Positions 1 to 54,565 of a stretch of DNA of 54,565 nt are shown here, in pieces. The stretch is from Prolixibacteraceae bacterium (GTDB lineage Bacteria; Bacteroidota; Bacteroidia; Bacteroidales; Prolixibacteraceae), in contig CANJNY010000019.1 of assembly GCA_947475715.1 (NCBI GenBank), positions 1-54,565 of the forward strand, in the 5' to 3' direction. Below the pieces are notes generated by a model, which was given only the letters and a program-made list of their open reading frames with translations, was not told where the DNA came from and ran no database searches. Numbering within the stretch: position 1 is the stretch's first letter; every line of letters begins with the position of its first letter. Made by a program: the position numbers and the translations under genes.

Positions 1-366
1 AAAGCAAATACCGTCTTCATCGCCGGAGGCACAGGCATCACCCCTTTCCTCTCGCTCTTTACGCACGAATCTTTCACTGAATATAGAAACCCAAAGATAT
101 ACCTTGGTTTCCGGTCTAAGGAATTCAATATTTACCAGTCTGAGTTAAACACTGTGAAACTCTGTGATAACTCAGTGCAACCCTGTGTAACTTATTTTTA
201 CCAGAATACTGACGGAGTTGTTGATATCGCGCAAATCTTTTTAGAGAACGGCCTTGATTCAAACTATTTCATCTCAGGCCCACCGATAATGATTAAGTTC
301 TTTACGCATTCATTACAAGCTAATGATGCACCAATTGCAAACATATTGACAGATGATTGGGAGTAG
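1..366 (+). CDS. FNR-type oxidoreductase, C-terminal part (5' truncated by the window)
   Basis: The frame is open from the first base, and 121 residues are visible before the stop. The segment has the NAD(P)-binding half of the ferredoxin-NADP reductase fold: GGTGITPF at residues 9-16 (pyrophosphate-binding loop) and FISGPPIM near residues 90-97, the usual Y-x-C-G-P-x-x-M position with Ser in place of Cys. The fold passes electrons between NAD(P)H and FAD or an iron-sulfur centre. The next two genes belong to CDP-3,6-dideoxyhexose synthesis, so the likely role is the reductase partner (DdhD/AscD type) of the C3-deoxygenation step; that is inferred from context only. The flavin domain and any [2Fe-2S] domain lie outside the window. 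A generic ferredoxin reductase is the alternative. Confidence 0.72.
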   Translation, partial: KANTVFIAGGTGITPFLSLFTHESFTEYRNPKIYLGFRSKEFNIYQSELNTVKLCDNSVQPCVTYFYQNTDGVVDIAQIFLENGLDSNYFISGPPIMIKFFTHSLQANDAPIANILTDDWE

Positions 367-400
367 AATTCGTGAAATTCGTCCTAATTCGTGAAATTCG
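367..400. repeat. Short tandem repeat in intergenic spacer
   Basis: A 15-bp unit, AATTCGTGAAATTCG, occurs at 367-381 and again at 386-400, immediately after the stop codon and just before the next ATG at 408. Each unit is itself built from a roughly 9-bp AATTCGTGA element. A sister repeat lies in the next spacer (1269-1328). No function is evident. Confidence 0.8.
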
Positions 401-407
401 CTATTAA

Positions 408-1259
408 ATGAAGACTATCTTAATAACAGGCATCAACGGGTATCTTGGCAGCCATCTTGCAAAAGCACTATCCGTTGAATATAACATTATAGGCCTGGAA
501 TATACATTGGAAAACCTCCACCGCATTCAGAATTGCAACTATAAAGTCTATGAAGCCCAGAAGGGGATTCCCGATGCCCTATTTTCTGACCAAAGGGTAG
601 ATATCATTATACATACAGCGACTTTTTATGGCAGGTCAAATGAAGATGTACAAACTATTGCAAACGCCAACCTGTTTAACCCTTTAGAACTTTTAGATCA
701 AGCAATCAAAAACAATTGTTCATTATTCATAAATACAGATACTGTTGTTGACCGTTATGTAAGTACTTATGCCTTAACAAAAAGGCACTTTCAGGAATGG
801 TTATATTTACGCCGAAATGAGATTAAGGTGATAAATATGCAGTTGGAGCACTTTTATGGACCAGGCTCTAGCGCTACCAATTTTATTAGTGCCATGATCG
901 AAAGACTAAAGAAAAATGAAGATAACATCGATCTGACAATGGGGGAACAAAAACGGGATTTCGTATTTATTGATGACATTGTGGCTGCCTATCAAACGGG
1001 AATAAAACAAATATCATACATTCGAGATAATTATACTGATTTTATAGTTTCAGCAAATCAATTAATCACTATCAAAGATTTAATGATTTATCTTAAAGAG
1101 ATTACCAAAAGTTCAAGTATCTTAAATTTCGGAGCCCTTCCCTATCGTAAAAATGAACTAATGCATTCGGAAACCAATAACCAGGCTATGCTAAACCTTG
1201 GCTGGAAACCTAAAACTACGCTTAAAGAAGGACTTCAACTAACATGTAATGCCCATTAA
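408..1259 (+). CDS. rfbS: CDP-paratose synthase-like SDR (RfbS/Prt family)
   Basis: This is a 283-residue extended short-chain dehydrogenase. The nucleotide-binding glycine motif GINGYLGS is at residues 8-15 and the catalytic YxxxK is YALTK at 121-125. LEHFYGP (146-152), QKRDFVFIDD (181-190) and a later NELMHSE segment resemble, from memory, the enterobacterial paratose/abequose synthases that reduce the 4-keto group of CDP-3,6-dideoxy-4-keto-glucose. The downstream neighbour is a CDP-paratose 2-epimerase, which favours paratose over abequose as the product. The repeat-bearing spacers on both sides suggest one transcription unit with the reductase upstream. Length is normal for the family. 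Family assignment is good; substrate is inferred from the neighbour. Confidence 0.8.
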   Translation: MKTILITGINGYLGSHLAKALSVEYNIIGLEYTLENLHRIQNCNYKVYEAQKGIPDALFSDQRVDIIIHTATFYGRSNEDVQTIANANLFNPLELLDQAIKNNCSLFINTDTVVDRYVSTYALTKRHFQEWLYLRRNEIKVINMQLEHFYGPGSSATNFISAMIERLKKNEDNIDLTMGEQKRDFVFIDDIVAAYQTGIKQISYIRDNYTDFIVSANQLITIKDLMIYLKEITKSSSILNFGALPYRKNELMHSETNNQAMLNLGWKPKTTLKEGLQLTCNAH

Positions 1260-1268
1260 TTTAAGCCA

Positions 1269-1328
1269 TCATTCGTGTAATTCGTTCATCATTCGTGTAA
1301 TTCGTTCATAATTCGTGTAATTCGTATA
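1269..1328. repeat. Three-copy 20-bp tandem repeat in spacer
   Basis: Three consecutive 20-bp units lie at 1269-1288, 1289-1308 and 1309-1328. The first two are identical (TCATTCGTGTAATTCGTTCA) and the third differs at a few positions. The array fills almost the whole spacer and ends two bases before the ATG at 1331. The core ATTCGTGTA resembles the elements at 367-400 and 44989-45006. Confidence 0.9.
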
Positions 1329-1330
1329 AA

Positions 1331-2347
1331 ATGAGGTATTTAATAACCGGTGGTTGTGGTTTTGTTGGTTCAAATCTTGCCGCCGAGGTCTTAAAGAGAG
1401 GCGAAGAATTGTTTGTTTTTGATAACCTTACCCGCTTTGGAAGTTCACTAAATTTGGACTGGCTTAAAAAACAAGGTGAATTTAAATACTATCCTTTCGA
1501 CATACGTAACAACAACGATGTAGAAACAGTAATAAAAGAAGTTAAACCTGACGTTATTTTTCATTTAGCCGGGCAGGTAGCCATGACTACCTCCATCCAA
1601 AACCCACGATTGGATTTTGAGACAAATACCATTGGCACCCACAATCTCTTGGAAGCAGTCAGAAAGTATTCGGCTCAAAGCATTATCCTATATTCATCCA
1701 CCAATAAAGTTTACGGTGACTTGGAATACCTGACCTACGATGAAAATACGACCCGATACCTTTGCCGGGAATACCCCGAAGGTTTTGATGAAAATCTAAA
1801 GCTTAATTTCACAACACCTTATGGATGTTCTAAAGGGGCAGCCGACCAGTTTCTTCTCGATTATTACAAAATATTTGGTATTCGCACGGTAGTTTTCAGA
1901 CACTCCTCAATGTATGGAGGAAATCAACACGCTACATACGATCAGGGTTGGGTAGGATGGTTTATTCAGAAAGCCCTGGAAATAAAAAATAAACCAAATA
2001 AAGAACCTTTCACAATCTCAGGAAATGGCAAGCAAGTGCGTGATGTGCTTCATTCATCAGATGTTATTAAACTGTACTTTACTGCATCAGAAAATATAGA
2101 CTTCACCAAAGGTCAAGCTTTTAATATTGGTGGTGGAATAGAGAATAGCCTCTCTTTAATCGAGCTTTTTAAATTACTTGAGGAGATCTTCCAGATAAAA
2201 ATGAATTATAATCAACTTCCTTTCAGAGAAAGTGATCAGTTAGTTTTTGTATCGAACAACACTAAATTAGAACATCAAATAAATTGGAAACCAACAACAA
2301 CGATACGTGAAGGAATTATACTATCTGCCAAAATTTTGGTCGGCTAA
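1331..2347 (+). CDS. rfbE: CDP-paratose 2-epimerase (CDP-tyvelose synthase)
   Basis: This 338-residue extended SDR has GGCGFVGS at 7-14 and the catalytic YGCSK at 164-168. The stretch RHSSMYGG (190-197) followed by ATYDQGWVGW and later ISGNGKQVRDVLH is characteristic of the RfbE/Tyv family, which converts CDP-paratose to CDP-tyvelose by epimerisation at C2 through an NAD-dependent mechanism. Length matches the family. It follows the paratose synthase, so the two genes give an ordered route to CDP-tyvelose, a 3,6-dideoxyhexose used as an O-antigen side branch. The early-pathway enzymes would be upstream of the window. This is one of the firmest functional calls here. Confidence 0.9.
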   Translation: MRYLITGGCGFVGSNLAAEVLKRGEELFVFDNLTRFGSSLNLDWLKKQGEFKYYPFDIRNNNDVETVIKEVKPDVIFHLAGQVAMTTSIQNPRLDFETNTIGTHNLLEAVRKYSAQSIILYSSTNKVYGDLEYLTYDENTTRYLCREYPEGFDENLKLNFTTPYGCSKGAADQFLLDYYKIFGIRTVVFRHSSMYGGNQHATYDQGWVGWFIQKALEIKNKPNKEPFTISGNGKQVRDVLHSSDVIKLYFTASENIDFTKGQAFNIGGGIENSLSLIELFKLLEEIFQIKMNYNQLPFRESDQLVFVSNNTKLEHQINWKPTTTIREGIILSAKILVG

Positions 2348-2350
2348 TTT

Positions 2351-2464
2351 ATGCTGAAATCCTTTAGAGGTATTTTATCTGAATTTGGTGCAGACAGAGC
2401 CATTTTTAATACCTCTTTAACCCGAATCATCCAAGCCATAACTGTTGGAATTTTATCTCCTTAA
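2351..2464 (+). pseudogene. N-terminal stub of a polysaccharide flippase-like gene
   Basis: An ATG four bases after rfbE opens a 37-residue frame that stops at TAA 2462-2464. Its peptide (MLKSFRGILSEFGADRAIF..., then TSLTRIIQAITVGI) resembles the beginning of Wzx-type flippases, including the intact one at 9937, whose N-terminus has the same layout of a short amphipathic lead followed by a first membrane helix. The rest of the gene is absent; the next 125 bp hold nothing recognisable before a glycosyltransferase. It is probably a deletion remnant left when the neighbouring module was replaced. The stub is short, so the family assignment is tentative. Confidence 0.5.
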
Positions 2465-2589
2465 TCCACAGTATTAACAGCATAATATATTGAAATGTCT
2501 GGTATTATAATTAGGTTATACCGCAATAGAGGTCTTCGTTAGTATTCCTTTGAACTATATAATCTACACTAAAAATAAAAAAACACACC

Positions 2590-3564
2590 ATGTCCGAGAT
2601 ATTAGTTTCGATATGCATTCCGACATATAATAGAGCTGAAATATTAGATAAAACACTTGCCAGTTTAGTTTTAGAAACCTCTTTTTTAGTGGGTCAAATA
2701 GAAATTTGCATTTCAGATAATGCCTCTTTAGACAATACCGAGGAAGTTGTTCAGAAATACGCTGCAAAATATAAGAATATAATATATCACAGAAACCAGG
2801 TAAACACAGGTATAATCGATGATAATTTTCCAATAGCAGGTTCATTGGCATCAGGAACATTCATCAAATTTCTAAATGACTATGCCTACTTCATTTCAGG
2901 TGAACTGGATCATCTCATCCAATTTATTGAATCCAATAAAACGGAAAAACCAATTTTATTTTTTCCAAACAATAATATTCGAGACAAAACCAGCATAATA
3001 TATTGTGATTCTTTGGATAGTTTTGTCCAGAAATCATCTTTTTGGACCACCTGGATTTTTACGGCAGGATTTTGGAGAGAAGATTTTTTATCCATTATTG
3101 ATCGTGATCGATATGCCAAAAAATTCATGTGGTGCCCTGATAATTACCTGCGATTAGTCAACTCAGGAAGAAAAGTAATAATCTACAATGTAAAAATTTG
3201 TAAATTTCATACCTTGAAACACAAGGGTGGTTATAATATGTATGAAATATTCATTGATAATTATTTAGAGCTATATGACTATTACCTCAAATCTGGCAAT
3301 TTAAGTCCTCGAATTTTTCACAAGGAAAAGATTTGCTTGTATAAAAACTACCTAATACCCACGACAATTAACTATTTAACGTCAAAAAATACAATATACT
3401 CATTTGAACTAAAAGGTGCTGCGAAGAAGCTATTTCAAAATTATTGGTATTATCCCTATTTTTATCTGGGTATCATTAAATTCGCTATCCTTTATACGCT
3501 TTCAAAATACTTCTATCCCCTGGAAACAATAAAAATAAAACTGAAATTAATCAGTCCATCCTAA
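2590..3564 (+). CDS. Glycosyltransferase family 2 (copy 1 of a paralogous pair)
   Basis: This 324-residue cytoplasmic GT-A enzyme starts with the family 2 signature SICIPTYNRA (7-16) and has ISDNAS at 41-46. The position that usually carries the metal-binding acidic cluster reads LNDYAYF (95-101). The C-terminal third contains an FWTTWIFTAGFW segment, a KGGYN motif and a weakly hydrophobic tail that may associate with the membrane. The same landmarks in the same order occur in the GT2 at 11364-12323 (WTTW...GIWKEDF, KGGYN, a matching tail), so the two are paralogues. Its position directly after the tyvelose genes makes a dideoxyhexosyl transferase of the RfbV type plausible, but the sugar cannot be read from the sequence. 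Confidence 0.8.
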   Translation: MSEILVSICIPTYNRAEILDKTLASLVLETSFLVGQIEICISDNASLDNTEEVVQKYAAKYKNIIYHRNQVNTGIIDDNFPIAGSLASGTFIKFLNDYAYFISGELDHLIQFIESNKTEKPILFFPNNNIRDKTSIIYCDSLDSFVQKSSFWTTWIFTAGFWREDFLSIIDRDRYAKKFMWCPDNYLRLVNSGRKVIIYNVKICKFHTLKHKGGYNMYEIFIDNYLELYDYYLKSGNLSPRIFHKEKICLYKNYLIPTTINYLTSKNTIYSFELKGAAKKLFQNYWYYPYFYLGIIKFAILYTLSKYFYPLETIKIKLKLISPS

Positions 3565-3797
3565 ATGGATTGTGCGATTTTTGATTATTCCTGCCCTTGA
3601 ATAGATTTACTAAATTCATTATTAAATAATTAGTGAGGGAACATCAGAAATATCCGCAAATTCCTGATAAAAATATTAACCTAAAAAATAAACAACTAAT
3701 AATTCATATTCTGACCTAAACCGGGGTCTTCTAACCTAATCATTATTTAGATTAGTTTGAATTCTACAGAACAGTCAGGAACTCTGTTAAACAAAAA

Positions 3798-4868
3798 TTG
3801 GTGAAAAGCATTAGAGAAAAACTTAAAAGTTCAAAGGTATATTTATACGGTGCAGGAAATATTGGAATTTCACTTTATCAAAGTATAAAAGGTCAAATCA
3901 ATATCTATGCTTTTTTGGATTCAAAAGCAAAAACTATTGCCATTGAGGGAATGGATGTCCTAAATCCGTTTGAGGAATCAATTAACACACACAATACCTT
4001 TGTTATTGTTTCAATTTTCAACCGGGCGTTTAATTTTGACTCCATTAAAATTCAATTAAATCAAGTGGGCTTTGATGAGGTAATCTCATATATAGAATTT
4101 TATCCATTTCTTAAAAAAAAGAATACCGACTGGTTTTGGCTCAGTAATAATCTGGAATATTTAAATAAAAAGTCAGAAATTGAATTAGTCAGCAAACTTT
4201 TTGAGGATAATAAAAGTCGTAAGATTTTTGCGTCAACAATTATGGCGCGTAGAAATTTTTCTTATTCTATGTTACCTTCTCCTGATCCTATACACGATCA
4301 ATATTTTTCAAAGGATATCCCTTTAAATGAATTTGATAATTTTGTGGATTGTGGAGCATATAATGGCGACACATTAGATATTCTGATTGACCAACAGATC
4401 GGATTTAAAAAAATCTATGCCTTTGAACCTGATTTAAATAATTTTACAGAGTTAACCGGGAAAATTAAAAAATATGATCTAAGTGCGATTTTATACCCTT
4501 GCGGAGTTTATTCTTCGAATATACTATTAAATTTCGGAGGAGGAGCCAATGAAGGAAGCACCATTCATGAAGGTGGAAGCACTCATATCCAATGCGTCGC
4601 GCTGGACGATATACTAATCAATGAACTATCTAAATCCACTTATTTAAAAATGGATATTGAAGGCAGTGAATTGGAAGCATTAAAGGGGGGAGCCAATTTA
4701 ATAAAAAAGTTAAACCCTGATTTAGCGATTTGCCTATATCACAAACCGGATGATATTCTGACCATACCCCTGTTCATTCAAAGTTTGGGATCCTATACCT
4801 TTTATTTAAGGCAGTATGGTTACTATGGAATGGAACTGGTATTGTATGCAATAAAAAAATCGATGTAA
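3798..4868 (+). CDS. FkbM-family methyltransferase with N-terminal Rossmann-like domain
   Basis: The 356-residue protein has two parts. Residues 12-105 form a PglD-N-like nucleotide-binding segment with YGAGNIG at 17-23. Residues 180-350 are an FkbM-type SAM-dependent methyltransferase with CGAYNGDT at 185-192, FEPD at 209-212 and the family hallmark KMDIEGSELEAL at 284-295. FkbM enzymes O-methylate sugar or polyketide hydroxyls. The start is TTG at 3798 or the GTG right after it; no strong ribosome site is visible for either. It is preceded by 233 bp without genes, so it may begin a new transcript that runs into the SDR/aldolase module. The acceptor is unknown. Confidence 0.82.
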   Translation: MVKSIREKLKSSKVYLYGAGNIGISLYQSIKGQINIYAFLDSKAKTIAIEGMDVLNPFEESINTHNTFVIVSIFNRAFNFDSIKIQLNQVGFDEVISYIEFYPFLKKKNTDWFWLSNNLEYLNKKSEIELVSKLFEDNKSRKIFASTIMARRNFSYSMLPSPDPIHDQYFSKDIPLNEFDNFVDCGAYNGDTLDILIDQQIGFKKIYAFEPDLNNFTELTGKIKKYDLSAILYPCGVYSSNILLNFGGGANEGSTIHEGGSTHIQCVALDDILINELSKSTYLKMDIEGSELEALKGGANLIKKLNPDLAICLYHKPDDILTIPLFIQSLGSYTFYLRQYGYYGMELVLYAIKKSM

Positions 4869-4881
4869 TCAAATTCCCTGG

Positions 4882-5808
4882 ATGATATCTTTCATTATAA
4901 CCGGTGCTACTTCAATGATCGGAATTGAACTATGCACACAATTAACATCCTTGGGCCATCAGGTTTACGCGATTTGCCGTAAAGGTAATGATCGTATAAA
5001 ACGATTGCCACTAGATAATAATCTGAAGGTAATATATGCAGACCTCCAAAATTTAAGCCATATTCTTGGTTCTCCAATCCAGGCAGATGTATTTATTCAT
5101 TTAGCATGGACAAATACCGATCATGAAGGACGAAATAATGAAGCGCTTCAGCGTTTAAATGTTGATTATGCCCTGGAAGCCATTAGAATAGCCTCATTGA
5201 GTGGATGTACTCTTTTTGTTGAAGCAGGATCGCAGGCTGAATATGGAGATGCACCAGATCTGATAACCGAAGAAACTCCTTGCTATCCTTATGTAGAATA
5301 TGGGAAGGCGAAATTGCGAGTATTACACGAAGGCTCTGAACTATGTAATTCTTTAGTCTTAAAATATTTACACCTGCGAATATTCAGCACATTTGGAGAA
5401 AATGACAGACCATGGACATTAATCTTATCTGCGATAGATAAAATGCTGAAGAATGAGGAAATTGAATTAAGTAGTTGTACACAGAACTGGAATTTTCTTT
5501 ATGTATCAGATTGTGCCAAACAAATTTACAGGTTATGCAACCACTTGATAAATAAATCAGATTTTAGTTTTGGTGTTTATAATATTGCTTCAAAAGAAAC
5601 CCGCCCTTTGAAAAATTATATCGAGGAGATGAAATTATTGCTTCAAAGTTCCAGTATTTTGATGTATGGGTATATTCACTCAGCGAAACAGGTTTCATTA
5701 AATCCATCAGTAGCTAAAACCGAGCGTGCTATCGGATTTACGAATGAGATCTCTTTTTCGGAAGCTATAAAAATAATTATAAACAGAAATTATAATATAA
5801 AAATTTGA
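4882..5808 (+). CDS. NAD(P)-dependent epimerase/dehydratase (extended SDR)
   Basis: This 308-residue extended SDR has TGATSMIG at 7-14 and a YxxxK pair at Y140/K144 (YGKAK). A serine-containing EAGSQAEYG stretch at 114-122 takes the place of the usual SSS segment. It begins 13 bp after the FkbM gene and ends inside the start of the aldolase (TTGA overlap, 5805-5808), so it is very likely translated together with that enzyme. In this setting it probably reduces, epimerises or dehydrates a nucleotide sugar, or another intermediate handled by the aldolase and TPP enzymes. The substrate is unknown. Confidence 0.8.
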   Translation: MISFIITGATSMIGIELCTQLTSLGHQVYAICRKGNDRIKRLPLDNNLKVIYADLQNLSHILGSPIQADVFIHLAWTNTDHEGRNNEALQRLNVDYALEAIRIASLSGCTLFVEAGSQAEYGDAPDLITEETPCYPYVEYGKAKLRVLHEGSELCNSLVLKYLHLRIFSTFGENDRPWTLILSAIDKMLKNEEIELSSCTQNWNFLYVSDCAKQIYRLCNHLINKSDFSFGVYNIASKETRPLKNYIEEMKLLLQSSSILMYGYIHSAKQVSLNPSVAKTERAIGFTNEISFSEAIKIIINRNYNIKI

Positions 5809-7409
5809 ATATTAAATTATTGGATTGCACTCTCCGGGATGGAGGGTACAATAATGATTGGGAATTCGGCCATGAAAATTTAATAAACTTATTTGAGCGA
5901 AGTATCTCCTCCGGTATAGATTTTATTGAAGTTGGATTTCTCGATGATCGTCGGCCCTTTGATATAAACAGAAGTATCATGCCAAATACTTCATCTGTTG
6001 ACCAAATATGGGGTAACCTGGATAAAAAAGATACTAAAGTTGTGGCGATGATCGATTATGGAACATGCGATATATCTAATATTGAGCAATGTGAAGATAA
6101 TTTCCTGGATGGGATACGAGTCATTTTCAAAATGGAATTGATGCTTGACGCTTTAGGATATTGTCAAAAACTAAAAGATTTGGGATATTTAGTATTTGCA
6201 CAAGGGGTATCCTTTACAACCTATACCGATGATAAGCTCGATGAAGTTGTTAAACTGCTAAACCAGTTAAAACCTTATGCTTTTTCAATTGTCGACACCT
6301 ACGGCATAATGGATATTAATTCATTAATTCATTATTATAAGTTTCTGGACACCAACTTGGATCCTGATATTGGCATTGGATTTCATGCGCATAATAACTT
6401 TCAGTTGGCTTTTGCCAATTGCATGGAATTGGCAAGAATGCACGGTGAAAAACCCAGAGAGCTGTTACTGGATGGCTCAATATTTGGGATGGGTAAAGGT
6501 GCAGGTAATGCTCCATTAGAACTATTGGTTACATTTATGAATGAAAATTTTATTACCCATTACGATATTAATCAACTTTTGGAGGCGATTGATGTAACCG
6601 TTTTGGATCTTCATAAACAATTAAATTGGGGTTACTCTTTTAAAGCGTTTATTGCAGCATCCAATGATTGTCATCCGAACTATGTTTCTTATTTACTCAA
6701 CAAGAAAACATTGTCAGTAAAATCCGCGAATGAAATACTACAGAAAATAGAAAAAGGTCCAAAAAAATTAAATTACGACAAGGATTTAATAGAGTCTCTT
6801 TATGTTGATTATCAGAAGAACAGTTGTCATGACAGTCTCGATTATCTAAAAATCAAGAACGTCGTTAATCAAAAAAAGGTTCTTTTGATTGGCCCGGGTA
6901 AAAGTGTGATCAGTGATCAGGAAAAAATTATTGCTTTTATTAATACGGAGAAGCCAATAGTATTCTCCGTTAATTTTATTCCTGCCCTATTTGATGTCGA
7001 TTTCTTGTTTCTAACAAACTCGAAAAGATATGCACAGCAATCGATAGCCATTTCACAAGCGGCTAAACATATAAAAATAATTGCCACATCGAATGTAACT
7101 TCAGCGGAGGATAAGTTTGATATAAATTTAGATTATGAAACCCTCATTGATCGGGATGCAGTTTTTATGGACAACTCATTTATTATGGCTCTTAAAGTTA
7201 TGTTGAGAAGTAATGTAGAGGAAATTTCTCTTGCAGGTTTTGATGGTTATTCATTAAGTAAAGAGTCTGATTATTTTTCGTCAAAAATGGAATATGAGTT
7301 TTCAAAACGAATGGGACAAGAGATTAACGCAAATGTAGATAAAACACTTTCCGAAATAAAGACAAGACTTAAAATCCAATTTATCACTCCTACGTTGTAC
7401 AAATCTTAA
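5805..7409 (+). CDS. DmpG-type aldolase fused to a C-terminal Rossmann-like domain
   Basis: The first half (about residues 1-300) is a DRE-TIM/HMGL-like barrel: DCTLRDGGY at 7-15 holds the catalytic Arg-Asp, HAHNN at 194-198 is the metal-binding HxH, and GKGAGNAPLEL at 230-240 is the glycine loop seen in 4-hydroxy-2-oxovalerate aldolases. Such enzymes cleave or form 4-hydroxy-2-oxo acids from pyruvate and an aldehyde. The second half (about 350-534) starts with VLLIGPGKS (359-367) and looks like a separate nucleotide- or sugar-phosphate-binding domain, which stand-alone DmpG enzymes lack. The TTG start overlaps the stop of the SDR by four bases. With the HAD and TPP genes downstream it forms a compact module. 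The substrate is unknown; a role in making a carbon-chain-extended or branched sugar or acyl group is inference. Confidence 0.8.
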   Translation: MNIKLLDCTLRDGGYNNDWEFGHENLINLFERSISSGIDFIEVGFLDDRRPFDINRSIMPNTSSVDQIWGNLDKKDTKVVAMIDYGTCDISNIEQCEDNFLDGIRVIFKMELMLDALGYCQKLKDLGYLVFAQGVSFTTYTDDKLDEVVKLLNQLKPYAFSIVDTYGIMDINSLIHYYKFLDTNLDPDIGIGFHAHNNFQLAFANCMELARMHGEKPRELLLDGSIFGMGKGAGNAPLELLVTFMNENFITHYDINQLLEAIDVTVLDLHKQLNWGYSFKAFIAASNDCHPNYVSYLLNKKTLSVKSANEILQKIEKGPKKLNYDKDLIESLYVDYQKNSCHDSLDYLKIKNVVNQKKVLLIGPGKSVISDQEKIIAFINTEKPIVFSVNFIPALFDVDFLFLTNSKRYAQQSIAISQAAKHIKIIATSNVTSAEDKFDINLDYETLIDRDAVFMDNSFIMALKVMLRSNVEEISLAGFDGYSLSKESDYFSSKMEYEFSKRMGQEINANVDKTLSEIKTRLKIQFITPTLYKS

Positions 7410-7410
7410 A

Positions 7411-8067
7411 ATGTCAAAATATAAACTGATTGTATTTGACCTGGATGGTACATTATTGGACACTAGCGAAGGCATCTTAAAATCTGTCAAAGAGACATTA
7501 TTTCATTTTAATTTGGGAGAGATAAACGATAATATGATTCAGCGTTTTATTGGGCCCCCTATTCAAAATTCATTAGAAGAAGTTTATGGCTTAACAGGTA
7601 TAACATTACAAAAAGCAACAGATTATTTCAGGACTATTTACAGCGGGGAAAATCTTTTACATGCCAGGGTATATGATGGAATCTATGACCTATTTGAATA
7701 CTTAAAAAATAATTCATATCTCATTTCTGTTGCTACGTATAAACGGGAAGACTATGCGATAAATTTATTAAAAGCCTTTCATTTTGATCTTTATTCGGAT
7801 ATTCTATTTGGGGCCGATAATTATAATAAACTTAAAAAAAATGATATCATTCTCAAATGCATTAAAAAATCTAAAATAAAAGATTATTCACAAGTACTGA
7901 TGATTGGCGATACATTACATGATTACACCGGCTCCAAACTAATTGGAATTGATTTTATGGCAGTTACTTATGGATTTGGGTTCAAAAGCAAACCGGATTA
8001 TGAAAAGTTGGATTGCATTGCAGTTGTTGATACTCCCCTTGAAATTATCAAAGCATTAAATGATTAA
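7411..8067 (+). CDS. HAD-superfamily phosphatase (phosphoglycolate phosphatase-like)
   Basis: The 218-residue protein has HAD motif I DLDGT at 10-14 (nucleophile Asp10, acid Asp12), motif II SVATYK at 106-111 and motif IV GDTLHD at 166-171. A helical cap between motifs I and II resembles that of phosphoglycolate phosphatases. It starts one base after the aldolase stop and ends three bases before the TPP enzyme, so it belongs to the same unit. It probably removes phosphate from an intermediate of the pathway, such as a sugar phosphate or phosphorylated acid. The substrate cannot be read from the sequence. Confidence 0.85.
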   Translation: MSKYKLIVFDLDGTLLDTSEGILKSVKETLFHFNLGEINDNMIQRFIGPPIQNSLEEVYGLTGITLQKATDYFRTIYSGENLLHARVYDGIYDLFEYLKNNSYLISVATYKREDYAINLLKAFHFDLYSDILFGADNYNKLKKNDIILKCIKKSKIKDYSQVLMIGDTLHDYTGSKLIGIDFMAVTYGFGFKSKPDYEKLDCIAVVDTPLEIIKALND

Positions 8068-8070
8068 ATT

Positions 8071-9873
8071 ATGAAAATTAAATTAGCTCAATATGTAGCT
8101 GATTTCCTGGCCAAGCAAGGGGTTAGTGATATATTTACCATCACAGGTGGTGGTGCAATGCATTTAAATGATGCATTGGGACATCATGAAAAATTGAATT
8201 GTATCTATAACCACCATGAACAGGCATGTGCCATTGCCGCCGAGGGGTATACCAGACTTACCAATAAGTTAGCAATCGTTTGCATTACCAGCGGTCCCGG
8301 AGGGACTAATGCAATCACAGGAGTATTAGGAGGATGGTTAGATTCAATTCCAATGTTTATCATCTCAGGACAAGTAAAACGCGAAACAACGGTTTACGCG
8401 ACCGAGTTGCCGCTTCGTCAATTAGGAGATCAGGAATTTAATATTATCCCCAGCGTTAGTAGTTTTACAAAGTATGCCCAAATAGTAATTAATCCCAATG
8501 ATATTGCTTATCATCTGGAAAAAGCATATCACCTCTGCCGAACCGGAAGAGGTGGACCAGTTTGGCTTGATATCCCATTGGATGTGCAAGCGGCTATTAT
8601 CGAAACAGATGAACTACGACATTTCAATGAAGAGGTAGAAACAAGCTACCTGGAAAAGGCTGTATATGACTCATCGAAGAGTCCTTCGATTATTGAAAAA
8701 ATAAAATCAGCACAAAGGCCTGTAATTTTGGCTGGCACAGGAATCAGATTAGGTGACTCACGCGATGCATTCCTACAATTGATTGAACAGTTTAAGATAC
8801 CTGTGGTAACAGCCTGGAATGCGAATGATTTATTGTGGGATGAGAATCCCTATTATTGTGGAAGACCCGGAACGGTAGGAACAAGAGGCGGTAATTTTGT
8901 AGTTCAAAATTCAGACTTACTTCTGGTTCTTGGTTGCCGATGCAATATTCGTCAGATAAGTTATAATTATCGTCAATGGGCCCCAAAAGCCTATAAAATC
9001 ATTGTTGATATTGATAAATCGGAACTGCTAAAACCAACGATAAGTGCTGATTTACCCATTTGGGCCAATGTGAAAGATTTCATTAATGACCTTCTTAAAT
9101 ATGATTTGAACCTCTGCCACTCTGATTCTCATTCTAAATGGTTAGAATGGTGTCGTACAGTTAATTCTAAATATCCTGCCACTTTACCTGAATATCACAA
9201 TTCCAATGAACTTTTGAATCCCTATGTTTTCGTAAAAGAATTTACTCAGCTATTGAAAGTAGATGATAAGATTATATGTGGAAATGGAAGCGCTTGTGTG
9301 ATTAGTTTCCAGGCAGGTGTGATAAAAAAAGAAACTCGCCTGTTTACAAATTCCGGGTGTGCTGCCATGGGGTACGGTTTCCCGGCATCTATTGGATGTG
9401 CTGTGGCAGAAAAGGGTAAACGCGTAATCTGTTTGGATGGCGATGGTAGTTTTCAGATGAATATTCAGGAGTTACAGACCGTAGTTTACAACAAATTGAA
9501 TCTGAAAATTATTTATCTCAATAATAACGGTTATCATTCTATCCGTCAAACGCAAACTAATGTATTTAAAGATCATCCCTTAGTCGGCGTAGCCGATGGA
9601 AACGGTTTAAGTTTTCCTGATATGGAAAAAATTGCATGGGCCTATGGAATTTCATACATGAAAATTACTTCAGAAGCACAAATTCCTGCTATGATTGATT
9701 TCATCGATAACGATGAACCCGTTTTCTGTGAAGTCATTGTAGACCCTGGCCAAAACTTTGCACCAAAACTGTCATCCAGAATACTTCCGGATGGGACTAT
9801 AATATCACCGGAGATCGATGATATGTTTCCCTTTTTAAGCAGAGAAGAATATGAAACTAATAAACTGCCATAA
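8071..9873 (+). CDS. Thiamine pyrophosphate-dependent enzyme, acetolactate synthase-like (copy 1)
   Basis: This 600-residue protein has the full three-domain layout of the acetolactate synthase/pyruvate oxidase family. The N-terminal Pyr domain carries the cofactor-activating Glu50 in NHHEQ. The middle domain has AGTGIR and a Rossmann-like core. The C-terminal PP domain has GDGSFQ at 457-462 and NN at 484-485, which bind the Mg-diphosphate. Family members decarboxylate a 2-keto acid and transfer the two-carbon unit to an aldehyde or ketone. In glycan loci the flavoenzyme relative YerE builds the branched sugar yersiniose from a CDP-3,6-dideoxy-4-keto sugar, which is suggestive here because CDP-dideoxyhexose genes lie at the left end. 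No small regulatory subunit is present, arguing against housekeeping isoleucine/valine synthesis. Confidence 0.85.
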   Translation: MKIKLAQYVADFLAKQGVSDIFTITGGGAMHLNDALGHHEKLNCIYNHHEQACAIAAEGYTRLTNKLAIVCITSGPGGTNAITGVLGGWLDSIPMFIISGQVKRETTVYATELPLRQLGDQEFNIIPSVSSFTKYAQIVINPNDIAYHLEKAYHLCRTGRGGPVWLDIPLDVQAAIIETDELRHFNEEVETSYLEKAVYDSSKSPSIIEKIKSAQRPVILAGTGIRLGDSRDAFLQLIEQFKIPVVTAWNANDLLWDENPYYCGRPGTVGTRGGNFVVQNSDLLLVLGCRCNIRQISYNYRQWAPKAYKIIVDIDKSELLKPTISADLPIWANVKDFINDLLKYDLNLCHSDSHSKWLEWCRTVNSKYPATLPEYHNSNELLNPYVFVKEFTQLLKVDDKIICGNGSACVISFQAGVIKKETRLFTNSGCAAMGYGFPASIGCAVAEKGKRVICLDGDGSFQMNIQELQTVVYNKLNLKIIYLNNNGYHSIRQTQTNVFKDHPLVGVADGNGLSFPDMEKIAWAYGISYMKITSEAQIPAMIDFIDNDEPVFCEVIVDPGQNFAPKLSSRILPDGTIISPEIDDMFPFLSREEYETNKLP

Positions 9874-9936
9874 ACCCCAATTTCGCTAATATAACTATAT
9901 TAACAATCCTAATTCGGAAACACTTTAAAGTTTTCA

Positions 9937-11298
9937 ATGATAACCCTGCTCAAAAAATTAGCCTTCAAACTCGGATTTAACAAAGCAATTCTTTTTACTA
10001 CCTCAGGTAGTTTAATCAATGCTTTTGGGAGTATATTTACTATAATTTTTATTGTCAGATTCCTGAATGGGGTTGAGCAAGGATTTTATTATACATTTGG
10101 GAGTTTGGTCGCAATACAAGTTTTTTTTGAATTGGGATTAAATGGAATTATCACCCAATATGTCGCGCACGAGACATCAAATCTAAAATTACTCAATGAT
10201 CATAGCTTGGAGGGAGAATCTAAATACAAATCGAGATTGTCATCCCTCCTGCATTTTTGTGTCAAGTGGTACCTAAGCTTTGCAACTGCCCTATTTATAA
10301 CATTAATCATTTTAGGGTTCTACTTCTTTAATAAATATAGTTCAAATACTAACCAGGTTAACTGGATGATTCCATGGATTTTGCTTTCGTTAGGAACAGT
10401 AATGAATTTAATCCTATCTCCAATTATTGCATTTTTACAAGGCTTAGGAGAAGTTAAGGAAATTGCTAAAATTCAAATGTATCAACAAACAGTAAGATTT
10501 CCATTTTTATGGGGAGGATTAATATTTGGAGCCAAATTATACGTCTTAAGCATTAGCTGCTATATCCCCCTATTTATTGCCGTTATTTTAATAGTATCAA
10601 AGTATCGGATATTGCTTTCTAACATATGGTCAACAAACATTATTGAAAAAGTTCATTACCGAAAAGAAATTTTCCCCTATCAATGGAAAATTGCAGTAAG
10701 CTGGATAAGCGGTTATTTTATCTTTCAACTCTTTAATCCGGTTTTATTTGCGACAGAGGGACCGATTGTCGCGGGTCAGATGGGAATGACACTTGCAGCA
10801 CTAAATGGAATATTTTCATTATCCTTTGCCTGGATTACTACTAAAATTCCCCAATTTTCTGGTTTAATAGCTCAGAAACAATACTCTCAGCTGGATAACC
10901 TTTTTAAAACGAACCTAAAACAGTCAGTATTCATAAATTTCAGCGCTTTGACATTCATGATGATTGCCATATTTACGATCCGAAGGTTCAATATTGAATT
11001 AGTCGGAAAACCACTGGGAAACCGTTTTCTTGATTATTTTCCGATGTTATGTATGATGATTCCAGTATTTCTGAATCAATTTACAGCCTCCTGGGCAAGC
11101 TACCTACGATGTCATAAAAGAGAACCCTTTCTGGTTAATTCCCTTGTCGGGGGTGTGCTATGCTCATTCTCAACAATCATATTGGGAAAATATTTCGGAG
11201 TTATCGGTATAACCAATGGATACTGCCTCCTCACCCTATTAATGTTCCCTTGGGGATACTATATATTTAGCACAAAAAAAGTCGAATGGCATGTTTAA
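9937..11298 (+). CDS. Polysaccharide flippase-like membrane protein (Wzx/MATE-like)
   Basis: This 453-residue, strongly hydrophobic protein has about 12 predicted membrane helices, consistent with the PST/MVF flippase fold. The segment GVEQGFYYTFGSLVAIQVFFELGL near residues 43-66 is typical of a Bacteroidota subgroup of O-antigen exporters. It would flip a lipid-linked oligosaccharide across the inner membrane. It sits between two TPP-enzyme genes, and its stop falls inside the longest open frame of the next GT2. The stub at 2351 looks like the start of a similar gene. A second, different flippase is at 14816, so the region carries more than one export route. Confidence 0.82.
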   Translation: MITLLKKLAFKLGFNKAILFTTSGSLINAFGSIFTIIFIVRFLNGVEQGFYYTFGSLVAIQVFFELGLNGIITQYVAHETSNLKLLNDHSLEGESKYKSRLSSLLHFCVKWYLSFATALFITLIILGFYFFNKYSSNTNQVNWMIPWILLSLGTVMNLILSPIIAFLQGLGEVKEIAKIQMYQQTVRFPFLWGGLIFGAKLYVLSISCYIPLFIAVILIVSKYRILLSNIWSTNIIEKVHYRKEIFPYQWKIAVSWISGYFIFQLFNPVLFATEGPIVAGQMGMTLAALNGIFSLSFAWITTKIPQFSGLIAQKQYSQLDNLFKTNLKQSVFINFSALTFMMIAIFTIRRFNIELVGKPLGNRFLDYFPMLCMMIPVFLNQFTASWASYLRCHKREPFLVNSLVGGVLCSFSTIILGKYFGVIGITNGYCLLTLLMFPWGYYIFSTKKVEWHV

Positions 11299-11363
11299 AC
11301 ACAGGTGCTCTTCAAATCACAAAAGTCTTTTCAAAATCTGATTATCCGAACACTAAAGAAATA

Positions 11364-12323
11364 ATGAAAACACCCATTCTCTCTATTTGTATTCCGACAT
11401 ACAACAGAGCTATATATTTAGAAGAAATATTAATTTCAATTATAAGTCAAAGGAGATTTCAGGAAACCAATGATGTAGAGATTGTTATATCAGATAACTG
11501 TTCCGAAGACAACACCACTGAAGTGTGCGAAAAATATATTGAAAAATACTCCGGGAAGATTCGGTATTACAGAAATGATGAAAACATTCACGATGCTAAT
11601 TTTGAAAAAGTACTGTCATACGGGAATGGCGTATTTCTAAAACTTAATAACGATACTCTGAAGCATTATGAAAACACGCTGGATTTAATTATAAGAGTGT
11701 TAATTCAGAATAATATCGATAAAAACATTATTTTCTTCACCAATGGTTACCTAAATTTCTCAACAGAAATTCTTTGTGAAAATTTGAATTCCTTTGTGAA
11801 AAATGCATCCTACTGGACAACGTGGATAGGCAGTTTTGGAATTTGGAAAGAAGATTTTGATAAACTTGAGAATTTTAGCCGAAATTCTAAAAACCAATTG
11901 GTACAAACGGATGTCTTGTTGCGACAAATTAGTTCTGGCAAATCCGCATTAGTCGTAAATATTATACTGTTCGAAGGAATAAAACCAAAATCAAAGGGAG
12001 GATATAATTTCTTCAAGGTCTTTGTTATCCATTATCTGGACCTTTTAGAGGAATATAAGAAAAAGAAACTGCTTTCACGAACAACCTTGTTCAATGAGAA
12101 AACGAAGCTGATGAGATACTTTATAATTCCTTGGGTAAGCGTTTTAACAAGTAATCAAACCGGCTATTCATTCGACATGAAAGGGATGTTTTCGGTAATA
12201 TTCAAGAAATTTAGGTTTCATCCAATTTTATACATAGGCGTATTAATATTCCTGATAAAAAAGATTCAATCATCATTAAAAACAATACCTTTAGTCCAAC
12301 TAAATAGCTCTAAATTAAAATAA
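11364..12323 (+). CDS. Glycosyltransferase family 2 (copy 2 of a paralogous pair)
   Basis: The reading frame is open from ATG 11286, which overlaps the flippase gene, but the ATG at 11364 is the better start: it gives MKTPILSICIPTYNRA, matching the paralogue at 2590, whereas the 26 residues upstream have no counterpart there. From 11364 the protein is 319 residues. SICIPTYNRA sits at 7-16, ISDNCS follows, then LNNDT at the metal-site position. The C-terminal landmarks (SYWTTWIGSFGIW, KGGYN and a hydrophobic tail) match the other copy in order and spacing. The two may transfer related sugars, possibly to different acceptors. Confidence 0.8.
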   Translation: MKTPILSICIPTYNRAIYLEEILISIISQRRFQETNDVEIVISDNCSEDNTTEVCEKYIEKYSGKIRYYRNDENIHDANFEKVLSYGNGVFLKLNNDTLKHYENTLDLIIRVLIQNNIDKNIIFFTNGYLNFSTEILCENLNSFVKNASYWTTWIGSFGIWKEDFDKLENFSRNSKNQLVQTDVLLRQISSGKSALVVNIILFEGIKPKSKGGYNFFKVFVIHYLDLLEEYKKKKLLSRTTLFNEKTKLMRYFIIPWVSVLTSNQTGYSFDMKGMFSVIFKKFRFHPILYIGVLIFLIKKIQSSLKTIPLVQLNSSKLK

Positions 12324-12403
12324 ACATAAATTCATCAGGCATCTTGTTGCTGAGTATTGCTTAGTTATATTCTGATTCTGAAAGCATTAATATTCTCCTT
12401 ATT

Positions 12404-14107
12404 TTGAAAGTCGCCACTTACATAGCCAAATTCCTAAAGATAAAAAAAATCAATACTGTTTTTACTTTACAGGGAGGTACAATCTCAAGAATTCTTGATT
12501 CCATTCATCTCGAAGGTGGGATAAAAATAGTGAGTATGCATCATGAACAGTCAGCCGCAATGGCTGCAGATGCTTATAGCCGAATAACCAATAAACCAGG
12601 TATTGCATTAGCCACCTCCGGACCGGGAGCTACAAATCTTTTAACGGGAATCGGGAATTGCTATTTTGATTCTGTTCCGGCTATATTCATTACCGGGCAG
12701 GTTAACATTGCCGAGCAAAAGGGTGACAGTCATACACGTCAATTAGGTTTTCAGGAAACTGATATTGTAAATATGGCAAGGCCAATAACAAAAGAAGCTA
12801 TCGCTATAAAAAATACCGATGCGGTAATCTCCATATTTGAAAAAGCTTTCAATCTGGCCATATCGGGTCGTCAGGGTCCTGTTTTAGTTGATATTCCCAT
12901 GAATATTCAAAATGAAGAAATTAATGACTTAGCCCCCGATATTAAGGCTATAAACCATAGTAAGAATCGACAAAACATAACAGAATTTTTTTTCAGGTAT
13001 TTACAGGATTTGGAAAATTGTAAGCGTCCATTGATCCTGGTCGGCAGGGGAATTCGAGCTGCCGGATCAGTTGAAGAATTTATTTTGCTCCTTCAAAACT
13101 TCAAGATTCCTGTCGTTACTTCCCTATTGGGCTTGGATGTTTTACCTTTTGTTCATCCTCAGCGAATCGGTTTTATAGGCACTTACGGTAATCGATGGGC
13201 CAATTATGCACTTGATAAGTGTGATCTTTTGCTTGTTTTAGGCAGCCGGATGGATGTTCGACAAACGGGATCAGATATAGCATCTTTTCAGACTGGAAAG
13301 AAAATATATCATGTCGATGTTGAACCAGTTGAACTAAACAACCGGATTAAAGGGTGTGTAACCTTGGAAAGTAATTTAAATGAATTCTTCACTCATATAA
13401 AAGGGATTAATTCTTTATATATTGCACCCTCTGAATGGGTGGCCCGGATAGAAGAGATAAAACTATCCCGCCTTGACATAAATGAATTAGATAACATTAT
13501 TGGCATTAACCCCAATGTTTTTATCCATCAGCTTTCTCAGGTATCTAAACTGGCTAAAGCCTATATCTGTGATGTTGGAAATCATCAAATGTGGTGCGCT
13601 CAATCATTGGAATTAGAAAAAAATCAACAATTTCTAACATCCGCAGGAATGGGTGCCATGGGATATGCATTGCCTGCCGCAATAGGAGCCTCATTTGCAT
13701 TAGGAAAAAGGCCGGTCGTATGTATTGCCGGAGATGGAGGATTTCAAATTAATATTCAGGAATTGCAAACTATCCGTAGAAATAGACTTCCTATAAAAAT
13801 TGTCATCCTCAACAACTACAGCCTTGGTATGATCAGACAGTTTCAGGACAGCTATTTTGAAAGCCGCTATACGTCCTCAGTTTTTGATTATGATGCTCCG
13901 GAATTTGCAAAACTTTCTAAGGCTTATGGCATAGAGTCTTTTTCAATCTCCAGAATAGAAGAAATTGAAATCGGTCTTTCTGAACTCTGGAAGGATCCGG
14001 CTCAGCCATTTCTTCTGGAGGTATCGTTGGATATTTTCACAAATGCTTTTCCAAAGATTATGTTTGGAAAAAAGTTAACAGAAATGGAACCCCAATTAAA
14101 CTCATAA
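12404..14107 (+). CDS. Thiamine pyrophosphate-dependent enzyme, acetolactate synthase-like (copy 2)
   Basis: The 567-residue protein has the same fold as the gene at 8071 but is clearly diverged from it. The activating Glu48 lies in MHHEQ, the middle domain has VGRGIR, and the PP domain has GDGGFQ at 443-448 with NN at 470-471. The frame begins with TTG at 12404; no better in-frame ATG precedes the conserved start of the fold. It lies 80 bp after the GT2, and what follows is a decayed gene. Two different enzymes of this type within 6 kb of a glycan locus, without an acetolactate synthase small subunit, point to sugar or acyl-group synthesis rather than amino-acid metabolism. Confidence 0.83.
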   Translation: MKVATYIAKFLKIKKINTVFTLQGGTISRILDSIHLEGGIKIVSMHHEQSAAMAADAYSRITNKPGIALATSGPGATNLLTGIGNCYFDSVPAIFITGQVNIAEQKGDSHTRQLGFQETDIVNMARPITKEAIAIKNTDAVISIFEKAFNLAISGRQGPVLVDIPMNIQNEEINDLAPDIKAINHSKNRQNITEFFFRYLQDLENCKRPLILVGRGIRAAGSVEEFILLLQNFKIPVVTSLLGLDVLPFVHPQRIGFIGTYGNRWANYALDKCDLLLVLGSRMDVRQTGSDIASFQTGKKIYHVDVEPVELNNRIKGCVTLESNLNEFFTHIKGINSLYIAPSEWVARIEEIKLSRLDINELDNIIGINPNVFIHQLSQVSKLAKAYICDVGNHQMWCAQSLELEKNQQFLTSAGMGAMGYALPAAIGASFALGKRPVVCIAGDGGFQINIQELQTIRRNRLPIKIVILNNYSLGMIRQFQDSYFESRYTSSVFDYDAPEFAKLSKAYGIESFSISRIEEIEIGLSELWKDPAQPFLLEVSLDIFTNAFPKIMFGKKLTEMEPQLNS

Positions 14108-14788
14108 ATAAAAAAAATCGCAGTATTTGCATCTTACTATGCCGCCGAGGACGCAACAAAGACATACCATATCAATCAAAGTAGAGTCAAAGTTGTGAAG
14201 ATGGGAGCAAATAATCTTCAGCCACCAGATCGGATGAATATCGAAAATAAATTAGCAGATAAAACGTGGAACTTTTTTTTATTGGTGTTGATTGAAAAAG
14301 AAAGGGGGAGAACATACATTAAAAACTCTTGACATTCTGACAGAGAAAGGTAATGGTTCCCGCATTGCAGGTTGCGGATGCGCTCCACCAGAAAACCGGG
14401 AGAACATGGATGTGTATCCTTTCTTAAATAAGAATAATGAAGATGATTATAAAATCTTCAAACAACTCCTTGAGTAAGGTCATATCTTTTTATTCCAACA
14501 AGGGCCGAATGTGCAGGGATGGTATTTTTCGAAGCGTCACCATATGGTTTTCCTTCAATCTCAACAGATACGGGTGGTGTATCAAGCTATATAATTAATA
14601 ATGAAATAGGGTATATATTCCCTCATACTGGCAAGGCCGAAGAATATTCAGAATTAATAATCCGACTCTTCGGCAACAGAAAATTATATTCACAAATGGC
14701 CCTTCAATCAAAACAATTATATGAAAGTGAATCAAACCGGAAGGTATGGGCAAAAGAAATTAATGAAATTATACATTGTTCAAAATAA
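14108..14788 (+). pseudogene. Decayed glycosyltransferase family 4 gene
   Basis: Three pieces of one GT4 gene are visible in different frames. Piece one (from 14108) reads KKIAVFASYYAAED and then jumps straight to a KTYHINQSRVKVV...GANN segment normally found near mid-protein, so roughly the first half is deleted; it ends in a TGA near 14330. Piece two (14292-14477) carries TLDILTEKGNGSR and PPENRENMDVYPFL and ends at a stop. Piece three (14519-14788) has the nucleotide-sugar-binding end: FFEASPYGFPSISTDTGG with the family's E-x(7)-E-like region altered, then the C-terminal helix. One large deletion plus at least two frameshifts make a functional product very unlikely. The pieces line up in the order expected for GT4. 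Confidence 0.85.
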
Positions 14789-14815
14789 CTAAACTATTGA
14801 ACTGATTAAAACAAA

Positions 14816-16075
14816 TTGAAAAATCAAATTGTCATTTTAAAAAATCAACTGGAAAAACACAAGGTACTGATTGAAAATTTCTCCTATCTGTCAGTACTGC
14901 AATTGTTCACTATGTTAATTCCATTGATTACTTATCCCTATTTAATCAGGGTTTTAGGGAAAGAATTTTATGGATTAGTAATATTCGCACAGGCAATTGT
15001 TGGATATTTATCAATTTTGGTAAGTCTTGGATTTAATGTATCAGCATCTAAAAAAGTTAGTATTTACAGAAATGATAAAGAAAAACTGAATGAAATTTTT
15101 AGTAGTGTATTAATACTGAAAATTTTTCTATTTCTTCTTTCATTGGTTATATTAGCTATCATACTCCTTTATACTCGCGGAGCTCATGGTTACGAGTCAC
15201 TGTTTTTGTTTTCAATGACAGTATGTATAAATGACATTTTATACCCGTCGTGGTACTTCCAGGGGATTGAAAAAATGAAATATATAACCTACCTGACTCT
15301 TGTTAGCAGACTAACATTTATGGTTTTGATATTTTTCCTGATAAAAATTCCTTCTGATTATATTTGGGTACCGGTAATCTATGGAATTGGTTACATTTTG
15401 TCAGGAATAATATCATTCTATATCATTTTTGTAAAGCACAAAATTAAGCTAGGTTTCCAAAAGTTCAGAACTTTAAAAATTTATTTATTTGATTCTTTTC
15501 CGATCTTCGTATCAAATATATCTGTACTACTATATGTTAGCACAAACAAAGTTCTTACAGGTGCACTATTAGGCATGGAACAGGTGGCCTACTATGATCT
15601 TGCAGAAAAAATTATTTCGGTTTTAAAAACACCTACTAATATTCTGGGAGCGACGCTCTTCCCTAAGTTCAATCACGATAAAAACATTAGATTTGCAAAA
15701 AAAATACTTAAACTTTCAGTTATAGGAAATCTGATTTTATTCATTCTTACTTTAATATTTTCAAAACATATTGTCTTACTTTTGGGAGGGAAGTCGATGG
15801 AAAATGCCTATATCATTGTTGATATTCTTGCATTAACAATTCCTATTATCGCCACAGGCAGCATTCTTGTACTTTCAATGCTATTACCATTTAATAAGGA
15901 AAAATCTTTTCTCCTTATCGTTGTCTCATCAGCCATACTTTATTTCATAGCTATATTGATGCTTATATCGTTAAATAATTTCACATTAATTAATATCTCT
16001 ATTCTAATTGTGATTATCGAACTTTATGTGACGATTGTTTCCTACGTGATATGCAAAAAACATCAGATAATATAA
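14816..16075 (+). CDS. O-antigen/polysaccharide flippase (Wzx, RfbX-like)
   Basis: This 419-residue integral membrane protein has about 12 hydrophobic helices. The N-terminal pattern TMLIPLITYPYLIRVLGKEFYGLVIFA is, from memory, typical of the RfbX/Wzx branch of the PST family, which flips undecaprenyl-linked repeat units. It differs from the protein at 9937 and is probably the flippase paired with the Wzy-like protein at 20365. The start is TTG at 14816, 27 bp after the GT4 relic. It is followed after 57 bp by glf. Confidence 0.87.
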   Translation: MKNQIVILKNQLEKHKVLIENFSYLSVLQLFTMLIPLITYPYLIRVLGKEFYGLVIFAQAIVGYLSILVSLGFNVSASKKVSIYRNDKEKLNEIFSSVLILKIFLFLLSLVILAIILLYTRGAHGYESLFLFSMTVCINDILYPSWYFQGIEKMKYITYLTLVSRLTFMVLIFFLIKIPSDYIWVPVIYGIGYILSGIISFYIIFVKHKIKLGFQKFRTLKIYLFDSFPIFVSNISVLLYVSTNKVLTGALLGMEQVAYYDLAEKIISVLKTPTNILGATLFPKFNHDKNIRFAKKILKLSVIGNLILFILTLIFSKHIVLLLGGKSMENAYIIVDILALTIPIIATGSILVLSMLLPFNKEKSFLLIVVSSAILYFIAILMLISLNNFTLINISILIVIIELYVTIVSYVICKKHQII

Positions 16076-16132
16076 ATTTCAAAACTCATAATATAATAAA
16101 GTTAATGAACGAGTTGCAATTTCAACACAAGG

Positions 16133-17239
16133 ATGAGATATAATTACCTTATCGTAGGTTCCGGTCTGTATGGAGCTGTTTTTGCGCATGAAATGACTAA
16201 GATAGGAAGAAAATGTCTTGTTATAGATAAACGCTCTCATATCGGAGGAAACGTATTTACTGAAAATATTGAAGGGATAAATGTCCATCGTTACGGTGCA
16301 CACATATTTCATACCAGTGATAAGCAAATCTGGGATTATGTCAATTCATTTGTAGCGTTCAATCGCTATACAAATTCACCAATTGCCAATTATAAGGGTG
16401 AATTATATAACCTTCCCTTTAATATGAATACCTTCTATCAACTTTGGAAGGTAAAAACACCGGAAGAAGCGAGGAAAAAAATTAAAGAACAATGCGAAAA
16501 GTTTACACATATAACAAATCCCCAAAATCTGGAGGAACAAGCTTTAGTCTTAGGTGGTGAGGATATCTATCAAAAACTGATAAAAGGATATACTGAGAAA
16601 CAATGGGGAAGACCGGCAAATCAAATACCCGCCTTTATTATAAAACGACTCCCATTTAGGTTTACTTTTGACAATAACTATTTCAACGATACTTACCAGG
16701 GTATACCTATAGGTGGTTATACAAAACTTATTGAAAAACTCCTGGAAGGGATCGAAGTTAAGACAGGGGTAAATTACTTTGAGCATAAAAATACATTTGA
16801 TATTCAGGCAGAAAAAATAGTATTTACAGGAAAAATTGATGAATTTTTTGATTACTGCTATGGTAAACTTGAATACAGAAGTCTATACTTCGAGCATCAA
16901 CTATTGGATATTCCAGATTTCCAGGGAAATGCAGTGGTAAACTATACTGACCACGATACTCCATTTACCCGAATCCTGGAACATAAACATTTTGAATTTG
17001 GAACTCAGGAAAAAACAATTGTTACGAAAGAGTTTCCACACGAATATTCCACAGATAACGAACCATATTACCCCATAAATGACGCAATAAACCAAAATAT
17101 TTTAGAAAAATATCAGGAATTAAGTTTATCAGTACCAAGAATAATTTTTGGAGGCAGATTAGCCGAATATAAATATTATGATATGCATCAGGTCATCGCT
17201 AATGCATTGGAAAAAGTAAAAAAACAAGGCCATGAGTGA
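16133..17239 (+). CDS. glf: UDP-galactopyranose mutase
   Basis: The 368-residue flavoenzyme interconverts UDP-galactopyranose and UDP-galactofuranose. Diagnostic features are the FAD-binding GSGLYGA at 9-15, the IDKRSHIGGN stretch at 31-40, RYGAHIFHT at 53-61 and GYTEKQWG at 152-159, all standard for bacterial Glf, as is the length. The last eight bases overlap the next gene, so the two are probably translationally coupled. Its presence indicates that the glycan contains galactofuranose. Confidence 0.96.
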   Translation: MRYNYLIVGSGLYGAVFAHEMTKIGRKCLVIDKRSHIGGNVFTENIEGINVHRYGAHIFHTSDKQIWDYVNSFVAFNRYTNSPIANYKGELYNLPFNMNTFYQLWKVKTPEEARKKIKEQCEKFTHITNPQNLEEQALVLGGEDIYQKLIKGYTEKQWGRPANQIPAFIIKRLPFRFTFDNNYFNDTYQGIPIGGYTKLIEKLLEGIEVKTGVNYFEHKNTFDIQAEKIVFTGKIDEFFDYCYGKLEYRSLYFEHQLLDIPDFQGNAVVNYTDHDTPFTRILEHKHFEFGTQEKTIVTKEFPHEYSTDNEPYYPINDAINQNILEKYQELSLSVPRIIFGGRLAEYKYYDMHQVIANALEKVKKQGHE

Positions 17240-18128
17240 AATTAAAATTCTTGTTGCAGCACATAAAAGATCACTATTTCCTCAGAACGAGATCTTTTTA
17301 CCCATACAAGTTGGACGCCAAATATCCCCGGAGAAATTAAATATTCAGGGAGACGATGAAGGCGAAAATATATCACAAAAGAACCCAAACTATTGTGAAT
17401 TAACGGCCCTTTATTGGGCATGGAAAAACCTGAAGGCAGATTATATAGGACTATGCCATTATCGAAGATATTTTAATTTCAAAACTAAATATTTCCGACA
17501 GGGAAATAAAATTATAACAAAATTTAATGACATTGAAGGTTTTGCACCTTCAAAAAGTCAATTAGAAAAGATATTAAGTAAATATGATATTATTTTAGCA
17601 AAACCAAAGATTTATCCACATTCATTAGAATTAGACTATAAGTCAGAGCATGTTACCGAAGATCTTGAAATTTTAACTAAAATAATAAAAAATAATTACT
17701 CTGCGTATTATGTTCCCTGGATTAATGTAATGAAATACAACAACAAATTAAATCATTACAATATGTTCATTTGCAAAACTGAAATATTTCAGGATTATTG
17801 CCAATGGTTATTCTCCGTTTTAGGTGAATGTGAGAAAGAGATAAAATTATCTCCATATACCTATCAACAGCGAGTATTCGGATTCTTGTCTGAAAGATTG
17901 CTATTGCTTTATTGCAAAAAAAATAATCTAAAAACTGCCTATTATCCTATTGTTTTTATCGATGAAAATTCAACTAAATTTCCCAAAAACACGAAAATTA
18001 AAAACCTATTCAAAAATCTGGTATTTTATGTAAGGACGCCTGTTATTATCAGTAATAAGCTGCGCAAAATATTTATTGGACTTTCAAACTCTAAACGGTC
18101 GTACAATTCAAGCACTACAGTATTTTAG
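17232..18128 (+). CDS. DUF4422 glycosyltransferase, probable galactofuranosyltransferase
   Basis: This 298-residue protein has the DUF4422 hallmarks: a KILVAAHK start, NPNYCELTALYWAWKN at 51-66 and GLCHYRRYF at 73-81. Members are capsule/LPS glycosyltransferases. It overlaps glf by 8 bp, and such genes often sit beside glf, so transfer of galactofuranose from UDP-Galf is a reasonable inference, though not visible in the sequence itself. The C-terminal 40 residues are basic and could touch the membrane. Confidence 0.82.
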   Translation: MSEIKILVAAHKRSLFPQNEIFLPIQVGRQISPEKLNIQGDDEGENISQKNPNYCELTALYWAWKNLKADYIGLCHYRRYFNFKTKYFRQGNKIITKFNDIEGFAPSKSQLEKILSKYDIILAKPKIYPHSLELDYKSEHVTEDLEILTKIIKNNYSAYYVPWINVMKYNNKLNHYNMFICKTEIFQDYCQWLFSVLGECEKEIKLSPYTYQQRVFGFLSERLLLLYCKKNNLKTAYYPIVFIDENSTKFPKNTKIKNLFKNLVFYVRTPVIISNKLRKIFIGLSNSKRSYNSSTTVF

Positions 18129-18216
18129 ACTCAGGACAGCTCAGAAGTTGCTTAAACTTACTTAAAAAAAATCATTGATACCGCAAGTTATAAATTGATC
18201 AGACAAGAGGGAAAAT

Positions 18217-19128
18217 ATGTCAGAAAATCCAATATTCGCAGACATCTATAAAATCTCAGTGGCACTTACCACCTATAATAGTCAGGATTATATTGAAGAA
18301 CAACTGTATTCCATATTAAATCAAACAATTAGTCCTTATGAAATAATAATTTGCGACGACAATTCGACAGATAAAACAGTATTTATACTCGAAAATTTTG
18401 CAAAATCCAATAAGATCATCAAAATATTTGTGAACAATGCCACACTTGGAGTAAATATGAATTTTCAACAGGCAATTTCGCTTTGCCAAGGAGATTACAT
18501 TGCTTTATCTGATCAGGATGATGTATGGAAACCAGAGAAGTTGAGGACCCAATTGGAATCCATTTTGAAATTGAAAGATAAGAGAGAGAAAGGGCTATTA
18601 TCCGTTCACGATTTAAGTACCATTTCATCAACCGGAGAATTACAATTACAGTCAGTTTACAACAATCGCAGAAATAAATTAGAACCAAGATATACTTTAC
18701 TCTTTGCCAATAATTATTGGGGATGCACAATGTTGTTTAATCGTGCTTTGAAGAATTTAATCCTGCCATTCCCCGAGGAGATCCATGCACATGACCATTG
18801 GATCGCATTGAATGCCTACTGTTGTGGGCAGATAATTGTGTTAAAAGAACCGCTAATCTACTATAGAAGACACGATAAAAACGTGTCACCTTTAGACATG
18901 GGTCCCAAGCCAGGCTTACTTATTCGAATACCGCTCTATTTCAATGGCATCTTAAAAAAAGATTATTTTCAAAGCGAGATAAATCAGTTAAAAGCATTAT
19001 ACAACAGGCATCAAAACATTATTAATTTAAATCTCACAAAAAAAATTAAATCCGTAGTTAATCTGCATAATAAAATAAATTTACTTCGTAAAATTCAATT
19101 TACAATTTTATATCGGTCAAAAAAATAA
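18217..19128 (+). CDS. Glycosyltransferase family 2 (rhamnosyltransferase-like)
   Basis: This 303-residue GT-A enzyme has ALTTYN at 16-21, CDDNSTD at 46-52 and the metal-binding SDQDDVW at 98-104. A later HAHDHWIALNAY segment and YYRRHDKNVS are common in O-antigen GT2s annotated as rhamnosyltransferases. A purine-rich AGAGGGAAA upstream of the ATG is one of the few plausible ribosome sites in the window. It follows the DUF4422 gene after 88 bp. The sugar is not determinable. Confidence 0.85.
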   Translation: MSENPIFADIYKISVALTTYNSQDYIEEQLYSILNQTISPYEIIICDDNSTDKTVFILENFAKSNKIIKIFVNNATLGVNMNFQQAISLCQGDYIALSDQDDVWKPEKLRTQLESILKLKDKREKGLLSVHDLSTISSTGELQLQSVYNNRRNKLEPRYTLLFANNYWGCTMLFNRALKNLILPFPEEIHAHDHWIALNAYCCGQIIVLKEPLIYYRRHDKNVSPLDMGPKPGLLIRIPLYFNGILKKDYFQSEINQLKALYNRHQNIINLNLTKKIKSVVNLHNKINLLRKIQFTILYRSKK

Positions 19129-19277
19129 CAGGTAAATTAAAAATCAAAAACTATTTCAAAAACAGCTGTTCATTAAATTCCATATTAATGAATTAGCTGT
19201 ATCCTGAGCATCATTGAAATTACCGAAATAATTAGAATATACGTTTTATTGCACTAAACTTCCTATTAATAAAAACA

Positions 19278-20393
19278 ATGGAAACGCATAAACAAAACTT
19301 TTATTTAATCCAGGCTCTGCGTTTTCTGGCCGCGTTCATGGTCGTTTGTTGTCACTCTACTTTTTACACTAAAGAGAGATTACTATCAAGCGTCACCGTC
19401 TTTAGCATGGGCGCCAACGGCGTTCCCTTATTCTTTGTTATATCAGGCTTTGTTATAGTTTTATCTTCACGAAAGTTGATAAACGATAAAGACGGATGGA
19501 GAAAATATGCTCTAAAACGCATCATTCGGATAGTTCCCCTCTATTGGCTACTTACCACTTACAAGATCGCTATAATGATATTCTCTGCTGGGCTTATTTT
19601 GCATAGTAACATAGATTTTTCTACTATACTAAAATCTTACTTTTTTATTCCCTCTCTCAATATTGACGGAGAGATAAGACCGATATTAGGAGTAGGATGG
19701 ACGCTTAATTTTGAAATGTTCTTTTATCTGCTTTTTACTATTGCTCTTTTTCTAAGGTTAAACACTATTATTTTTTCCGGAAGTATAATGATTATACTCA
19801 CCTTTCTTTCCTTTTTCAAAACTCCAGCCTGGCCTGTAGCGCTTAATTTTTATGCAGACCCGATCGTTATGAATTTTGTATTTGGAATGATTTCTGCCGT
19901 TTTAATTACAAAAAATTTTAAGGTCCCAAAATCACTAGCAATAATATTAATACTTATTAATCTAACATACTTGTTTTCTCCGTTGCAATACCATCTTGAA
20001 TTTATTCACCTAAACCCATTATTGCCAAATATATTAGCACCTTTTGCAATTGTTTATTTGAGCGCTCAAATAGAAAAACATTCTCATGTACACATTCATA
20101 ATATCATTTTATTTTTTGGGGCTGCCTCATATTCACTTTATCTAATTCACCCGGTTATTGCACCCTTAAGTCCGACATTTTTAAAAAAGATAGGGTTAAT
20201 AAGCCCTTTTTTATCGGTGGCACTATGTATAATTCTCGCTTTAACTGCAGCCGCTCTCGCTTATTCATACTGTGAAAAACCACTTACCAAATTTCTAAAT
20301 AACAAGCTAATAAAAGCGCCTGCAACAATCCTTTCCACGAATAAGACACCAATTCAAATATCAAATGAACATAAAGGAAAAGCACGAGATTAA
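19278..20393 (+). CDS. Acyltransferase family 3 membrane protein (OafA-like)
   Basis: This 371-residue protein has about 10 membrane helices. It opens with the acyltransferase-3 pattern QALRFLAAFMVVCCHS, which carries the conserved Arg and the catalytic-type His. GVPLFFVISGFVI follows at about 54-66, then GWTLNFEMFFYLLF in place of the SL-x-VE-E-WFYLL motif, and SYSLYLIHP near residue 285. These enzymes move acetyl or similar acyl groups onto sugars at the inner membrane. It lies 149 bp after the GT2 and overlaps the polymerase gene by 29 bp. It is probably responsible for O-acetylation of the repeat unit. Confidence 0.9.
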   Translation: METHKQNFYLIQALRFLAAFMVVCCHSTFYTKERLLSSVTVFSMGANGVPLFFVISGFVIVLSSRKLINDKDGWRKYALKRIIRIVPLYWLLTTYKIAIMIFSAGLILHSNIDFSTILKSYFFIPSLNIDGEIRPILGVGWTLNFEMFFYLLFTIALFLRLNTIIFSGSIMIILTFLSFFKTPAWPVALNFYADPIVMNFVFGMISAVLITKNFKVPKSLAIILILINLTYLFSPLQYHLEFIHLNPLLPNILAPFAIVYLSAQIEKHSHVHIHNIILFFGAASYSLYLIHPVIAPLSPTFLKKIGLISPFLSVALCIILALTAAALAYSYCEKPLTKFLNNKLIKAPATILSTNKTPIQISNEHKGKARD

Positions 20394-21606
20394 GCTAATA
20401 TTGCCGTGGAAGATCATTGTTATCTTTATAATCATTCTGATACCTGGTGTTGCGCCAGCAGAATTATTTTCACCTTTTCTAGTACTGACAGGAATCATCC
20501 TTATCATAACAAATAAAGGAATAATAAAAAAAAGTTACTTGAAAAAAATCTGGCCACTCTTCTTTATTTTTTTTATCGGCTGCATTGGGATACATAATTA
20601 TTTGAGCCGTAATATTATTAGGGATATGTCCTATGCATTAACTCCACTTTCATTATTCTATGCAGGTTATTATTTTTCAGATAGCCAACTGAAATTACAA
20701 AATATATTAAAAGTCATTATAATTACTGGACTAATTTTCAGTATTATCCATATAGCTCAATTTATTATTAATCCTTTGCTGCTGCTTGAAAAAGTGGAAA
20801 TTCTAAGACACTCAATATTTAATCCCGGAGGAGGAGTAATAATTCTTTCATTAATATTAGGTCTACTTCAATATCGGATAGGCTTTGATAATCTTTTCCC
20901 CAAATTTATTCCCCGATTTATCGGATTGCCTCTGTTGTTTTCATCATTTATTTTATCCTTTTCAAGGATTGGTTTAGTTATCGGTATTACACTATTTATA
21001 TCCTTTATCGGATCCTTAAGCCGTATTAACTGGAAATCATTATTAACAATCGGCATTTTAGCCTTAGGATTAATGTTGCTCATTCTGTCAACTTCCGTAG
21101 GTGAAACAGGAACTTTCAGAAGTAAAATTTCACAAACTTTATCAGAAATTGCAGTTTCAGACTATCAGGACATGGCCGATATAAATAATAAGTGGAGAGG
21201 TTATGAGACCTATAGGGCGTTATTGAAATTTTCAAAAGAAGGAATTACCGGAAAATTGTTAGGGACAGGATTTGGTTCTGTTGTTGATTTAGGTTTAAGT
21301 ATTAAACTGGGAGATTCCTACATGAGTGAAATTCCCGTTTTCCATAACGGATATGCCTATATCTTAGTTAAAACAGGGATTATTGGCCTGATATGTTATG
21401 GCATATTTTATTTTAAGCTATTAAAACAGTCAATTAAGTTCAAAAACTCAGTAATTGATGAACAGATTCTTTTGTCTCGGATATTGCTGGGGTTTACCCT
21501 AACTATGATGTTATCAATGTATGTGGTAGGAGGTATTGCTGAAATTCATGATTCAGAATTCATCTTCCTTAGTGCATTTATCTTACCACGATTAGAAATC
21601 GTATAA
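20365..21606 (+). CDS. O-antigen polymerase/ligase-like membrane protein (Wzy candidate)
   Basis: This 413-residue protein has about 11 membrane helices and one larger polar loop (about residues 245-320) between late helices, the Wzy/WaaL topology. The region with SFSRIGLVIGITLF and the loop segment GTGFGSVVDLG...HNGYAYILVKTGIIGLI match the O-antigen ligase/polymerase superfamily pattern (arginine before the loop, HNxY/F at its end). It overlaps the acyltransferase by 29 bp. It is the only such gene in the window and would polymerise the unit flipped by the Wzx at 14816. Distinguishing Wzy from ligase is not possible from sequence alone. Confidence 0.85.
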   Translation: MNIKEKHEIKLILPWKIIVIFIIILIPGVAPAELFSPFLVLTGIILIITNKGIIKKSYLKKIWPLFFIFFIGCIGIHNYLSRNIIRDMSYALTPLSLFYAGYYFSDSQLKLQNILKVIIITGLIFSIIHIAQFIINPLLLLEKVEILRHSIFNPGGGVIILSLILGLLQYRIGFDNLFPKFIPRFIGLPLLFSSFILSFSRIGLVIGITLFISFIGSLSRINWKSLLTIGILALGLMLLILSTSVGETGTFRSKISQTLSEIAVSDYQDMADINNKWRGYETYRALLKFSKEGITGKLLGTGFGSVVDLGLSIKLGDSYMSEIPVFHNGYAYILVKTGIIGLICYGIFYFKLLKQSIKFKNSVIDEQILLSRILLGFTLTMMLSMYVVGGIAEIHDSEFIFLSAFILPRLEIV

Positions 21607-21618
21607 TAGAATTCCATA

Positions 21619-22494
21619 ATGATAAATATTCTCATTTTAAACTGGAATAGTACCGAATTAGTTCTCCAAAGTTTAAACCAACTAACAAAATCGACGTATC
21701 CTAAATTCAGGGTCCTTTTAATCAATAATTTCTCATCAACAAACGACTTGTTCAGAATCAGAGAAATTCATAAGCAGTTTATTAAATACTTTGATATTTT
21801 TCTCATTGAAAATGAAAAGAATATAGGTTATGCCGGGGGAAACAACAAAGGGTTAAAATTCCTGGACGAAAATAACTTAACAGGTGATATTCTCATCCTA
21901 AATCCGGACATACTTATTTCAGAAAATACAATATCAGAAATGAAAAGTAAACTAAAAGCCGGGATAGGAATCGTCACAGTTCGAATTGTAAACGAGCAAA
22001 AAAAAATAATTTTTGATGCCATAAAATTGAAAGGATTTATTGAAAAATATTTAATCACTACAAAGGACGAAATAGAAACTGACTACTCACAAGGGGCATG
22101 TTTATTAATAAAACGAAACACAATCGATCAAATTGGTTTATTCGATGAGCGATTCTTCCTCTATTGGGAAGAGGTTGACTTCTCGCTACGGGTAAGAAAA
22201 AATGGCGAGCGATTAATCGCCACAACATCAACACAGGCAGTGAGAATAAAAAATGAAATAAACCGGCAACCTCAGGCCTTTTATTATTCCGTTAGGAATG
22301 CTTTACTCATAAAATCTAAACACGCTGATTTTTTCAGTCGGTTTGACTATTGGATTTACATTCTATACATGCTCTTACTTACAATTAAATTCTTGCCAAA
22401 TTTCAAAATTTTCAGATTGACAATTAGTAACATTTATTGGGCTATAAAGGATTCTCAAAATAATAAATATTCTTGCAGAGAGGAGCATCAATGA
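21619..22494 (+). CDS. Glycosyltransferase family 2 (WbbL/rhamnosyltransferase-like)
   Basis: This 291-residue GT-A enzyme has NWNS at 8-11, the NIGYAGGNNKG segment near residues 72-82, LNPDIL as the DxD equivalent, and the EEVDFSLR helix typical of WbbL-like transferases. These are often rhamnosyltransferases. It starts 12 bp after the polymerase and shares an ATGA overlap with the following GT4 (22491-22494). The C-terminus has a hydrophobic stretch that may anchor it to the membrane. Confidence 0.87.
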   Translation: MINILILNWNSTELVLQSLNQLTKSTYPKFRVLLINNFSSTNDLFRIREIHKQFIKYFDIFLIENEKNIGYAGGNNKGLKFLDENNLTGDILILNPDILISENTISEMKSKLKAGIGIVTVRIVNEQKKIIFDAIKLKGFIEKYLITTKDEIETDYSQGACLLIKRNTIDQIGLFDERFFLYWEEVDFSLRVRKNGERLIATTSTQAVRIKNEINRQPQAFYYSVRNALLIKSKHADFFSRFDYWIYILYMLLLTIKFLPNFKIFRLTISNIYWAIKDSQNNKYSCREEHQ

Positions 22495-23600
22495 CTAAAA
22501 ATTCTATAATTTCAGAAAGTAAAATCCGATTATTCGTTGATGCGCACATCTTCGATGGAATCCCTCAGGGTACAGTTACCTTTTTGTCAGGAATTTATTC
22601 TGAATTAATTAAAGATCAAAGGTTCAGACTCTACGTCGGTTCTGCAGACAAGTCATTGGCAGAAAAGTTCCTGGGAGGAACTGATTTTGTCCATATCTCC
22701 TATAAAAAGGAATCAAAATTTCGACGACTGCTCTATACAATTCCCCAAATATTAACAGCAAACCAGATTGATTATGCCCATTTTCAATATATATCTCCAA
22801 TTCAGAAAAGGTGTAAATATATCGTCACTACCCATGATCTGTTATTTTTGGAATTCCCCTGGAGTTTTCCATTAAGTTACCGGATCAAAAATTTATTTTT
22901 ATTTTACATCTCAGCAAAAAGAGCAGACCTGATTACAACGGTATCACAATATTCACGGGAATCCATTAATAAGTACTTTAGGATTCCACTGCGAAGAATA
23001 ACTTTGATACCAAATGGTGTAAAAAAAAATCCGGAAAAGCCGGAGCCAATCGATCAATTAACAGGTAAAAAATTCTTACTTTACATCAGTCGAATTGAGC
23101 CACGAAAAAACCAGGCATTATTGATAAAAGTCTGGAAAGAATTAGATTTGTATAATAGGGATATCGATCTTGTTTTAGTGGGATCTGAAGGGTTAAAAGA
23201 TTTAAATTTCATCAAAGAAATAAATCAATTATCCGAACAGGAAAAAAATCATTTTCACTGGTTTAAAAATGTAACAAGCAGAAATTTAGATTGGATGTAT
23301 CAAAACTGCAACTTGTTTATTTTCCCTTCCTCTGCCGAAGGATTTGGAATACCTCCCTTAGAAGCTGCCATTAACGGTGCTAAAGTACTCTGCAGTAATA
23401 CAACAGCTATGAAGGAATTGAATTTCTGGGGTAAATTTAATTTTAATCCGAATTCTGTGACCGAATTCAAAAATGCACTGTCTTTTGCATTAACGCATGA
23501 CTTTGATCATCAGTTTGCGATAGAAAAGATTGAATTAACTTATAATTGGAAAAAAATCGCTGAAGATTTCGGGAACTTAATATTTACTGATTTCAGATGA
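22491..23600 (+). CDS. Glycosyltransferase family 4
   Basis: The ATG at 22491 is preferred over a TTG at 22473 because it sits just behind GAGAGGAG and forms an ATGA overlap with the preceding stop. The resulting 369-residue GT-B protein has an N-terminal acceptor domain (DAHIFDGIPQGTVTFLSG) and a C-terminal donor domain with SRIEPRKNQ and SSAEGFGIPPLEAA, the latter including the Glu residues that contact the nucleotide sugar. It is probably an inverted-repeat-unit assembly enzyme acting on the lipid-linked intermediate at the inner membrane. It ends in a second ATGA overlap with the next gene. Confidence 0.88.
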   Translation: MTKNSIISESKIRLFVDAHIFDGIPQGTVTFLSGIYSELIKDQRFRLYVGSADKSLAEKFLGGTDFVHISYKKESKFRRLLYTIPQILTANQIDYAHFQYISPIQKRCKYIVTTHDLLFLEFPWSFPLSYRIKNLFLFYISAKRADLITTVSQYSRESINKYFRIPLRRITLIPNGVKKNPEKPEPIDQLTGKKFLLYISRIEPRKNQALLIKVWKELDLYNRDIDLVLVGSEGLKDLNFIKEINQLSEQEKNHFHWFKNVTSRNLDWMYQNCNLFIFPSSAEGFGIPPLEAAINGAKVLCSNTTAMKELNFWGKFNFNPNSVTEFKNALSFALTHDFDHQFAIEKIELTYNWKKIAEDFGNLIFTDFR

Positions 23601-24697
23601 AAATATCCATTATTGGCACCCGTGGCATCCCCAATCACTATGGCGGATTTGAGCAATTTGCCGATATTCTCTCACAGAAACTTGTTCAAAGAGGACACCA
23701 GATTACAGTCTATTGTTCAAGCAATCACACCTATAAAAAATCAGAACTAAACGGGGTCAAACTTATCCATAAGTTTGACCCTGAGAATAAAATAGGTGCC
23801 GCCGGACAGTTTATTTATGATCTGCTTTGTATGCTCGATGCTCGTAAACGGAATTTTGATATCATTTATATGCTGGGATATACCAGCAGTTCGATCTGGC
23901 AGAGAATGATCTTTAATAACCGTGCTGTTGTTGTCACCAATATGGATGGTCTGGAATGGAACAGAAGTAAGTATTCGCCTAAGGTTCAGAAATTCCTAAA
24001 ATATGCAGAAAGACTTGCCGTAAAATACAGCCATTTCCTTGTTGCCGACTCAATTGGAATTCAATCCTATTTAACAACTAAATTCAACGTTGATTCCACT
24101 TACCTTCCCTATGGAAGCTACCTTTTTGAAAACCCAAATAAAACGCATCTTGAGAAATTTGGAGTGAACGAATATGATTATGACCTGATAATTGCCAGGT
24201 TTGAACCGGAAAATAATATTGAACTAATACTAAATGCCTTTTCACAATCCAATACAAAGCGGAGATTAATCTTAATCGGAGATCATAATCACACTGAATT
24301 TGGAAGAAGAATGTTCTTGAAATATAATTCAGCGGATCGAATAAATTTTATCGGATCTGTTTATGATCAGGAAGCTTTAAATAATTTGCGATATTTCTCC
24401 AATTTATACTTTCATGGACATTCTGTTGGAGGCACTAATCCATCCCTGCTGGAAGCGATGGGATCCTCTGCCTTGATCTGCTATCACGACAATGAATTTA
24501 ACCAGGCCATTGTGGGTGAGGATGGATTTGGGTTTACAGATAGCCCTGGATTAGTAAAATTAATAAAAAACACTAAAAAAAGCAACCATTTAAATTACAT
24601 ACTAAATAATCAACGAAAAATATCCACAATCTATTCATGGGAACATATCTGTCGGCAATATGAAGCCTATTTTATGAAAATATCGAAAATAATTTAG
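23597..24697 (+). CDS. DUF1972-containing glycosyltransferase (rhamnosyltransferase-like)
   Basis: The 366-residue protein starts with GTRGIPNHYGGFEQF at 7-21, the signature of the DUF1972 domain found at the N-terminus of WchF/WsaC-like rhamnosyltransferases. The second half is a GT4 donor domain with FHGHSVGGTNPSLLEAMG. Such enzymes usually transfer a second sugar, often rhamnose, to the primed lipid carrier. It is coupled to the upstream GT4 by an ATGA overlap and lies just before the initiating transferase. A perfect 12-bp inverted repeat lies inside the gene at 23754-23781 (listed separately). Confidence 0.88.
   Translation: MKISIIGTRGIPNHYGGFEQFADILSQKLVQRGHQITVYCSSNHTYKKSELNGVKLIHKFDPENKIGAAGQFIYDLLCMLDARKRNFDIIYMLGYTSSSIWQRMIFNNRAVVVTNMDGLEWNRSKYSPKVQKFLKYAERLAVKYSHFLVADSIGIQSYLTTKFNVDSTYLPYGSYLFENPNKTHLEKFGVNEYDYDLIIARFEPENNIELILNAFSQSNTKRRLILIGDHNHTEFGRRMFLKYNSADRINFIGSVYDQEALNNLRYFSNLYFHGHSVGGTNPSLLEAMGSSALICYHDNEFNQAIVGEDGFGFTDSPGLVKLIKNTKKSNHLNYILNNQRKISTIYSWEHICRQYEAYFMKISKII
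23754..23781. repeat. Perfect 12-bp inverted repeat within a coding sequence
   Basis: GGGTCAAACTTA (23754-23765) and TAAGTTTGACCC (23770-23781) are exact reverse complements separated by TCCA. In RNA this would form a stable 12-bp hairpin inside the DUF1972 glycosyltransferase message. No T-run follows, so it does not look like an intrinsic terminator. Confidence 0.9.
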
Positions 24698-24753
24698 TCC
24701 ACAACCGATAATGTTCAATTAAATAAAAATGACCTTCGAAGAACTACAACTAA

Positions 24754-26190
24754 TTGTCTTATGACAACAAGCTGCATTATATCAATAATATTGTAAAAGA
24801 AATACTAAAAAATATTTTTATGACCTCACAAAATACAGTGAGCCGATTGATTTTTCTACTTTTAGATTTGATGTGCCTTAACCTGGCAATTGGATTAATA
24901 ATCTACTTTGCGGGATATGGAACTTATCATGTGATCTCCACCAGCTTGTTGCATGGTAATCTCTCCTGGATTATTACCTATTTTGTATTCACAAGGGAAA
25001 GGCCATTTTGGGAGGAAGGAATTATTAAAAGGGTTCTGCAGATCAGCAACCGGGCATTAATTTTTATCGCTGTCGCTGCAGTGATCGCGCTATTACTTAG
25101 ACCTAATCCAAGTTTTCCCGCATTCTTACTTAAGTATACCGCTCTTTTCTACTTCGGCCAGCTTTGCCTCTATTCCTTCGCCTATACCTATCTCAAATAC
25201 AAAAGACGAAAAGGGCTAAATACGGATCGCGTGGTAATCGTTGGCACCAATGAAACCTGCCAACAGCTAAGAAATGCTATTGACCGGAACCCTTTACTTG
25301 GCTACCGTTTTATCGGCTATATATATTTGGAACCCGGGAATAACACAGACGTTCTTGGCCCGCAGGAGAAACTGGAATCAATTATACGTGAAAATAATAT
25401 TCAAATGGTTATTGTTTCACTTTCGCTCTTTACTAATGAAAAATATGAATCAGATTACCTTAATCTATGTTACCGACTTGGTGTTCGTCTGAGGTTTGTC
25501 CCTGAGAATCAACGCTGGCTAAGGATAAAAATGAACAGAGATTCAGTTGGTGATATGATACTAATTAATCCGTTGGAAATGCCTTTGGATAAGATTGATT
25601 CCCGAATAATAAAGCGTTTGTTCGACATAACAATTTCAATCATCTGTATTGTTTTCCTTTTTTCCTGGTTATTCCCAATTATTGCCGTTCTTATTAAACT
25701 AAGTTCTAAAGGTCCGGTATTCTTCATTCAGAAAAGAACCGGAATTAATAATAAGCCATTTAACCTAATAAAATTCAGAAGCATGGAAGTCAATGAATTA
25801 GCAGATATACAACAGGCTTCTATTGACGACCCGCGCACAACCTACATTGGACGACTTTTACGCAGGACTAGTATTGATGAATTACCACAATTCTTTAATG
25901 TCTTACTGGGAAATATGTCGGTTATTGGACCACGCCCTCACATGCTTAAACATACTGAACAATATACACATCTGATCGACCATTTCCTGTTTCGCCACTA
26001 TGTAAAACCCGGAGTAAGCGGCTGGGCCCAGGTTAGCGGGTTCAGAGGTGAGACGGATGAATTATGGAAAATGGAAAAACGGTTCGAATATGATGTTGAG
26101 TATATCGAAAACTGGACTTTCTGGTGGGATGTTCAAATAATTTGGCTTACACTTTTTGGTCTAAAGTCTTTGGAAAGCATGGATAATTAG
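24754..26190 (+). CDS. Polyprenyl-phosphate hexose-1-phosphate transferase (WcaJ-like initiating enzyme)
   Basis: This 478-residue enzyme has four or five N-terminal membrane helices, a CoA-binding-like middle domain (RVVIVGTNETCQQL near 159-172) and a C-terminal bacterial sugar transferase domain. The latter shows KRLFDI after its membrane-dipping helix, RTSIDELPQ at 371-379, IGPRPH at 391-396 and KPGVSGWAQ at 418-426. It moves hexose-1-phosphate from a UDP-sugar to undecaprenyl phosphate and so starts repeat-unit assembly. The start is uncertain: TTG 24754 or ATG 24820 (residue 23), the latter lying just before the first helix. It is the last gene before a 502-bp gap, as initiating genes often are. 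Confidence 0.93.
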   Translation: MSYDNKLHYINNIVKEILKNIFMTSQNTVSRLIFLLLDLMCLNLAIGLIIYFAGYGTYHVISTSLLHGNLSWIITYFVFTRERPFWEEGIIKRVLQISNRALIFIAVAAVIALLLRPNPSFPAFLLKYTALFYFGQLCLYSFAYTYLKYKRRKGLNTDRVVIVGTNETCQQLRNAIDRNPLLGYRFIGYIYLEPGNNTDVLGPQEKLESIIRENNIQMVIVSLSLFTNEKYESDYLNLCYRLGVRLRFVPENQRWLRIKMNRDSVGDMILINPLEMPLDKIDSRIIKRLFDITISIICIVFLFSWLFPIIAVLIKLSSKGPVFFIQKRTGINNKPFNLIKFRSMEVNELADIQQASIDDPRTTYIGRLLRRTSIDELPQFFNVLLGNMSVIGPRPHMLKHTEQYTHLIDHFLFRHYVKPGVSGWAQVSGFRGETDELWKMEKRFEYDVEYIENWTFWWDVQIIWLTLFGLKSLESMDN

Positions 26191-26692
26191 TTTAATTAAA
26201 GAAAAGAAAAATTCCTTACGATGAAATAACCTAAGAGGCTTCATTTTCACAAATTTCATTTATGAAGTACAAATCGCGATCTATATTTGCTCAAATCAGG
26301 CCAATTATTACTCAAAAATTAAATAAAATTCTACAACATTTGAATTGCGGAAATATATGTGTAAAATAAAAACACATCGATATAGAATACTGATATTTAT
26401 TGCGGATAGTTTCACAACTGCAAAATTGCTTTAATCCATCCAAATTTGGACAACAGTTTTTCGCTCAGTCTGGTGTTCTGCAGGAAAGGATCAGCGTTAA
26501 TCCGTAAAAACCTTTATTGGGCTAATAGAACCTGAAAAATGGGTGCATCTGATCTTTACTGCACCTAAGTTATTCAAACTTACTTCACCCATCGAAGAAT
26601 TAGTAACAGATAATCAGCATCTGTTGTCAAAGTCTATAAAATAATTAGGCGTTGAAAATAAATTCTATACTTGAAATATATTAATCAATACT
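26191..26692. other. Gene-poor 502-bp gap; possible remnant at 26501-26644
   Basis: No recognisable gene or RNA is present. Two small open stretches stand out: 26357-26434, starting MCKIKTHRYRILIFIADS, which resembles the first strand of a GT-B glycosyltransferase; and 26501-26644, a 47-codon frame without a start (KTFIGLIEPEKWVHLIF...) ending at TAA. Both could be leftovers of a deleted glycosyltransferase, but neither is identifiable. The gap separates the initiating transferase from the ABC transporter gene and probably contains the promoter of the latter. Confidence 0.4.
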
Positions 26693-28465
26693 ATGTTGAA
26701 ATCAGAAACAATGACAACTATTTTAGTTAAATTATGGCAACATATACATGCTGAAAAGCGATATAAATTTATGCTGTTATTAGGATTAACATTAATAAGC
26801 TCATTGGCCGAAGTAATAAGTCTGAGTGCCGTTATTCCATTTATTGGAATAATTACCGATCCTGAGAAGGTTTTAAAATCACCTTTAGTTGTAAGTTTTG
26901 CATTCTCTTTAGGTATTAAAACATCCTCAGAATTAATAATACCCATAGCTATTGTATTCGCAATAACTGGTTTCGTGGCTGGTGCTCTTAGATTACTCTT
27001 ACTTAAAATAAGTATCAGACTTGGCAACGCCACAGGAGCGGATTTGAGTATTGAAGTTTATCGACGTACACTTTACCAGCCCTATAGTGTGCATGTATTA
27101 CGAAGTAGCAGTGAAATTATTAGTGGTATAACCCAAAAAATTGGCACTGTTTCTACTGTAATTTTTTCAGTAGTTAATATCTTGACTTCATTAGTTTTGT
27201 TTACATCAATAATGGCTACCCTTTTGATCTTCGATCCAATTGTTGCCTTTACCGCAATAGTTATTTTTGGTACGGCATACGTCATAATCGGTTGGCAAGC
27301 CAGTAAAAAATTAGAGCAAAACAGCCTTCAGATTGCCAGAGGACAAACTCAACTTATTAAAGCACTTCAGGAGGGTCTTGGAGCAATACGGGATGTCTTA
27401 CTTGATGGTAAACAAGCTGTTTATTGCGCCATATATCGTAAATCTATTATTCAACTTCAGAAAGCCAGTGGCGAAAATATTTATATAAATCATGCCCCAC
27501 GTTTTGCCATGGAATCTTTAGGTATTGTAATGATAGCCATCTTTGTTTTGGTTCTAAGTAAAAGCTCCGGGGGTATTGCAAGTGAAATTCCTATGCTTGG
27601 AATGCTAGCCCTAGGGGCTCAACGTCTGTTGCCTATTTTGCAACAAATGTATATGAGCTGGTCATCAGTTCTGGGGAGCAAAGGAACTTTAATTGATGTA
27701 TTAATTTTACTCGATCAGCCCTTATCATCCGAAGTGGACCAACCAGATCCAGTGCCGCTAAGATTGAGAAATGAAATATGTTTTAAGGAAATTTATTTTC
27801 GATATAAACAAAGTAACCCATGGGTTCTTGAAGAAATAAATCTGACAATTCCCAAAGGATCCAGAATCGGACTTGTAGGAAGCACAGGAAGCGGGAAAAG
27901 CACGATGCTTGATTTGTTAATGGGGCTACTTGAACCTATCCAAGGAAAAATCCTTATTGATGGAATTAAATTAACGAACGAAAATCAACGTGCCTGGCAA
28001 GGAACAATTTCTCATGTACCTCAGAGTATATTTTTAGCCGACACAACCATTTCTCAGAATATCGCGCTTGGAATACCTGTTGAACAAATAGATATGAAAC
28101 GCGTACATTTAGCCGCAACTCAAGCGCGGCTGGCCGATTTTATCGAAAGTCGTCCGGAAGGATATAATGTTATGGTAGGAGAACGTGGCGTTCGACTAAG
28201 TGGAGGCCAGCGACAACGTATTGGCATCGCGCGTGCACTTTATAAACAGGCCAATGTATTAGTTTTTGACGAAGCAACCAGTTCTCTCGATAATGAAACG
28301 GAACAATCTGTAATGCAGGCAATCGAAGGTCTCAGTAATGATCTGACAATATTTATAGTTGCCCATCGTTTAACTACTCTTAAGATTTGTGATAAAATTA
28401 TTAAATTAGAAAACGGCAAAATAGATTCACAACTAACTTACGATCAATTAATTAATGAAAATTGA
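26693..28465 (+). CDS. ABC half-transporter, permease plus ATPase (MsbA/PglK-like)
   Basis: The 590-residue protein has a six-helix membrane domain (about 25-330) and a nucleotide-binding domain (about 360-590): Walker A GSTGSGKST at 396-404, signature LSGGQ at 502-506, Walker B VLVFDE at 522-527 and the switch His at 558. This single-chain half-transporter architecture, acting as a homodimer, is that of lipid flippases such as MsbA and the lipid-linked oligosaccharide flippase PglK. Position at the head of a second set of glycan genes favours a PglK-like role. Two ATGs (26693, 26711) are possible starts. It is followed by a decayed gene. Confidence 0.92.
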   Translation: MLKSETMTTILVKLWQHIHAEKRYKFMLLLGLTLISSLAEVISLSAVIPFIGIITDPEKVLKSPLVVSFAFSLGIKTSSELIIPIAIVFAITGFVAGALRLLLLKISIRLGNATGADLSIEVYRRTLYQPYSVHVLRSSSEIISGITQKIGTVSTVIFSVVNILTSLVLFTSIMATLLIFDPIVAFTAIVIFGTAYVIIGWQASKKLEQNSLQIARGQTQLIKALQEGLGAIRDVLLDGKQAVYCAIYRKSIIQLQKASGENIYINHAPRFAMESLGIVMIAIFVLVLSKSSGGIASEIPMLGMLALGAQRLLPILQQMYMSWSSVLGSKGTLIDVLILLDQPLSSEVDQPDPVPLRLRNEICFKEIYFRYKQSNPWVLEEINLTIPKGSRIGLVGSTGSGKSTMLDLLMGLLEPIQGKILIDGIKLTNENQRAWQGTISHVPQSIFLADTTISQNIALGIPVEQIDMKRVHLAATQARLADFIESRPEGYNVMVGERGVRLSGGQRQRIGIARALYKQANVLVFDEATSSLDNETEQSVMQAIEGLSNDLTIFIVAHRLTTLKICDKIIKLENGKIDSQLTYDQLINEN

Positions 28466-28515
28466 ATTGCGAATGGTTACTTTTTATAACGATGATTGTT
28501 AAAATAAAACTTAGT

Positions 28516-29046
28516 ATGGATGTTAGAGTAGTTGCAATTTATTTACCATAATTTCCTCCAATACCAGAGAGAATGATCAGTGGTGGGGAAAAGGGTTCAC
28601 CGAGTGGACAAATGTAAGAAAAGCTGTGCCACTGTTTACAGGACATAATCAGCCAAGGGTGCCAGCCGATTTAGATTATTATGATCTACGTCTGCCCGAA
28701 ATCAGAAAAGCTCAAGCGGATTTAGCTAAAGAGTATGGGATTGAGGGTTTTTGTTATTGGCACTATTGGCTTGGCCATGGTAAAAGGCTATTAGATAATC
28801 CATTTAACGAAGTGGTTACAAGTGGTGAACCTGAATTTCCATTTTGTTTGGCATGGGCAAACCACGATAGGAAGATACAGAGCGTTGTTTGCCAAGATTG
28901 CAAATAAGGAGCGTGAAACAAATATTGTAATACTACGTTCCTGGAACGAGTGGGGTGAAGGGAATTATATGGAACCAGATCTTAAATTTGGCCGCAGCAA
29001 TTTGGAGGCTCTGAAGGAGAAGATTAATAATGCGGCTAACAAATAA
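28516..29046 (+). pseudogene. Decayed WbsX-like (GH99-like) gene
   Basis: The N-terminal part reads MDVRVVAIYLP, then a TAA replaces the Gln expected in the YLPQFHP motif. A frameshift follows after PIPE, and the reading resumes as NDQWWGKGFTEWTNVRKA and continues through LPEIRKAQADLAKEYGIEGFCYWHYW, all typical of WbsX proteins. After FCLAWANH the reading jumps to LFAKIANKERE...SWNEWGEGNYMEPDLK, the C-terminal end of the family. About 200 central residues are missing, judging from the usual length of around 350-380. A nonsense codon, a frameshift and a large deletion make this a clear relic. WbsX proteins are glycan-locus enzymes with a GH99-like barrel. Confidence 0.9.
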
Positions 29047-29147
29047 ACTATCGGGAAAGCGAACATAAGTAATTCATTTCATAAAAACAGAGGTTTAGCA
29101 GTTAGAATGATTGCAAGGAGACAATACTAGTTTACTACACATTAATA

Positions 29148-30323
29148 ATGAATAAGGCAATGAATGTACTCTATGACCATCAGATATTTACCATGCAAAA
29201 ATATGGTGGAGTATCAAGATATTTCACTGAGATTATATCGCACATTCGGGAAAACGTAAAGATTGATATCGCTATAAAATATTCAAATAACGCATATTTA
29301 ACTAACTTAAAGCTTAAACCCGAAATTGAAAAATTGGTCAATCCTTATGAAAAATTCTTACCTAATATAAATTTCAGAGGTAAGCGCAAGCTATTCAACC
29401 TGCTAAGTCGGCTTAAATCATATAAAAGTACCGATCCCAACATCTTCAATAAAAATTTGTCAATCGAACAATTGAAAAGTCAGGATTTCGACATTTTTCA
29501 TCCAACTTACTATGATAACTACTTTTTGGAACATATAGGTCATAAACCCTTTGTTCTAACCATTTACGATATGATTCATGAATTGTATCCGGAAATGATA
29601 AATGATCCTGAACTTTGCCAGAGAAAAGCTATTCTTGCAAAAAAAGCCTCACACATTATTGCAATTTCAGATCAAACAAAAAAAGATATTATAGAAATAC
29701 TGGGTATACCCGAAAATAAGATAAGTGTTATTTATCTTGCCAACTCAATTCAAGAAAATTTCATTAAACTCGAATTACCGAAAAATTATTTGCTATTTGT
29801 AGGTGAAAGAGGATTTTACAAAAATTTTCTATTTTTTGCCTCCTCAATTGCACCTCTGCTAAAAAAGGATTCAACCTTAATGATAATCTGTACTGGTCGA
29901 AATTTCAATCAAACTGAATTAAATTATTTAAGTCGTGAAAATATTCAAAATAGATTTTTATATAAGGAGAGTAATGATCGTGAATTATTTCAATTGTATA
30001 AAAATGCAAAAGCCTTTATTTTCCCCTCACACTACGAAGGTTTTGGATTACCCATTCTCGAGGCATTTAAAGCCGGCTGTCCTATGATTTTAAGTAATTC
30101 CAGTTGCTTTAGGGAAATAGCCGGTGATGCTGCAACTTATTTTTCGCCAACAAACTCCAATGAACTTATAACAGCCGTTGAAACCATGTTACAAAAGAAT
30201 GACTTCAGAAATATATTAGTACAAAAAGGATATGAACGGGAAAAATATTTTTCCTGGGAGAAATCAGCAAAAGAAACTGCTGAGTTATACCGTAAAGTAA
30301 TTGAGGAATTCAATAATTCTTAA
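29148..30323 (+). CDS. Glycosyltransferase family 4
   Basis: The 391-residue GT-B protein has a VLYDHQIFTMQKYGGVSRYF acceptor-domain start, the YDMIHELYPEM segment and a donor domain with GERGFYKNF and PSHYEGFGLPILEAF. This layout is common among mannosyl- and rhamnosyltransferases. The start may be ATG 29148 or ATG 29160 (residue 5). It precedes gmd, so transfer of a GDP-mannose-derived sugar is plausible but unproven. Confidence 0.87.
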   Translation: MNKAMNVLYDHQIFTMQKYGGVSRYFTEIISHIRENVKIDIAIKYSNNAYLTNLKLKPEIEKLVNPYEKFLPNINFRGKRKLFNLLSRLKSYKSTDPNIFNKNLSIEQLKSQDFDIFHPTYYDNYFLEHIGHKPFVLTIYDMIHELYPEMINDPELCQRKAILAKKASHIIAISDQTKKDIIEILGIPENKISVIYLANSIQENFIKLELPKNYLLFVGERGFYKNFLFFASSIAPLLKKDSTLMIICTGRNFNQTELNYLSRENIQNRFLYKESNDRELFQLYKNAKAFIFPSHYEGFGLPILEAFKAGCPMILSNSSCFREIAGDAATYFSPTNSNELITAVETMLQKNDFRNILVQKGYEREKYFSWEKSAKETAELYRKVIEEFNNS

Positions 30324-30415
30324 AATTAGTTTAATATTTGAGAAAAAAGGGAAAACTAAAACGAATAGATCCACAACATAAAACTTAAAGAAAACTCAAC
30401 TTAAAAGAAATAAAA

Positions 30416-31468
30416 ATGAAAAGGGCATTGATTACAGGTATTACAGGCCAGGACGGCGCCTATCTGGCAGACTTTCTTTTGAAGAAGGGCTACAAAGTTT
30501 ATGGCACATTCCGAAGAGTTTCGACTCCCAATTTCTGGAGGTTACAATACCTTAATATTTTTGATAAAATTGAACTTATATCGGTTGACTTACTGGACAG
30601 TTTTTCAATTATTGAATCCATTAAAATTTCCAGACCTAATGAGATATACAATTTAGCGGCACAAAGTTTTGTAGGAGCCTCTTTCGAACAACCCATAGCT
30701 TCGGGGGAAATTACAGGATTAGGGGTCACCAAAATTCTTGAGGCTATACGAAATATAGCTCCTGACGTAAGGTTTTATCAGGCATCGTCGAGCGAGATAT
30801 TTGGCGACAACACTTTTAGTGAACAATCTGAAACTACACATTTTAATCCGTCCAGTCCCTATGCCGCTGCTAAACTATATGCCCATAACATGGTAAAGAT
30901 TTATCGTAATGGCTATGGATTGTATGCTTGTAATGGAATTCTTTTTAATCACGAAAGCCCCTTGCGGGGATTAGAATTTGTAACACGAAAAATTACAAAT
31001 TCCGTAGCAAAGATTCGATTAGGATTAGAAAATAATTTGGAATTAGGCAATCTGGATTCCCGGCGCGACTGGGGATATGCACCCGAATACGTTGAAGCCA
31101 TGTGGCTAATGTTACAACAGGACAAACCTGATGATTATGTTATTGCCACAAATGAAACCCATTCAATAAAAGAATTTTTAAACATTGCCTTTGATTTTAT
31201 CGGCCTTAACTGGGAAAACTATATCTCTGTGAATGAAAAATTTATTCGACCGGTTGATGTTCGGCACCTTAAAGGTAATTACACCAAAAGTTCTGAAAAT
31301 TTAGGCTGGAAACCCAATATACATTTTAAAGATCTGGTCGAAATCATGGTAAAATCAGACCTTGAACGATGGATCAAATGGCAAAAAGGAGAACATTTTG
31401 CATGGGATGCCTGGAACTATCCCAACGAAAAAAGAATTTTATCGCGTAAATTAAAGCTGGAACGTTAA
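30416..31468 (+). CDS. gmd: GDP-mannose 4,6-dehydratase
   Basis: The 350-residue extended SDR has GITGQDG at 8-14, the SSSEIFG segment with catalytic Ser/Glu at 124-130, YAAAK at 149-153 and NHESPLRG...FVTRKI at 178-192, the last being specific for GMD (usually NHESPRRG). It converts GDP-mannose to GDP-4-keto-6-deoxymannose, the precursor of GDP-fucose, GDP-rhamnose, GDP-perosamine and GDP-6-deoxytalose. No obvious GDP-fucose synthase is in the window; the SDRs at 4882 and 45042 or the transaminases are the only candidates for the next step. Spacers of about 90 bp flank it. Confidence 0.94.
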   Translation: MKRALITGITGQDGAYLADFLLKKGYKVYGTFRRVSTPNFWRLQYLNIFDKIELISVDLLDSFSIIESIKISRPNEIYNLAAQSFVGASFEQPIASGEITGLGVTKILEAIRNIAPDVRFYQASSSEIFGDNTFSEQSETTHFNPSSPYAAAKLYAHNMVKIYRNGYGLYACNGILFNHESPLRGLEFVTRKITNSVAKIRLGLENNLELGNLDSRRDWGYAPEYVEAMWLMLQQDKPDDYVIATNETHSIKEFLNIAFDFIGLNWENYISVNEKFIRPVDVRHLKGNYTKSSENLGWKPNIHFKDLVEIMVKSDLERWIKWQKGEHFAWDAWNYPNEKRILSRKLKLER

Positions 31469-31560
31469 GAAATAAAACTAATTTAAGTCCTTTTGCAGAT
31501 CTTCATTGAGATCAGTAATTTAGGAACCTCCATTCGCTCACGTCCTAATATATAATAAAA

Positions 31561-32391
31561 ATGATTTGTAATATTTGCAATCAAAAAACAACTGAAATTT
31601 TCTCTGCTAAACTGCTCCAAAAACATATTGTAAAATACTATCAGTGTAAAACTTGCAGCTTTATTCAGACCGAGAAACCCTATTGGCTCAATGAGGCCTA
31701 TAGCGAGGCTATTGCCGATTTGGATGTTGGTTATGTATATAGAAACATAACATTTTCGAAAATCACCTCTGAAATAATCAAGGAATCCTTCGAACCAACT
31801 GGTAGCTTTTTGGACTATGGAGGAGGATATGGGATGTTCGTTCGACTGATGAGAGACAACGGATTTAAGTTTTTCAGAGAGGATTTGTATTGTCCAAACA
31901 TTTTTTCAAAACACTTTGACATTGAGGATATACCCAACAACCAACACTTTGAATTAATCACATCTTTCGAGGTATTTGAGCATTTGGAAAACCCGATATC
32001 CGAAATTAAAAAAATGTTTAATTACGCTGAATCAATTCTATTTTCTACAGATCTTCAACCTAAACAAAACTTCACCAGTGCCGCGGATTGGTGGTATTTC
32101 CTGCCAGAAACAGGACAACACATCTCCTTTTACACGAAAAAGTCCTTAGAAGTAATTGCAGAGCAATTAAATTGTCACTTTTACACAAACAACGGGAGTT
32201 TACATTTGCTTTCAAAAAAGAAATTCAAAAAAAATCCGCTTATTATTCGTAAATATGATTTAATACGAAAAATTTTAAAATACAGAAAAGCCAATCCGCC
32301 AGGTTTATTGCAATCAGACTTTGAAATGCTAAGAAACAACTTAATTAACCCTGAATACACTGCCAATAAAATTAACGATCTGCTACCTTAG
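31561..32391 (+). CDS. SAM-dependent methyltransferase with N-terminal zinc ribbon
   Basis: This 276-residue protein begins with a four-cysteine ribbon (C3, C6, C29, C32) followed by a class I methyltransferase core with FLDYGGGYG at 83-91 and the SFEVFEHLENP post-motif helix. The zinc-ribbon plus methyltransferase order recalls sugar C-methyltransferases of the NovU/TylC3 type, but those also carry a large C-terminal domain absent here. It probably modifies a sugar or nucleotide sugar. It follows gmd after 92 bp. Confidence 0.8.
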   Translation: MICNICNQKTTEIFSAKLLQKHIVKYYQCKTCSFIQTEKPYWLNEAYSEAIADLDVGYVYRNITFSKITSEIIKESFEPTGSFLDYGGGYGMFVRLMRDNGFKFFREDLYCPNIFSKHFDIEDIPNNQHFELITSFEVFEHLENPISEIKKMFNYAESILFSTDLQPKQNFTSAADWWYFLPETGQHISFYTKKSLEVIAEQLNCHFYTNNGSLHLLSKKKFKKNPLIIRKYDLIRKILKYRKANPPGLLQSDFEMLRNNLINPEYTANKINDLLP

Positions 32392-32458
32392 AATCTCAAA
32401 AATCTCAGGCTCTCAGATCTTCCCTTTGATTAGTTGAATCGTTACAAATTAAAAGAGA

Positions 32459-32474
32459 TTCCGGATTTCCGGAA
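32459..32474. repeat. Small inverted repeat in spacer
   Basis: TTCCGG and CCGGAA flank ATTT, giving a 6-bp stem with a 4-base loop in the 142-bp spacer before the WbqC gene. No T-run follows, so a terminator is not supported; function unknown. Confidence 0.5.
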
Positions 32475-32533
32475 GAAATGATTGGACTAATCAGAACTAA
32501 TCTATAATGGAAAAGCAATAGCGAAAATCAGCT

Positions 32534-33223
32534 ATGAAAAAGGTTTTAATTACTCAGTCGAATTACATTCCCTGGAAGGGTTATTTTGATGCTATTGCTA
32601 TTGCAGATGAATTTGTTGTTTATGATGACATGCAATATACCCGTCGGGATTGGCGCAATAGAAATCTGATCAAAACAAAGAATGGTCTTGAATGGCTAAC
32701 GATTCCGGTTGAGGTTAAAGGAAAATATTTTCAAAAGATACGGGATACTAAAATCAGTGATCCTAAGTGGGCAATAAAGCATTGGTCAATCATTTCCCAA
32801 AATTACGCAAAAGCCAAATACTTCAATGAATTTAAAGAAGAATTTGAGGAGGCTTACCTTAACAATCAAAGAATTTATCTAAGTGAAATAAATTTGGATT
32901 TTATTTTACTCATAAATAGAATTCTTAAAATAAAGACTAAAATACGTACATCGTACGAATTTAATCCAAGTGATCACAAAACAGGAAGATTGGTCGATAT
33001 CTGTCAAAAACTAGGCGCTAGCGATTATTATACTGGTCCTGCAGCAAAGAATTACATGGATGAAAACCTTTTTTCACTAAAGGGCATTAAGATAAATTAT
33101 ATGGATTATTCTAATTATCCTGAATATCCCCAGTTATTTGCAACCTTTGAACATAGCGTTTCAGTCCTTGATCTGATTTTCAATGCTGGACCTAATTCCA
33201 GGAAATTCCTGAAAAATGTATAA
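32534..33223 (+). CDS. WbqC-family protein
   Basis: This 229-residue protein has the WbqC family pattern: a start with LITQSNYIPWKGYFDAIAIAD, then FVVYDDMQYTRRDWRNRN (about 28-45) and a GPAAKNYMD stretch near 176-184. The family is found in enterobacterial and Bacteroidota O-antigen clusters; its biochemical role is not settled as far as I know. It directly abuts the methyltransferase at 33224 (no spacer) and is grouped with a PglD-like acyltransferase and a WecE-type transaminase, so a role in modifying an amino sugar is a reasonable inference. Confidence 0.9.
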   Translation: MKKVLITQSNYIPWKGYFDAIAIADEFVVYDDMQYTRRDWRNRNLIKTKNGLEWLTIPVEVKGKYFQKIRDTKISDPKWAIKHWSIISQNYAKAKYFNEFKEEFEEAYLNNQRIYLSEINLDFILLINRILKIKTKIRTSYEFNPSDHKTGRLVDICQKLGASDYYTGPAAKNYMDENLFSLKGIKINYMDYSNYPEYPQLFATFEHSVSVLDLIFNAGPNSRKFLKNV

Positions 33224-33853
33224 ATGGAGAAAAAAATTGCTATCCTGAGCGGAGTTGAAAAGTATTATGCCAAAAAACTTAAAGAATTTGGTGCTACATC
33301 CAAGGGGGTGGATTGGAATTCTGAAGAATCACAAAAATTGCGTTTTGATAAGCTGGTTAATATTATTAATAAAAATTCATCCTTTTCATTATTAGATTAT
33401 GGATGTGGTTTTGGCGCAATGTATCCCTATTTGAAAAATATATTTGGTAATAATTTTGCATTTACAGGGTTTGATATTTCAATTCAGATGATCAATGAAG
33501 CATTGATTCTACACAATGAACCGAATGCGAAATGGATAAATAATATTAACGAAGCGACCAGGGTTGACTATGTAATAGCTAGTGGAATATTTAATGTGAG
33601 ATTAGATCATACGAAGGAGGATTGGGAAGAATACATTTTAGAAACCTTAATACAATTAAATTCTTTATCAATTAAAGGATTTGCATTTAATATGCTTACC
33701 AGCTACTCTGATAAAGAATTTATGAAAAATCATCTTTATTATGCTAATCCTGCCACATTTTTTGACTTCTGCAAAAGAAATTTCTCAAAGTACGTAGTTC
33801 TGCGTCATGATTATCCCCTCTATGAATTTACGATTGAAGTTAAAAAAGATTAG
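33224..33853 (+). CDS. Class I SAM-dependent methyltransferase
   Basis: This 209-residue protein has LLDYGCGFG at 56-64 (motif I), GFDIS near 85-89 and an ASGIFNVR segment in the post-II region. It starts on the base after the WbqC stop, so the two are tightly coupled, and ends four bases before the next ATG. The combination WbqC plus this small methyltransferase plus a PglD-like enzyme suggests a conserved amino-sugar module. Acceptor unknown. Confidence 0.85.
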   Translation: MEKKIAILSGVEKYYAKKLKEFGATSKGVDWNSEESQKLRFDKLVNIINKNSSFSLLDYGCGFGAMYPYLKNIFGNNFAFTGFDISIQMINEALILHNEPNAKWINNINEATRVDYVIASGIFNVRLDHTKEDWEEYILETLIQLNSLSIKGFAFNMLTSYSDKEFMKNHLYYANPATFFDFCKRNFSKYVVLRHDYPLYEFTIEVKKD

Positions 33854-33857
33854 CACG

Positions 33858-34517
33858 ATGAAAAAAATTATTGTCTTTGGAACCGGAGACATCGCACAAC
33901 TTGCTAACTACTACTTTAAAACGGACAGCGATCTGGAAATAGTTGCTTTTACTGTTAATCAGTCTTATATAAAAGACTCCGTATTTGAAGGTATTCCGGT
34001 AATCCCTTTCGAAAATATTGAACATCTGTTTTCACCCTCCGAATATGAAATGTTTATTGCTTTGAGCTATTCAAAAATGAATGCCATTAGAGAAATAAAA
34101 TATAATGAAGCAAAAGCTAAAGGCTATTCTCTTGTTTCCTATATAAGTAGCAAGTGTACCTATTTGTCAAATTACCCTTGTGGGGATAATTGTTTCATTT
34201 TGGAAGATAACACAATTCAGCCATTTGTTAGAATTGGAAATAATGTTACCCTCTGGAGTGGAAATCATATTGGACACCATTCAATAATCCACGATCATAA
34301 TTTTTTGAGCTCCCATGTTGTTGTATCAGGGCATTGTGAGATTAAATCGAATTGTTTTATGGGAGTAAATTCCACATTACACAATAATATAACGCTTAAA
34401 AAAGGAACCCTTGTAGGGGCCGGAGCCATTATCAGTAAAAACACTATAGAAAATGGTGTATACATTGCTCCGAAATCTGGAATCTTCAAATTAAACAGTG
34501 GACAAATTAAATTCTGA
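33858..34517 (+). CDS. PglD-like sugar acyltransferase (left-handed beta-helix)
   Basis: The ATG at 33858 (MKKIIVFGTGDIAQLA) is chosen over an in-frame upstream ATG at 33807 because it begins directly with the PglD-type nucleotide-binding segment (GTGDIA). The 219-residue protein then has hexapeptide repeats from about residue 95 (IGNNVTLWSG, IIHDHNFLSSH, VSGHCEIKSNCFMG, LVGAGAII). The histidines in the GHHSIIHDH region are placed like the catalytic His of PglD. PglD-type enzymes N-acetylate UDP-4-amino sugars; the WecE-like transaminase two genes downstream could provide the amino sugar. Confidence 0.85.
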   Translation: MKKIIVFGTGDIAQLANYYFKTDSDLEIVAFTVNQSYIKDSVFEGIPVIPFENIEHLFSPSEYEMFIALSYSKMNAIREIKYNEAKAKGYSLVSYISSKCTYLSNYPCGDNCFILEDNTIQPFVRIGNNVTLWSGNHIGHHSIIHDHNFLSSHVVVSGHCEIKSNCFMGVNSTLHNNITLKKGTLVGAGAIISKNTIENGVYIAPKSGIFKLNSGQIKF

Positions 34518-34520
34518 AAA

Positions 34521-35423
34521 ATGCCACAGTGGAATAAACTAGGAGAGATTTTTATCGTAAATAATCCCAATAGCGAATTAACAAATTATGCCTCGAATCC
34601 TTTACCCGTACATTTAAGGGAAAATATTTATCGGATTTTTTATAGTGGCCGAAACTCAGAAAATAGATCCTCTATTGGATTTGCAGATCTCGACATTGAA
34701 AATGGTCGCATTATTTCCTATCCAAAGGAGCCTGTATTAAAATACGGGGGCGAAAATACCTTTTATTCAGATGGAATAAGTTTAGGCAATAAAATTGAGA
34801 TACAAAACAAATCGTATATCCTTTTTATGGGATGGCAACGTTTTAAGGATAAGCATTGGAGAGGAGAAATTGGTAAGTTAGAGTTGATAGGTAATGATAA
34901 GCTGAAAATCTGCTCTGAAAATCCAATAATAAGTATTGACAAAGAAGATGAAATTAGTTTATCCTATCCATTTATTACATTTCATGATAACCAATATAAA
35001 ATGTGGTATGGAAGTACAATAAAATGGGATTCTGAAGGGCAGGAAATGATTCATGTTATAAAATATGCAACTTCTAAAGATTCTATAACCTGGCAAAAGC
35101 ACGGAATCGCAGTGCCTTATGAATTAGGAATAGCGCAGGCTTTTTCTAGACCGAGTGTTATTATTGATGATTTTGGTTTCCATATATGGTATTCTTATAG
35201 GGGTGGAAATGGTATGAAATATAGGATTGGATATGCATTCTCATCAAACGGAATAAATTGGGTGCGGCAACATAATCATACGGGAATAGATGTTTCTGAA
35301 AATGGTTGGGACAGCCAAATGATTTGTTATCCGGCTGTATTTGACCATAACGGCAAACGCTATATGCTTTACAATGGGAACGATTATGGAAAAACCGGAT
35401 TTGGATTAGCCATCTTAGAATAA
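34521..35423 (+). CDS. Five-bladed beta-propeller protein (GH43/GH32-like), function unknown
   Basis: The 300-residue protein shows repeated short blades such as YRIFYSGRN, YILFMGWQRF, YKMWYGST, FHIWYSYRG and YMLYNGNDYG, each ending a beta-sheet. These are the typical marks of the GH43/GH32/GH130-like five-bladed propeller. No signal peptide is visible, so it is probably cytoplasmic. Proteins of this kind are frequently found inside Bacteroidota and proteobacterial O-antigen loci, where they may act as glycosyl or acyl transferases rather than hydrolases. It lies between the PglD-like acyltransferase and wecE. Confidence 0.75.
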   Translation: MPQWNKLGEIFIVNNPNSELTNYASNPLPVHLRENIYRIFYSGRNSENRSSIGFADLDIENGRIISYPKEPVLKYGGENTFYSDGISLGNKIEIQNKSYILFMGWQRFKDKHWRGEIGKLELIGNDKLKICSENPIISIDKEDEISLSYPFITFHDNQYKMWYGSTIKWDSEGQEMIHVIKYATSKDSITWQKHGIAVPYELGIAQAFSRPSVIIDDFGFHIWYSYRGGNGMKYRIGYAFSSNGINWVRQHNHTGIDVSENGWDSQMICYPAVFDHNGKRYMLYNGNDYGKTGFGLAILE

Positions 35424-35494
35424 AAACAATAAGCGTTATATTTTAAATTCATCTTACTTATGCCAAGTCATACATTGATAAAAGTTAAGAATCT

Positions 35495-36619
35495 ATGAAT
35501 ATTGGTTTTAATAAGCCCTATCTAACAGGAAATGAGGCCGATTTTATTTTTCAGGCTGTCCTGAATAAAAAATTATCAGGGAATGGCATTTTTACAAAAA
35601 AATGCCATAGTTTTTTTGAAAGTACTTACGATTTCAAAAAATGCTTATTGACAACAAGCGGTACAGATGCTTTGGAAATGTGTGCAATATTAACCAATGT
35701 TGGACCTGGCGACGAGGTGATTGTTCCCTCCTACACCTTCGTCTCCACTGCTCTGGCTTTTGCGAGACAAGGTGCAACAATAATATTTGCCGATAGTTAC
35801 CCCGATCATCCTAATATCGATGCCGATAAAATCGAAAAGCTGATAACTCCGAGAACAAAGGTGATTGTCCCTGTTCACTATGCCGGAGTTGCATGTGATA
35901 TGGATAAAATAATGGAAATAGCAGAAAAATACAAGCTTTATGTTGTCGAGGATGCTGCACAAGCTATAGATTCTTACTATACTTCAAAAACAAATGGCAA
36001 AAGAAGCGCCTTAGGTTCTATTGGACATTTGTCCGCTTTTTCCTTTCATGAAACAAAAAATATCATGTCGGGCGAAGGGGGAATGATAGTCATTAATGAT
36101 GAACGTTTCCTGCACCGGGCCGAAATTATTTGGGAAAAGGGAACTAACCGGGCAGAGTTCTTTCGTGGCGAAATAAACAAATACGAATGGATTGATCTTG
36201 GAAGTTCATTTCTCCCATCGGAAATCACAGCAGCTTTTCTATGGGCTCAAATAGAACAAATAGCTGCTATACAACAGAGAAGATTAGATATTTGGAATTG
36301 GTATGATAACCATGTAGATCATCTATTTGATGATTTTAAGTTCATTAAGCCTATCTTGCCATCGTATGCGACAAACAATGCTCACATGTACTATTTATTA
36401 CTTAGTTCCATCGACGAACGTAATCGTTATTTGGATAGTATGAGAGCGAAGGGATTTGAGGCAGTTAGTCACTATTTAGGTCTGCACCAAAGTCCATATT
36501 ATCATCAGAAACACGATGGCAGAGAACTCCCAAATTGCGATCGCTTTCAAGATTGTCTGGTGCGACTTCCATTTTTTTACGAAATTGAAGAACAGTACAT
36601 CCTACAGAAATTAAATTAA
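35495..36619 (+). CDS. wecE: dTDP-4-amino-4,6-dideoxygalactose transaminase (WecE/RffA)
   Basis: This 374-residue fold type I PLP enzyme of the DegT/DnrJ/EryC1 family is close in length to E. coli WecE. EDAAQA at 152-157 and the PLP-binding Lys188 in SFHETKNI, followed by SGEGG and later EKGTNRAEFFRG and DLGSSFLPSEITAAFLWAQ, are near-signature for WecE/RffA, which makes dTDP-4-amino-4,6-dideoxygalactose from dTDP-4-keto-6-deoxyglucose. The preceding acyltransferase may then N-acylate it. No rmlA/rmlB genes are in the window, so the precursor must come from elsewhere. A terminator-like hairpin lies within the gene (35583-35617). Confidence 0.9.
   Translation: MNIGFNKPYLTGNEADFIFQAVLNKKLSGNGIFTKKCHSFFESTYDFKKCLLTTSGTDALEMCAILTNVGPGDEVIVPSYTFVSTALAFARQGATIIFADSYPDHPNIDADKIEKLITPRTKVIVPVHYAGVACDMDKIMEIAEKYKLYVVEDAAQAIDSYYTSKTNGKRSALGSIGHLSAFSFHETKNIMSGEGGMIVINDERFLHRAEIIWEKGTNRAEFFRGEINKYEWIDLGSSFLPSEITAAFLWAQIEQIAAIQQRRLDIWNWYDNHVDHLFDDFKFIKPILPSYATNNAHMYYLLLSSIDERNRYLDSMRAKGFEAVSHYLGLHQSPYYHQKHDGRELPNCDRFQDCLVRLPFFYEIEEQYILQKLN
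35583..35617 (+). terminator. Terminator-like hairpin plus T-run inside the wecE coding region
   Basis: ATGGCATTTTT (35583-35593) and AAAAATGCCAT (35598-35608) are exact reverse complements with an ACAA loop, and seven T residues follow at 35611-35617. The structure has the shape of an intrinsic terminator but lies at codons 30-41 of wecE. It could be attenuating or could be chance in a coding AT-rich sequence; the stem is mostly A-T, so modest stability is expected. Confidence 0.4.
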
Positions 36620-36793
36620 TTAAGGGAAAGAGCAGGGATCAAATTGGTTTATTTGTAAAAAATAGCCAGCCATTACACGGTAGAAAAGGTCTTTGAAAGA
36701 AACACACTATTTGAGATTCGAAAATCCTTTGTTCTTACGATTTTGTATCATTAGAAACTTATGTAAACGTTGTATCAACGATTAGAAAAAAAT

Positions 36794-37951
36794 ATGGGGA
36801 ACAAAAATATTCTATTCATTGTTTCTGACTTTTACAGTGGCGGAGCTCAAAGAGAAACGTACGAGTTAGATTTGGAGTTAAAAAAAAGAGGCGTAGAGCT
36901 GGAGATTTTATGCCTTCATTCTTTAAATTCAAATATATACTTTAAAGATCATTATTTCCCAGAACATCATAGAATCGGAACGAAAATTCATTTTTTACAA
37001 GAATATAAATTTTCGTTACAGTCGAAAAATAAATTATTAAACAGCATACTTCGAAAACTATTTCGTAGAATAATACATTATTATGACACTAAAAAAATTT
37101 CAAATTTTCTAAAAGAGTATCATGAGGTATTTTTTATGGGTGAATTTGTTTATCAGTATTTATCAAACGATTTAACCACAGGGACTTTACCAACAATCAA
37201 CATATTTACAATGTGTTCTCGTTTTCAAGGGGCGTATTACAGAAAATTCGACCCTAATAACAAATATTATTTCATTGATGGCTTTGATACTAAAGAACAG
37301 GTATTATTTGAATTTGAAGGATTTAATAATTATTTGCATAAATTCTTTCCATTAAGCCTTGCAATTACTCAAAAGTACAAAATGTGGGTATTTAATCACA
37401 CTTCCACAAAAAAAATTGGAATATTTACAAGGTTATCTCCCGATAAACCGCTCGATCCATTTTTCTATTCCTTTCATATTTTATTGACAAAAATAAAAAA
37501 TGTAGAACTTCATGTTTTTGGAGCAGGTAATCCAACAGAGGCAGGTTATACAAGATACCTTGATCATTTAAAAATTAACACAAATGTATTTTTCCGGGGA
37601 CATCAGCAAAATATAAAAGAGAGTGTTATTAAAGAAGAAATTGATTTAGTTTGGTTTCAAGGATATTTAAACAGACCAGCCGGTTATGCAGGTCTGGATA
37701 TAGCATTAACAGGTACGCCACAATTATTTTGGGATTTTTCTATGGGATCTAATTTAGATGCAAATAAACTAGATTCTGTTTATCCTCATTTCAACGACAT
37801 TCTTAAATTCACAGAGGCAAGTCAATTAGTTTTAAACTCCGAAGAATTTGCATTGCATCTATCTAATATTCAGTATAACAATGTATTAGAAAGCAAAGAC
37901 ATGAGCAGGAATTTTGAAATGATTAAAGATCTATTTTTTAATAATTTATAA
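36794..37951 (+). CDS. Glycosyltransferase family 4-like
   Basis: The ATG at 36794 gives a 385-residue protein beginning MGNKNILFIVSDFYSGGAQRE, the typical GT4 start; an in-frame TTG at 36770 would add eight residues without family resemblance. The donor domain has GIFTRLSPDKPLDPFFYSF and HVFGAGNPTEAG, but the usual SxxEGFGLxxLEA motif is replaced by a GYLNRPAGYAGLDIALTG segment, which is related but diverged. It lies 174 bp after wecE and is the last plus-strand gene before the minus-strand island. Confidence 0.8.
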   Translation: MGNKNILFIVSDFYSGGAQRETYELDLELKKRGVELEILCLHSLNSNIYFKDHYFPEHHRIGTKIHFLQEYKFSLQSKNKLLNSILRKLFRRIIHYYDTKKISNFLKEYHEVFFMGEFVYQYLSNDLTTGTLPTINIFTMCSRFQGAYYRKFDPNNKYYFIDGFDTKEQVLFEFEGFNNYLHKFFPLSLAITQKYKMWVFNHTSTKKIGIFTRLSPDKPLDPFFYSFHILLTKIKNVELHVFGAGNPTEAGYTRYLDHLKINTNVFFRGHQQNIKESVIKEEIDLVWFQGYLNRPAGYAGLDIALTGTPQLFWDFSMGSNLDANKLDSVYPHFNDILKFTEASQLVLNSEEFALHLSNIQYNNVLESKDMSRNFEMIKDLFFNNL

Positions 37952-38041
37952 ACTAAGCTTCGATCGATCAACTTTGAAAACAATTCAAATAGGAATGACA
38001 TATTCTTTCATGATTGAAAAAACATTATTTCGTATTAAGAA

Positions 38042-38767
38042 CTAAACAAATCGATTAATTTTTTTTTGAATATAGATTTTTAATTCATGCCACCATGAAG
38101 TATTATGCATAACATAGCTGATTGAAGGCATGTTTCTGACATTATTCCCTTCCAATAGGAATGGCACACAATTAATTTTTTGTTTCCACAATACATAACC
38201 AAGACTAAGCTGGTCTCTTTTGCTAAATCTCAGGTATAGACTCCACCAATCGGTGTTCATCGAAGAAATTAATTGTTCGTTGTGTTGGCGGAAAATTAAA
38301 CCATTCTCAAACAGACCATTTTTCTCCGGGTATTTTTCGTCTTTTAAAAATTTGATTAGTTTTTCAATTTTTTTCCTTGAGTCTAAACCATTCTCAATAC
38401 AAATTTGAGCTTCCTCATAGATGCAATTTCTAAATGGATGAACAATTATTGAAAGAAAAATATCATCCTCAATTAACTCATTGACCCTTCGTTCGACATA
38501 ATCATCTAAAAATTCGATATTGGCATCAATCCATAAACTATATTCATATTCTTTTACCACTAAATGAGGGTTTATCTTGGCATATCTCGATAGTCTTGTC
38601 TGGTCCCAATGCTGAAAAGGGATTGATTTTATCTTCCAAATACTGACCTCTTCTTGTTTTATCGTGTCAGAAAAGCAAATATAGTCCCAGCCGGGCATGA
38701 TGTAACGGGGATCGTTAATCGAATCACAATTACCTACTATAGAGGTGTAGATGACTTTATTATTCAT
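38042..38767 (-). CDS. DUF616-like glycosyltransferase
   Basis: This 241-residue minus-strand gene is the only intact one on that strand. It has KVIYTSIVGNCDSIND at the N-terminus, YICFSD near 31-36, RLSRYAKINPH and YSLWIDANIEF near 77-87, the last supplying a DxN/DxD-type site, and VHPFRNCIYEEAQ. These are the marks of the DUF616/TOD1 type glycosyltransferase domain seen in Bacteroidota and other O-antigen loci. The opposite orientation and adjacency to a minus-strand relic suggest that it came with an inverted segment. Confidence 0.8.
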   Translation of the reverse strand: MNNKVIYTSIVGNCDSINDPRYIMPGWDYICFSDTIKQEEVSIWKIKSIPFQHWDQTRLSRYAKINPHLVVKEYEYSLWIDANIEFLDDYVERRVNELIEDDIFLSIIVHPFRNCIYEEAQICIENGLDSRKKIEKLIKFLKDEKYPEKNGLFENGLIFRQHNEQLISSMNTDWWSLYLRFSKRDQLSLGYVLWKQKINCVPFLLEGNNVRNMPSISYVMHNTSWWHELKIYIQKKINRFV

Positions 38768-38847
38768 TATTTAAGAATTAAAAATAATAACATACGATAA
38801 AAAAACCAATACCAGGGGACTATTAAACCTTATTCGTCATTCTTGAT

Positions 38848-39610
38848 TTATTCGCAAGAATTATTTATATTTTTAATGTCTCTTAATTTTAAGCCTGGAA
38901 TTTCAAAATATTTGTAACAAAGCATTGAGATTCCAATAATAAGTACCCAATATAATAAATAGCGGCTAAAAGAAACAATATGATTGCCAACCAAATTATT
39001 CATATAAAGCAATTGATTTTATTAAGAATTAAATCGTAAACGATTGATAAATTTACCAGATACATCAAATAGGAAATTAAGCTGAAACGCAACTATTTTA
39101 TTAAAAACTCGATTTCCTTTAACATATTCACAAAATAAAGGCAAAAGAAATAATCTTACCAGAAATGAACCAAAAAAATAAAAAAACAAGCCAACAAACT
39201 TTTTACTGATATTAACTCAAAATTAAAAAGGGCTTCCAATATAATAAGGAAAAGCAAACCAATTCTAAGAAAATATTTTCCTGTTTTAAACACCATATTG
39301 TTAAATAAAATTGTAAATATGCACCAATTTAACCAAACATTATACGATCAGGCCTTTTAAATACTTGCTTCCTAAAAAAGGATCCCAAACTTGAAAGGTT
39401 TCGACTGATAAACTAATGTATTTTATATCCAGATAAGTTGTCAGCAGTATCAAAATTATAATAATAGAAACTAAAATACTGGTTTCTATTTTCTTTTTGT
39501 GAATAGCAATATTTACTAACAACAGAACAGAAATCAATAAATAAAACCATTCCTTTACAACTAAACTCTTTGCTTCTGAAAAGAAACCAGGGTGAGGATA
39601 AAATAAATTT
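38848..39610 (-). pseudogene. Decayed acyltransferase family 3 gene
   Basis: Reading the minus strand from about 39610, YPHPGFFSEAKSLVVKEWFYLL matches the SLxVEEWFYLL motif of acyltransferase-3 proteins, followed by two membrane helices up to a stop at 39340. Further fragments in shifted frames give a FGSFLVRLFLLPLFCEYVKG-type helix, SYLMYLVNLSIVYDLIL (the family's SYSLYLxH region) and finally SRYLLYWVLIIGISMLCYKYFE ending near 38848. The N-terminal third with the catalytic His is absent and several stops and frameshifts intervene. It is a relic, in the same orientation as the DUF616 gene beside it. The order of fragments follows the family. Confidence 0.8.
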
Positions 39611-39629
39611 TGAGAAAAAAATAAGAGAA

Positions 39630-40070
39630 ATGAAAATTAAACAATTTATTCCATCGATATTTTCCACTGTTTATCGAAAAATGACCAAAGAAAATGTGTT
39701 AAAGTACAAAATTGGTAAATATGAAATTGAAATTCCTCCAAATTATGGATTACCTAATATTCAAAAGAACAATAAATTATATGATCGGTTTTTACCAATT
39801 TTAGCAAAATATTTATCCTCGGAAAAACTTATTATTGATATAGGAGCAAATATTGGAGATACCACAATTGCGCGATTGCAAAATTGTGATAATCCAATAA
39901 TTTGCATCGAACCCTCTAATATTTTCTTTCCATATTTGGAAAGAAACATAAAATCACTATCCTCTATTGACTATAATCGGAGTATTACTAGTAACAAATT
40001 TGTAGGAACTGGTTTATTTTCAGGAGAACTAGTACATTCTTCATGGGGTACTGCCCAATCCCAAATTTGA
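39630..40070 (+). pseudogene. Truncated FkbM methyltransferase
   Basis: From ATG 39630 the 146-residue product has the SAM-binding start of an FkbM enzyme (IIDIGANIGDTT at 68-79, CIEPSNIFF near 92-100), but it stops at 40070 without the hallmark KxDxEGxE region. It is about 100 residues shorter than the complete FkbM protein immediately downstream. An upstream in-frame ATG at 39570 overlaps the minus-strand acyltransferase relic and is less likely. It is probably a deletion derivative. Confidence 0.75.
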
Positions 40071-40130
40071 GTCAGTCTTTTAATTCGTTCGGCTTTCCTA
40101 TAATTCACACAACTATTTTTAAAATTAAAC

Positions 40131-40862
40131 ATGATATTTTCCAAAGTAATAAAAAAAATATTTGGCCTTGTGGGTTTAAGTATTTCAAAAAAATCCAATC
40201 AACTGGTAAATAATCCTAATGAATGGGTTAATTCTTTATTATGGCTCAGAAAATATGAAATTCTGCAAATCATTGACATTGGAGCGAATATTGGGCAATT
40301 CTCGAATAAAATTAAGCATATATTTCCGAAAGCAGCAATTATTTGCTTTGAACCAATTCCCGAAGTATATGAACAATTAAAAAACAATGTTAGATGGAAT
40401 AATCCAAAATTCTTCAATACTGCTCTTGGCAATACAAAAGGAACATCCCAAATAAACCTGAATGAATATTCTCCTTCTTCCTCCATATTAGAAATGGAAA
40501 AGTTACATAAAGAGGCATTTAAATTTGCGAAAAATCAAAAATTAATTGAAATCGAAGTAGATACGCTTGATAATTATTCATATTTGCTTAACGAAAACCG
40601 AAATCTGTTGGTTAAGATAGATGTACAAGGATTTGAGAAGCAAGTCATAGAGGGAGGAAAGAATGTTTTATCAAAAGCCCGAATAATTATACTCGAGGTT
40701 TCCTATGAACCGCTTTATCTGGGACAACCTACCTTCAAGGAGATTTATGATGAACTATATAGCCTGGGTTTTGAATTTCATGGAAATATAGAATACTTGA
40801 GAAACCCTAAGGATTTATCAATTTTACAATCGGATGCTTTATTTATAAGGAGAAATAAATGA
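40131..40862 (+). CDS. FkbM-family methyltransferase
   Basis: This 243-residue protein is a complete FkbM methyltransferase: IDIGANIGQF at 48-57, CFEPIPE at 72-78 and KIDVQGFEKQVIEGG near 163-177, the hallmark acidic/glycine helix. It probably O-methylates a sugar hydroxyl with SAM as donor. It shares an ATGA overlap with the following GT2 (40859-40862), which suggests coupled synthesis. It is intact, unlike its neighbour. Confidence 0.9.
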   Translation: MIFSKVIKKIFGLVGLSISKKSNQLVNNPNEWVNSLLWLRKYEILQIIDIGANIGQFSNKIKHIFPKAAIICFEPIPEVYEQLKNNVRWNNPKFFNTALGNTKGTSQINLNEYSPSSSILEMEKLHKEAFKFAKNQKLIEIEVDTLDNYSYLLNENRNLLVKIDVQGFEKQVIEGGKNVLSKARIIILEVSYEPLYLGQPTFKEIYDELYSLGFEFHGNIEYLRNPKDLSILQSDALFIRRNK

Positions 40863-41638
40863 TTTCAATAATTATTCCGACATTTAATTCGGCGCACACG
40901 CTTAAAATGGCTATTGAAAGCATCTTAAACCAGACTTTTAGGGATTTTGAAATTTTGATCCTGGATGGACTTTCAACGGATACTACGCTGGTTGTAGCCC
41001 GAAAATTCAAGGATAATAGAATTAAAATATATTCGGAAAAAGATAAGGGTATTTTTGATGCAATGAATAAAGGTATTCATTTGGCTCAGGGGGAGTGGAT
41101 TTATTTTTTGGGCTGTGATGACAGATTATATAACAATAAAATTTTAGAGCTCATTACAATTGAAATCCTTAAAACCAACTGTGATGTAATATATGGCGAT
41201 ATTATTAGCACGAAATACAATGGAAGATATGCAGGTGAATTTGATAGTCTAAAACTTCTATCTCAGAACATATCCCACCAATCGATTTTTTTAAAAAAAA
41301 ATATATTTAAAAAAACAGGCTTATTTAATACCAAATATATTTCGTGGGCCGATTGGGATCACAATATGAAATGGTTTTTAAGTCCTGAAATTTCAAAACA
41401 TTATTCCAATTTAGTTATAGCAGAATTCGCAGATAGCGGATTTAGTTCGCTAAATCCGGATTCCATATTTAGCAATGAAAAGGTTTTAAATTTTCTTTTA
41501 TATAGCAAAAACCAGATTAATATTCGTCTACGTATAAAAATTCTATTGAGAGAGTTGAAAAGGACTTTACTAATTCCGGACTTCCGATTATTTATTCGGC
41601 TGATTTCTTATACCTCAAGAATCATCAGGGGTATCTAA
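40859..41638 (+). CDS. Glycosyltransferase family 2 (WcaA-like)
   Basis: This 259-residue GT-A enzyme has IIIPTFNS at about 4-11, LDGLSTDTT near 36-44, and SEKDKGIFDAMNKGI followed by GEWIYFLGCDD with the DD metal site. The SExDxGIYDAMNKG pattern is typical of GT2 enzymes in O-antigen and colanic-acid-like loci. It overlaps the FkbM gene by four bases. Confidence 0.88.
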   Translation: MISIIIPTFNSAHTLKMAIESILNQTFRDFEILILDGLSTDTTLVVARKFKDNRIKIYSEKDKGIFDAMNKGIHLAQGEWIYFLGCDDRLYNNKILELITIEILKTNCDVIYGDIISTKYNGRYAGEFDSLKLLSQNISHQSIFLKKNIFKKTGLFNTKYISWADWDHNMKWFLSPEISKHYSNLVIAEFADSGFSSLNPDSIFSNEKVLNFLLYSKNQINIRLRIKILLRELKRTLLIPDFRLFIRLISYTSRIIRGI

Positions 41639-41697
41639 ACCTTATACAGACTTTCGATATTATTCAATAGGCCTATAAAAAGCTTCAGGATTATTTA

Positions 41698-42525
41698 TTG
41701 AGAATCAATAAAATTATTAAACCAATTAATGCCTTTATGTTTAAATCACTATGGCGCCGATTAAAATCACCATTCAGATCACCTGAGATGTGGTCCGGGA
41801 ATTACCCTACCTGGGAGGAAGCTTCTGCTAAATGTTCAGGATATGATAGTGCCGAAATTCTTGAAAAATGCAAAAATTCGTTGCTCAAAGTAAAGCGTGG
41901 CGAGGCCGTATACGAACGTGACAGTTTTCTATTTAATGAAATACGATACAGTTGGGGATTATTAGCGGGTCTTCAAAGAGCTGCGTTAGAAAATGAGGGT
42001 ACCCTTTGTGTGTTAGATTTTGGCGGTAGCCTTGGAAGTACCTATTACCAAAATAGAGAATTTTTAAGTTCAGTAAAAAATATTCAATGGTGCATCGTGG
42101 AACAATCTCACTTTGTAGCGTGTGGAAAGGAATATTTTGAAGATGAGAACTTAAAATTTTACAATACGATAGAGGATTGTTTGGCAAAACATGATCCAAC
42201 GGTTCTTCTTCTTAGTGGTGTTATACAGGTTCTGGAGAAACCTTATGACTGGATAAAGAAGTTTAATTCCCTTAAAATTCAGTATATTATTATCGATCGT
42301 ACTGCATTTACAGACCTTAATCATGATATTTTGACTATTCAAAATGTTCCGGCCGAAATCTATAACGCCAGTTATCCATCCTGGTTTTTAAGCGAGTCAA
42401 AGTTTATAATGGCATTTAATAACTACCGTCTGCAAGCTACTTTTGAAAGTTTCTGTGATAAAAGGATATTCTTAAACTCGACCTTGCCTGCAGAATGGTT
42501 AGGTTTTCATTTAATGTTAAAATAA
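41698..42525 (+). CDS. Putative methyltransferase, TIGR04325/LIC12133-like
   Basis: This 275-residue protein has WSGNYPTWEEASAKCSGYDS (about 32-51), followed by a SAM-binding-type VLDFGGSLGSTY near 108-119 and a VIQVLEKPYDWI helix. This arrangement characterises a small family of putative methyltransferases in LPS loci (LIC12133/TIGR04325). It starts at TTG 41698, and its TAA overlaps the ATG of the next gene (TAATG, 42523-42527). Substrate unknown. Confidence 0.8.
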   Translation: MRINKIIKPINAFMFKSLWRRLKSPFRSPEMWSGNYPTWEEASAKCSGYDSAEILEKCKNSLLKVKRGEAVYERDSFLFNEIRYSWGLLAGLQRAALENEGTLCVLDFGGSLGSTYYQNREFLSSVKNIQWCIVEQSHFVACGKEYFEDENLKFYNTIEDCLAKHDPTVLLLSGVIQVLEKPYDWIKKFNSLKIQYIIIDRTAFTDLNHDILTIQNVPAEIYNASYPSWFLSESKFIMAFNNYRLQATFESFCDKRIFLNSTLPAEWLGFHLMLK

Positions 42526-43544
42526 TGTTCTATTTCACGACCTACTTTGACAAAAATTATCTTACAAGAGGTTTGGTTTTATATGACTCAATAAAAGCAC
42601 ATTGTGAACGATTTACGATATTCATCCTGTGTTTGGATGAGTTTACATTAGACTACTTCTTAAAAAACGCCGGGGAATTCCCGGAAGTCATAATACTAAC
42701 ATTAACCGAATTAGAGGAATTTGATTCTGAATTAGCAGAATGCAAGACAAATAGAATTAGGATTGAATATTATTTTACACTAAGCCCATGTTTGCCTTTA
42801 TATATCATTAAGAAATATAATCCTGATCATATTTGCTCTTTAGACGCTGATATTATGTTCTTTAGTTCTCCGTCAAAAATATTCGCGCTGCTGGAAAATT
42901 ATTCTATATTGATTACGCCTCATAATTTCTCTGGAGCATTAAGTAATTTTGAAATCCATGGCATTTACAATGTAAGCTTTCAGGTATTTAAGAATGATAA
43001 GAACGGAATCTGGTGTCTGGAGAAGTGGAGAAAACAATGCATTAATTGGTGTTATGACAAATTAGAAGATGGGAAATATGCGGATCAGAAATATCTTGAT
43101 GATTGGGTAACCACTATTGATGGTGTAAGTCCAATTGAAATTCCCGGAAGTGGTGTGGCTCCATGGAATATTGACTCATGCAATTGGGAGTGGTTTGATA
43201 ATAATGTATATATAAATAATGACAGACTAATATTTTATCATTTCCATGGATTACGTGTGATAGGAAAGGATCTAACATCCTTAGGCCTTAAATATTATAA
43301 TGTTGCAAGCTCAGAAACAATCTCAAAATTTATTTACGAACCATACATTAGAAAACTATTATCATATAGCCTCAGATACGATTCTGAAATCCAGAGAACC
43401 GGTATTAAATCCCGTTCCGCATTAAAAACAATATTATTTGAAAAGGACTGGCTTTACTTTAACGGCAGGAAATTTATTCGGTCGAATATTTTTATCCAAT
43501 TAATGGGAAAAGGTATACTTTTTATCAAAGAGAAATTAATCTAA
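42525..43544 (+). CDS. GT8-like/nucleotide-diphospho-sugar transferase
   Basis: Start at ATG 42525 (MFYFTTYFDKNY) is preferred over an upstream in-frame ATG at 42495 because it forms a TAATG overlap with the previous stop. The 339-residue protein has SLDADIMFF near 105-113, the DxD site of a GT-A fold, HNFSGA and FQVFKND segments, and a late HFHGL motif. It resembles GT8-related glycosyltransferases in O-antigen loci. It ends in another TAATG overlap with fdtA. Confidence 0.78.
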   Translation: MFYFTTYFDKNYLTRGLVLYDSIKAHCERFTIFILCLDEFTLDYFLKNAGEFPEVIILTLTELEEFDSELAECKTNRIRIEYYFTLSPCLPLYIIKKYNPDHICSLDADIMFFSSPSKIFALLENYSILITPHNFSGALSNFEIHGIYNVSFQVFKNDKNGIWCLEKWRKQCINWCYDKLEDGKYADQKYLDDWVTTIDGVSPIEIPGSGVAPWNIDSCNWEWFDNNVYINNDRLIFYHFHGLRVIGKDLTSLGLKYYNVASSETISKFIYEPYIRKLLSYSLRYDSEIQRTGIKSRSALKTILFEKDWLYFNGRKFIRSNIFIQLMGKGILFIKEKLI

Positions 43545-43909
43545 TGACACAACTATATAATTTAAAAACTTTCTCTGACGAGAGAGGAAATCTTACTGTA
43601 ATTGAAAAGGTAATTCCATTTGATATCAAGCGTATTTTCTATATCTATGGAGTTGATAATTCAGTCCGTGGAGGTCATCGGCATCATAAAACAATTCAGG
43701 CAGCCATCTGTCTTCGTGGTAGCTGCAGGATTTATTGTAATAATGGGGAATCAAAATTTGAATATACCCTGGATAGTCCATCCCAATGCCTGATATTATA
43801 CCCTGAAGATTGGCATACGATTTCGGAATTTTCAGCTGATGCCATATTAATGATTCTGGCCTCTGAGTTTTTTGACCCAAATGATTATATCTATGAACCC
43901 TATAATTGA
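43544..43909 (+). CDS. fdtA: dTDP-4-keto-6-deoxyglucose 3,4-ketoisomerase (FdtA/QdtA family)
   Basis: The 121-residue cupin of the WxcM-like family has GGHRHH at 43-48 with the catalytic-type histidines, [12 protein letters not shown] at 10-21 and [11 protein letters not shown], all typical for FdtA/QdtA. These enzymes move the keto group from C4 to C3 of dTDP-4-keto-6-deoxyglucose, preparing for 3-amination. It overlaps the upstream GT by one base and the downstream transaminase by 17 bp, the expected partner. FdtA (galacto product) versus QdtA (gluco product) cannot be told apart here. Confidence 0.9.
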
Positions 43910-44981
43910 GTATGAGAACCTGAAAAACACGAATAAGAATTTTCAGGATGACTACCTGCGTGCTTTTAAGGAGGTTATTGATAGTGGTTGGTATATCCTG
44001 GGAGATAAGGTGAAAACCTTTGAAACAGAATTTGCAGATTTTATTGAGACCAAATACTCCATTGGTGTGGCTTCGGGTCTCGATGCATTGATATTGATAT
44101 TAAAAGGGTTCGATTTTCCAGTTGGTTCTGAAATTATTGTTCCATCAAATACCTACATCGCTACTATTCTGTCAATCCTGCATTGTAATCTTATACCAAG
44201 GCTGGTAGAACCCGAATTGGAAACCTACAATATCAATCCGTCACTGATAGAAGAGAATATTACGAAGAAAACAAAGGCCATTTTAGCGGTCCATCTCTAT
44301 GGTAAATCCTGTAATATGGAGGCAATTATGAATATTGCCTACACTTACCAGTTGCCAGTTATTGAAGATTGTGCTCAGGCACATGGAGCAAAATTTAGAG
44401 ATAAGAAAGTGGGTAGCTTCGGTGTTGGCGCTTTTTCTTTTTATCCAACAAAAAACTTAGGGGCCTTAGGCGATGCTGGTGCTATTACCACAAATAGTAA
44501 CGACTTACTACAAAAGATTAGGGCATTACGTAATTATGGTTCTACGACAAAATATCAGAATGAGTATATTGGATACAATTCCAGATTGGACGAATTGCAA
44601 GCCGCCTTTCTGTTAGTTAAATTAAAGTATCTTAGTGAAATAATAATACATAAGCGAAAATTAGCTGCAATTTATTTATCAAGCTTAAAACAAGATTTTA
44701 TTTGTCCAATTGCAGATGAAGATTATTTTGATGTGTATCACATATTCAATATTCGTCATCCCAGGCGGGATCAACTAAAAAAATATCTTTTAAAGTGTGG
44801 AATAGAAACAGAAATTCATTACCCAATACCACCTCATAAGCAAACTGCAATGCAAGGAATAATTGAAGGCACTTATCCAATATCGGAAGAGATACATCAG
44901 ACAACACTGAGTCTCCCGATTTCATTTGGTCATACTGAAAATGATGTGCTGCGTTTAACTGAAGTACTGAACAAGTTTTAA
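43893..44981 (+). CDS. fdtB: dTDP-3-amino-3,6-dideoxyhexose transaminase (FdtB/QdtB family)
   Basis: The ATG at 43893 gives a 362-residue PLP enzyme starting [11 protein letters not shown]; a TTG at 43872 would lengthen it without homology. EDCAQAHGA at 158-166 and the PLP-binding Lys187 in [16 protein letters not shown] are the marks of the FdtB/QdtB/DesV group of 3-aminotransferases. With FdtA it yields dTDP-3-amino-3,6-dideoxygalactose or -glucose. The third gene, the N-acetyltransferase FdtC/QdtC, is not adjacent. The last 264 bp (44718-44981) recur at 49205-49468, with six substitutions, beside an IS21 fragment. Confidence 0.92.
44718..44981 (+). repeat. 264-bp direct repeat, copy A (3' end of fdtB)
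   Basis: The last 264 bp of fdtB, including its stop, recur at 49205-49468, displaced by 4,487 bp. Base-by-base reading finds six differences (about 98% identity), three of them changing an amino acid (Q to K, E to G, L to I). Similarity ends right after the stop. Confidence 0.95.
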
Positions 44982-44988
44982 AGGGAGT

Positions 44989-45006
44989 ATTAGTGTGATT
45001 AGTGTA
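44989..45006. repeat. 9-bp tandem repeat in spacer
   Basis: ATTAGTGTG (44989-44997) followed by ATTAGTGTA (44998-45006) lies between fdtB and the next SDR gene. It resembles the ATTCGTGTA elements at 1269-1328 and 367-400. Confidence 0.7.
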
Positions 45007-45041
45007 AAACAATCGAACAATTACCGCAGTAATTTATTCCC

Positions 45042-45932
45042 ATGAACATTTTAATTATTGGTTCCAAAGGATTTATTGGGTCACATACTTTTAATTATTT
45101 CAGTAAAAAACATCAGGTTTTTGGGTGTGATATAATTGAAGGCAAAGGAGAAGAGCCATATTTTCTTTTAGCTGCCAATAACCCTGATTTCTCAGAATTT
45201 TTTAAACAAAAACAATTTGATGTTTGCATTAATTGTTCCGGTGCGGCAAGTGTACCTGAATCAGTGATAAATCCGATAAGCGATTTTCATTTAAATGTAG
45301 TTAACGTATTTAAAATACTTGATGCCATTAGAGAGTATAACCCGGAATGTAAATTTCTAAATCTTTCGAGTGCTTCTGTGTATGGAAAACCTGAAAAACT
45401 TCCAATAAATGAAGACCAAAAATTAAACCCGATTTCACCATATGGCTATCATAAACTTTTAGCTGAAAACATTTGCAAGGAATTTTATCAGCTTTACAAA
45501 ATCCAAACATGTTCTGCAAGGATTTTTTCAGCCTATGGAATTGGGTTAAAAAAACAAATATTCTGGGATTTGTTCATAAAAATGAAAACTCAAAATGCAA
45601 TTGAACTTTTCGGAACAGGAGAAGAAACACGCGATTTTATACATGTGAATGACCTTGCTATACAGCTCGGTCTTATTATACAGAATGCTCCCTTTAAAGC
45701 TGACAAAATTAACATAGCCAATGGAAAACAAAACTCATTGAAAGAGATTGTCACGATATTTGCTAAAGCTATGGAGTTTGAAGGTGCAATAATTTTTAAC
45801 GGCCAAAACCGTATTGGAGATCCTAAAAACTGGATTGCAGATATCTCAATTATTCAGAAAATGGGATACCAAAAATCAATTTGCATCGAAGAAGGTATTA
45901 AGGAATACATTAACTGGGTTACGAATCAATAA
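45042..45932 (+). CDS. NAD-dependent epimerase/dehydratase (extended SDR)
   Basis: This 296-residue extended SDR has GSKGFIGS at 7-14, SSASVYG near 109-115, YGYHK at 134-138 (catalytic Tyr/Lys) and ETRDFIHVNDLA near 196-207. It is of nucleotide-sugar epimerase/reductase type. It might be the missing step after gmd (for example a GDP-4-keto-6-deoxymannose reductase) or act on another sugar; the sequence does not decide. It begins 60 bp after fdtB, behind the 9-bp repeat. Confidence 0.83.
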   Translation: MNILIIGSKGFIGSHTFNYFSKKHQVFGCDIIEGKGEEPYFLLAANNPDFSEFFKQKQFDVCINCSGAASVPESVINPISDFHLNVVNVFKILDAIREYNPECKFLNLSSASVYGKPEKLPINEDQKLNPISPYGYHKLLAENICKEFYQLYKIQTCSARIFSAYGIGLKKQIFWDLFIKMKTQNAIELFGTGEETRDFIHVNDLAIQLGLIIQNAPFKADKINIANGKQNSLKEIVTIFAKAMEFEGAIIFNGQNRIGDPKNWIADISIIQKMGYQKSICIEEGIKEYINWVTNQ

Positions 45933-45945
45933 TACTTTTACTTAA

Positions 45946-47088
45946 ATGACGAACAGAAAGAAATTTGGCCTCATATTTACGCATTATGAGAACTGGACCG
46001 GAGGCACTTACTACATTATGAATCTTGTTCATGCGCTCAATACCTTGCTAGATGAAAAAAAACCGATAATCATACTTTTCTGTAATAGCCGTAAAGAGTT
46101 TAAGTATTTAGTTTCAGAAACAAACTATCCACATATTTTATTTGAAAAACTTCCAAAGCAAAAAACTATAAATAGCATAAGAGTACTAAATGCTATTTCC
46201 AAAATGATTTTTAAAAAAAATATTTTCCTGAGACAATTCAAACGAGAGATAGATTTAATTTTCCCAAACCCTCGAGGTATATTTTTTGAGAAGGTAGCAG
46301 AATCAAAAAAATATTTCTGGATTTCAGATTTTCAGGAAGAATATTTTCCGTATTTTTTTGATAGTACAGAATTAGCCCACAGAAAACATGTCAATATTAA
46401 CATAAGTTTATTTTCCGAAAAACTAATCTTAAGCAGTTTGGCTGCCAAAAAAGATTTTGTGAAATTTTATCCCTTTGCACGAACTAGTGTCAGTATACTG
46501 AATTTTGCAGTAACTCATCCCCAATACAATCATATTAATATTGAGGAATTAAAACAAAAATATAAGATTCCCAAAACCTATTTCTTTTCTCCCAATCAAT
46601 TTTGGATCCACAAAAACCACATAACGGTAATTAAAGCCATTGAGCTGCTGAAAAATAAGGGGAAAGAAGTGATTGTATTATTTTCGGGCAAAGAATACGA
46701 TCATCGGGATGCAAAGTATGCTGATGGATTGAAAAACTATGTTAAAGATAACGATCTTTCTTCTACTATAAGGTTTTTAGGATTTATTGACCGTAAAGAG
46801 CAATTGCAAATTATGAAACATGCTAATGCGATAATTCAACCGTCCTTTTTCGAAGGATGGAGCACTGTTATAGAAGATGCCAAAGCTATGAATCAACTTG
46901 TAATTGCCTCCCATCTGGATGTCCATATCGAACAATTAGGAGCTTCCGGCCTCTTTTTTGATCCTAATTGCCCTCAGGATTTAGCAGATAATATTGAAAA
47001 AGCCATTGACTCTACCCCTAGATTTGACTATAATTATTCAGAGAAGATAAAAGAATTTGGCCGAAAATTTTATGAATTTGCAGAATAA
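45946..47088 (+). CDS. Glycosyltransferase family 4
   Basis: The 380-residue GT-B protein has IFTHYENWTGGTYYIMNLVHAL at the N-terminus and a donor domain with SPNQFWIHKNH and QPSFFEGWSTVIEDAKAM, the latter being the family's E-x(7)-E region. The EGWSTVIEDA variant is common in GT4s of Bacteroidota glycan loci. It lies 13 bp after the SDR and 6 bp before the next gene. Confidence 0.87.
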   Translation: MTNRKKFGLIFTHYENWTGGTYYIMNLVHALNTLLDEKKPIIILFCNSRKEFKYLVSETNYPHILFEKLPKQKTINSIRVLNAISKMIFKKNIFLRQFKREIDLIFPNPRGIFFEKVAESKKYFWISDFQEEYFPYFFDSTELAHRKHVNINISLFSEKLILSSLAAKKDFVKFYPFARTSVSILNFAVTHPQYNHINIEELKQKYKIPKTYFFSPNQFWIHKNHITVIKAIELLKNKGKEVIVLFSGKEYDHRDAKYADGLKNYVKDNDLSSTIRFLGFIDRKEQLQIMKHANAIIQPSFFEGWSTVIEDAKAMNQLVIASHLDVHIEQLGASGLFFDPNCPQDLADNIEKAIDSTPRFDYNYSEKIKEFGRKFYEFAE

Positions 47089-47094
47089 AAAAAA

Positions 47095-48012
47095 ATGATA
47101 AAAAACGCAATAAAAAAGATTAGCCGCTTAATTGGTAACTCAATTTCAATACCTGCCAACGAAAATGATGAGACCTTATTATTATCAGTTGGTTGTATGC
47201 TGTCTAACCAACAGTGGTCAATGCAATCTCATAATATTAATGATTATGAGTTCAAAATATTTAGTCAGTTTGGTGATGATGGAATAATTCAATATTTGAT
47301 AAAGCATATTGAAATAAAAAATGAAATATTCATAGAGTTTGGAACTGAAAATTATCTGGAGTCAAACACAAGATTTTTAATGATGCATAATAACTGGTCT
47401 GGTTTTATTATGGATGGTTCATCTGATTCTCTGAATAGTCTTAAAAATCAGAGTTGGTTTTGGAAATACGACCTTACGTATAAACCTGCTTTTATTGACA
47501 AGGAAAACATAAATGATTTATTGGAAAGTACCGGATTCTCAAACATTGGATTGTTAAATATAGACATTGACGGGAATGATTACCACATACTAACCGAAAT
47601 TGATTTATCAAAATTAAATCCGTCAATAATAGTTGTAGAATATAATAGTACTTTTGGAAAGGACAGATTGATAACCGTGCCATACAATAAAAATTTTAAC
47701 AGGACAAAAAAACACTATAGCAATTTATTTTGGGGGGCTTCATTGCCAGCTATCCATTTAGCGGCCTCGGAAAAAGGATATTCCTTGATAGGTTGCAATC
47801 TTGCAGGTAATAATGCATATTTCGTTAGAAAAGATTTATTAAATGAAAAAGTTAAAGAATTATCAATAGAAAAAGGATATAAAGAAAGTAAATTTAGAGA
47901 TAGTCGAAATGAGAACTATTCTCTTTCATATATAGCAGGTAAAGAACGATTTGCGATGATTGAAGGGCTTGAAGTATTCAATATTAAAACAAATCATCAG
48001 GAAAAATTATAA
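47095..48012 (+). CDS. FkbM-like SAM-dependent methyltransferase, diverged
   Basis: This 305-residue protein is not a clear member of a named family. It has FIEFGTENYLESNTRFLM (about 83-100) in place of an FkbM motif I, GFIMDGS near 106-112 and LLNIDIDGNDYHIL (about 152-165), which resembles the FkbM hallmark KxDxEGxExxxL with altered residues, then IIVVEYNS. The fold is thus probably FkbM-like. It starts 6 bp after the GT4. A methyltransferase role on a sugar is inferred only from that resemblance and context. Confidence 0.6.
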   Translation: MIKNAIKKISRLIGNSISIPANENDETLLLSVGCMLSNQQWSMQSHNINDYEFKIFSQFGDDGIIQYLIKHIEIKNEIFIEFGTENYLESNTRFLMMHNNWSGFIMDGSSDSLNSLKNQSWFWKYDLTYKPAFIDKENINDLLESTGFSNIGLLNIDIDGNDYHILTEIDLSKLNPSIIVVEYNSTFGKDRLITVPYNKNFNRTKKHYSNLFWGASLPAIHLAASEKGYSLIGCNLAGNNAYFVRKDLLNEKVKELSIEKGYKESKFRDSRNENYSLSYIAGKERFAMIEGLEVFNIKTNHQEKL

Positions 48013-48109
48013 AATACAAATCCTGTAAGTAATTGTCGCAGAAGACTTCGCATTATTTTTATTCACCTAAGGTTTTCAATAACGCTTAAAATCAAAGTTA
48101 TCGGGAATA

Positions 48110-48832
48110 TTGGTCCTTCGTATAATAAATAAATATGTTTTTGAAGCAGAAAAAAATATTCAGATAGAATCAATGATAGAAAAAAATAAAAATAAAACCT
48201 TTAATTACATTTTAAATAAATATCTAAATAAAAAAACAATTAATCCTTTAAAACAAGATCTTGATCTTTATTTTACAGAAGGATTTGCAAATGTATTAGA
48301 AAATTGGGGAGAGAATCATGTTTGGTTTGAAATACAACTGTTATTGGCAAATTGTGTGGGAAAAGTTTTAGATATTGCTTGTGGAAATGGAATTGTAATT
48401 AAAAAGCTTGAGATTAATCCCAAAATTCAGGTTTTTGGCTTTGACATTTCTAATTTATTGATTGAACATGCAATTATAAAAGGTATTGATAAGGATAAAC
48501 TAAAAGTGATGGATGCTACAAACACGGATTATCCCGATTTAGCATTTGACTATTCTTATTCAATAGGTTCACTTGAGCATTTCACAGAATCCGGAATTGT
48601 AGCTTTTATAGCGGAAAGTTCCAGATACACAAAAACTGGATCATTTCATATGATACCAGTTTCAAGATCCGAAAAAAATGAGGGGTGGATTAAATTAACT
48701 CAAAGCTATTATAATAACTCGGAAACATGGTGGCTGGAAAAATTTAAAAAATCCTTTAGCTTTGTGATTATGATAAACTCAGGCTGGAATGATACCATCT
48801 CAAATGGACGATGGTATTTATGTTATAAATAA
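48110..48832 (+). CDS. Class I SAM-dependent methyltransferase
   Basis: This 240-residue protein (from TTG 48110; ATG 48173 at residue 22 is an alternative) has VLDIACGNG at 86-94, FGFDIS near 104-109 and SIGSLEHFTESG as post-motif helix. The N-terminal 60 residues are lysine/asparagine-rich, with no recognisable domain. It is the last gene before the IS21 fragment. Substrate unknown. Confidence 0.8.
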   Translation: MVLRIINKYVFEAEKNIQIESMIEKNKNKTFNYILNKYLNKKTINPLKQDLDLYFTEGFANVLENWGENHVWFEIQLLLANCVGKVLDIACGNGIVIKKLEINPKIQVFGFDISNLLIEHAIIKGIDKDKLKVMDATNTDYPDLAFDYSYSIGSLEHFTESGIVAFIAESSRYTKTGSFHMIPVSRSEKNEGWIKLTQSYYNNSETWWLEKFKKSFSFVIMINSGWNDTISNGRWYLCYK

Positions 48833-48994
48833 TCTGAATTTAGAAAAAGTAATAGTCAACTTCATAATTTAAACTTAATCGGACATCTAAACTTTCATTT
48901 GCCTCTGAAAGAAATTTCTTAGGAGTGCAATAAAAGAGCATTTGGCAAACGAATGAACATGCATATCATTTGATTTATTTCAGAAATAATGAAA

Positions 48995-49204
48995 TTACAA
49001 ACCCAAGTCTGCTTTCTCGATCTTATTTCGCAGCTTCAGGTAGGTGCCTTCTAGTTTTGAGAGCTTAACCTGATCGATCAACCGGGCAAAGTTGTTATAC
49101 ATCGTTTTGTATTGCATCATGCAGGCGCAATTTCCCAATGCCTGGGCCAGATAACTTTTCCCGGTACCTGTGGCTCCGGTGATTTTATCTGCCCCATTGT
49201 CCAG
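48995..49204 (-). mobile_element. istB: Fragment of an IS21-family istB (ATP-binding helper) gene
   Basis: On the minus strand, [21 protein letters not shown] and then [24 protein letters not shown] match the Walker A region and following helix of IstB, the ATPase helper of IS21 transposons. Only about 65 of the usual ~245 residues remain. The 5' side is cut at about 49200, where the frame meets the copied fdtB tail, and the 3' side ends after KIEKADL, where the Walker B LxIDDFG should follow. No istA, terminal repeats or target duplications were found. It is a dead remnant that marks a recombination junction. Confidence 0.85.
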
Positions 49205-49468
49205 GAAGATTATTTTGATGTGTATCACATATTCAATATTCGTCATCCCAGGCGGGATAAACTAAAAAAATATCTTTTAAAGTGTGGAATAGAAACAGAA
49301 ATTCATTACCCAATACCACCTCATAAGCAAACTGCAATGCAAGGAATAATTGAAGGCACTTATCCAATATCGGAAGGGATACATCAGACAACACTGAGTC
49401 TCCCGATTTCATTTGGTCATACTGAAAATGATGTGCTTCGTATAACTGAAGTACTGAATAAATTTTAA
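49205..49468 (+). pseudogene. 264-bp direct repeat, copy B: orphan tail of fdtB
   Basis: This second copy of the fdtB 3' end (copy A at 44718-44981) ends in a stop at 49468. It lacks the first 274 codons, including the PLP lysine. An ATG at 49112 within the istB fragment happens to open this frame and would give a 118-residue hybrid of reversed-istB sequence and the aminotransferase tail, but such a protein has no active site. The copies share about 98% identity, so the duplication is recent compared with the decay of neighbouring genes. Confidence 0.93.
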
Positions 49469-49486
49469 AATATCAAATTACTAATT

Positions 49487-50377
49487 ATGAATCTCCATAA
49501 ATATTATGAGAAAATTCGAATAAAATATTGCCATACCATCAGAAAAATTTTCTACTATTCAGGGTTATATAAAGCATTTAGTCCCGAAAAGAAAACTAAA
49601 ATAAAGGAATCTGTTTTACAAAGAAAATCCGAAAAGATAATATCAAAGGAAAAGAGCAGAGTTTGGCATATTCCCAGGTATACTCCCGGGATTTTCCAAT
49701 ATGGATACAGCCAAATTAAATTTATTGATTCGGCTTCTTTTTTGGTTATGTATAACGAAATACTGGAGAGGCAACTTTATAAATTCAACACATCTTCAGA
49801 AAACCCTTTTATTATAGATGCCGGAGCTAATATAGGTCTAGCCATAATTTATTTTAAGCAACTTTATCCAAACGCATCTGTTTTAGGTTTTGAGCCAGAT
49901 CCTATAGCATTTGAGACATTGAAATATAACATTCAGCAATTAGGACTTTCTGATGTTGAGGTATTGCAAAAAGGAGTATGGAATAAAGAAACCTTATTGC
50001 CATTTTTTGCTGAGGGGGCCGATGCAGGACGAATCGCATTAGAATCAGATCAAGAAAACATAAAACAGACAAGCACAGTACGTTTAAAGGATTATCTCAA
50101 TAGGCATATCGATTTTCTAAAGATTGACATTGAAGGTGCGGAAACCACTGTAATCCATGATTGTGGCGACTCGTTGAGAAATGTTGACAAGATTTTTGTG
50201 GAGTATCACTCCTTTCAAGATCAGAAGCAAGTATTACACAATCTTTTAAATGTTCTTTTTGAAATGGGTTTCCGATATTATATCCAGCAAATAGGAATTT
50301 CATCACCAATGCCATTTGTAGAAATCAAGTCCTATTTGAAAATGGAAAACCAATTAAATATTTTCGCATACCGATAA
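49487..50377 (+). CDS. FkbM-family methyltransferase
   Basis: The 296-residue protein has IIDAGANIGL at 109-118, GFEPDP at 134-139 and LKIDIEGAE at 211-219, the complete FkbM set. About 100 N-terminal residues precede the core, rich in basic residues, with no recognised domain. It lies 18 bp after the orphan fdtB tail, so it probably followed an intact fdtB before the rearrangement. Likely a sugar O-methyltransferase. Confidence 0.9.
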   Translation: MNLHKYYEKIRIKYCHTIRKIFYYSGLYKAFSPEKKTKIKESVLQRKSEKIISKEKSRVWHIPRYTPGIFQYGYSQIKFIDSASFLVMYNEILERQLYKFNTSSENPFIIDAGANIGLAIIYFKQLYPNASVLGFEPDPIAFETLKYNIQQLGLSDVEVLQKGVWNKETLLPFFAEGADAGRIALESDQENIKQTSTVRLKDYLNRHIDFLKIDIEGAETTVIHDCGDSLRNVDKIFVEYHSFQDQKQVLHNLLNVLFEMGFRYYIQQIGISSPMPFVEIKSYLKMENQLNIFAYR

Positions 50378-50387
50378 TTAACTAATT

Positions 50388-51239
50388 ATGAAGCTATTAA
50401 ATCTTGGATGTGGAACACAATTTCACCCTGACTGGACAAATATTGATTTTATTTCTACCGGGGAGGGGGTTCTTGCACACAACCTGCTGAAGGGAATACC
50501 TTATCCGGATAGTTTTTTTGATGGTGTTTATCATTCCCATTTACTTGAACATTTTTCGAAATCAGATGGGGCTAATCTTATCAATGAATGTTATAGAGTC
50601 CTAAAGCCGAATGGCATAATTCGTATTGCAATACCTGATTTGGAACAAATTGCAAGAAATTATTTGAATAACTTAGCGGGAGCTTTAGCGAAAGATTCAG
50701 AAGCAGCTCTAAATTATGAATGGATAATGCTTGAAATGTACGATCAGACAGTTCGTAATCAGGGCGGTGGTGAAATGGCAAATTACCTGTTTCGAAAAGA
50801 TATTCCAAATAAGTCTTATGTCTTTAATCGGATTGGAGACGAAGCCAGGAAGCTGCATGAAGTCTATTTGAGATCCACGTTAAAACAGACAAATTTGGTT
50901 AAGCCAACATTGAAATTAAGGCTTAAGACTTTTATTCACCAATCTTATAAAACATTAATAAACAAATTCTTATACCCACTCAATCCGCAAGGCTTCGAAA
51001 CTCTGAAAACAAATCGCGAAGCTAACCGTATTGGAAAATTTCGTTTGTCGGGAGAGGTACATCAATGGATGTACGATAGATACTCTTTATCTGTTCTGCT
51101 GAATAAGTATAATTTTAGAAGCATTAAGGTTGTTTCGGCATTCGAAAGTGACTTACCCAATTGGGAATCTTATCAATTGGATAGCAAGGAGGGCATAGTT
51201 CGAAAACCCGATTCATTATTTATGGAGGCTACAAAATGA
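50388..51239 (+). CDS. SAM-dependent methyltransferase (Methyltransf_11-like)
   Basis: This 283-residue protein starts directly with LNLGCGT at 4-10, followed by NIDF, SFFDGVYHSHLLEHF and CYRVLKPNGIIRIAIPDLE, a standard class I methyltransferase core in about 100 residues. The C-terminal part is basic and helical. It lies 10 bp after the FkbM gene and overlaps the next GT4 by four bases (ATGA, 51236-51239). Confidence 0.88.
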   Translation: MKLLNLGCGTQFHPDWTNIDFISTGEGVLAHNLLKGIPYPDSFFDGVYHSHLLEHFSKSDGANLINECYRVLKPNGIIRIAIPDLEQIARNYLNNLAGALAKDSEAALNYEWIMLEMYDQTVRNQGGGEMANYLFRKDIPNKSYVFNRIGDEARKLHEVYLRSTLKQTNLVKPTLKLRLKTFIHQSYKTLINKFLYPLNPQGFETLKTNREANRIGKFRLSGEVHQWMYDRYSLSVLLNKYNFRSIKVVSAFESDLPNWESYQLDSKEGIVRKPDSLFMEATK

Positions 51240-52495
51240 AAATACTTCATATAAGTACACATGATCACGGTGGTGCTCCACGATCCGCGATAAGGCTTCA
51301 TAAGGCATTGTTAGCAAGAGGCGTCGAAAGCTCTATCCTTTTTCTCTCTCAGGAAGATGTTAATATTCCTAGATCTTTTGTTTATGCCCACTCTGAGAGT
51401 AAATATCGCAGCTTTTTACTGAAAAATATTGCCAAACTTAAAGATAAGTTATCAAACTATATCCGGTTCCACTATCCGAACGATCAAAAATTACAAAATA
51501 AAACTCCGGGATTTGAAATGTTCTCATTTAATCCTTCCTATTTTGATGTTACTAAACAACAAGTATATAAAGAGGCTGATATAATCCATCTGCACTGGGT
51601 TCCGGGATTTGTTGATTTTAGACTGTTTAAAAAAAATAGTAAACCAATTATTTGGACTTTGCATGATATGAACCCATTTACCGGAGGGTGTCATTATAGC
51701 AGCGGTTGCGAAAAATATAAAACTGAGTGTAAAAATTGTCCCCAATTGCAGGGGACAAAAAATTCGAATAATTCTTTTTTGGATCAGCAATATAAGAAAG
51801 CTCATTTAATTGGGCAAGCTCCTGTTATTACCGCTCCGTCGAAATGGCTTATTGAATGTTCATCTCAAAGTTTGTTGTTCAGGAATTTTAAAAATGTTCT
51901 AGTTCCTTACAGTTTGGACTTATCGGTTTATAAACCATTTGATAAAACTTTATCCAGATCAGCTTTAGATCTTCCACAAGACAAAAAAATTGTATTGTTT
52001 GTTAGTTATGGCGTTGAAAATAAACGCAAAGGTTTTGATTTGCTCCTTGATGCCTTAAAACAAATAAATAGAGCTGATATTCACCTTTGTGCGGTAGGTA
52101 ATTTTAATCCAGGTAGCGATTCTGAATCAGGAAGCACATTTTTAGGCAAAATTTATGATGAACGATTAATGGCATTAGCCTATGCGGCGGCTGATGTTTT
52201 TTTACTCCCTTCGCGTGAAGATAATCTGCCAAATACGATGCTGGAATCGTTAGCCTGCGGTACACCGGTAATCGCATTTCCAATAGGAGGAATACTGGAT
52301 GTTATAATTACTGGGTCCAATGGAATTTTAGCGAGCGACTTATCATCAAATAGTCTCTCCCTTGCATTAACCGATTTTTTCGAGGATAAATACAAATTCA
52401 ACCGCGAGGAAATTAGTAAAAACGCGGGAAAACTATTTTCTCCTGTTGTGCAGGCGAAACAATATGTGTCATTATACGAAGAAATGTTAAAGTAA
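51236..52495 (+). CDS. Glycosyltransferase family 4 (WcaC-like)
   Basis: The 419-residue protein has HISTHDHGGAPRSAIRLHKAL at the N-terminus, HLHWVPGFVDF and TLHDMNPFTGGCHY with a cysteine cluster (SSGCEKYKTECKNCPQL), then LFVSYGVENKRKGFDLLL and PSREDNLPNTMLESLACGTPV in the donor domain. The HDMNPFTGGCHY plus cysteine-cluster pattern is typical of WcaC-like colanic acid GT4s. The cysteines may bind a metal. It is coupled to the upstream methyltransferase by an ATGA overlap. Confidence 0.9.
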   Translation: MKILHISTHDHGGAPRSAIRLHKALLARGVESSILFLSQEDVNIPRSFVYAHSESKYRSFLLKNIAKLKDKLSNYIRFHYPNDQKLQNKTPGFEMFSFNPSYFDVTKQQVYKEADIIHLHWVPGFVDFRLFKKNSKPIIWTLHDMNPFTGGCHYSSGCEKYKTECKNCPQLQGTKNSNNSFLDQQYKKAHLIGQAPVITAPSKWLIECSSQSLLFRNFKNVLVPYSLDLSVYKPFDKTLSRSALDLPQDKKIVLFVSYGVENKRKGFDLLLDALKQINRADIHLCAVGNFNPGSDSESGSTFLGKIYDERLMALAYAAADVFLLPSREDNLPNTMLESLACGTPVIAFPIGGILDVIITGSNGILASDLSSNSLSLALTDFFEDKYKFNREEISKNAGKLFSPVVQAKQYVSLYEEMLK

Positions 52496-52600
52496 CATCC
52501 ACCTAAGACTAAACGTGATTTGTCGATGTTTAGATTCGTTCAGTATTTCAGATTATAAGGATCTAAATGAGTTGACATGAAAAATTAACAAATTAAAAAT

Positions 52601-53431
52601 ATGGCTTTGAATAAACTCCAAAAAAAAGTGGGTAGGATAAAAAATAGTGTCGTTAATAAGGTCATTAGATTGAGCTATTACTGTAATTCTATCCTCTACC
52701 TTTTCTTTAGCTCAAAATTTGTCGCCAAATACCAGGAAATGGCTAAGGGTGAAAGTTCTATGGCAATTAAACAAATCAATCCATTATTAGAGTATTTCCA
52801 GAGTTATACAGAAGGGAATGGGATTTGGAAATGGGAACATTATTTTGATATTTATCATCGCCATTTTCAAAAATTTATAGGTCGCGATGTCAACGTTCTC
52901 GAAATTGGTGTTTTTAGTGGCGGTAGCCTTGAGATGTGGCGAAACTATTTCGGGGAGAAGAGTCACATTTACGGCGTCGATATTGAACAGGCATGCACAA
53001 CCTATCAAAATGAGTACACTTCCATTTTTATCGGTGATCAGCAAGACCCACTGTTCTGGCAGAATTTCAGAAAGCAAGCAGATGAAATTGATATTTTGAT
53101 AGATGATGGAGGTCATACAACTGAACAGCAATTGACTACATTGAAGGAGATGTTACCTTACTTACGGCCAGGTGGGGTTTATTTATGCGAAGACGTAACA
53201 GGGAATAGTAATAAATTCGCTGCATTTGCAGCTGGACTTGTCAATGAGCTGAATCAAATAAGTCTAATTCCTGGTTCATTGTTGCAGAGTAGTCTTACGT
53301 CCTTCCAATCTTCTATTTACGCGATCCATTTTTATCCATATGTCGTTGTGATAGAGAAGAACGAGGTGCAAGCTTCGAAATTTTTATGTCCTCGGCATGG
53401 AACCAATTGGCAGCCTTTTACTTTTAAATAA
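52601..53431 (+). CDS. Class I methyltransferase (cephalosporin hydroxylase-like, Methyltransf_24 type)
   Basis: This 276-residue protein has VLEIGVFSGGS at 99-109, YGVDIE at 124-129 and DILIDDGGHTT at 164-174, followed by MLPYLRPGGVYLCEDV. Such motifs, with an acid/His metal site (DDGGH), define the macrocin/cephalosporin-hydroxylase-like O-methyltransferases that methylate sugars on lipid- or antibiotic-bound acceptors. It lies 105 bp after the GT4. Confidence 0.87.
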   Translation: MALNKLQKKVGRIKNSVVNKVIRLSYYCNSILYLFFSSKFVAKYQEMAKGESSMAIKQINPLLEYFQSYTEGNGIWKWEHYFDIYHRHFQKFIGRDVNVLEIGVFSGGSLEMWRNYFGEKSHIYGVDIEQACTTYQNEYTSIFIGDQQDPLFWQNFRKQADEIDILIDDGGHTTEQQLTTLKEMLPYLRPGGVYLCEDVTGNSNKFAAFAAGLVNELNQISLIPGSLLQSSLTSFQSSIYAIHFYPYVVVIEKNEVQASKFLCPRHGTNWQPFTFK

Positions 53432-53517
53432 TCTTTGATGCACAGAATTAAATGAAAATGAAGTTTTTCACTGGATACACAATAGATTTAAATTTAGAAT
53501 AGATTGACTTTTTTTGA

Positions 53518-53643
53518 ATGAAGATAGTGGATCCCAAAGATGTTCGTCGGCCCTATATATTCAGTGAAAATATGGTGTTGGCATCAGAATTCTGCGTGTT
53601 ACGCACAGGTATCAAAGTTGAATACTATTTAAAAAAAAGTTAG
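53518..53643 (+). other. Short open frame of unknown nature
   Basis: A 41-residue frame starts at ATG 53518 (MKIVDPKDVRRPYIFSENMV...) and ends LKK-S-stop at 53643. In another frame, the sequence up to the cysC ATG reads ELLPIYTWLKNYTSN without a stop. The combination may be the tail of a decayed gene. I do not recognise it, and no ribosome site is evident. The rest of the 256-bp spacer (53432-53687) holds nothing else. Confidence 0.3.
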
Positions 53644-53687
53644 AACTTCTTCCAATTTATACTTGGCTTAAAAACTACACTTCAAAT

Positions 53688-54257
53688 ATGATTAGTCGAA
53701 TAGAAAAAGAAAACGCATTGAACCAAAGGGCAGTGGTGATTTGGTTAACCGGATTATCCGGATCCGGCAAAACAACTATTGCTGAAGGTATAGAACGAAT
53801 CCTGTTTAGCAAAGGTTATCATACCCAACATTTAGATGGTGATAACATTCGAAATGGATTAAACAACGATCTTGGGTTTTCAGAACAAGACCGGGAAGAA
53901 AACATCCGGCGAGTTGCAGAACTTTCGGTGCTTTTTATCAATTGCGGAATTATTTGCATTAATAGCTTTATAAGCCCAACGGCAAAGATGAGGCAAAAGG
54001 CGAAAAATATAATCGGCAGTGAGAATTATATTGAAATTTTCCTGAATGCCTCTCTCGAAGTTTGTGAAGAAAGAGATATCAAAGGTCTGTATAAGGATGC
54101 CCGAGAAGGAAAAATAAAAAACTTTACAGGCATTGATTCCTCGTATGAAATGCCTGTTCACCCGGATATCGAACTGAATACCGAAGACTTATCTGTTGCC
54201 GAAACAGTTGAGAAATGCCTCGGGCTTATCCTGCCACGAATATTAATAATTAGATGA
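53688..54257 (+). CDS. cysC: Adenylylsulfate (APS) kinase
   Basis: This 189-residue P-loop kinase has GLSGSGKTT at 22-30, DGDNIRNGLN at 50-59, DLGFSEQDREENIRRVAE at 61-78 and a late lid segment KGLYKDAREGKIKNFTGID, all diagnostic for CysC. It phosphorylates APS to PAPS, the sulfate donor. Placed in a glycan locus, it probably supplies sulfate for sugar modification. ATP sulfurylase genes (cysD/cysN) are not in the window but might follow. Four-base overlap (ATGA) with the next gene. Confidence 0.95.
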   Translation: MISRIEKENALNQRAVVIWLTGLSGSGKTTIAEGIERILFSKGYHTQHLDGDNIRNGLNNDLGFSEQDREENIRRVAELSVLFINCGIICINSFISPTAKMRQKAKNIIGSENYIEIFLNASLEVCEERDIKGLYKDAREGKIKNFTGIDSSYEMPVHPDIELNTEDLSVAETVEKCLGLILPRILIIR

Positions 54258-54565
54258 AAAAATTACGGAAATACCTGATTATATTTTGGATATCTTTTAT
54301 CTTGCTGATATTAGTAATGACAGTTACCCGTCATGTCTATACGAATGGGCCACAAATTAAGGGTACTACCAAGGAAACGATTATATTCTTGTCCTCCCTG
54401 ATCCCAAATACAATACATGGTTCCTGGAATACACACCCATTAATCATTAATAATAGGTTTAATTTAAAAAACGGGTTTAACTATTCGAAAAAACATACAT
54501 TAAGCAAAGATTATTTACTGATTTCTGTTTGGGATGATAAAATCAGTCAGTCTATTGTTAAATTG
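54254..54565 (+). CDS. Arylsulfotransferase-like protein, N-terminal part (3' truncated by the window)
   Basis: The frame opens at an ATG overlapping the cysC stop and runs 104 codons to the window edge. An N-terminal membrane helix (LIIFWISFILLILVMTV, about 8-24) is followed by GPQIKGTTKETIIFLSSL and by DYLLISVWDDKISQSIVKL, a stretch resembling the first propeller blade of ASST-type proteins (DYLLLSGYDxxxxxSVVEL). A membrane-anchored, periplasm-facing sulfotransferase-like protein is the best guess. The coupling to cysC supports a sulfation role, although classical ASST enzymes do not use PAPS. Most of the protein is outside the window. Confidence 0.55.
   Translation, partial: MKKLRKYLIIFWISFILLILVMTVTRHVYTNGPQIKGTTKETIIFLSSLIPNTIHGSWNTHPLIINNRFNLKNGFNYSKKHTLSKDYLLISVWDDKISQSIVKL

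Follow-up and report, generated by a model that had tools for sequence, protein, structure and literature searches.

The window analysed here is a stretch of 54,565 nucleotides from a Prolixibacteraceae bacterium (contig CANJNY010000019.1), in which all the features described below lie on the forward strand. It starts within the gene of an E3-type reductase, of which only the 3' end is present (1-366), the 5' part lying beyond the contig; this start had not been recorded in the first-pass annotation of the same DNA. Its translation is 63.6% identical over 121 aa to that of the gene after rfbH in genome G078 (contig C256; locus L069, 5112-5795), and we assume for it the name E3 of the RfbH partner in the RfbH pathway. 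It is followed by a short-chain dehydrogenase/reductase (SDR; 408-1259, Pfam Epimerase), presumably a reductase perhaps of the CDP-paratose/abequose synthase type, and by a CDP-tyvelose (CDP-paratose) 2-epimerase (1331-2347) that matches 9rl0 and 1orr, both CDP-tyvelose 2-epimerases, with 500 and 452 bits, the next match reaching only 115 bits. A GT2 glycosyltransferase (2590-3564, PF00535), paralogous to that at 11286-12323 (38% identity), and an FkbM-family methyltransferase with a TTG start (3798-4868, PF05050), relatives of which also adjoin the module in L046 (48%) and L090 (37%), separate these genes from the module under study.

The module is a run of four genes, which the ORF list and the comparison of loci identify as real ORFs kept in relatives: an SDR (4882-5808, Pfam Epimerase) that overlaps by 4 bases a predicted two-domain pyruvate aldolase of HMGL/DmpG type (5805-7409), a predicted HAD_2 phosphatase (7411-8067; PF13419, 109 bits) after a gap of 1 base and, after a further 3 bases, a ThDP enzyme (TPP1, 8071-9873). 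This is the spacing, with overlaps and gaps of 1-3 bp, that had been claimed for the four genes. Other genomes repeat the order aldolase-HAD-ThDP enzyme, and L049 has the first two fused into a single ORF of 777 aa, so the arrangement is not due to chance. Downstream lie a flippase (9937-11298), named Wzx-like by resemblance of its ORF, which has relatives (36%) both in L090, a locus of TPP1 type, and in L098, one of YerE type, the second GT2 (11286-12323, PF00535; relatives in L045, 32%, and L096, 36%), a candidate transferase of a branched sugar, and a second ThDP enzyme (TPP2, 12404-14107), also additional to the earlier description.

Genes rfbF and rfbG were located at the end of another contig of the same assembly (C3). 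No exact overlap exists between that end and the start of the window (contig C19), and the two contigs are presumed to be neighbours. RfbH was not found in this assembly, where its best relative scored 165 bits against a cut-off of 423. Because rfbF/rfbG stand at the end of C3, E3 at the start of the window and the 2-epimerase at 1331-2347, the module probably uses a CDP-4-keto-3,6-dideoxyhexose as acceptor, in agreement with the substrate proposed in the first-pass annotation. Among 23 loci with the module, rfbF, rfbG and rfbH were all present in 11, and some of them in 6 more (in two of these on other contigs); the six short contigs carried no rfb genes, and RfbH was absent from the 19-kb stretch L079. 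The longer relative loci are rfb glycan clusters, which bears out the earlier placement of the set as a sugar-modifying module in a glycan locus. Nor was any aromatic-degradation setting, the finding named as refuting the first-pass reading, recognised on reading the loci, 6 of the 23 stretches (3.5-9.9 kb) being too short to hold the CDP-sugar genes, and such a role was dropped. A phosphonate route was likewise set aside, no gene of that kind having been noticed by eye.

The aldolase matched the HMGL-like Pfam family with 77 bits. Its best NCBIfam match was the DmpG-type model NF006049, at 83 bits and under the cut-off of 229, and against DmpG itself (TIGR03217) it scored 69.7 bits, short of the threshold of 286. 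It is composed of a TIM barrel (approximately residues 1-341) and a C-terminal domain (342-534; nt 6828-7406). The Asp, HxH and Arg residues of class II pyruvate aldolases of the HMGL superfamily are all present: R11 and D12 (Arg-Asp pair) and H194 and H196 (HxH), which we take to be the catalytic pair and the metal ligands, are invariant in the 12 aligned rows, the window included. The earlier statement that the catalytic motifs are intact thus held for these four residues and failed at a neighbouring position, where all 12 rows read RDGGY and the DmpG-type structure 8ih7 reads RDGMH, the His two residues after RDG being presumably catalytic in DmpG. The nearest solved structure, 3dxi (BVU_2661), likewise has RDGGY. 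The C-terminal domain (approximately 190 aa) found no convincing match in Pfam, and its AlphaFold model (pLDDT 76.3) gave only weak HPPK/SteA-like structural matches, among which M. jannaschii HPPK (8sd5) came closest, with E 1.1e-5 and TM 0.57. The full-length model is mediocre (pLDDT 66.8) and therefore carries no active-site argument. Viral contigs yielded no relatives of the aldolase. Single-domain aldolases of approximately 315 aa from the window's own family (29-33% identity) were set aside: in seven of their neighbourhoods (L036-L040, L043 and L044) no ORF matched TPP1 at E 1e-4.

All three TPP domains were found in TPP1 by Pfam. Its best solved structure was JanthE (8rph, 362 bits; 226 bits to 6lpi and 225 to 5ahk), and in trees TPP1 and JanthE formed a clade split from the YerE and acetolactate synthase (ALS) rows with support of 100/99, so that TPP1 is predicted to be a ThDP ligase of JanthE type. 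It retains the catalytic Glu, the ThDP motif GDG and the equivalent of Y297; the K567 equivalent is also kept, as it is in some YerE-type rows, and has no discriminating value. At the donor site, the ALS/YerE rows have Phe. Of the 17 rows of the TPP1 family that cover this position, 16 have Asp there and L091 has Tyr; the Asp is absent from L091, L129, L133 and L146. As a ligase of this type, TPP1 would transfer an acyl group to a ketone. Plasmids searched for TPP1 relatives at E 1e-80 contained none. TPP2, by structure matches and trees, is of the YerE (pyruvate) type: its best structure was 5ahk (428 bits; 278 to 6lpi, 243 to JanthE), which we take to be the Pseudomonas enzyme PpYerE. Its relatives in L096-L098 had rfbFGH and an SDR nearby, and none of the three had a partner aldolase within 6 kb (in L098 only 3 kb were available on one side). 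TPP2 is thus probably the pyruvate-type YerE of the locus, making a two-carbon, yersiniose-type branch on the same acceptor as TPP1. The precedent of YerE invoked in the first-pass annotation was of the right kind, with TPP1 itself nearer to JanthE.

In a sample of 395 genomes drawn across the phylum, a TPP1 relative (510 bits or more) was present in 11. Each of the 11 had, within 3.4 kb of it, one enzyme and never more from a family forming 3-deoxy-2-oxo acids. The partner was of DmpG/HMGL type in one case (the window), of HpcH type in seven (L079-L085) and of NeuB type in three (L086, L090 and L091), and nine of the 11 also had a phosphate-removing enzyme (HAD or DHQ-synthase-like). With RfbH as query, 29 loci were recovered in 28 genomes, ten of them TPP1-type and 19 serving as controls. 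An oxo-acid-forming enzyme accompanied nine of the ten, the tenth being a contig of 3,081 bases, and none of the 19 controls within 6 kb, ten of these being cut by a contig end; two controls had a weak NeuB match farther off (6.3 and 7.3 kb). Fisher's test for the partnership gave 1e-6 (5e-5 with the two weak NeuB loci counted) or, restricted to the nine controls with 6 kb on both sides, 1e-4 (1e-3), on counts that are not independent events, the numerous f19 loci being related to one another. The gene families, their conservation, this one-to-one partnership and the donor-site change are direct observations on sequence.

The phosphate-removing enzymes varied. HAD_2 was found in the window and in five more loci with two-domain aldolases, one of them fused; a NagD-type HAD stood in its place in L081, L082 and L032, and a DHQ-synthase (DHQS)-like enzyme with a FabG-like SDR in eight loci. 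A DHQS-like enzyme is encoded, for instance, in Alistipes sp. CHKCI003 (L045, 7411-8475). No strong phosphatase or DHQS match was found in L086, L091 and L129, the last with a weak HAD at 4.3 kb. In L133, rfbF-rfbG on one side and rfbH on the other flank an orthologue of JanthE (60%) that retains the CDG motif. Next to it are a true dmpF (373 bits against a cut-off of 282) and a true dmpG (391 against 286), and HAD and DHQS profiles had no match there. The product of that DmpF-DmpG pair would be a small free 2-oxo acid, without phosphate. TPP1 shares just 36% identity with this orthologue, and its donor may consequently differ.

We propose, with a probability of roughly 0.74, that the genes of the module first supply a donor and then transfer it to form a nucleotide sugar branched at C4, the aldolase feeding TPP1. 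The two had earlier been seen as separate extenders, a notion abandoned here since the partner survey points to action in series. RfbF, RfbG, RfbH and E3 would provide CDP-4-keto-3,6-dideoxyglucose; the two-domain aldolase would condense pyruvate with a phosphorylated aldehyde into a 4-hydroxy-2-oxo (3-deoxy-2-ulosonic) acid phosphate, and the HAD enzyme would remove the phosphate before or after the TPP1 step. TPP1 would then decarboxylate the 2-oxo acid on ThDP and attach the resulting acyl chain to the ketone at C4, which would become a tertiary alcohol. An SDR would reduce the branch ketone, a YerF-like role likely to fall to the best candidate, that at 4882-5808, as SDRs akin to it adjoin YerE-type enzymes in L096 (27.7%) and L097 (29%, with another module SDR as best match), and a GT2 would transfer the sugar. 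With aldolase and TPP1 in series, the branch would be longer than the two carbons of yersiniose: five with glyceraldehyde 3-phosphate or six with erythrose 4-phosphate, in a caryophyllose/erwiniose-like sugar with a hydroxyl at 1', CH2 at 2' and hydroxyls at 3' and beyond. In this scheme we infer the substrates, the chain length, the order of the HAD and TPP1 steps and the stereochemistry. Points against it are the absence of rfbH from the assembly, the incomplete rfb sets of many module loci, the loci lacking a strong phosphatase or DHQS match, the distance between TPP1 and the L133 enzyme, the DmpG-type His that the aldolase lacks and the four loci without the donor-site Asp.

Improbably, TPP1 could instead be YerE-like, making a two-carbon branch from pyruvate, with aldolase and HAD separately producing a free 3-deoxy-ulosonic acid that ends up as another residue of the glycan. 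Distant two-domain aldolases (L034, L041 and L042) do adjoin or sit near cytidylyltransferase-like genes, so that such aldolases may have a role in making CMP-ulosonates, and JanthE accepts pyruvate too (PMC12188165). Two cytidylyltransferase queries, however, had no match among the window ORFs, the partner enzymes follow TPP1-type and not YerE-type enzymes, and the window combines the Phe-to-Asp change in TPP1 with a YerE-type enzyme already present as TPP2. Quite unlikely is a direct addition of pyruvate by the aldolase to a nucleotide sugar that bears a keto or aldehyde group, with TPP1 acting at another site or on another sugar. It would suit the rfbFGH genes beside aldolase and TPP1 in the longer loci, but was dropped on the replacement of the aldolase by HpcH- or NeuB-type enzymes while the TPP1 relative remains. 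Most partner enzymes, moreover, are accompanied by phosphate-removing ones, so that a small phosphorylated aldehyde fits as acceptor of the aldolase, and the small free acid expected in L133 is equally at odds with direct extension. That TPP1 is a spare ordinary acetolactate synthase in amino-acid or aromatic metabolism is very improbable and was dropped on score and neighbours: its top NCBIfam matches are general ALS models, yet it reaches only 335 bits against the TIGR00118 cut-off of 538 (TPP2, at 474 bits, is also below), its nearest structure is clearly JanthE and the longer loci are glycan clusters.

Beyond the supply line proposed for the window, we tentatively envisage a general modular route, somewhat less likely than not to be correct, in which a 3-deoxy-2-ulosonate, in many cases phosphorylated, would come from DmpG-, HpcH- or NeuB-like enzymes and be ligated by a JanthE-type enzyme to a CDP-4-keto-dideoxy sugar. 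The fate of the phosphate would then set the shape of the branch, a HAD enzyme leading to an open chain, as in the window, and a DHQS-like enzyme to a carbocycle. In the sister loci, the latter would close the branch with phosphate as leaving group, and surface sugars would then exist in which a cyclitol is joined through a carbon-carbon bond, a feature that, to our knowledge, occurs in no described pathway. A search of the literature by title and abstract retrieved neither an aldolase supply to YerE-like enzymes nor a DHQS-like variant; an earlier proposal is possible in the papers on ErwE, on JanthE (2024) and by Krug (2024). YerE-like enzymes are already known, and it is the enzymes of the first, donor-making steps that appear to vary between related bacteria. 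More than 200 YerE-like enzymes have been predicted, with the sugar structure described as unknown for the vast majority in a 2025 review (PMC12247030). A neighbouring aldolase and phosphate-removing gene could serve as a rule predicting the donor, and hence the length and shape of the branch, from the genome alone. Aldolase supply would also explain a possible source of long hydroxylated donors, offer aldolase-ligase pairs for tertiary alcohol synthesis and point to bacteria whose surface glycans contain undescribed sugars, of which some may be carbocyclic.

Among known systems, DmpG and BVU_2661 (3dxi) share with the aldolase the HMGL-type barrel, the Arg-Asp pair and HxH, and 3dxi also RDGGY. 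The aldolase differs from DmpG in its sub-cut-off score, the replaced His, the extra C-terminal domain and the lack of a DmpF-like ORF in the window, where the DmpF of L133 matched none at E 1e-3. YerE of yersiniose A biosynthesis (YpYerE, PpYerE) uses a pyruvate donor for a two-carbon branch, unlike the long branch proposed for TPP1, and in this would resemble TPP2; its acceptor is CDP-4-keto-3,6-dideoxyglucose (PMC12247030). JanthE, a YerE-like ThDP ligase from Janthinobacterium sp. HH01 that accepts ketones, has in common with TPP1 the Y297 equivalent, lacking in the YerE/ALS rows, and takes 4-hydroxy-2-oxovalerate as donor (PMC12188165); it differs in having CDG and Val (V121) where TPP1 has GDG and Asp, and its orthologue in L133 is partnered by dmpF-dmpG instead of a two-domain aldolase and HAD. 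ErwE, of erwiniose biosynthesis in Pectobacterium atrosepticum, favours hydroxylated longer 2-oxo acids with CDP-4-keto-3,6-dideoxyglucose (PMC12247030), and by this description alone it resembles the route proposed for TPP1 in donor type and acceptor, its donor being probably smaller. Caryophyllose (MMAR_2332, Mycobacterium marinum), an actinobacterial case likened by sugar structure as described, carries on a 3,6-dideoxyhexose a six-carbon 1,3,4,5-tetrahydroxyhexyl branch (PMC5706390), which contains the CH2 predicted by the TPP1 donor. JanthE and ErwE (erwiniose), together with caryophyllose, are the closest precedents for the proposed route in series.

The window is contig C19 of its assembly, entire, and the four consecutive genes described in the first-pass annotation were all found on the forward strand as ORFs with the spacing it had claimed. 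Pfam and NCBIfam named them as an Epimerase-type SDR (4882-5808), an HMGL-like aldolase (5805-7409), a HAD_2 phosphatase (7411-8067) and a three-domain ThDP enzyme (TPP1, 8071-9873); a further ThDP enzyme (TPP2) lies at 12404-14107. The NCBIfam models closest to the aldolase were of DmpG type, with scores far under cut-off, and TPP1, complete in its three domains, was of acetolactate-synthase (ALS) type with a score under the NCBIfam ALS cut-off.

Full-length relatives of the aldolase were found in the same-genus genome G078 (76% identity), in genome G462 (44%) and on seven contigs (54-61%; L045-L051, L-numbers denoting neighbourhood stretches from other contigs or genomes) from Alistipes, Oscillospiraceae, Prevotellaceae (two), Victivallales, Bacteroides and an uncultured bacterium; within the 395-genome sample, 2 genomes (the window's own and G462) had one. 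Aldolase and TPP genes, presented in the first-pass annotation as parts of one module, do recur together: a TPP1-type gene lay near the aldolase in 8 of 10 loci (window, L032, L045, L046, L047, L049, L050, L051), the contigs of the other two, L035 and L048, being too short to show one. A HAD_2 gene follows the aldolase in the window, L046, L047, L049 (fused) and L051, and after about 1.2 kb in L050; L032 has a NagD-type HAD nearby, L045 and L035 a FabG-like SDR and a dehydroquinate-synthase-like (DHQS-like) gene, and L048 nothing up to the contig end. In L051 (Bacteroides MAG, 9983-11598) the aldolase frame is broken into two overlapping frames.

With TPP1 as query, relatives of at least 510 bits were detected in 11 of the 395 genomes of the phylum sample, and among 140 genomes of its own family a relative at E 1e-100 was present in the window's genome alone; none was found in the G078 assembly, whose module contig stops inside a DHQS-like gene. 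In each of the 11 neighbourhoods a single enzyme belonging to a family that forms 3-deoxy-2-oxo acids was encoded 4 b to 3.4 kb away from TPP1, its type being HMGL/DmpG in the window, HpcH/HpaI in L079, L080, L081, L082, L083, L084 and L085, and NeuB in L086, L090 and L091. The phosphate-removing partner was HAD_2 in the window, a NagD-type HAD in L081 and L082, and a DHQS-like gene with a FabG-like SDR in L079, L080, L083, L084, L085 and L090; none was seen in L086 (a 5.3-kb contig) or L091. This pairing of DHQS-like gene and FabG-like SDR held in 8/8 loci (those six, L035 and L045, where the DHQS-like gene is at 7411-8475), and a separate aroB was present in 7/7 genomes checked, which were all sources but G472, that of L090. 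L081 and L084, whose TPP1 enzymes are sisters at 86% identity, differ in this partner (NagD in the first, DHQS-like in the second), so the phosphate step was exchanged between close relatives.

A control search with RfbH gave 29 loci in 28 of the 395 genomes, comprising 19 further neighbourhoods and 10 previously read, scored with profiles built for this analysis. A 2-oxo-acid-forming partner was present in nine of the ten TPP1-type loci, the tenth (L146) being a contig of 3,081 bases, and in none of the 19 others within 6 kb, three of which are YerE-type (L096-L098); weak NeuB matches lay beyond that distance in L097 (68 bits, 7.3 kb) and L138 (62 bits, 6.3 kb). The association had a Fisher P of 1e-6 (5e-5 if L097 and L138 are counted) and, with only the 9 of 19 controls that span 6 kb on both sides, of 1e-4 (1e-3 if L097 is counted), figures that are descriptive because many loci share one family (f19). 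TPP1-type loci in the phylum sample total 14 (the 11 plus L129, L133 and L146), 13 of them with a partner.

On the acceptor side, translation of the window start gave the end of an E3-type reductase gene (1-366), which over 121 aa shares 63.6% identity with its counterpart after rfbH in G078, where the order (L069) is rfbF, rfbG, rfbH, short ORF, E3. The window's genome carries rfbF and rfbG at the end of contig C3 (L068, 8943-9716 and 9745-10956 of 11,067; rfbG 512 bits, cut-off 278). RfbH was not found in this assembly (best relative 165 bits versus a cut-off of 423), nor was an exact overlap between the C3 end and the window, so we infer the order C3-rfbH-C19 from synteny. The closest structures to the product of 1331-2347 were CDP-tyvelose 2-epimerases (500 and 452 bits; next 115). 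Given the E3 end, rfbF and rfbG on C3 and this epimerase, the locus very probably makes CDP-4-keto-3,6-dideoxyglucose and uses it in several ways. The 23 module loci comprise 10 of aldolase type, another 10 from the TPP1 phylum search, and L129, L133 and L146. In 11 of them (L045, L047, L049, L081, L082, L084, L085, L090, L091, L129, L133) rfbF, rfbG and rfbH were all on the stretch read, and in four (L051, L079, L083, L146) one or two of the three were. For the window and G078 the rfb genes lie on other contigs, in the window's case without rfbH, and six contigs of 3.5-9.9 kb had none (L032, L046, L048, L050, L080, L086). HpcH-type loci carry a beta-lactamase-fold gene between rfbG and rfbH (L084 6326-7090, tested with PF12706; L085 8429-9172, L081 11482-12231 and L082 5680-6663, named by similarity or resemblance), of which L079 has a 107-aa piece.

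The two ThDP enzymes are of distinct types. TPP2 matched 5ahk, which we take to be YerE of Pseudomonas protegens, with 428 bits (6lpi 278, JanthE 243), and TPP1 matched JanthE (8rph) with 362 bits versus 225-226 for 5ahk and the ALS 6lpi. Trees built from 25 and from 28 rows placed JanthE in one clade with the TPP1 relatives and 5ahk in another with TPP2 (support 100/99). At JanthE V121, ALS and YerE rows have Phe, and 16 of the 17 TPP1-family rows holding the residue in the 25-row set have Asp, L091 having Tyr and the partial L032 row, which lacks the position, standing outside the 17; rows added in the 28-row set have Val (L133, L129) or Thr (L146). Y297 is kept throughout the same 17 rows, and YerE and ALS rows carry Ser, Ala or Lys there; Lys occupies the K567 position on both sides, and this position does not tell the groups apart. 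PMC12188165 identifies 8rph as JanthE, describes a donor range that runs from pyruvate to 4-methyl-2-oxovalerate and includes 4-hydroxy-2-oxovalerate when paired with benzaldehyde, and states the physiological substrates to be unknown. Paralogous GT2 genes at 2590-3564 and 11286-12323 (38% identical), with relatives by the TPP1-type locus L045 and the YerE-type L096, are candidate transferases for branched sugars.

In the aldolase, R11, D12, H194 and H196 were invariant across 12 aligned two-domain rows, all 12 of which have Tyr for a His of the DmpG-type structure. The N-terminal barrel matched 3dxi, the N-terminal domain of BVU_2661. The C-terminal domain (6828-7406), kept in aligned two-domain relatives, had no convincing match in the Pfam search; its model (pLDDT 76.3) resembled M. 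jannaschii HPPK (E 1.1e-5, TM 0.57), which we treat as a lead only, and weakly SteA. A cytidylyltransferase-like gene sits next to each of three distant two-domain aldolases (21-22% identity), in L034 (9986-12988, Leisingera, annotated 3-deoxy-manno-octulosonate cytidylyltransferase, with a HAD there too), L041 (7316-9607, a 51% relative) and L042 (8828-11068, a weak CTP_transf_3 match); these loci may encode a pathway from pyruvate to CMP-ulosonic acids. The L034 and L042 cytidylyltransferases had no match among the window ORFs. Single-domain aldolases of about 315 aa (29-33% identity) recur in the window's family outside the module context (L036-L040, L043, L044). On a Desulfobaculum plasmid (L033, 6971-13005), a short aldolase of 337 aa shares a locus with rfbH, pieces of rfbF and rfbG and a split transketolase, which may make this locus a transketolase-type equivalent of the module.

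Locus L133 (genome G455) has the order rfbF, rfbG, SDR, JanthE orthologue (60% identical to JanthE and retaining its CDG motif), acetylating acetaldehyde dehydrogenase (TIGR03215, 373 bits, cut-off 282), DmpG (TIGR03217, 391 bits, cut-off 286), SDR, rfbH. In the synthetic direction, DmpF-DmpG would yield 4-hydroxy-2-oxovalerate, listed as a JanthE donor in PMC12188165. This predicted product has no phosphate, and the 17.5 kb read gave no match to the HAD or the DHQS-like profile; the DmpF of L133 had no match among the window ORFs.

Aldolase supply followed by ThDP transfer is the most economical account of these loci. The aldol-type enzyme would form a 2-oxo acid donor, which the ThDP enzyme would decarboxylate and attach, as an acyl chain, at the C4 ketone, and a phosphate, if present, would be taken off by a HAD or used by a DHQS-like enzyme. 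In DHQS-like loci, a chain of the form R-CO-CH2-(CHOH)3-CH2-OP would mimic DAHP with the sugar replacing the carboxylate, and a DHQS-type reaction could then close a six-membered carbocycle; the similarity of the DHQS-like protein to known DHQS is only moderate (138 bits), and these additional DHQS-like genes, accompanied by a FabG-like SDR in sugar loci, may give carbocyclic sugar branches. Among known sugars, caryophyllose, described in PMC5706390 as 3,6-dideoxy-4-C-[D-altro-1,3,4,5-tetrahydroxyhexyl]-D-xylo-hexopyranose, has on that structure a CH2 at 2', as predicted from a 3-deoxy-2-oxo acid donor.
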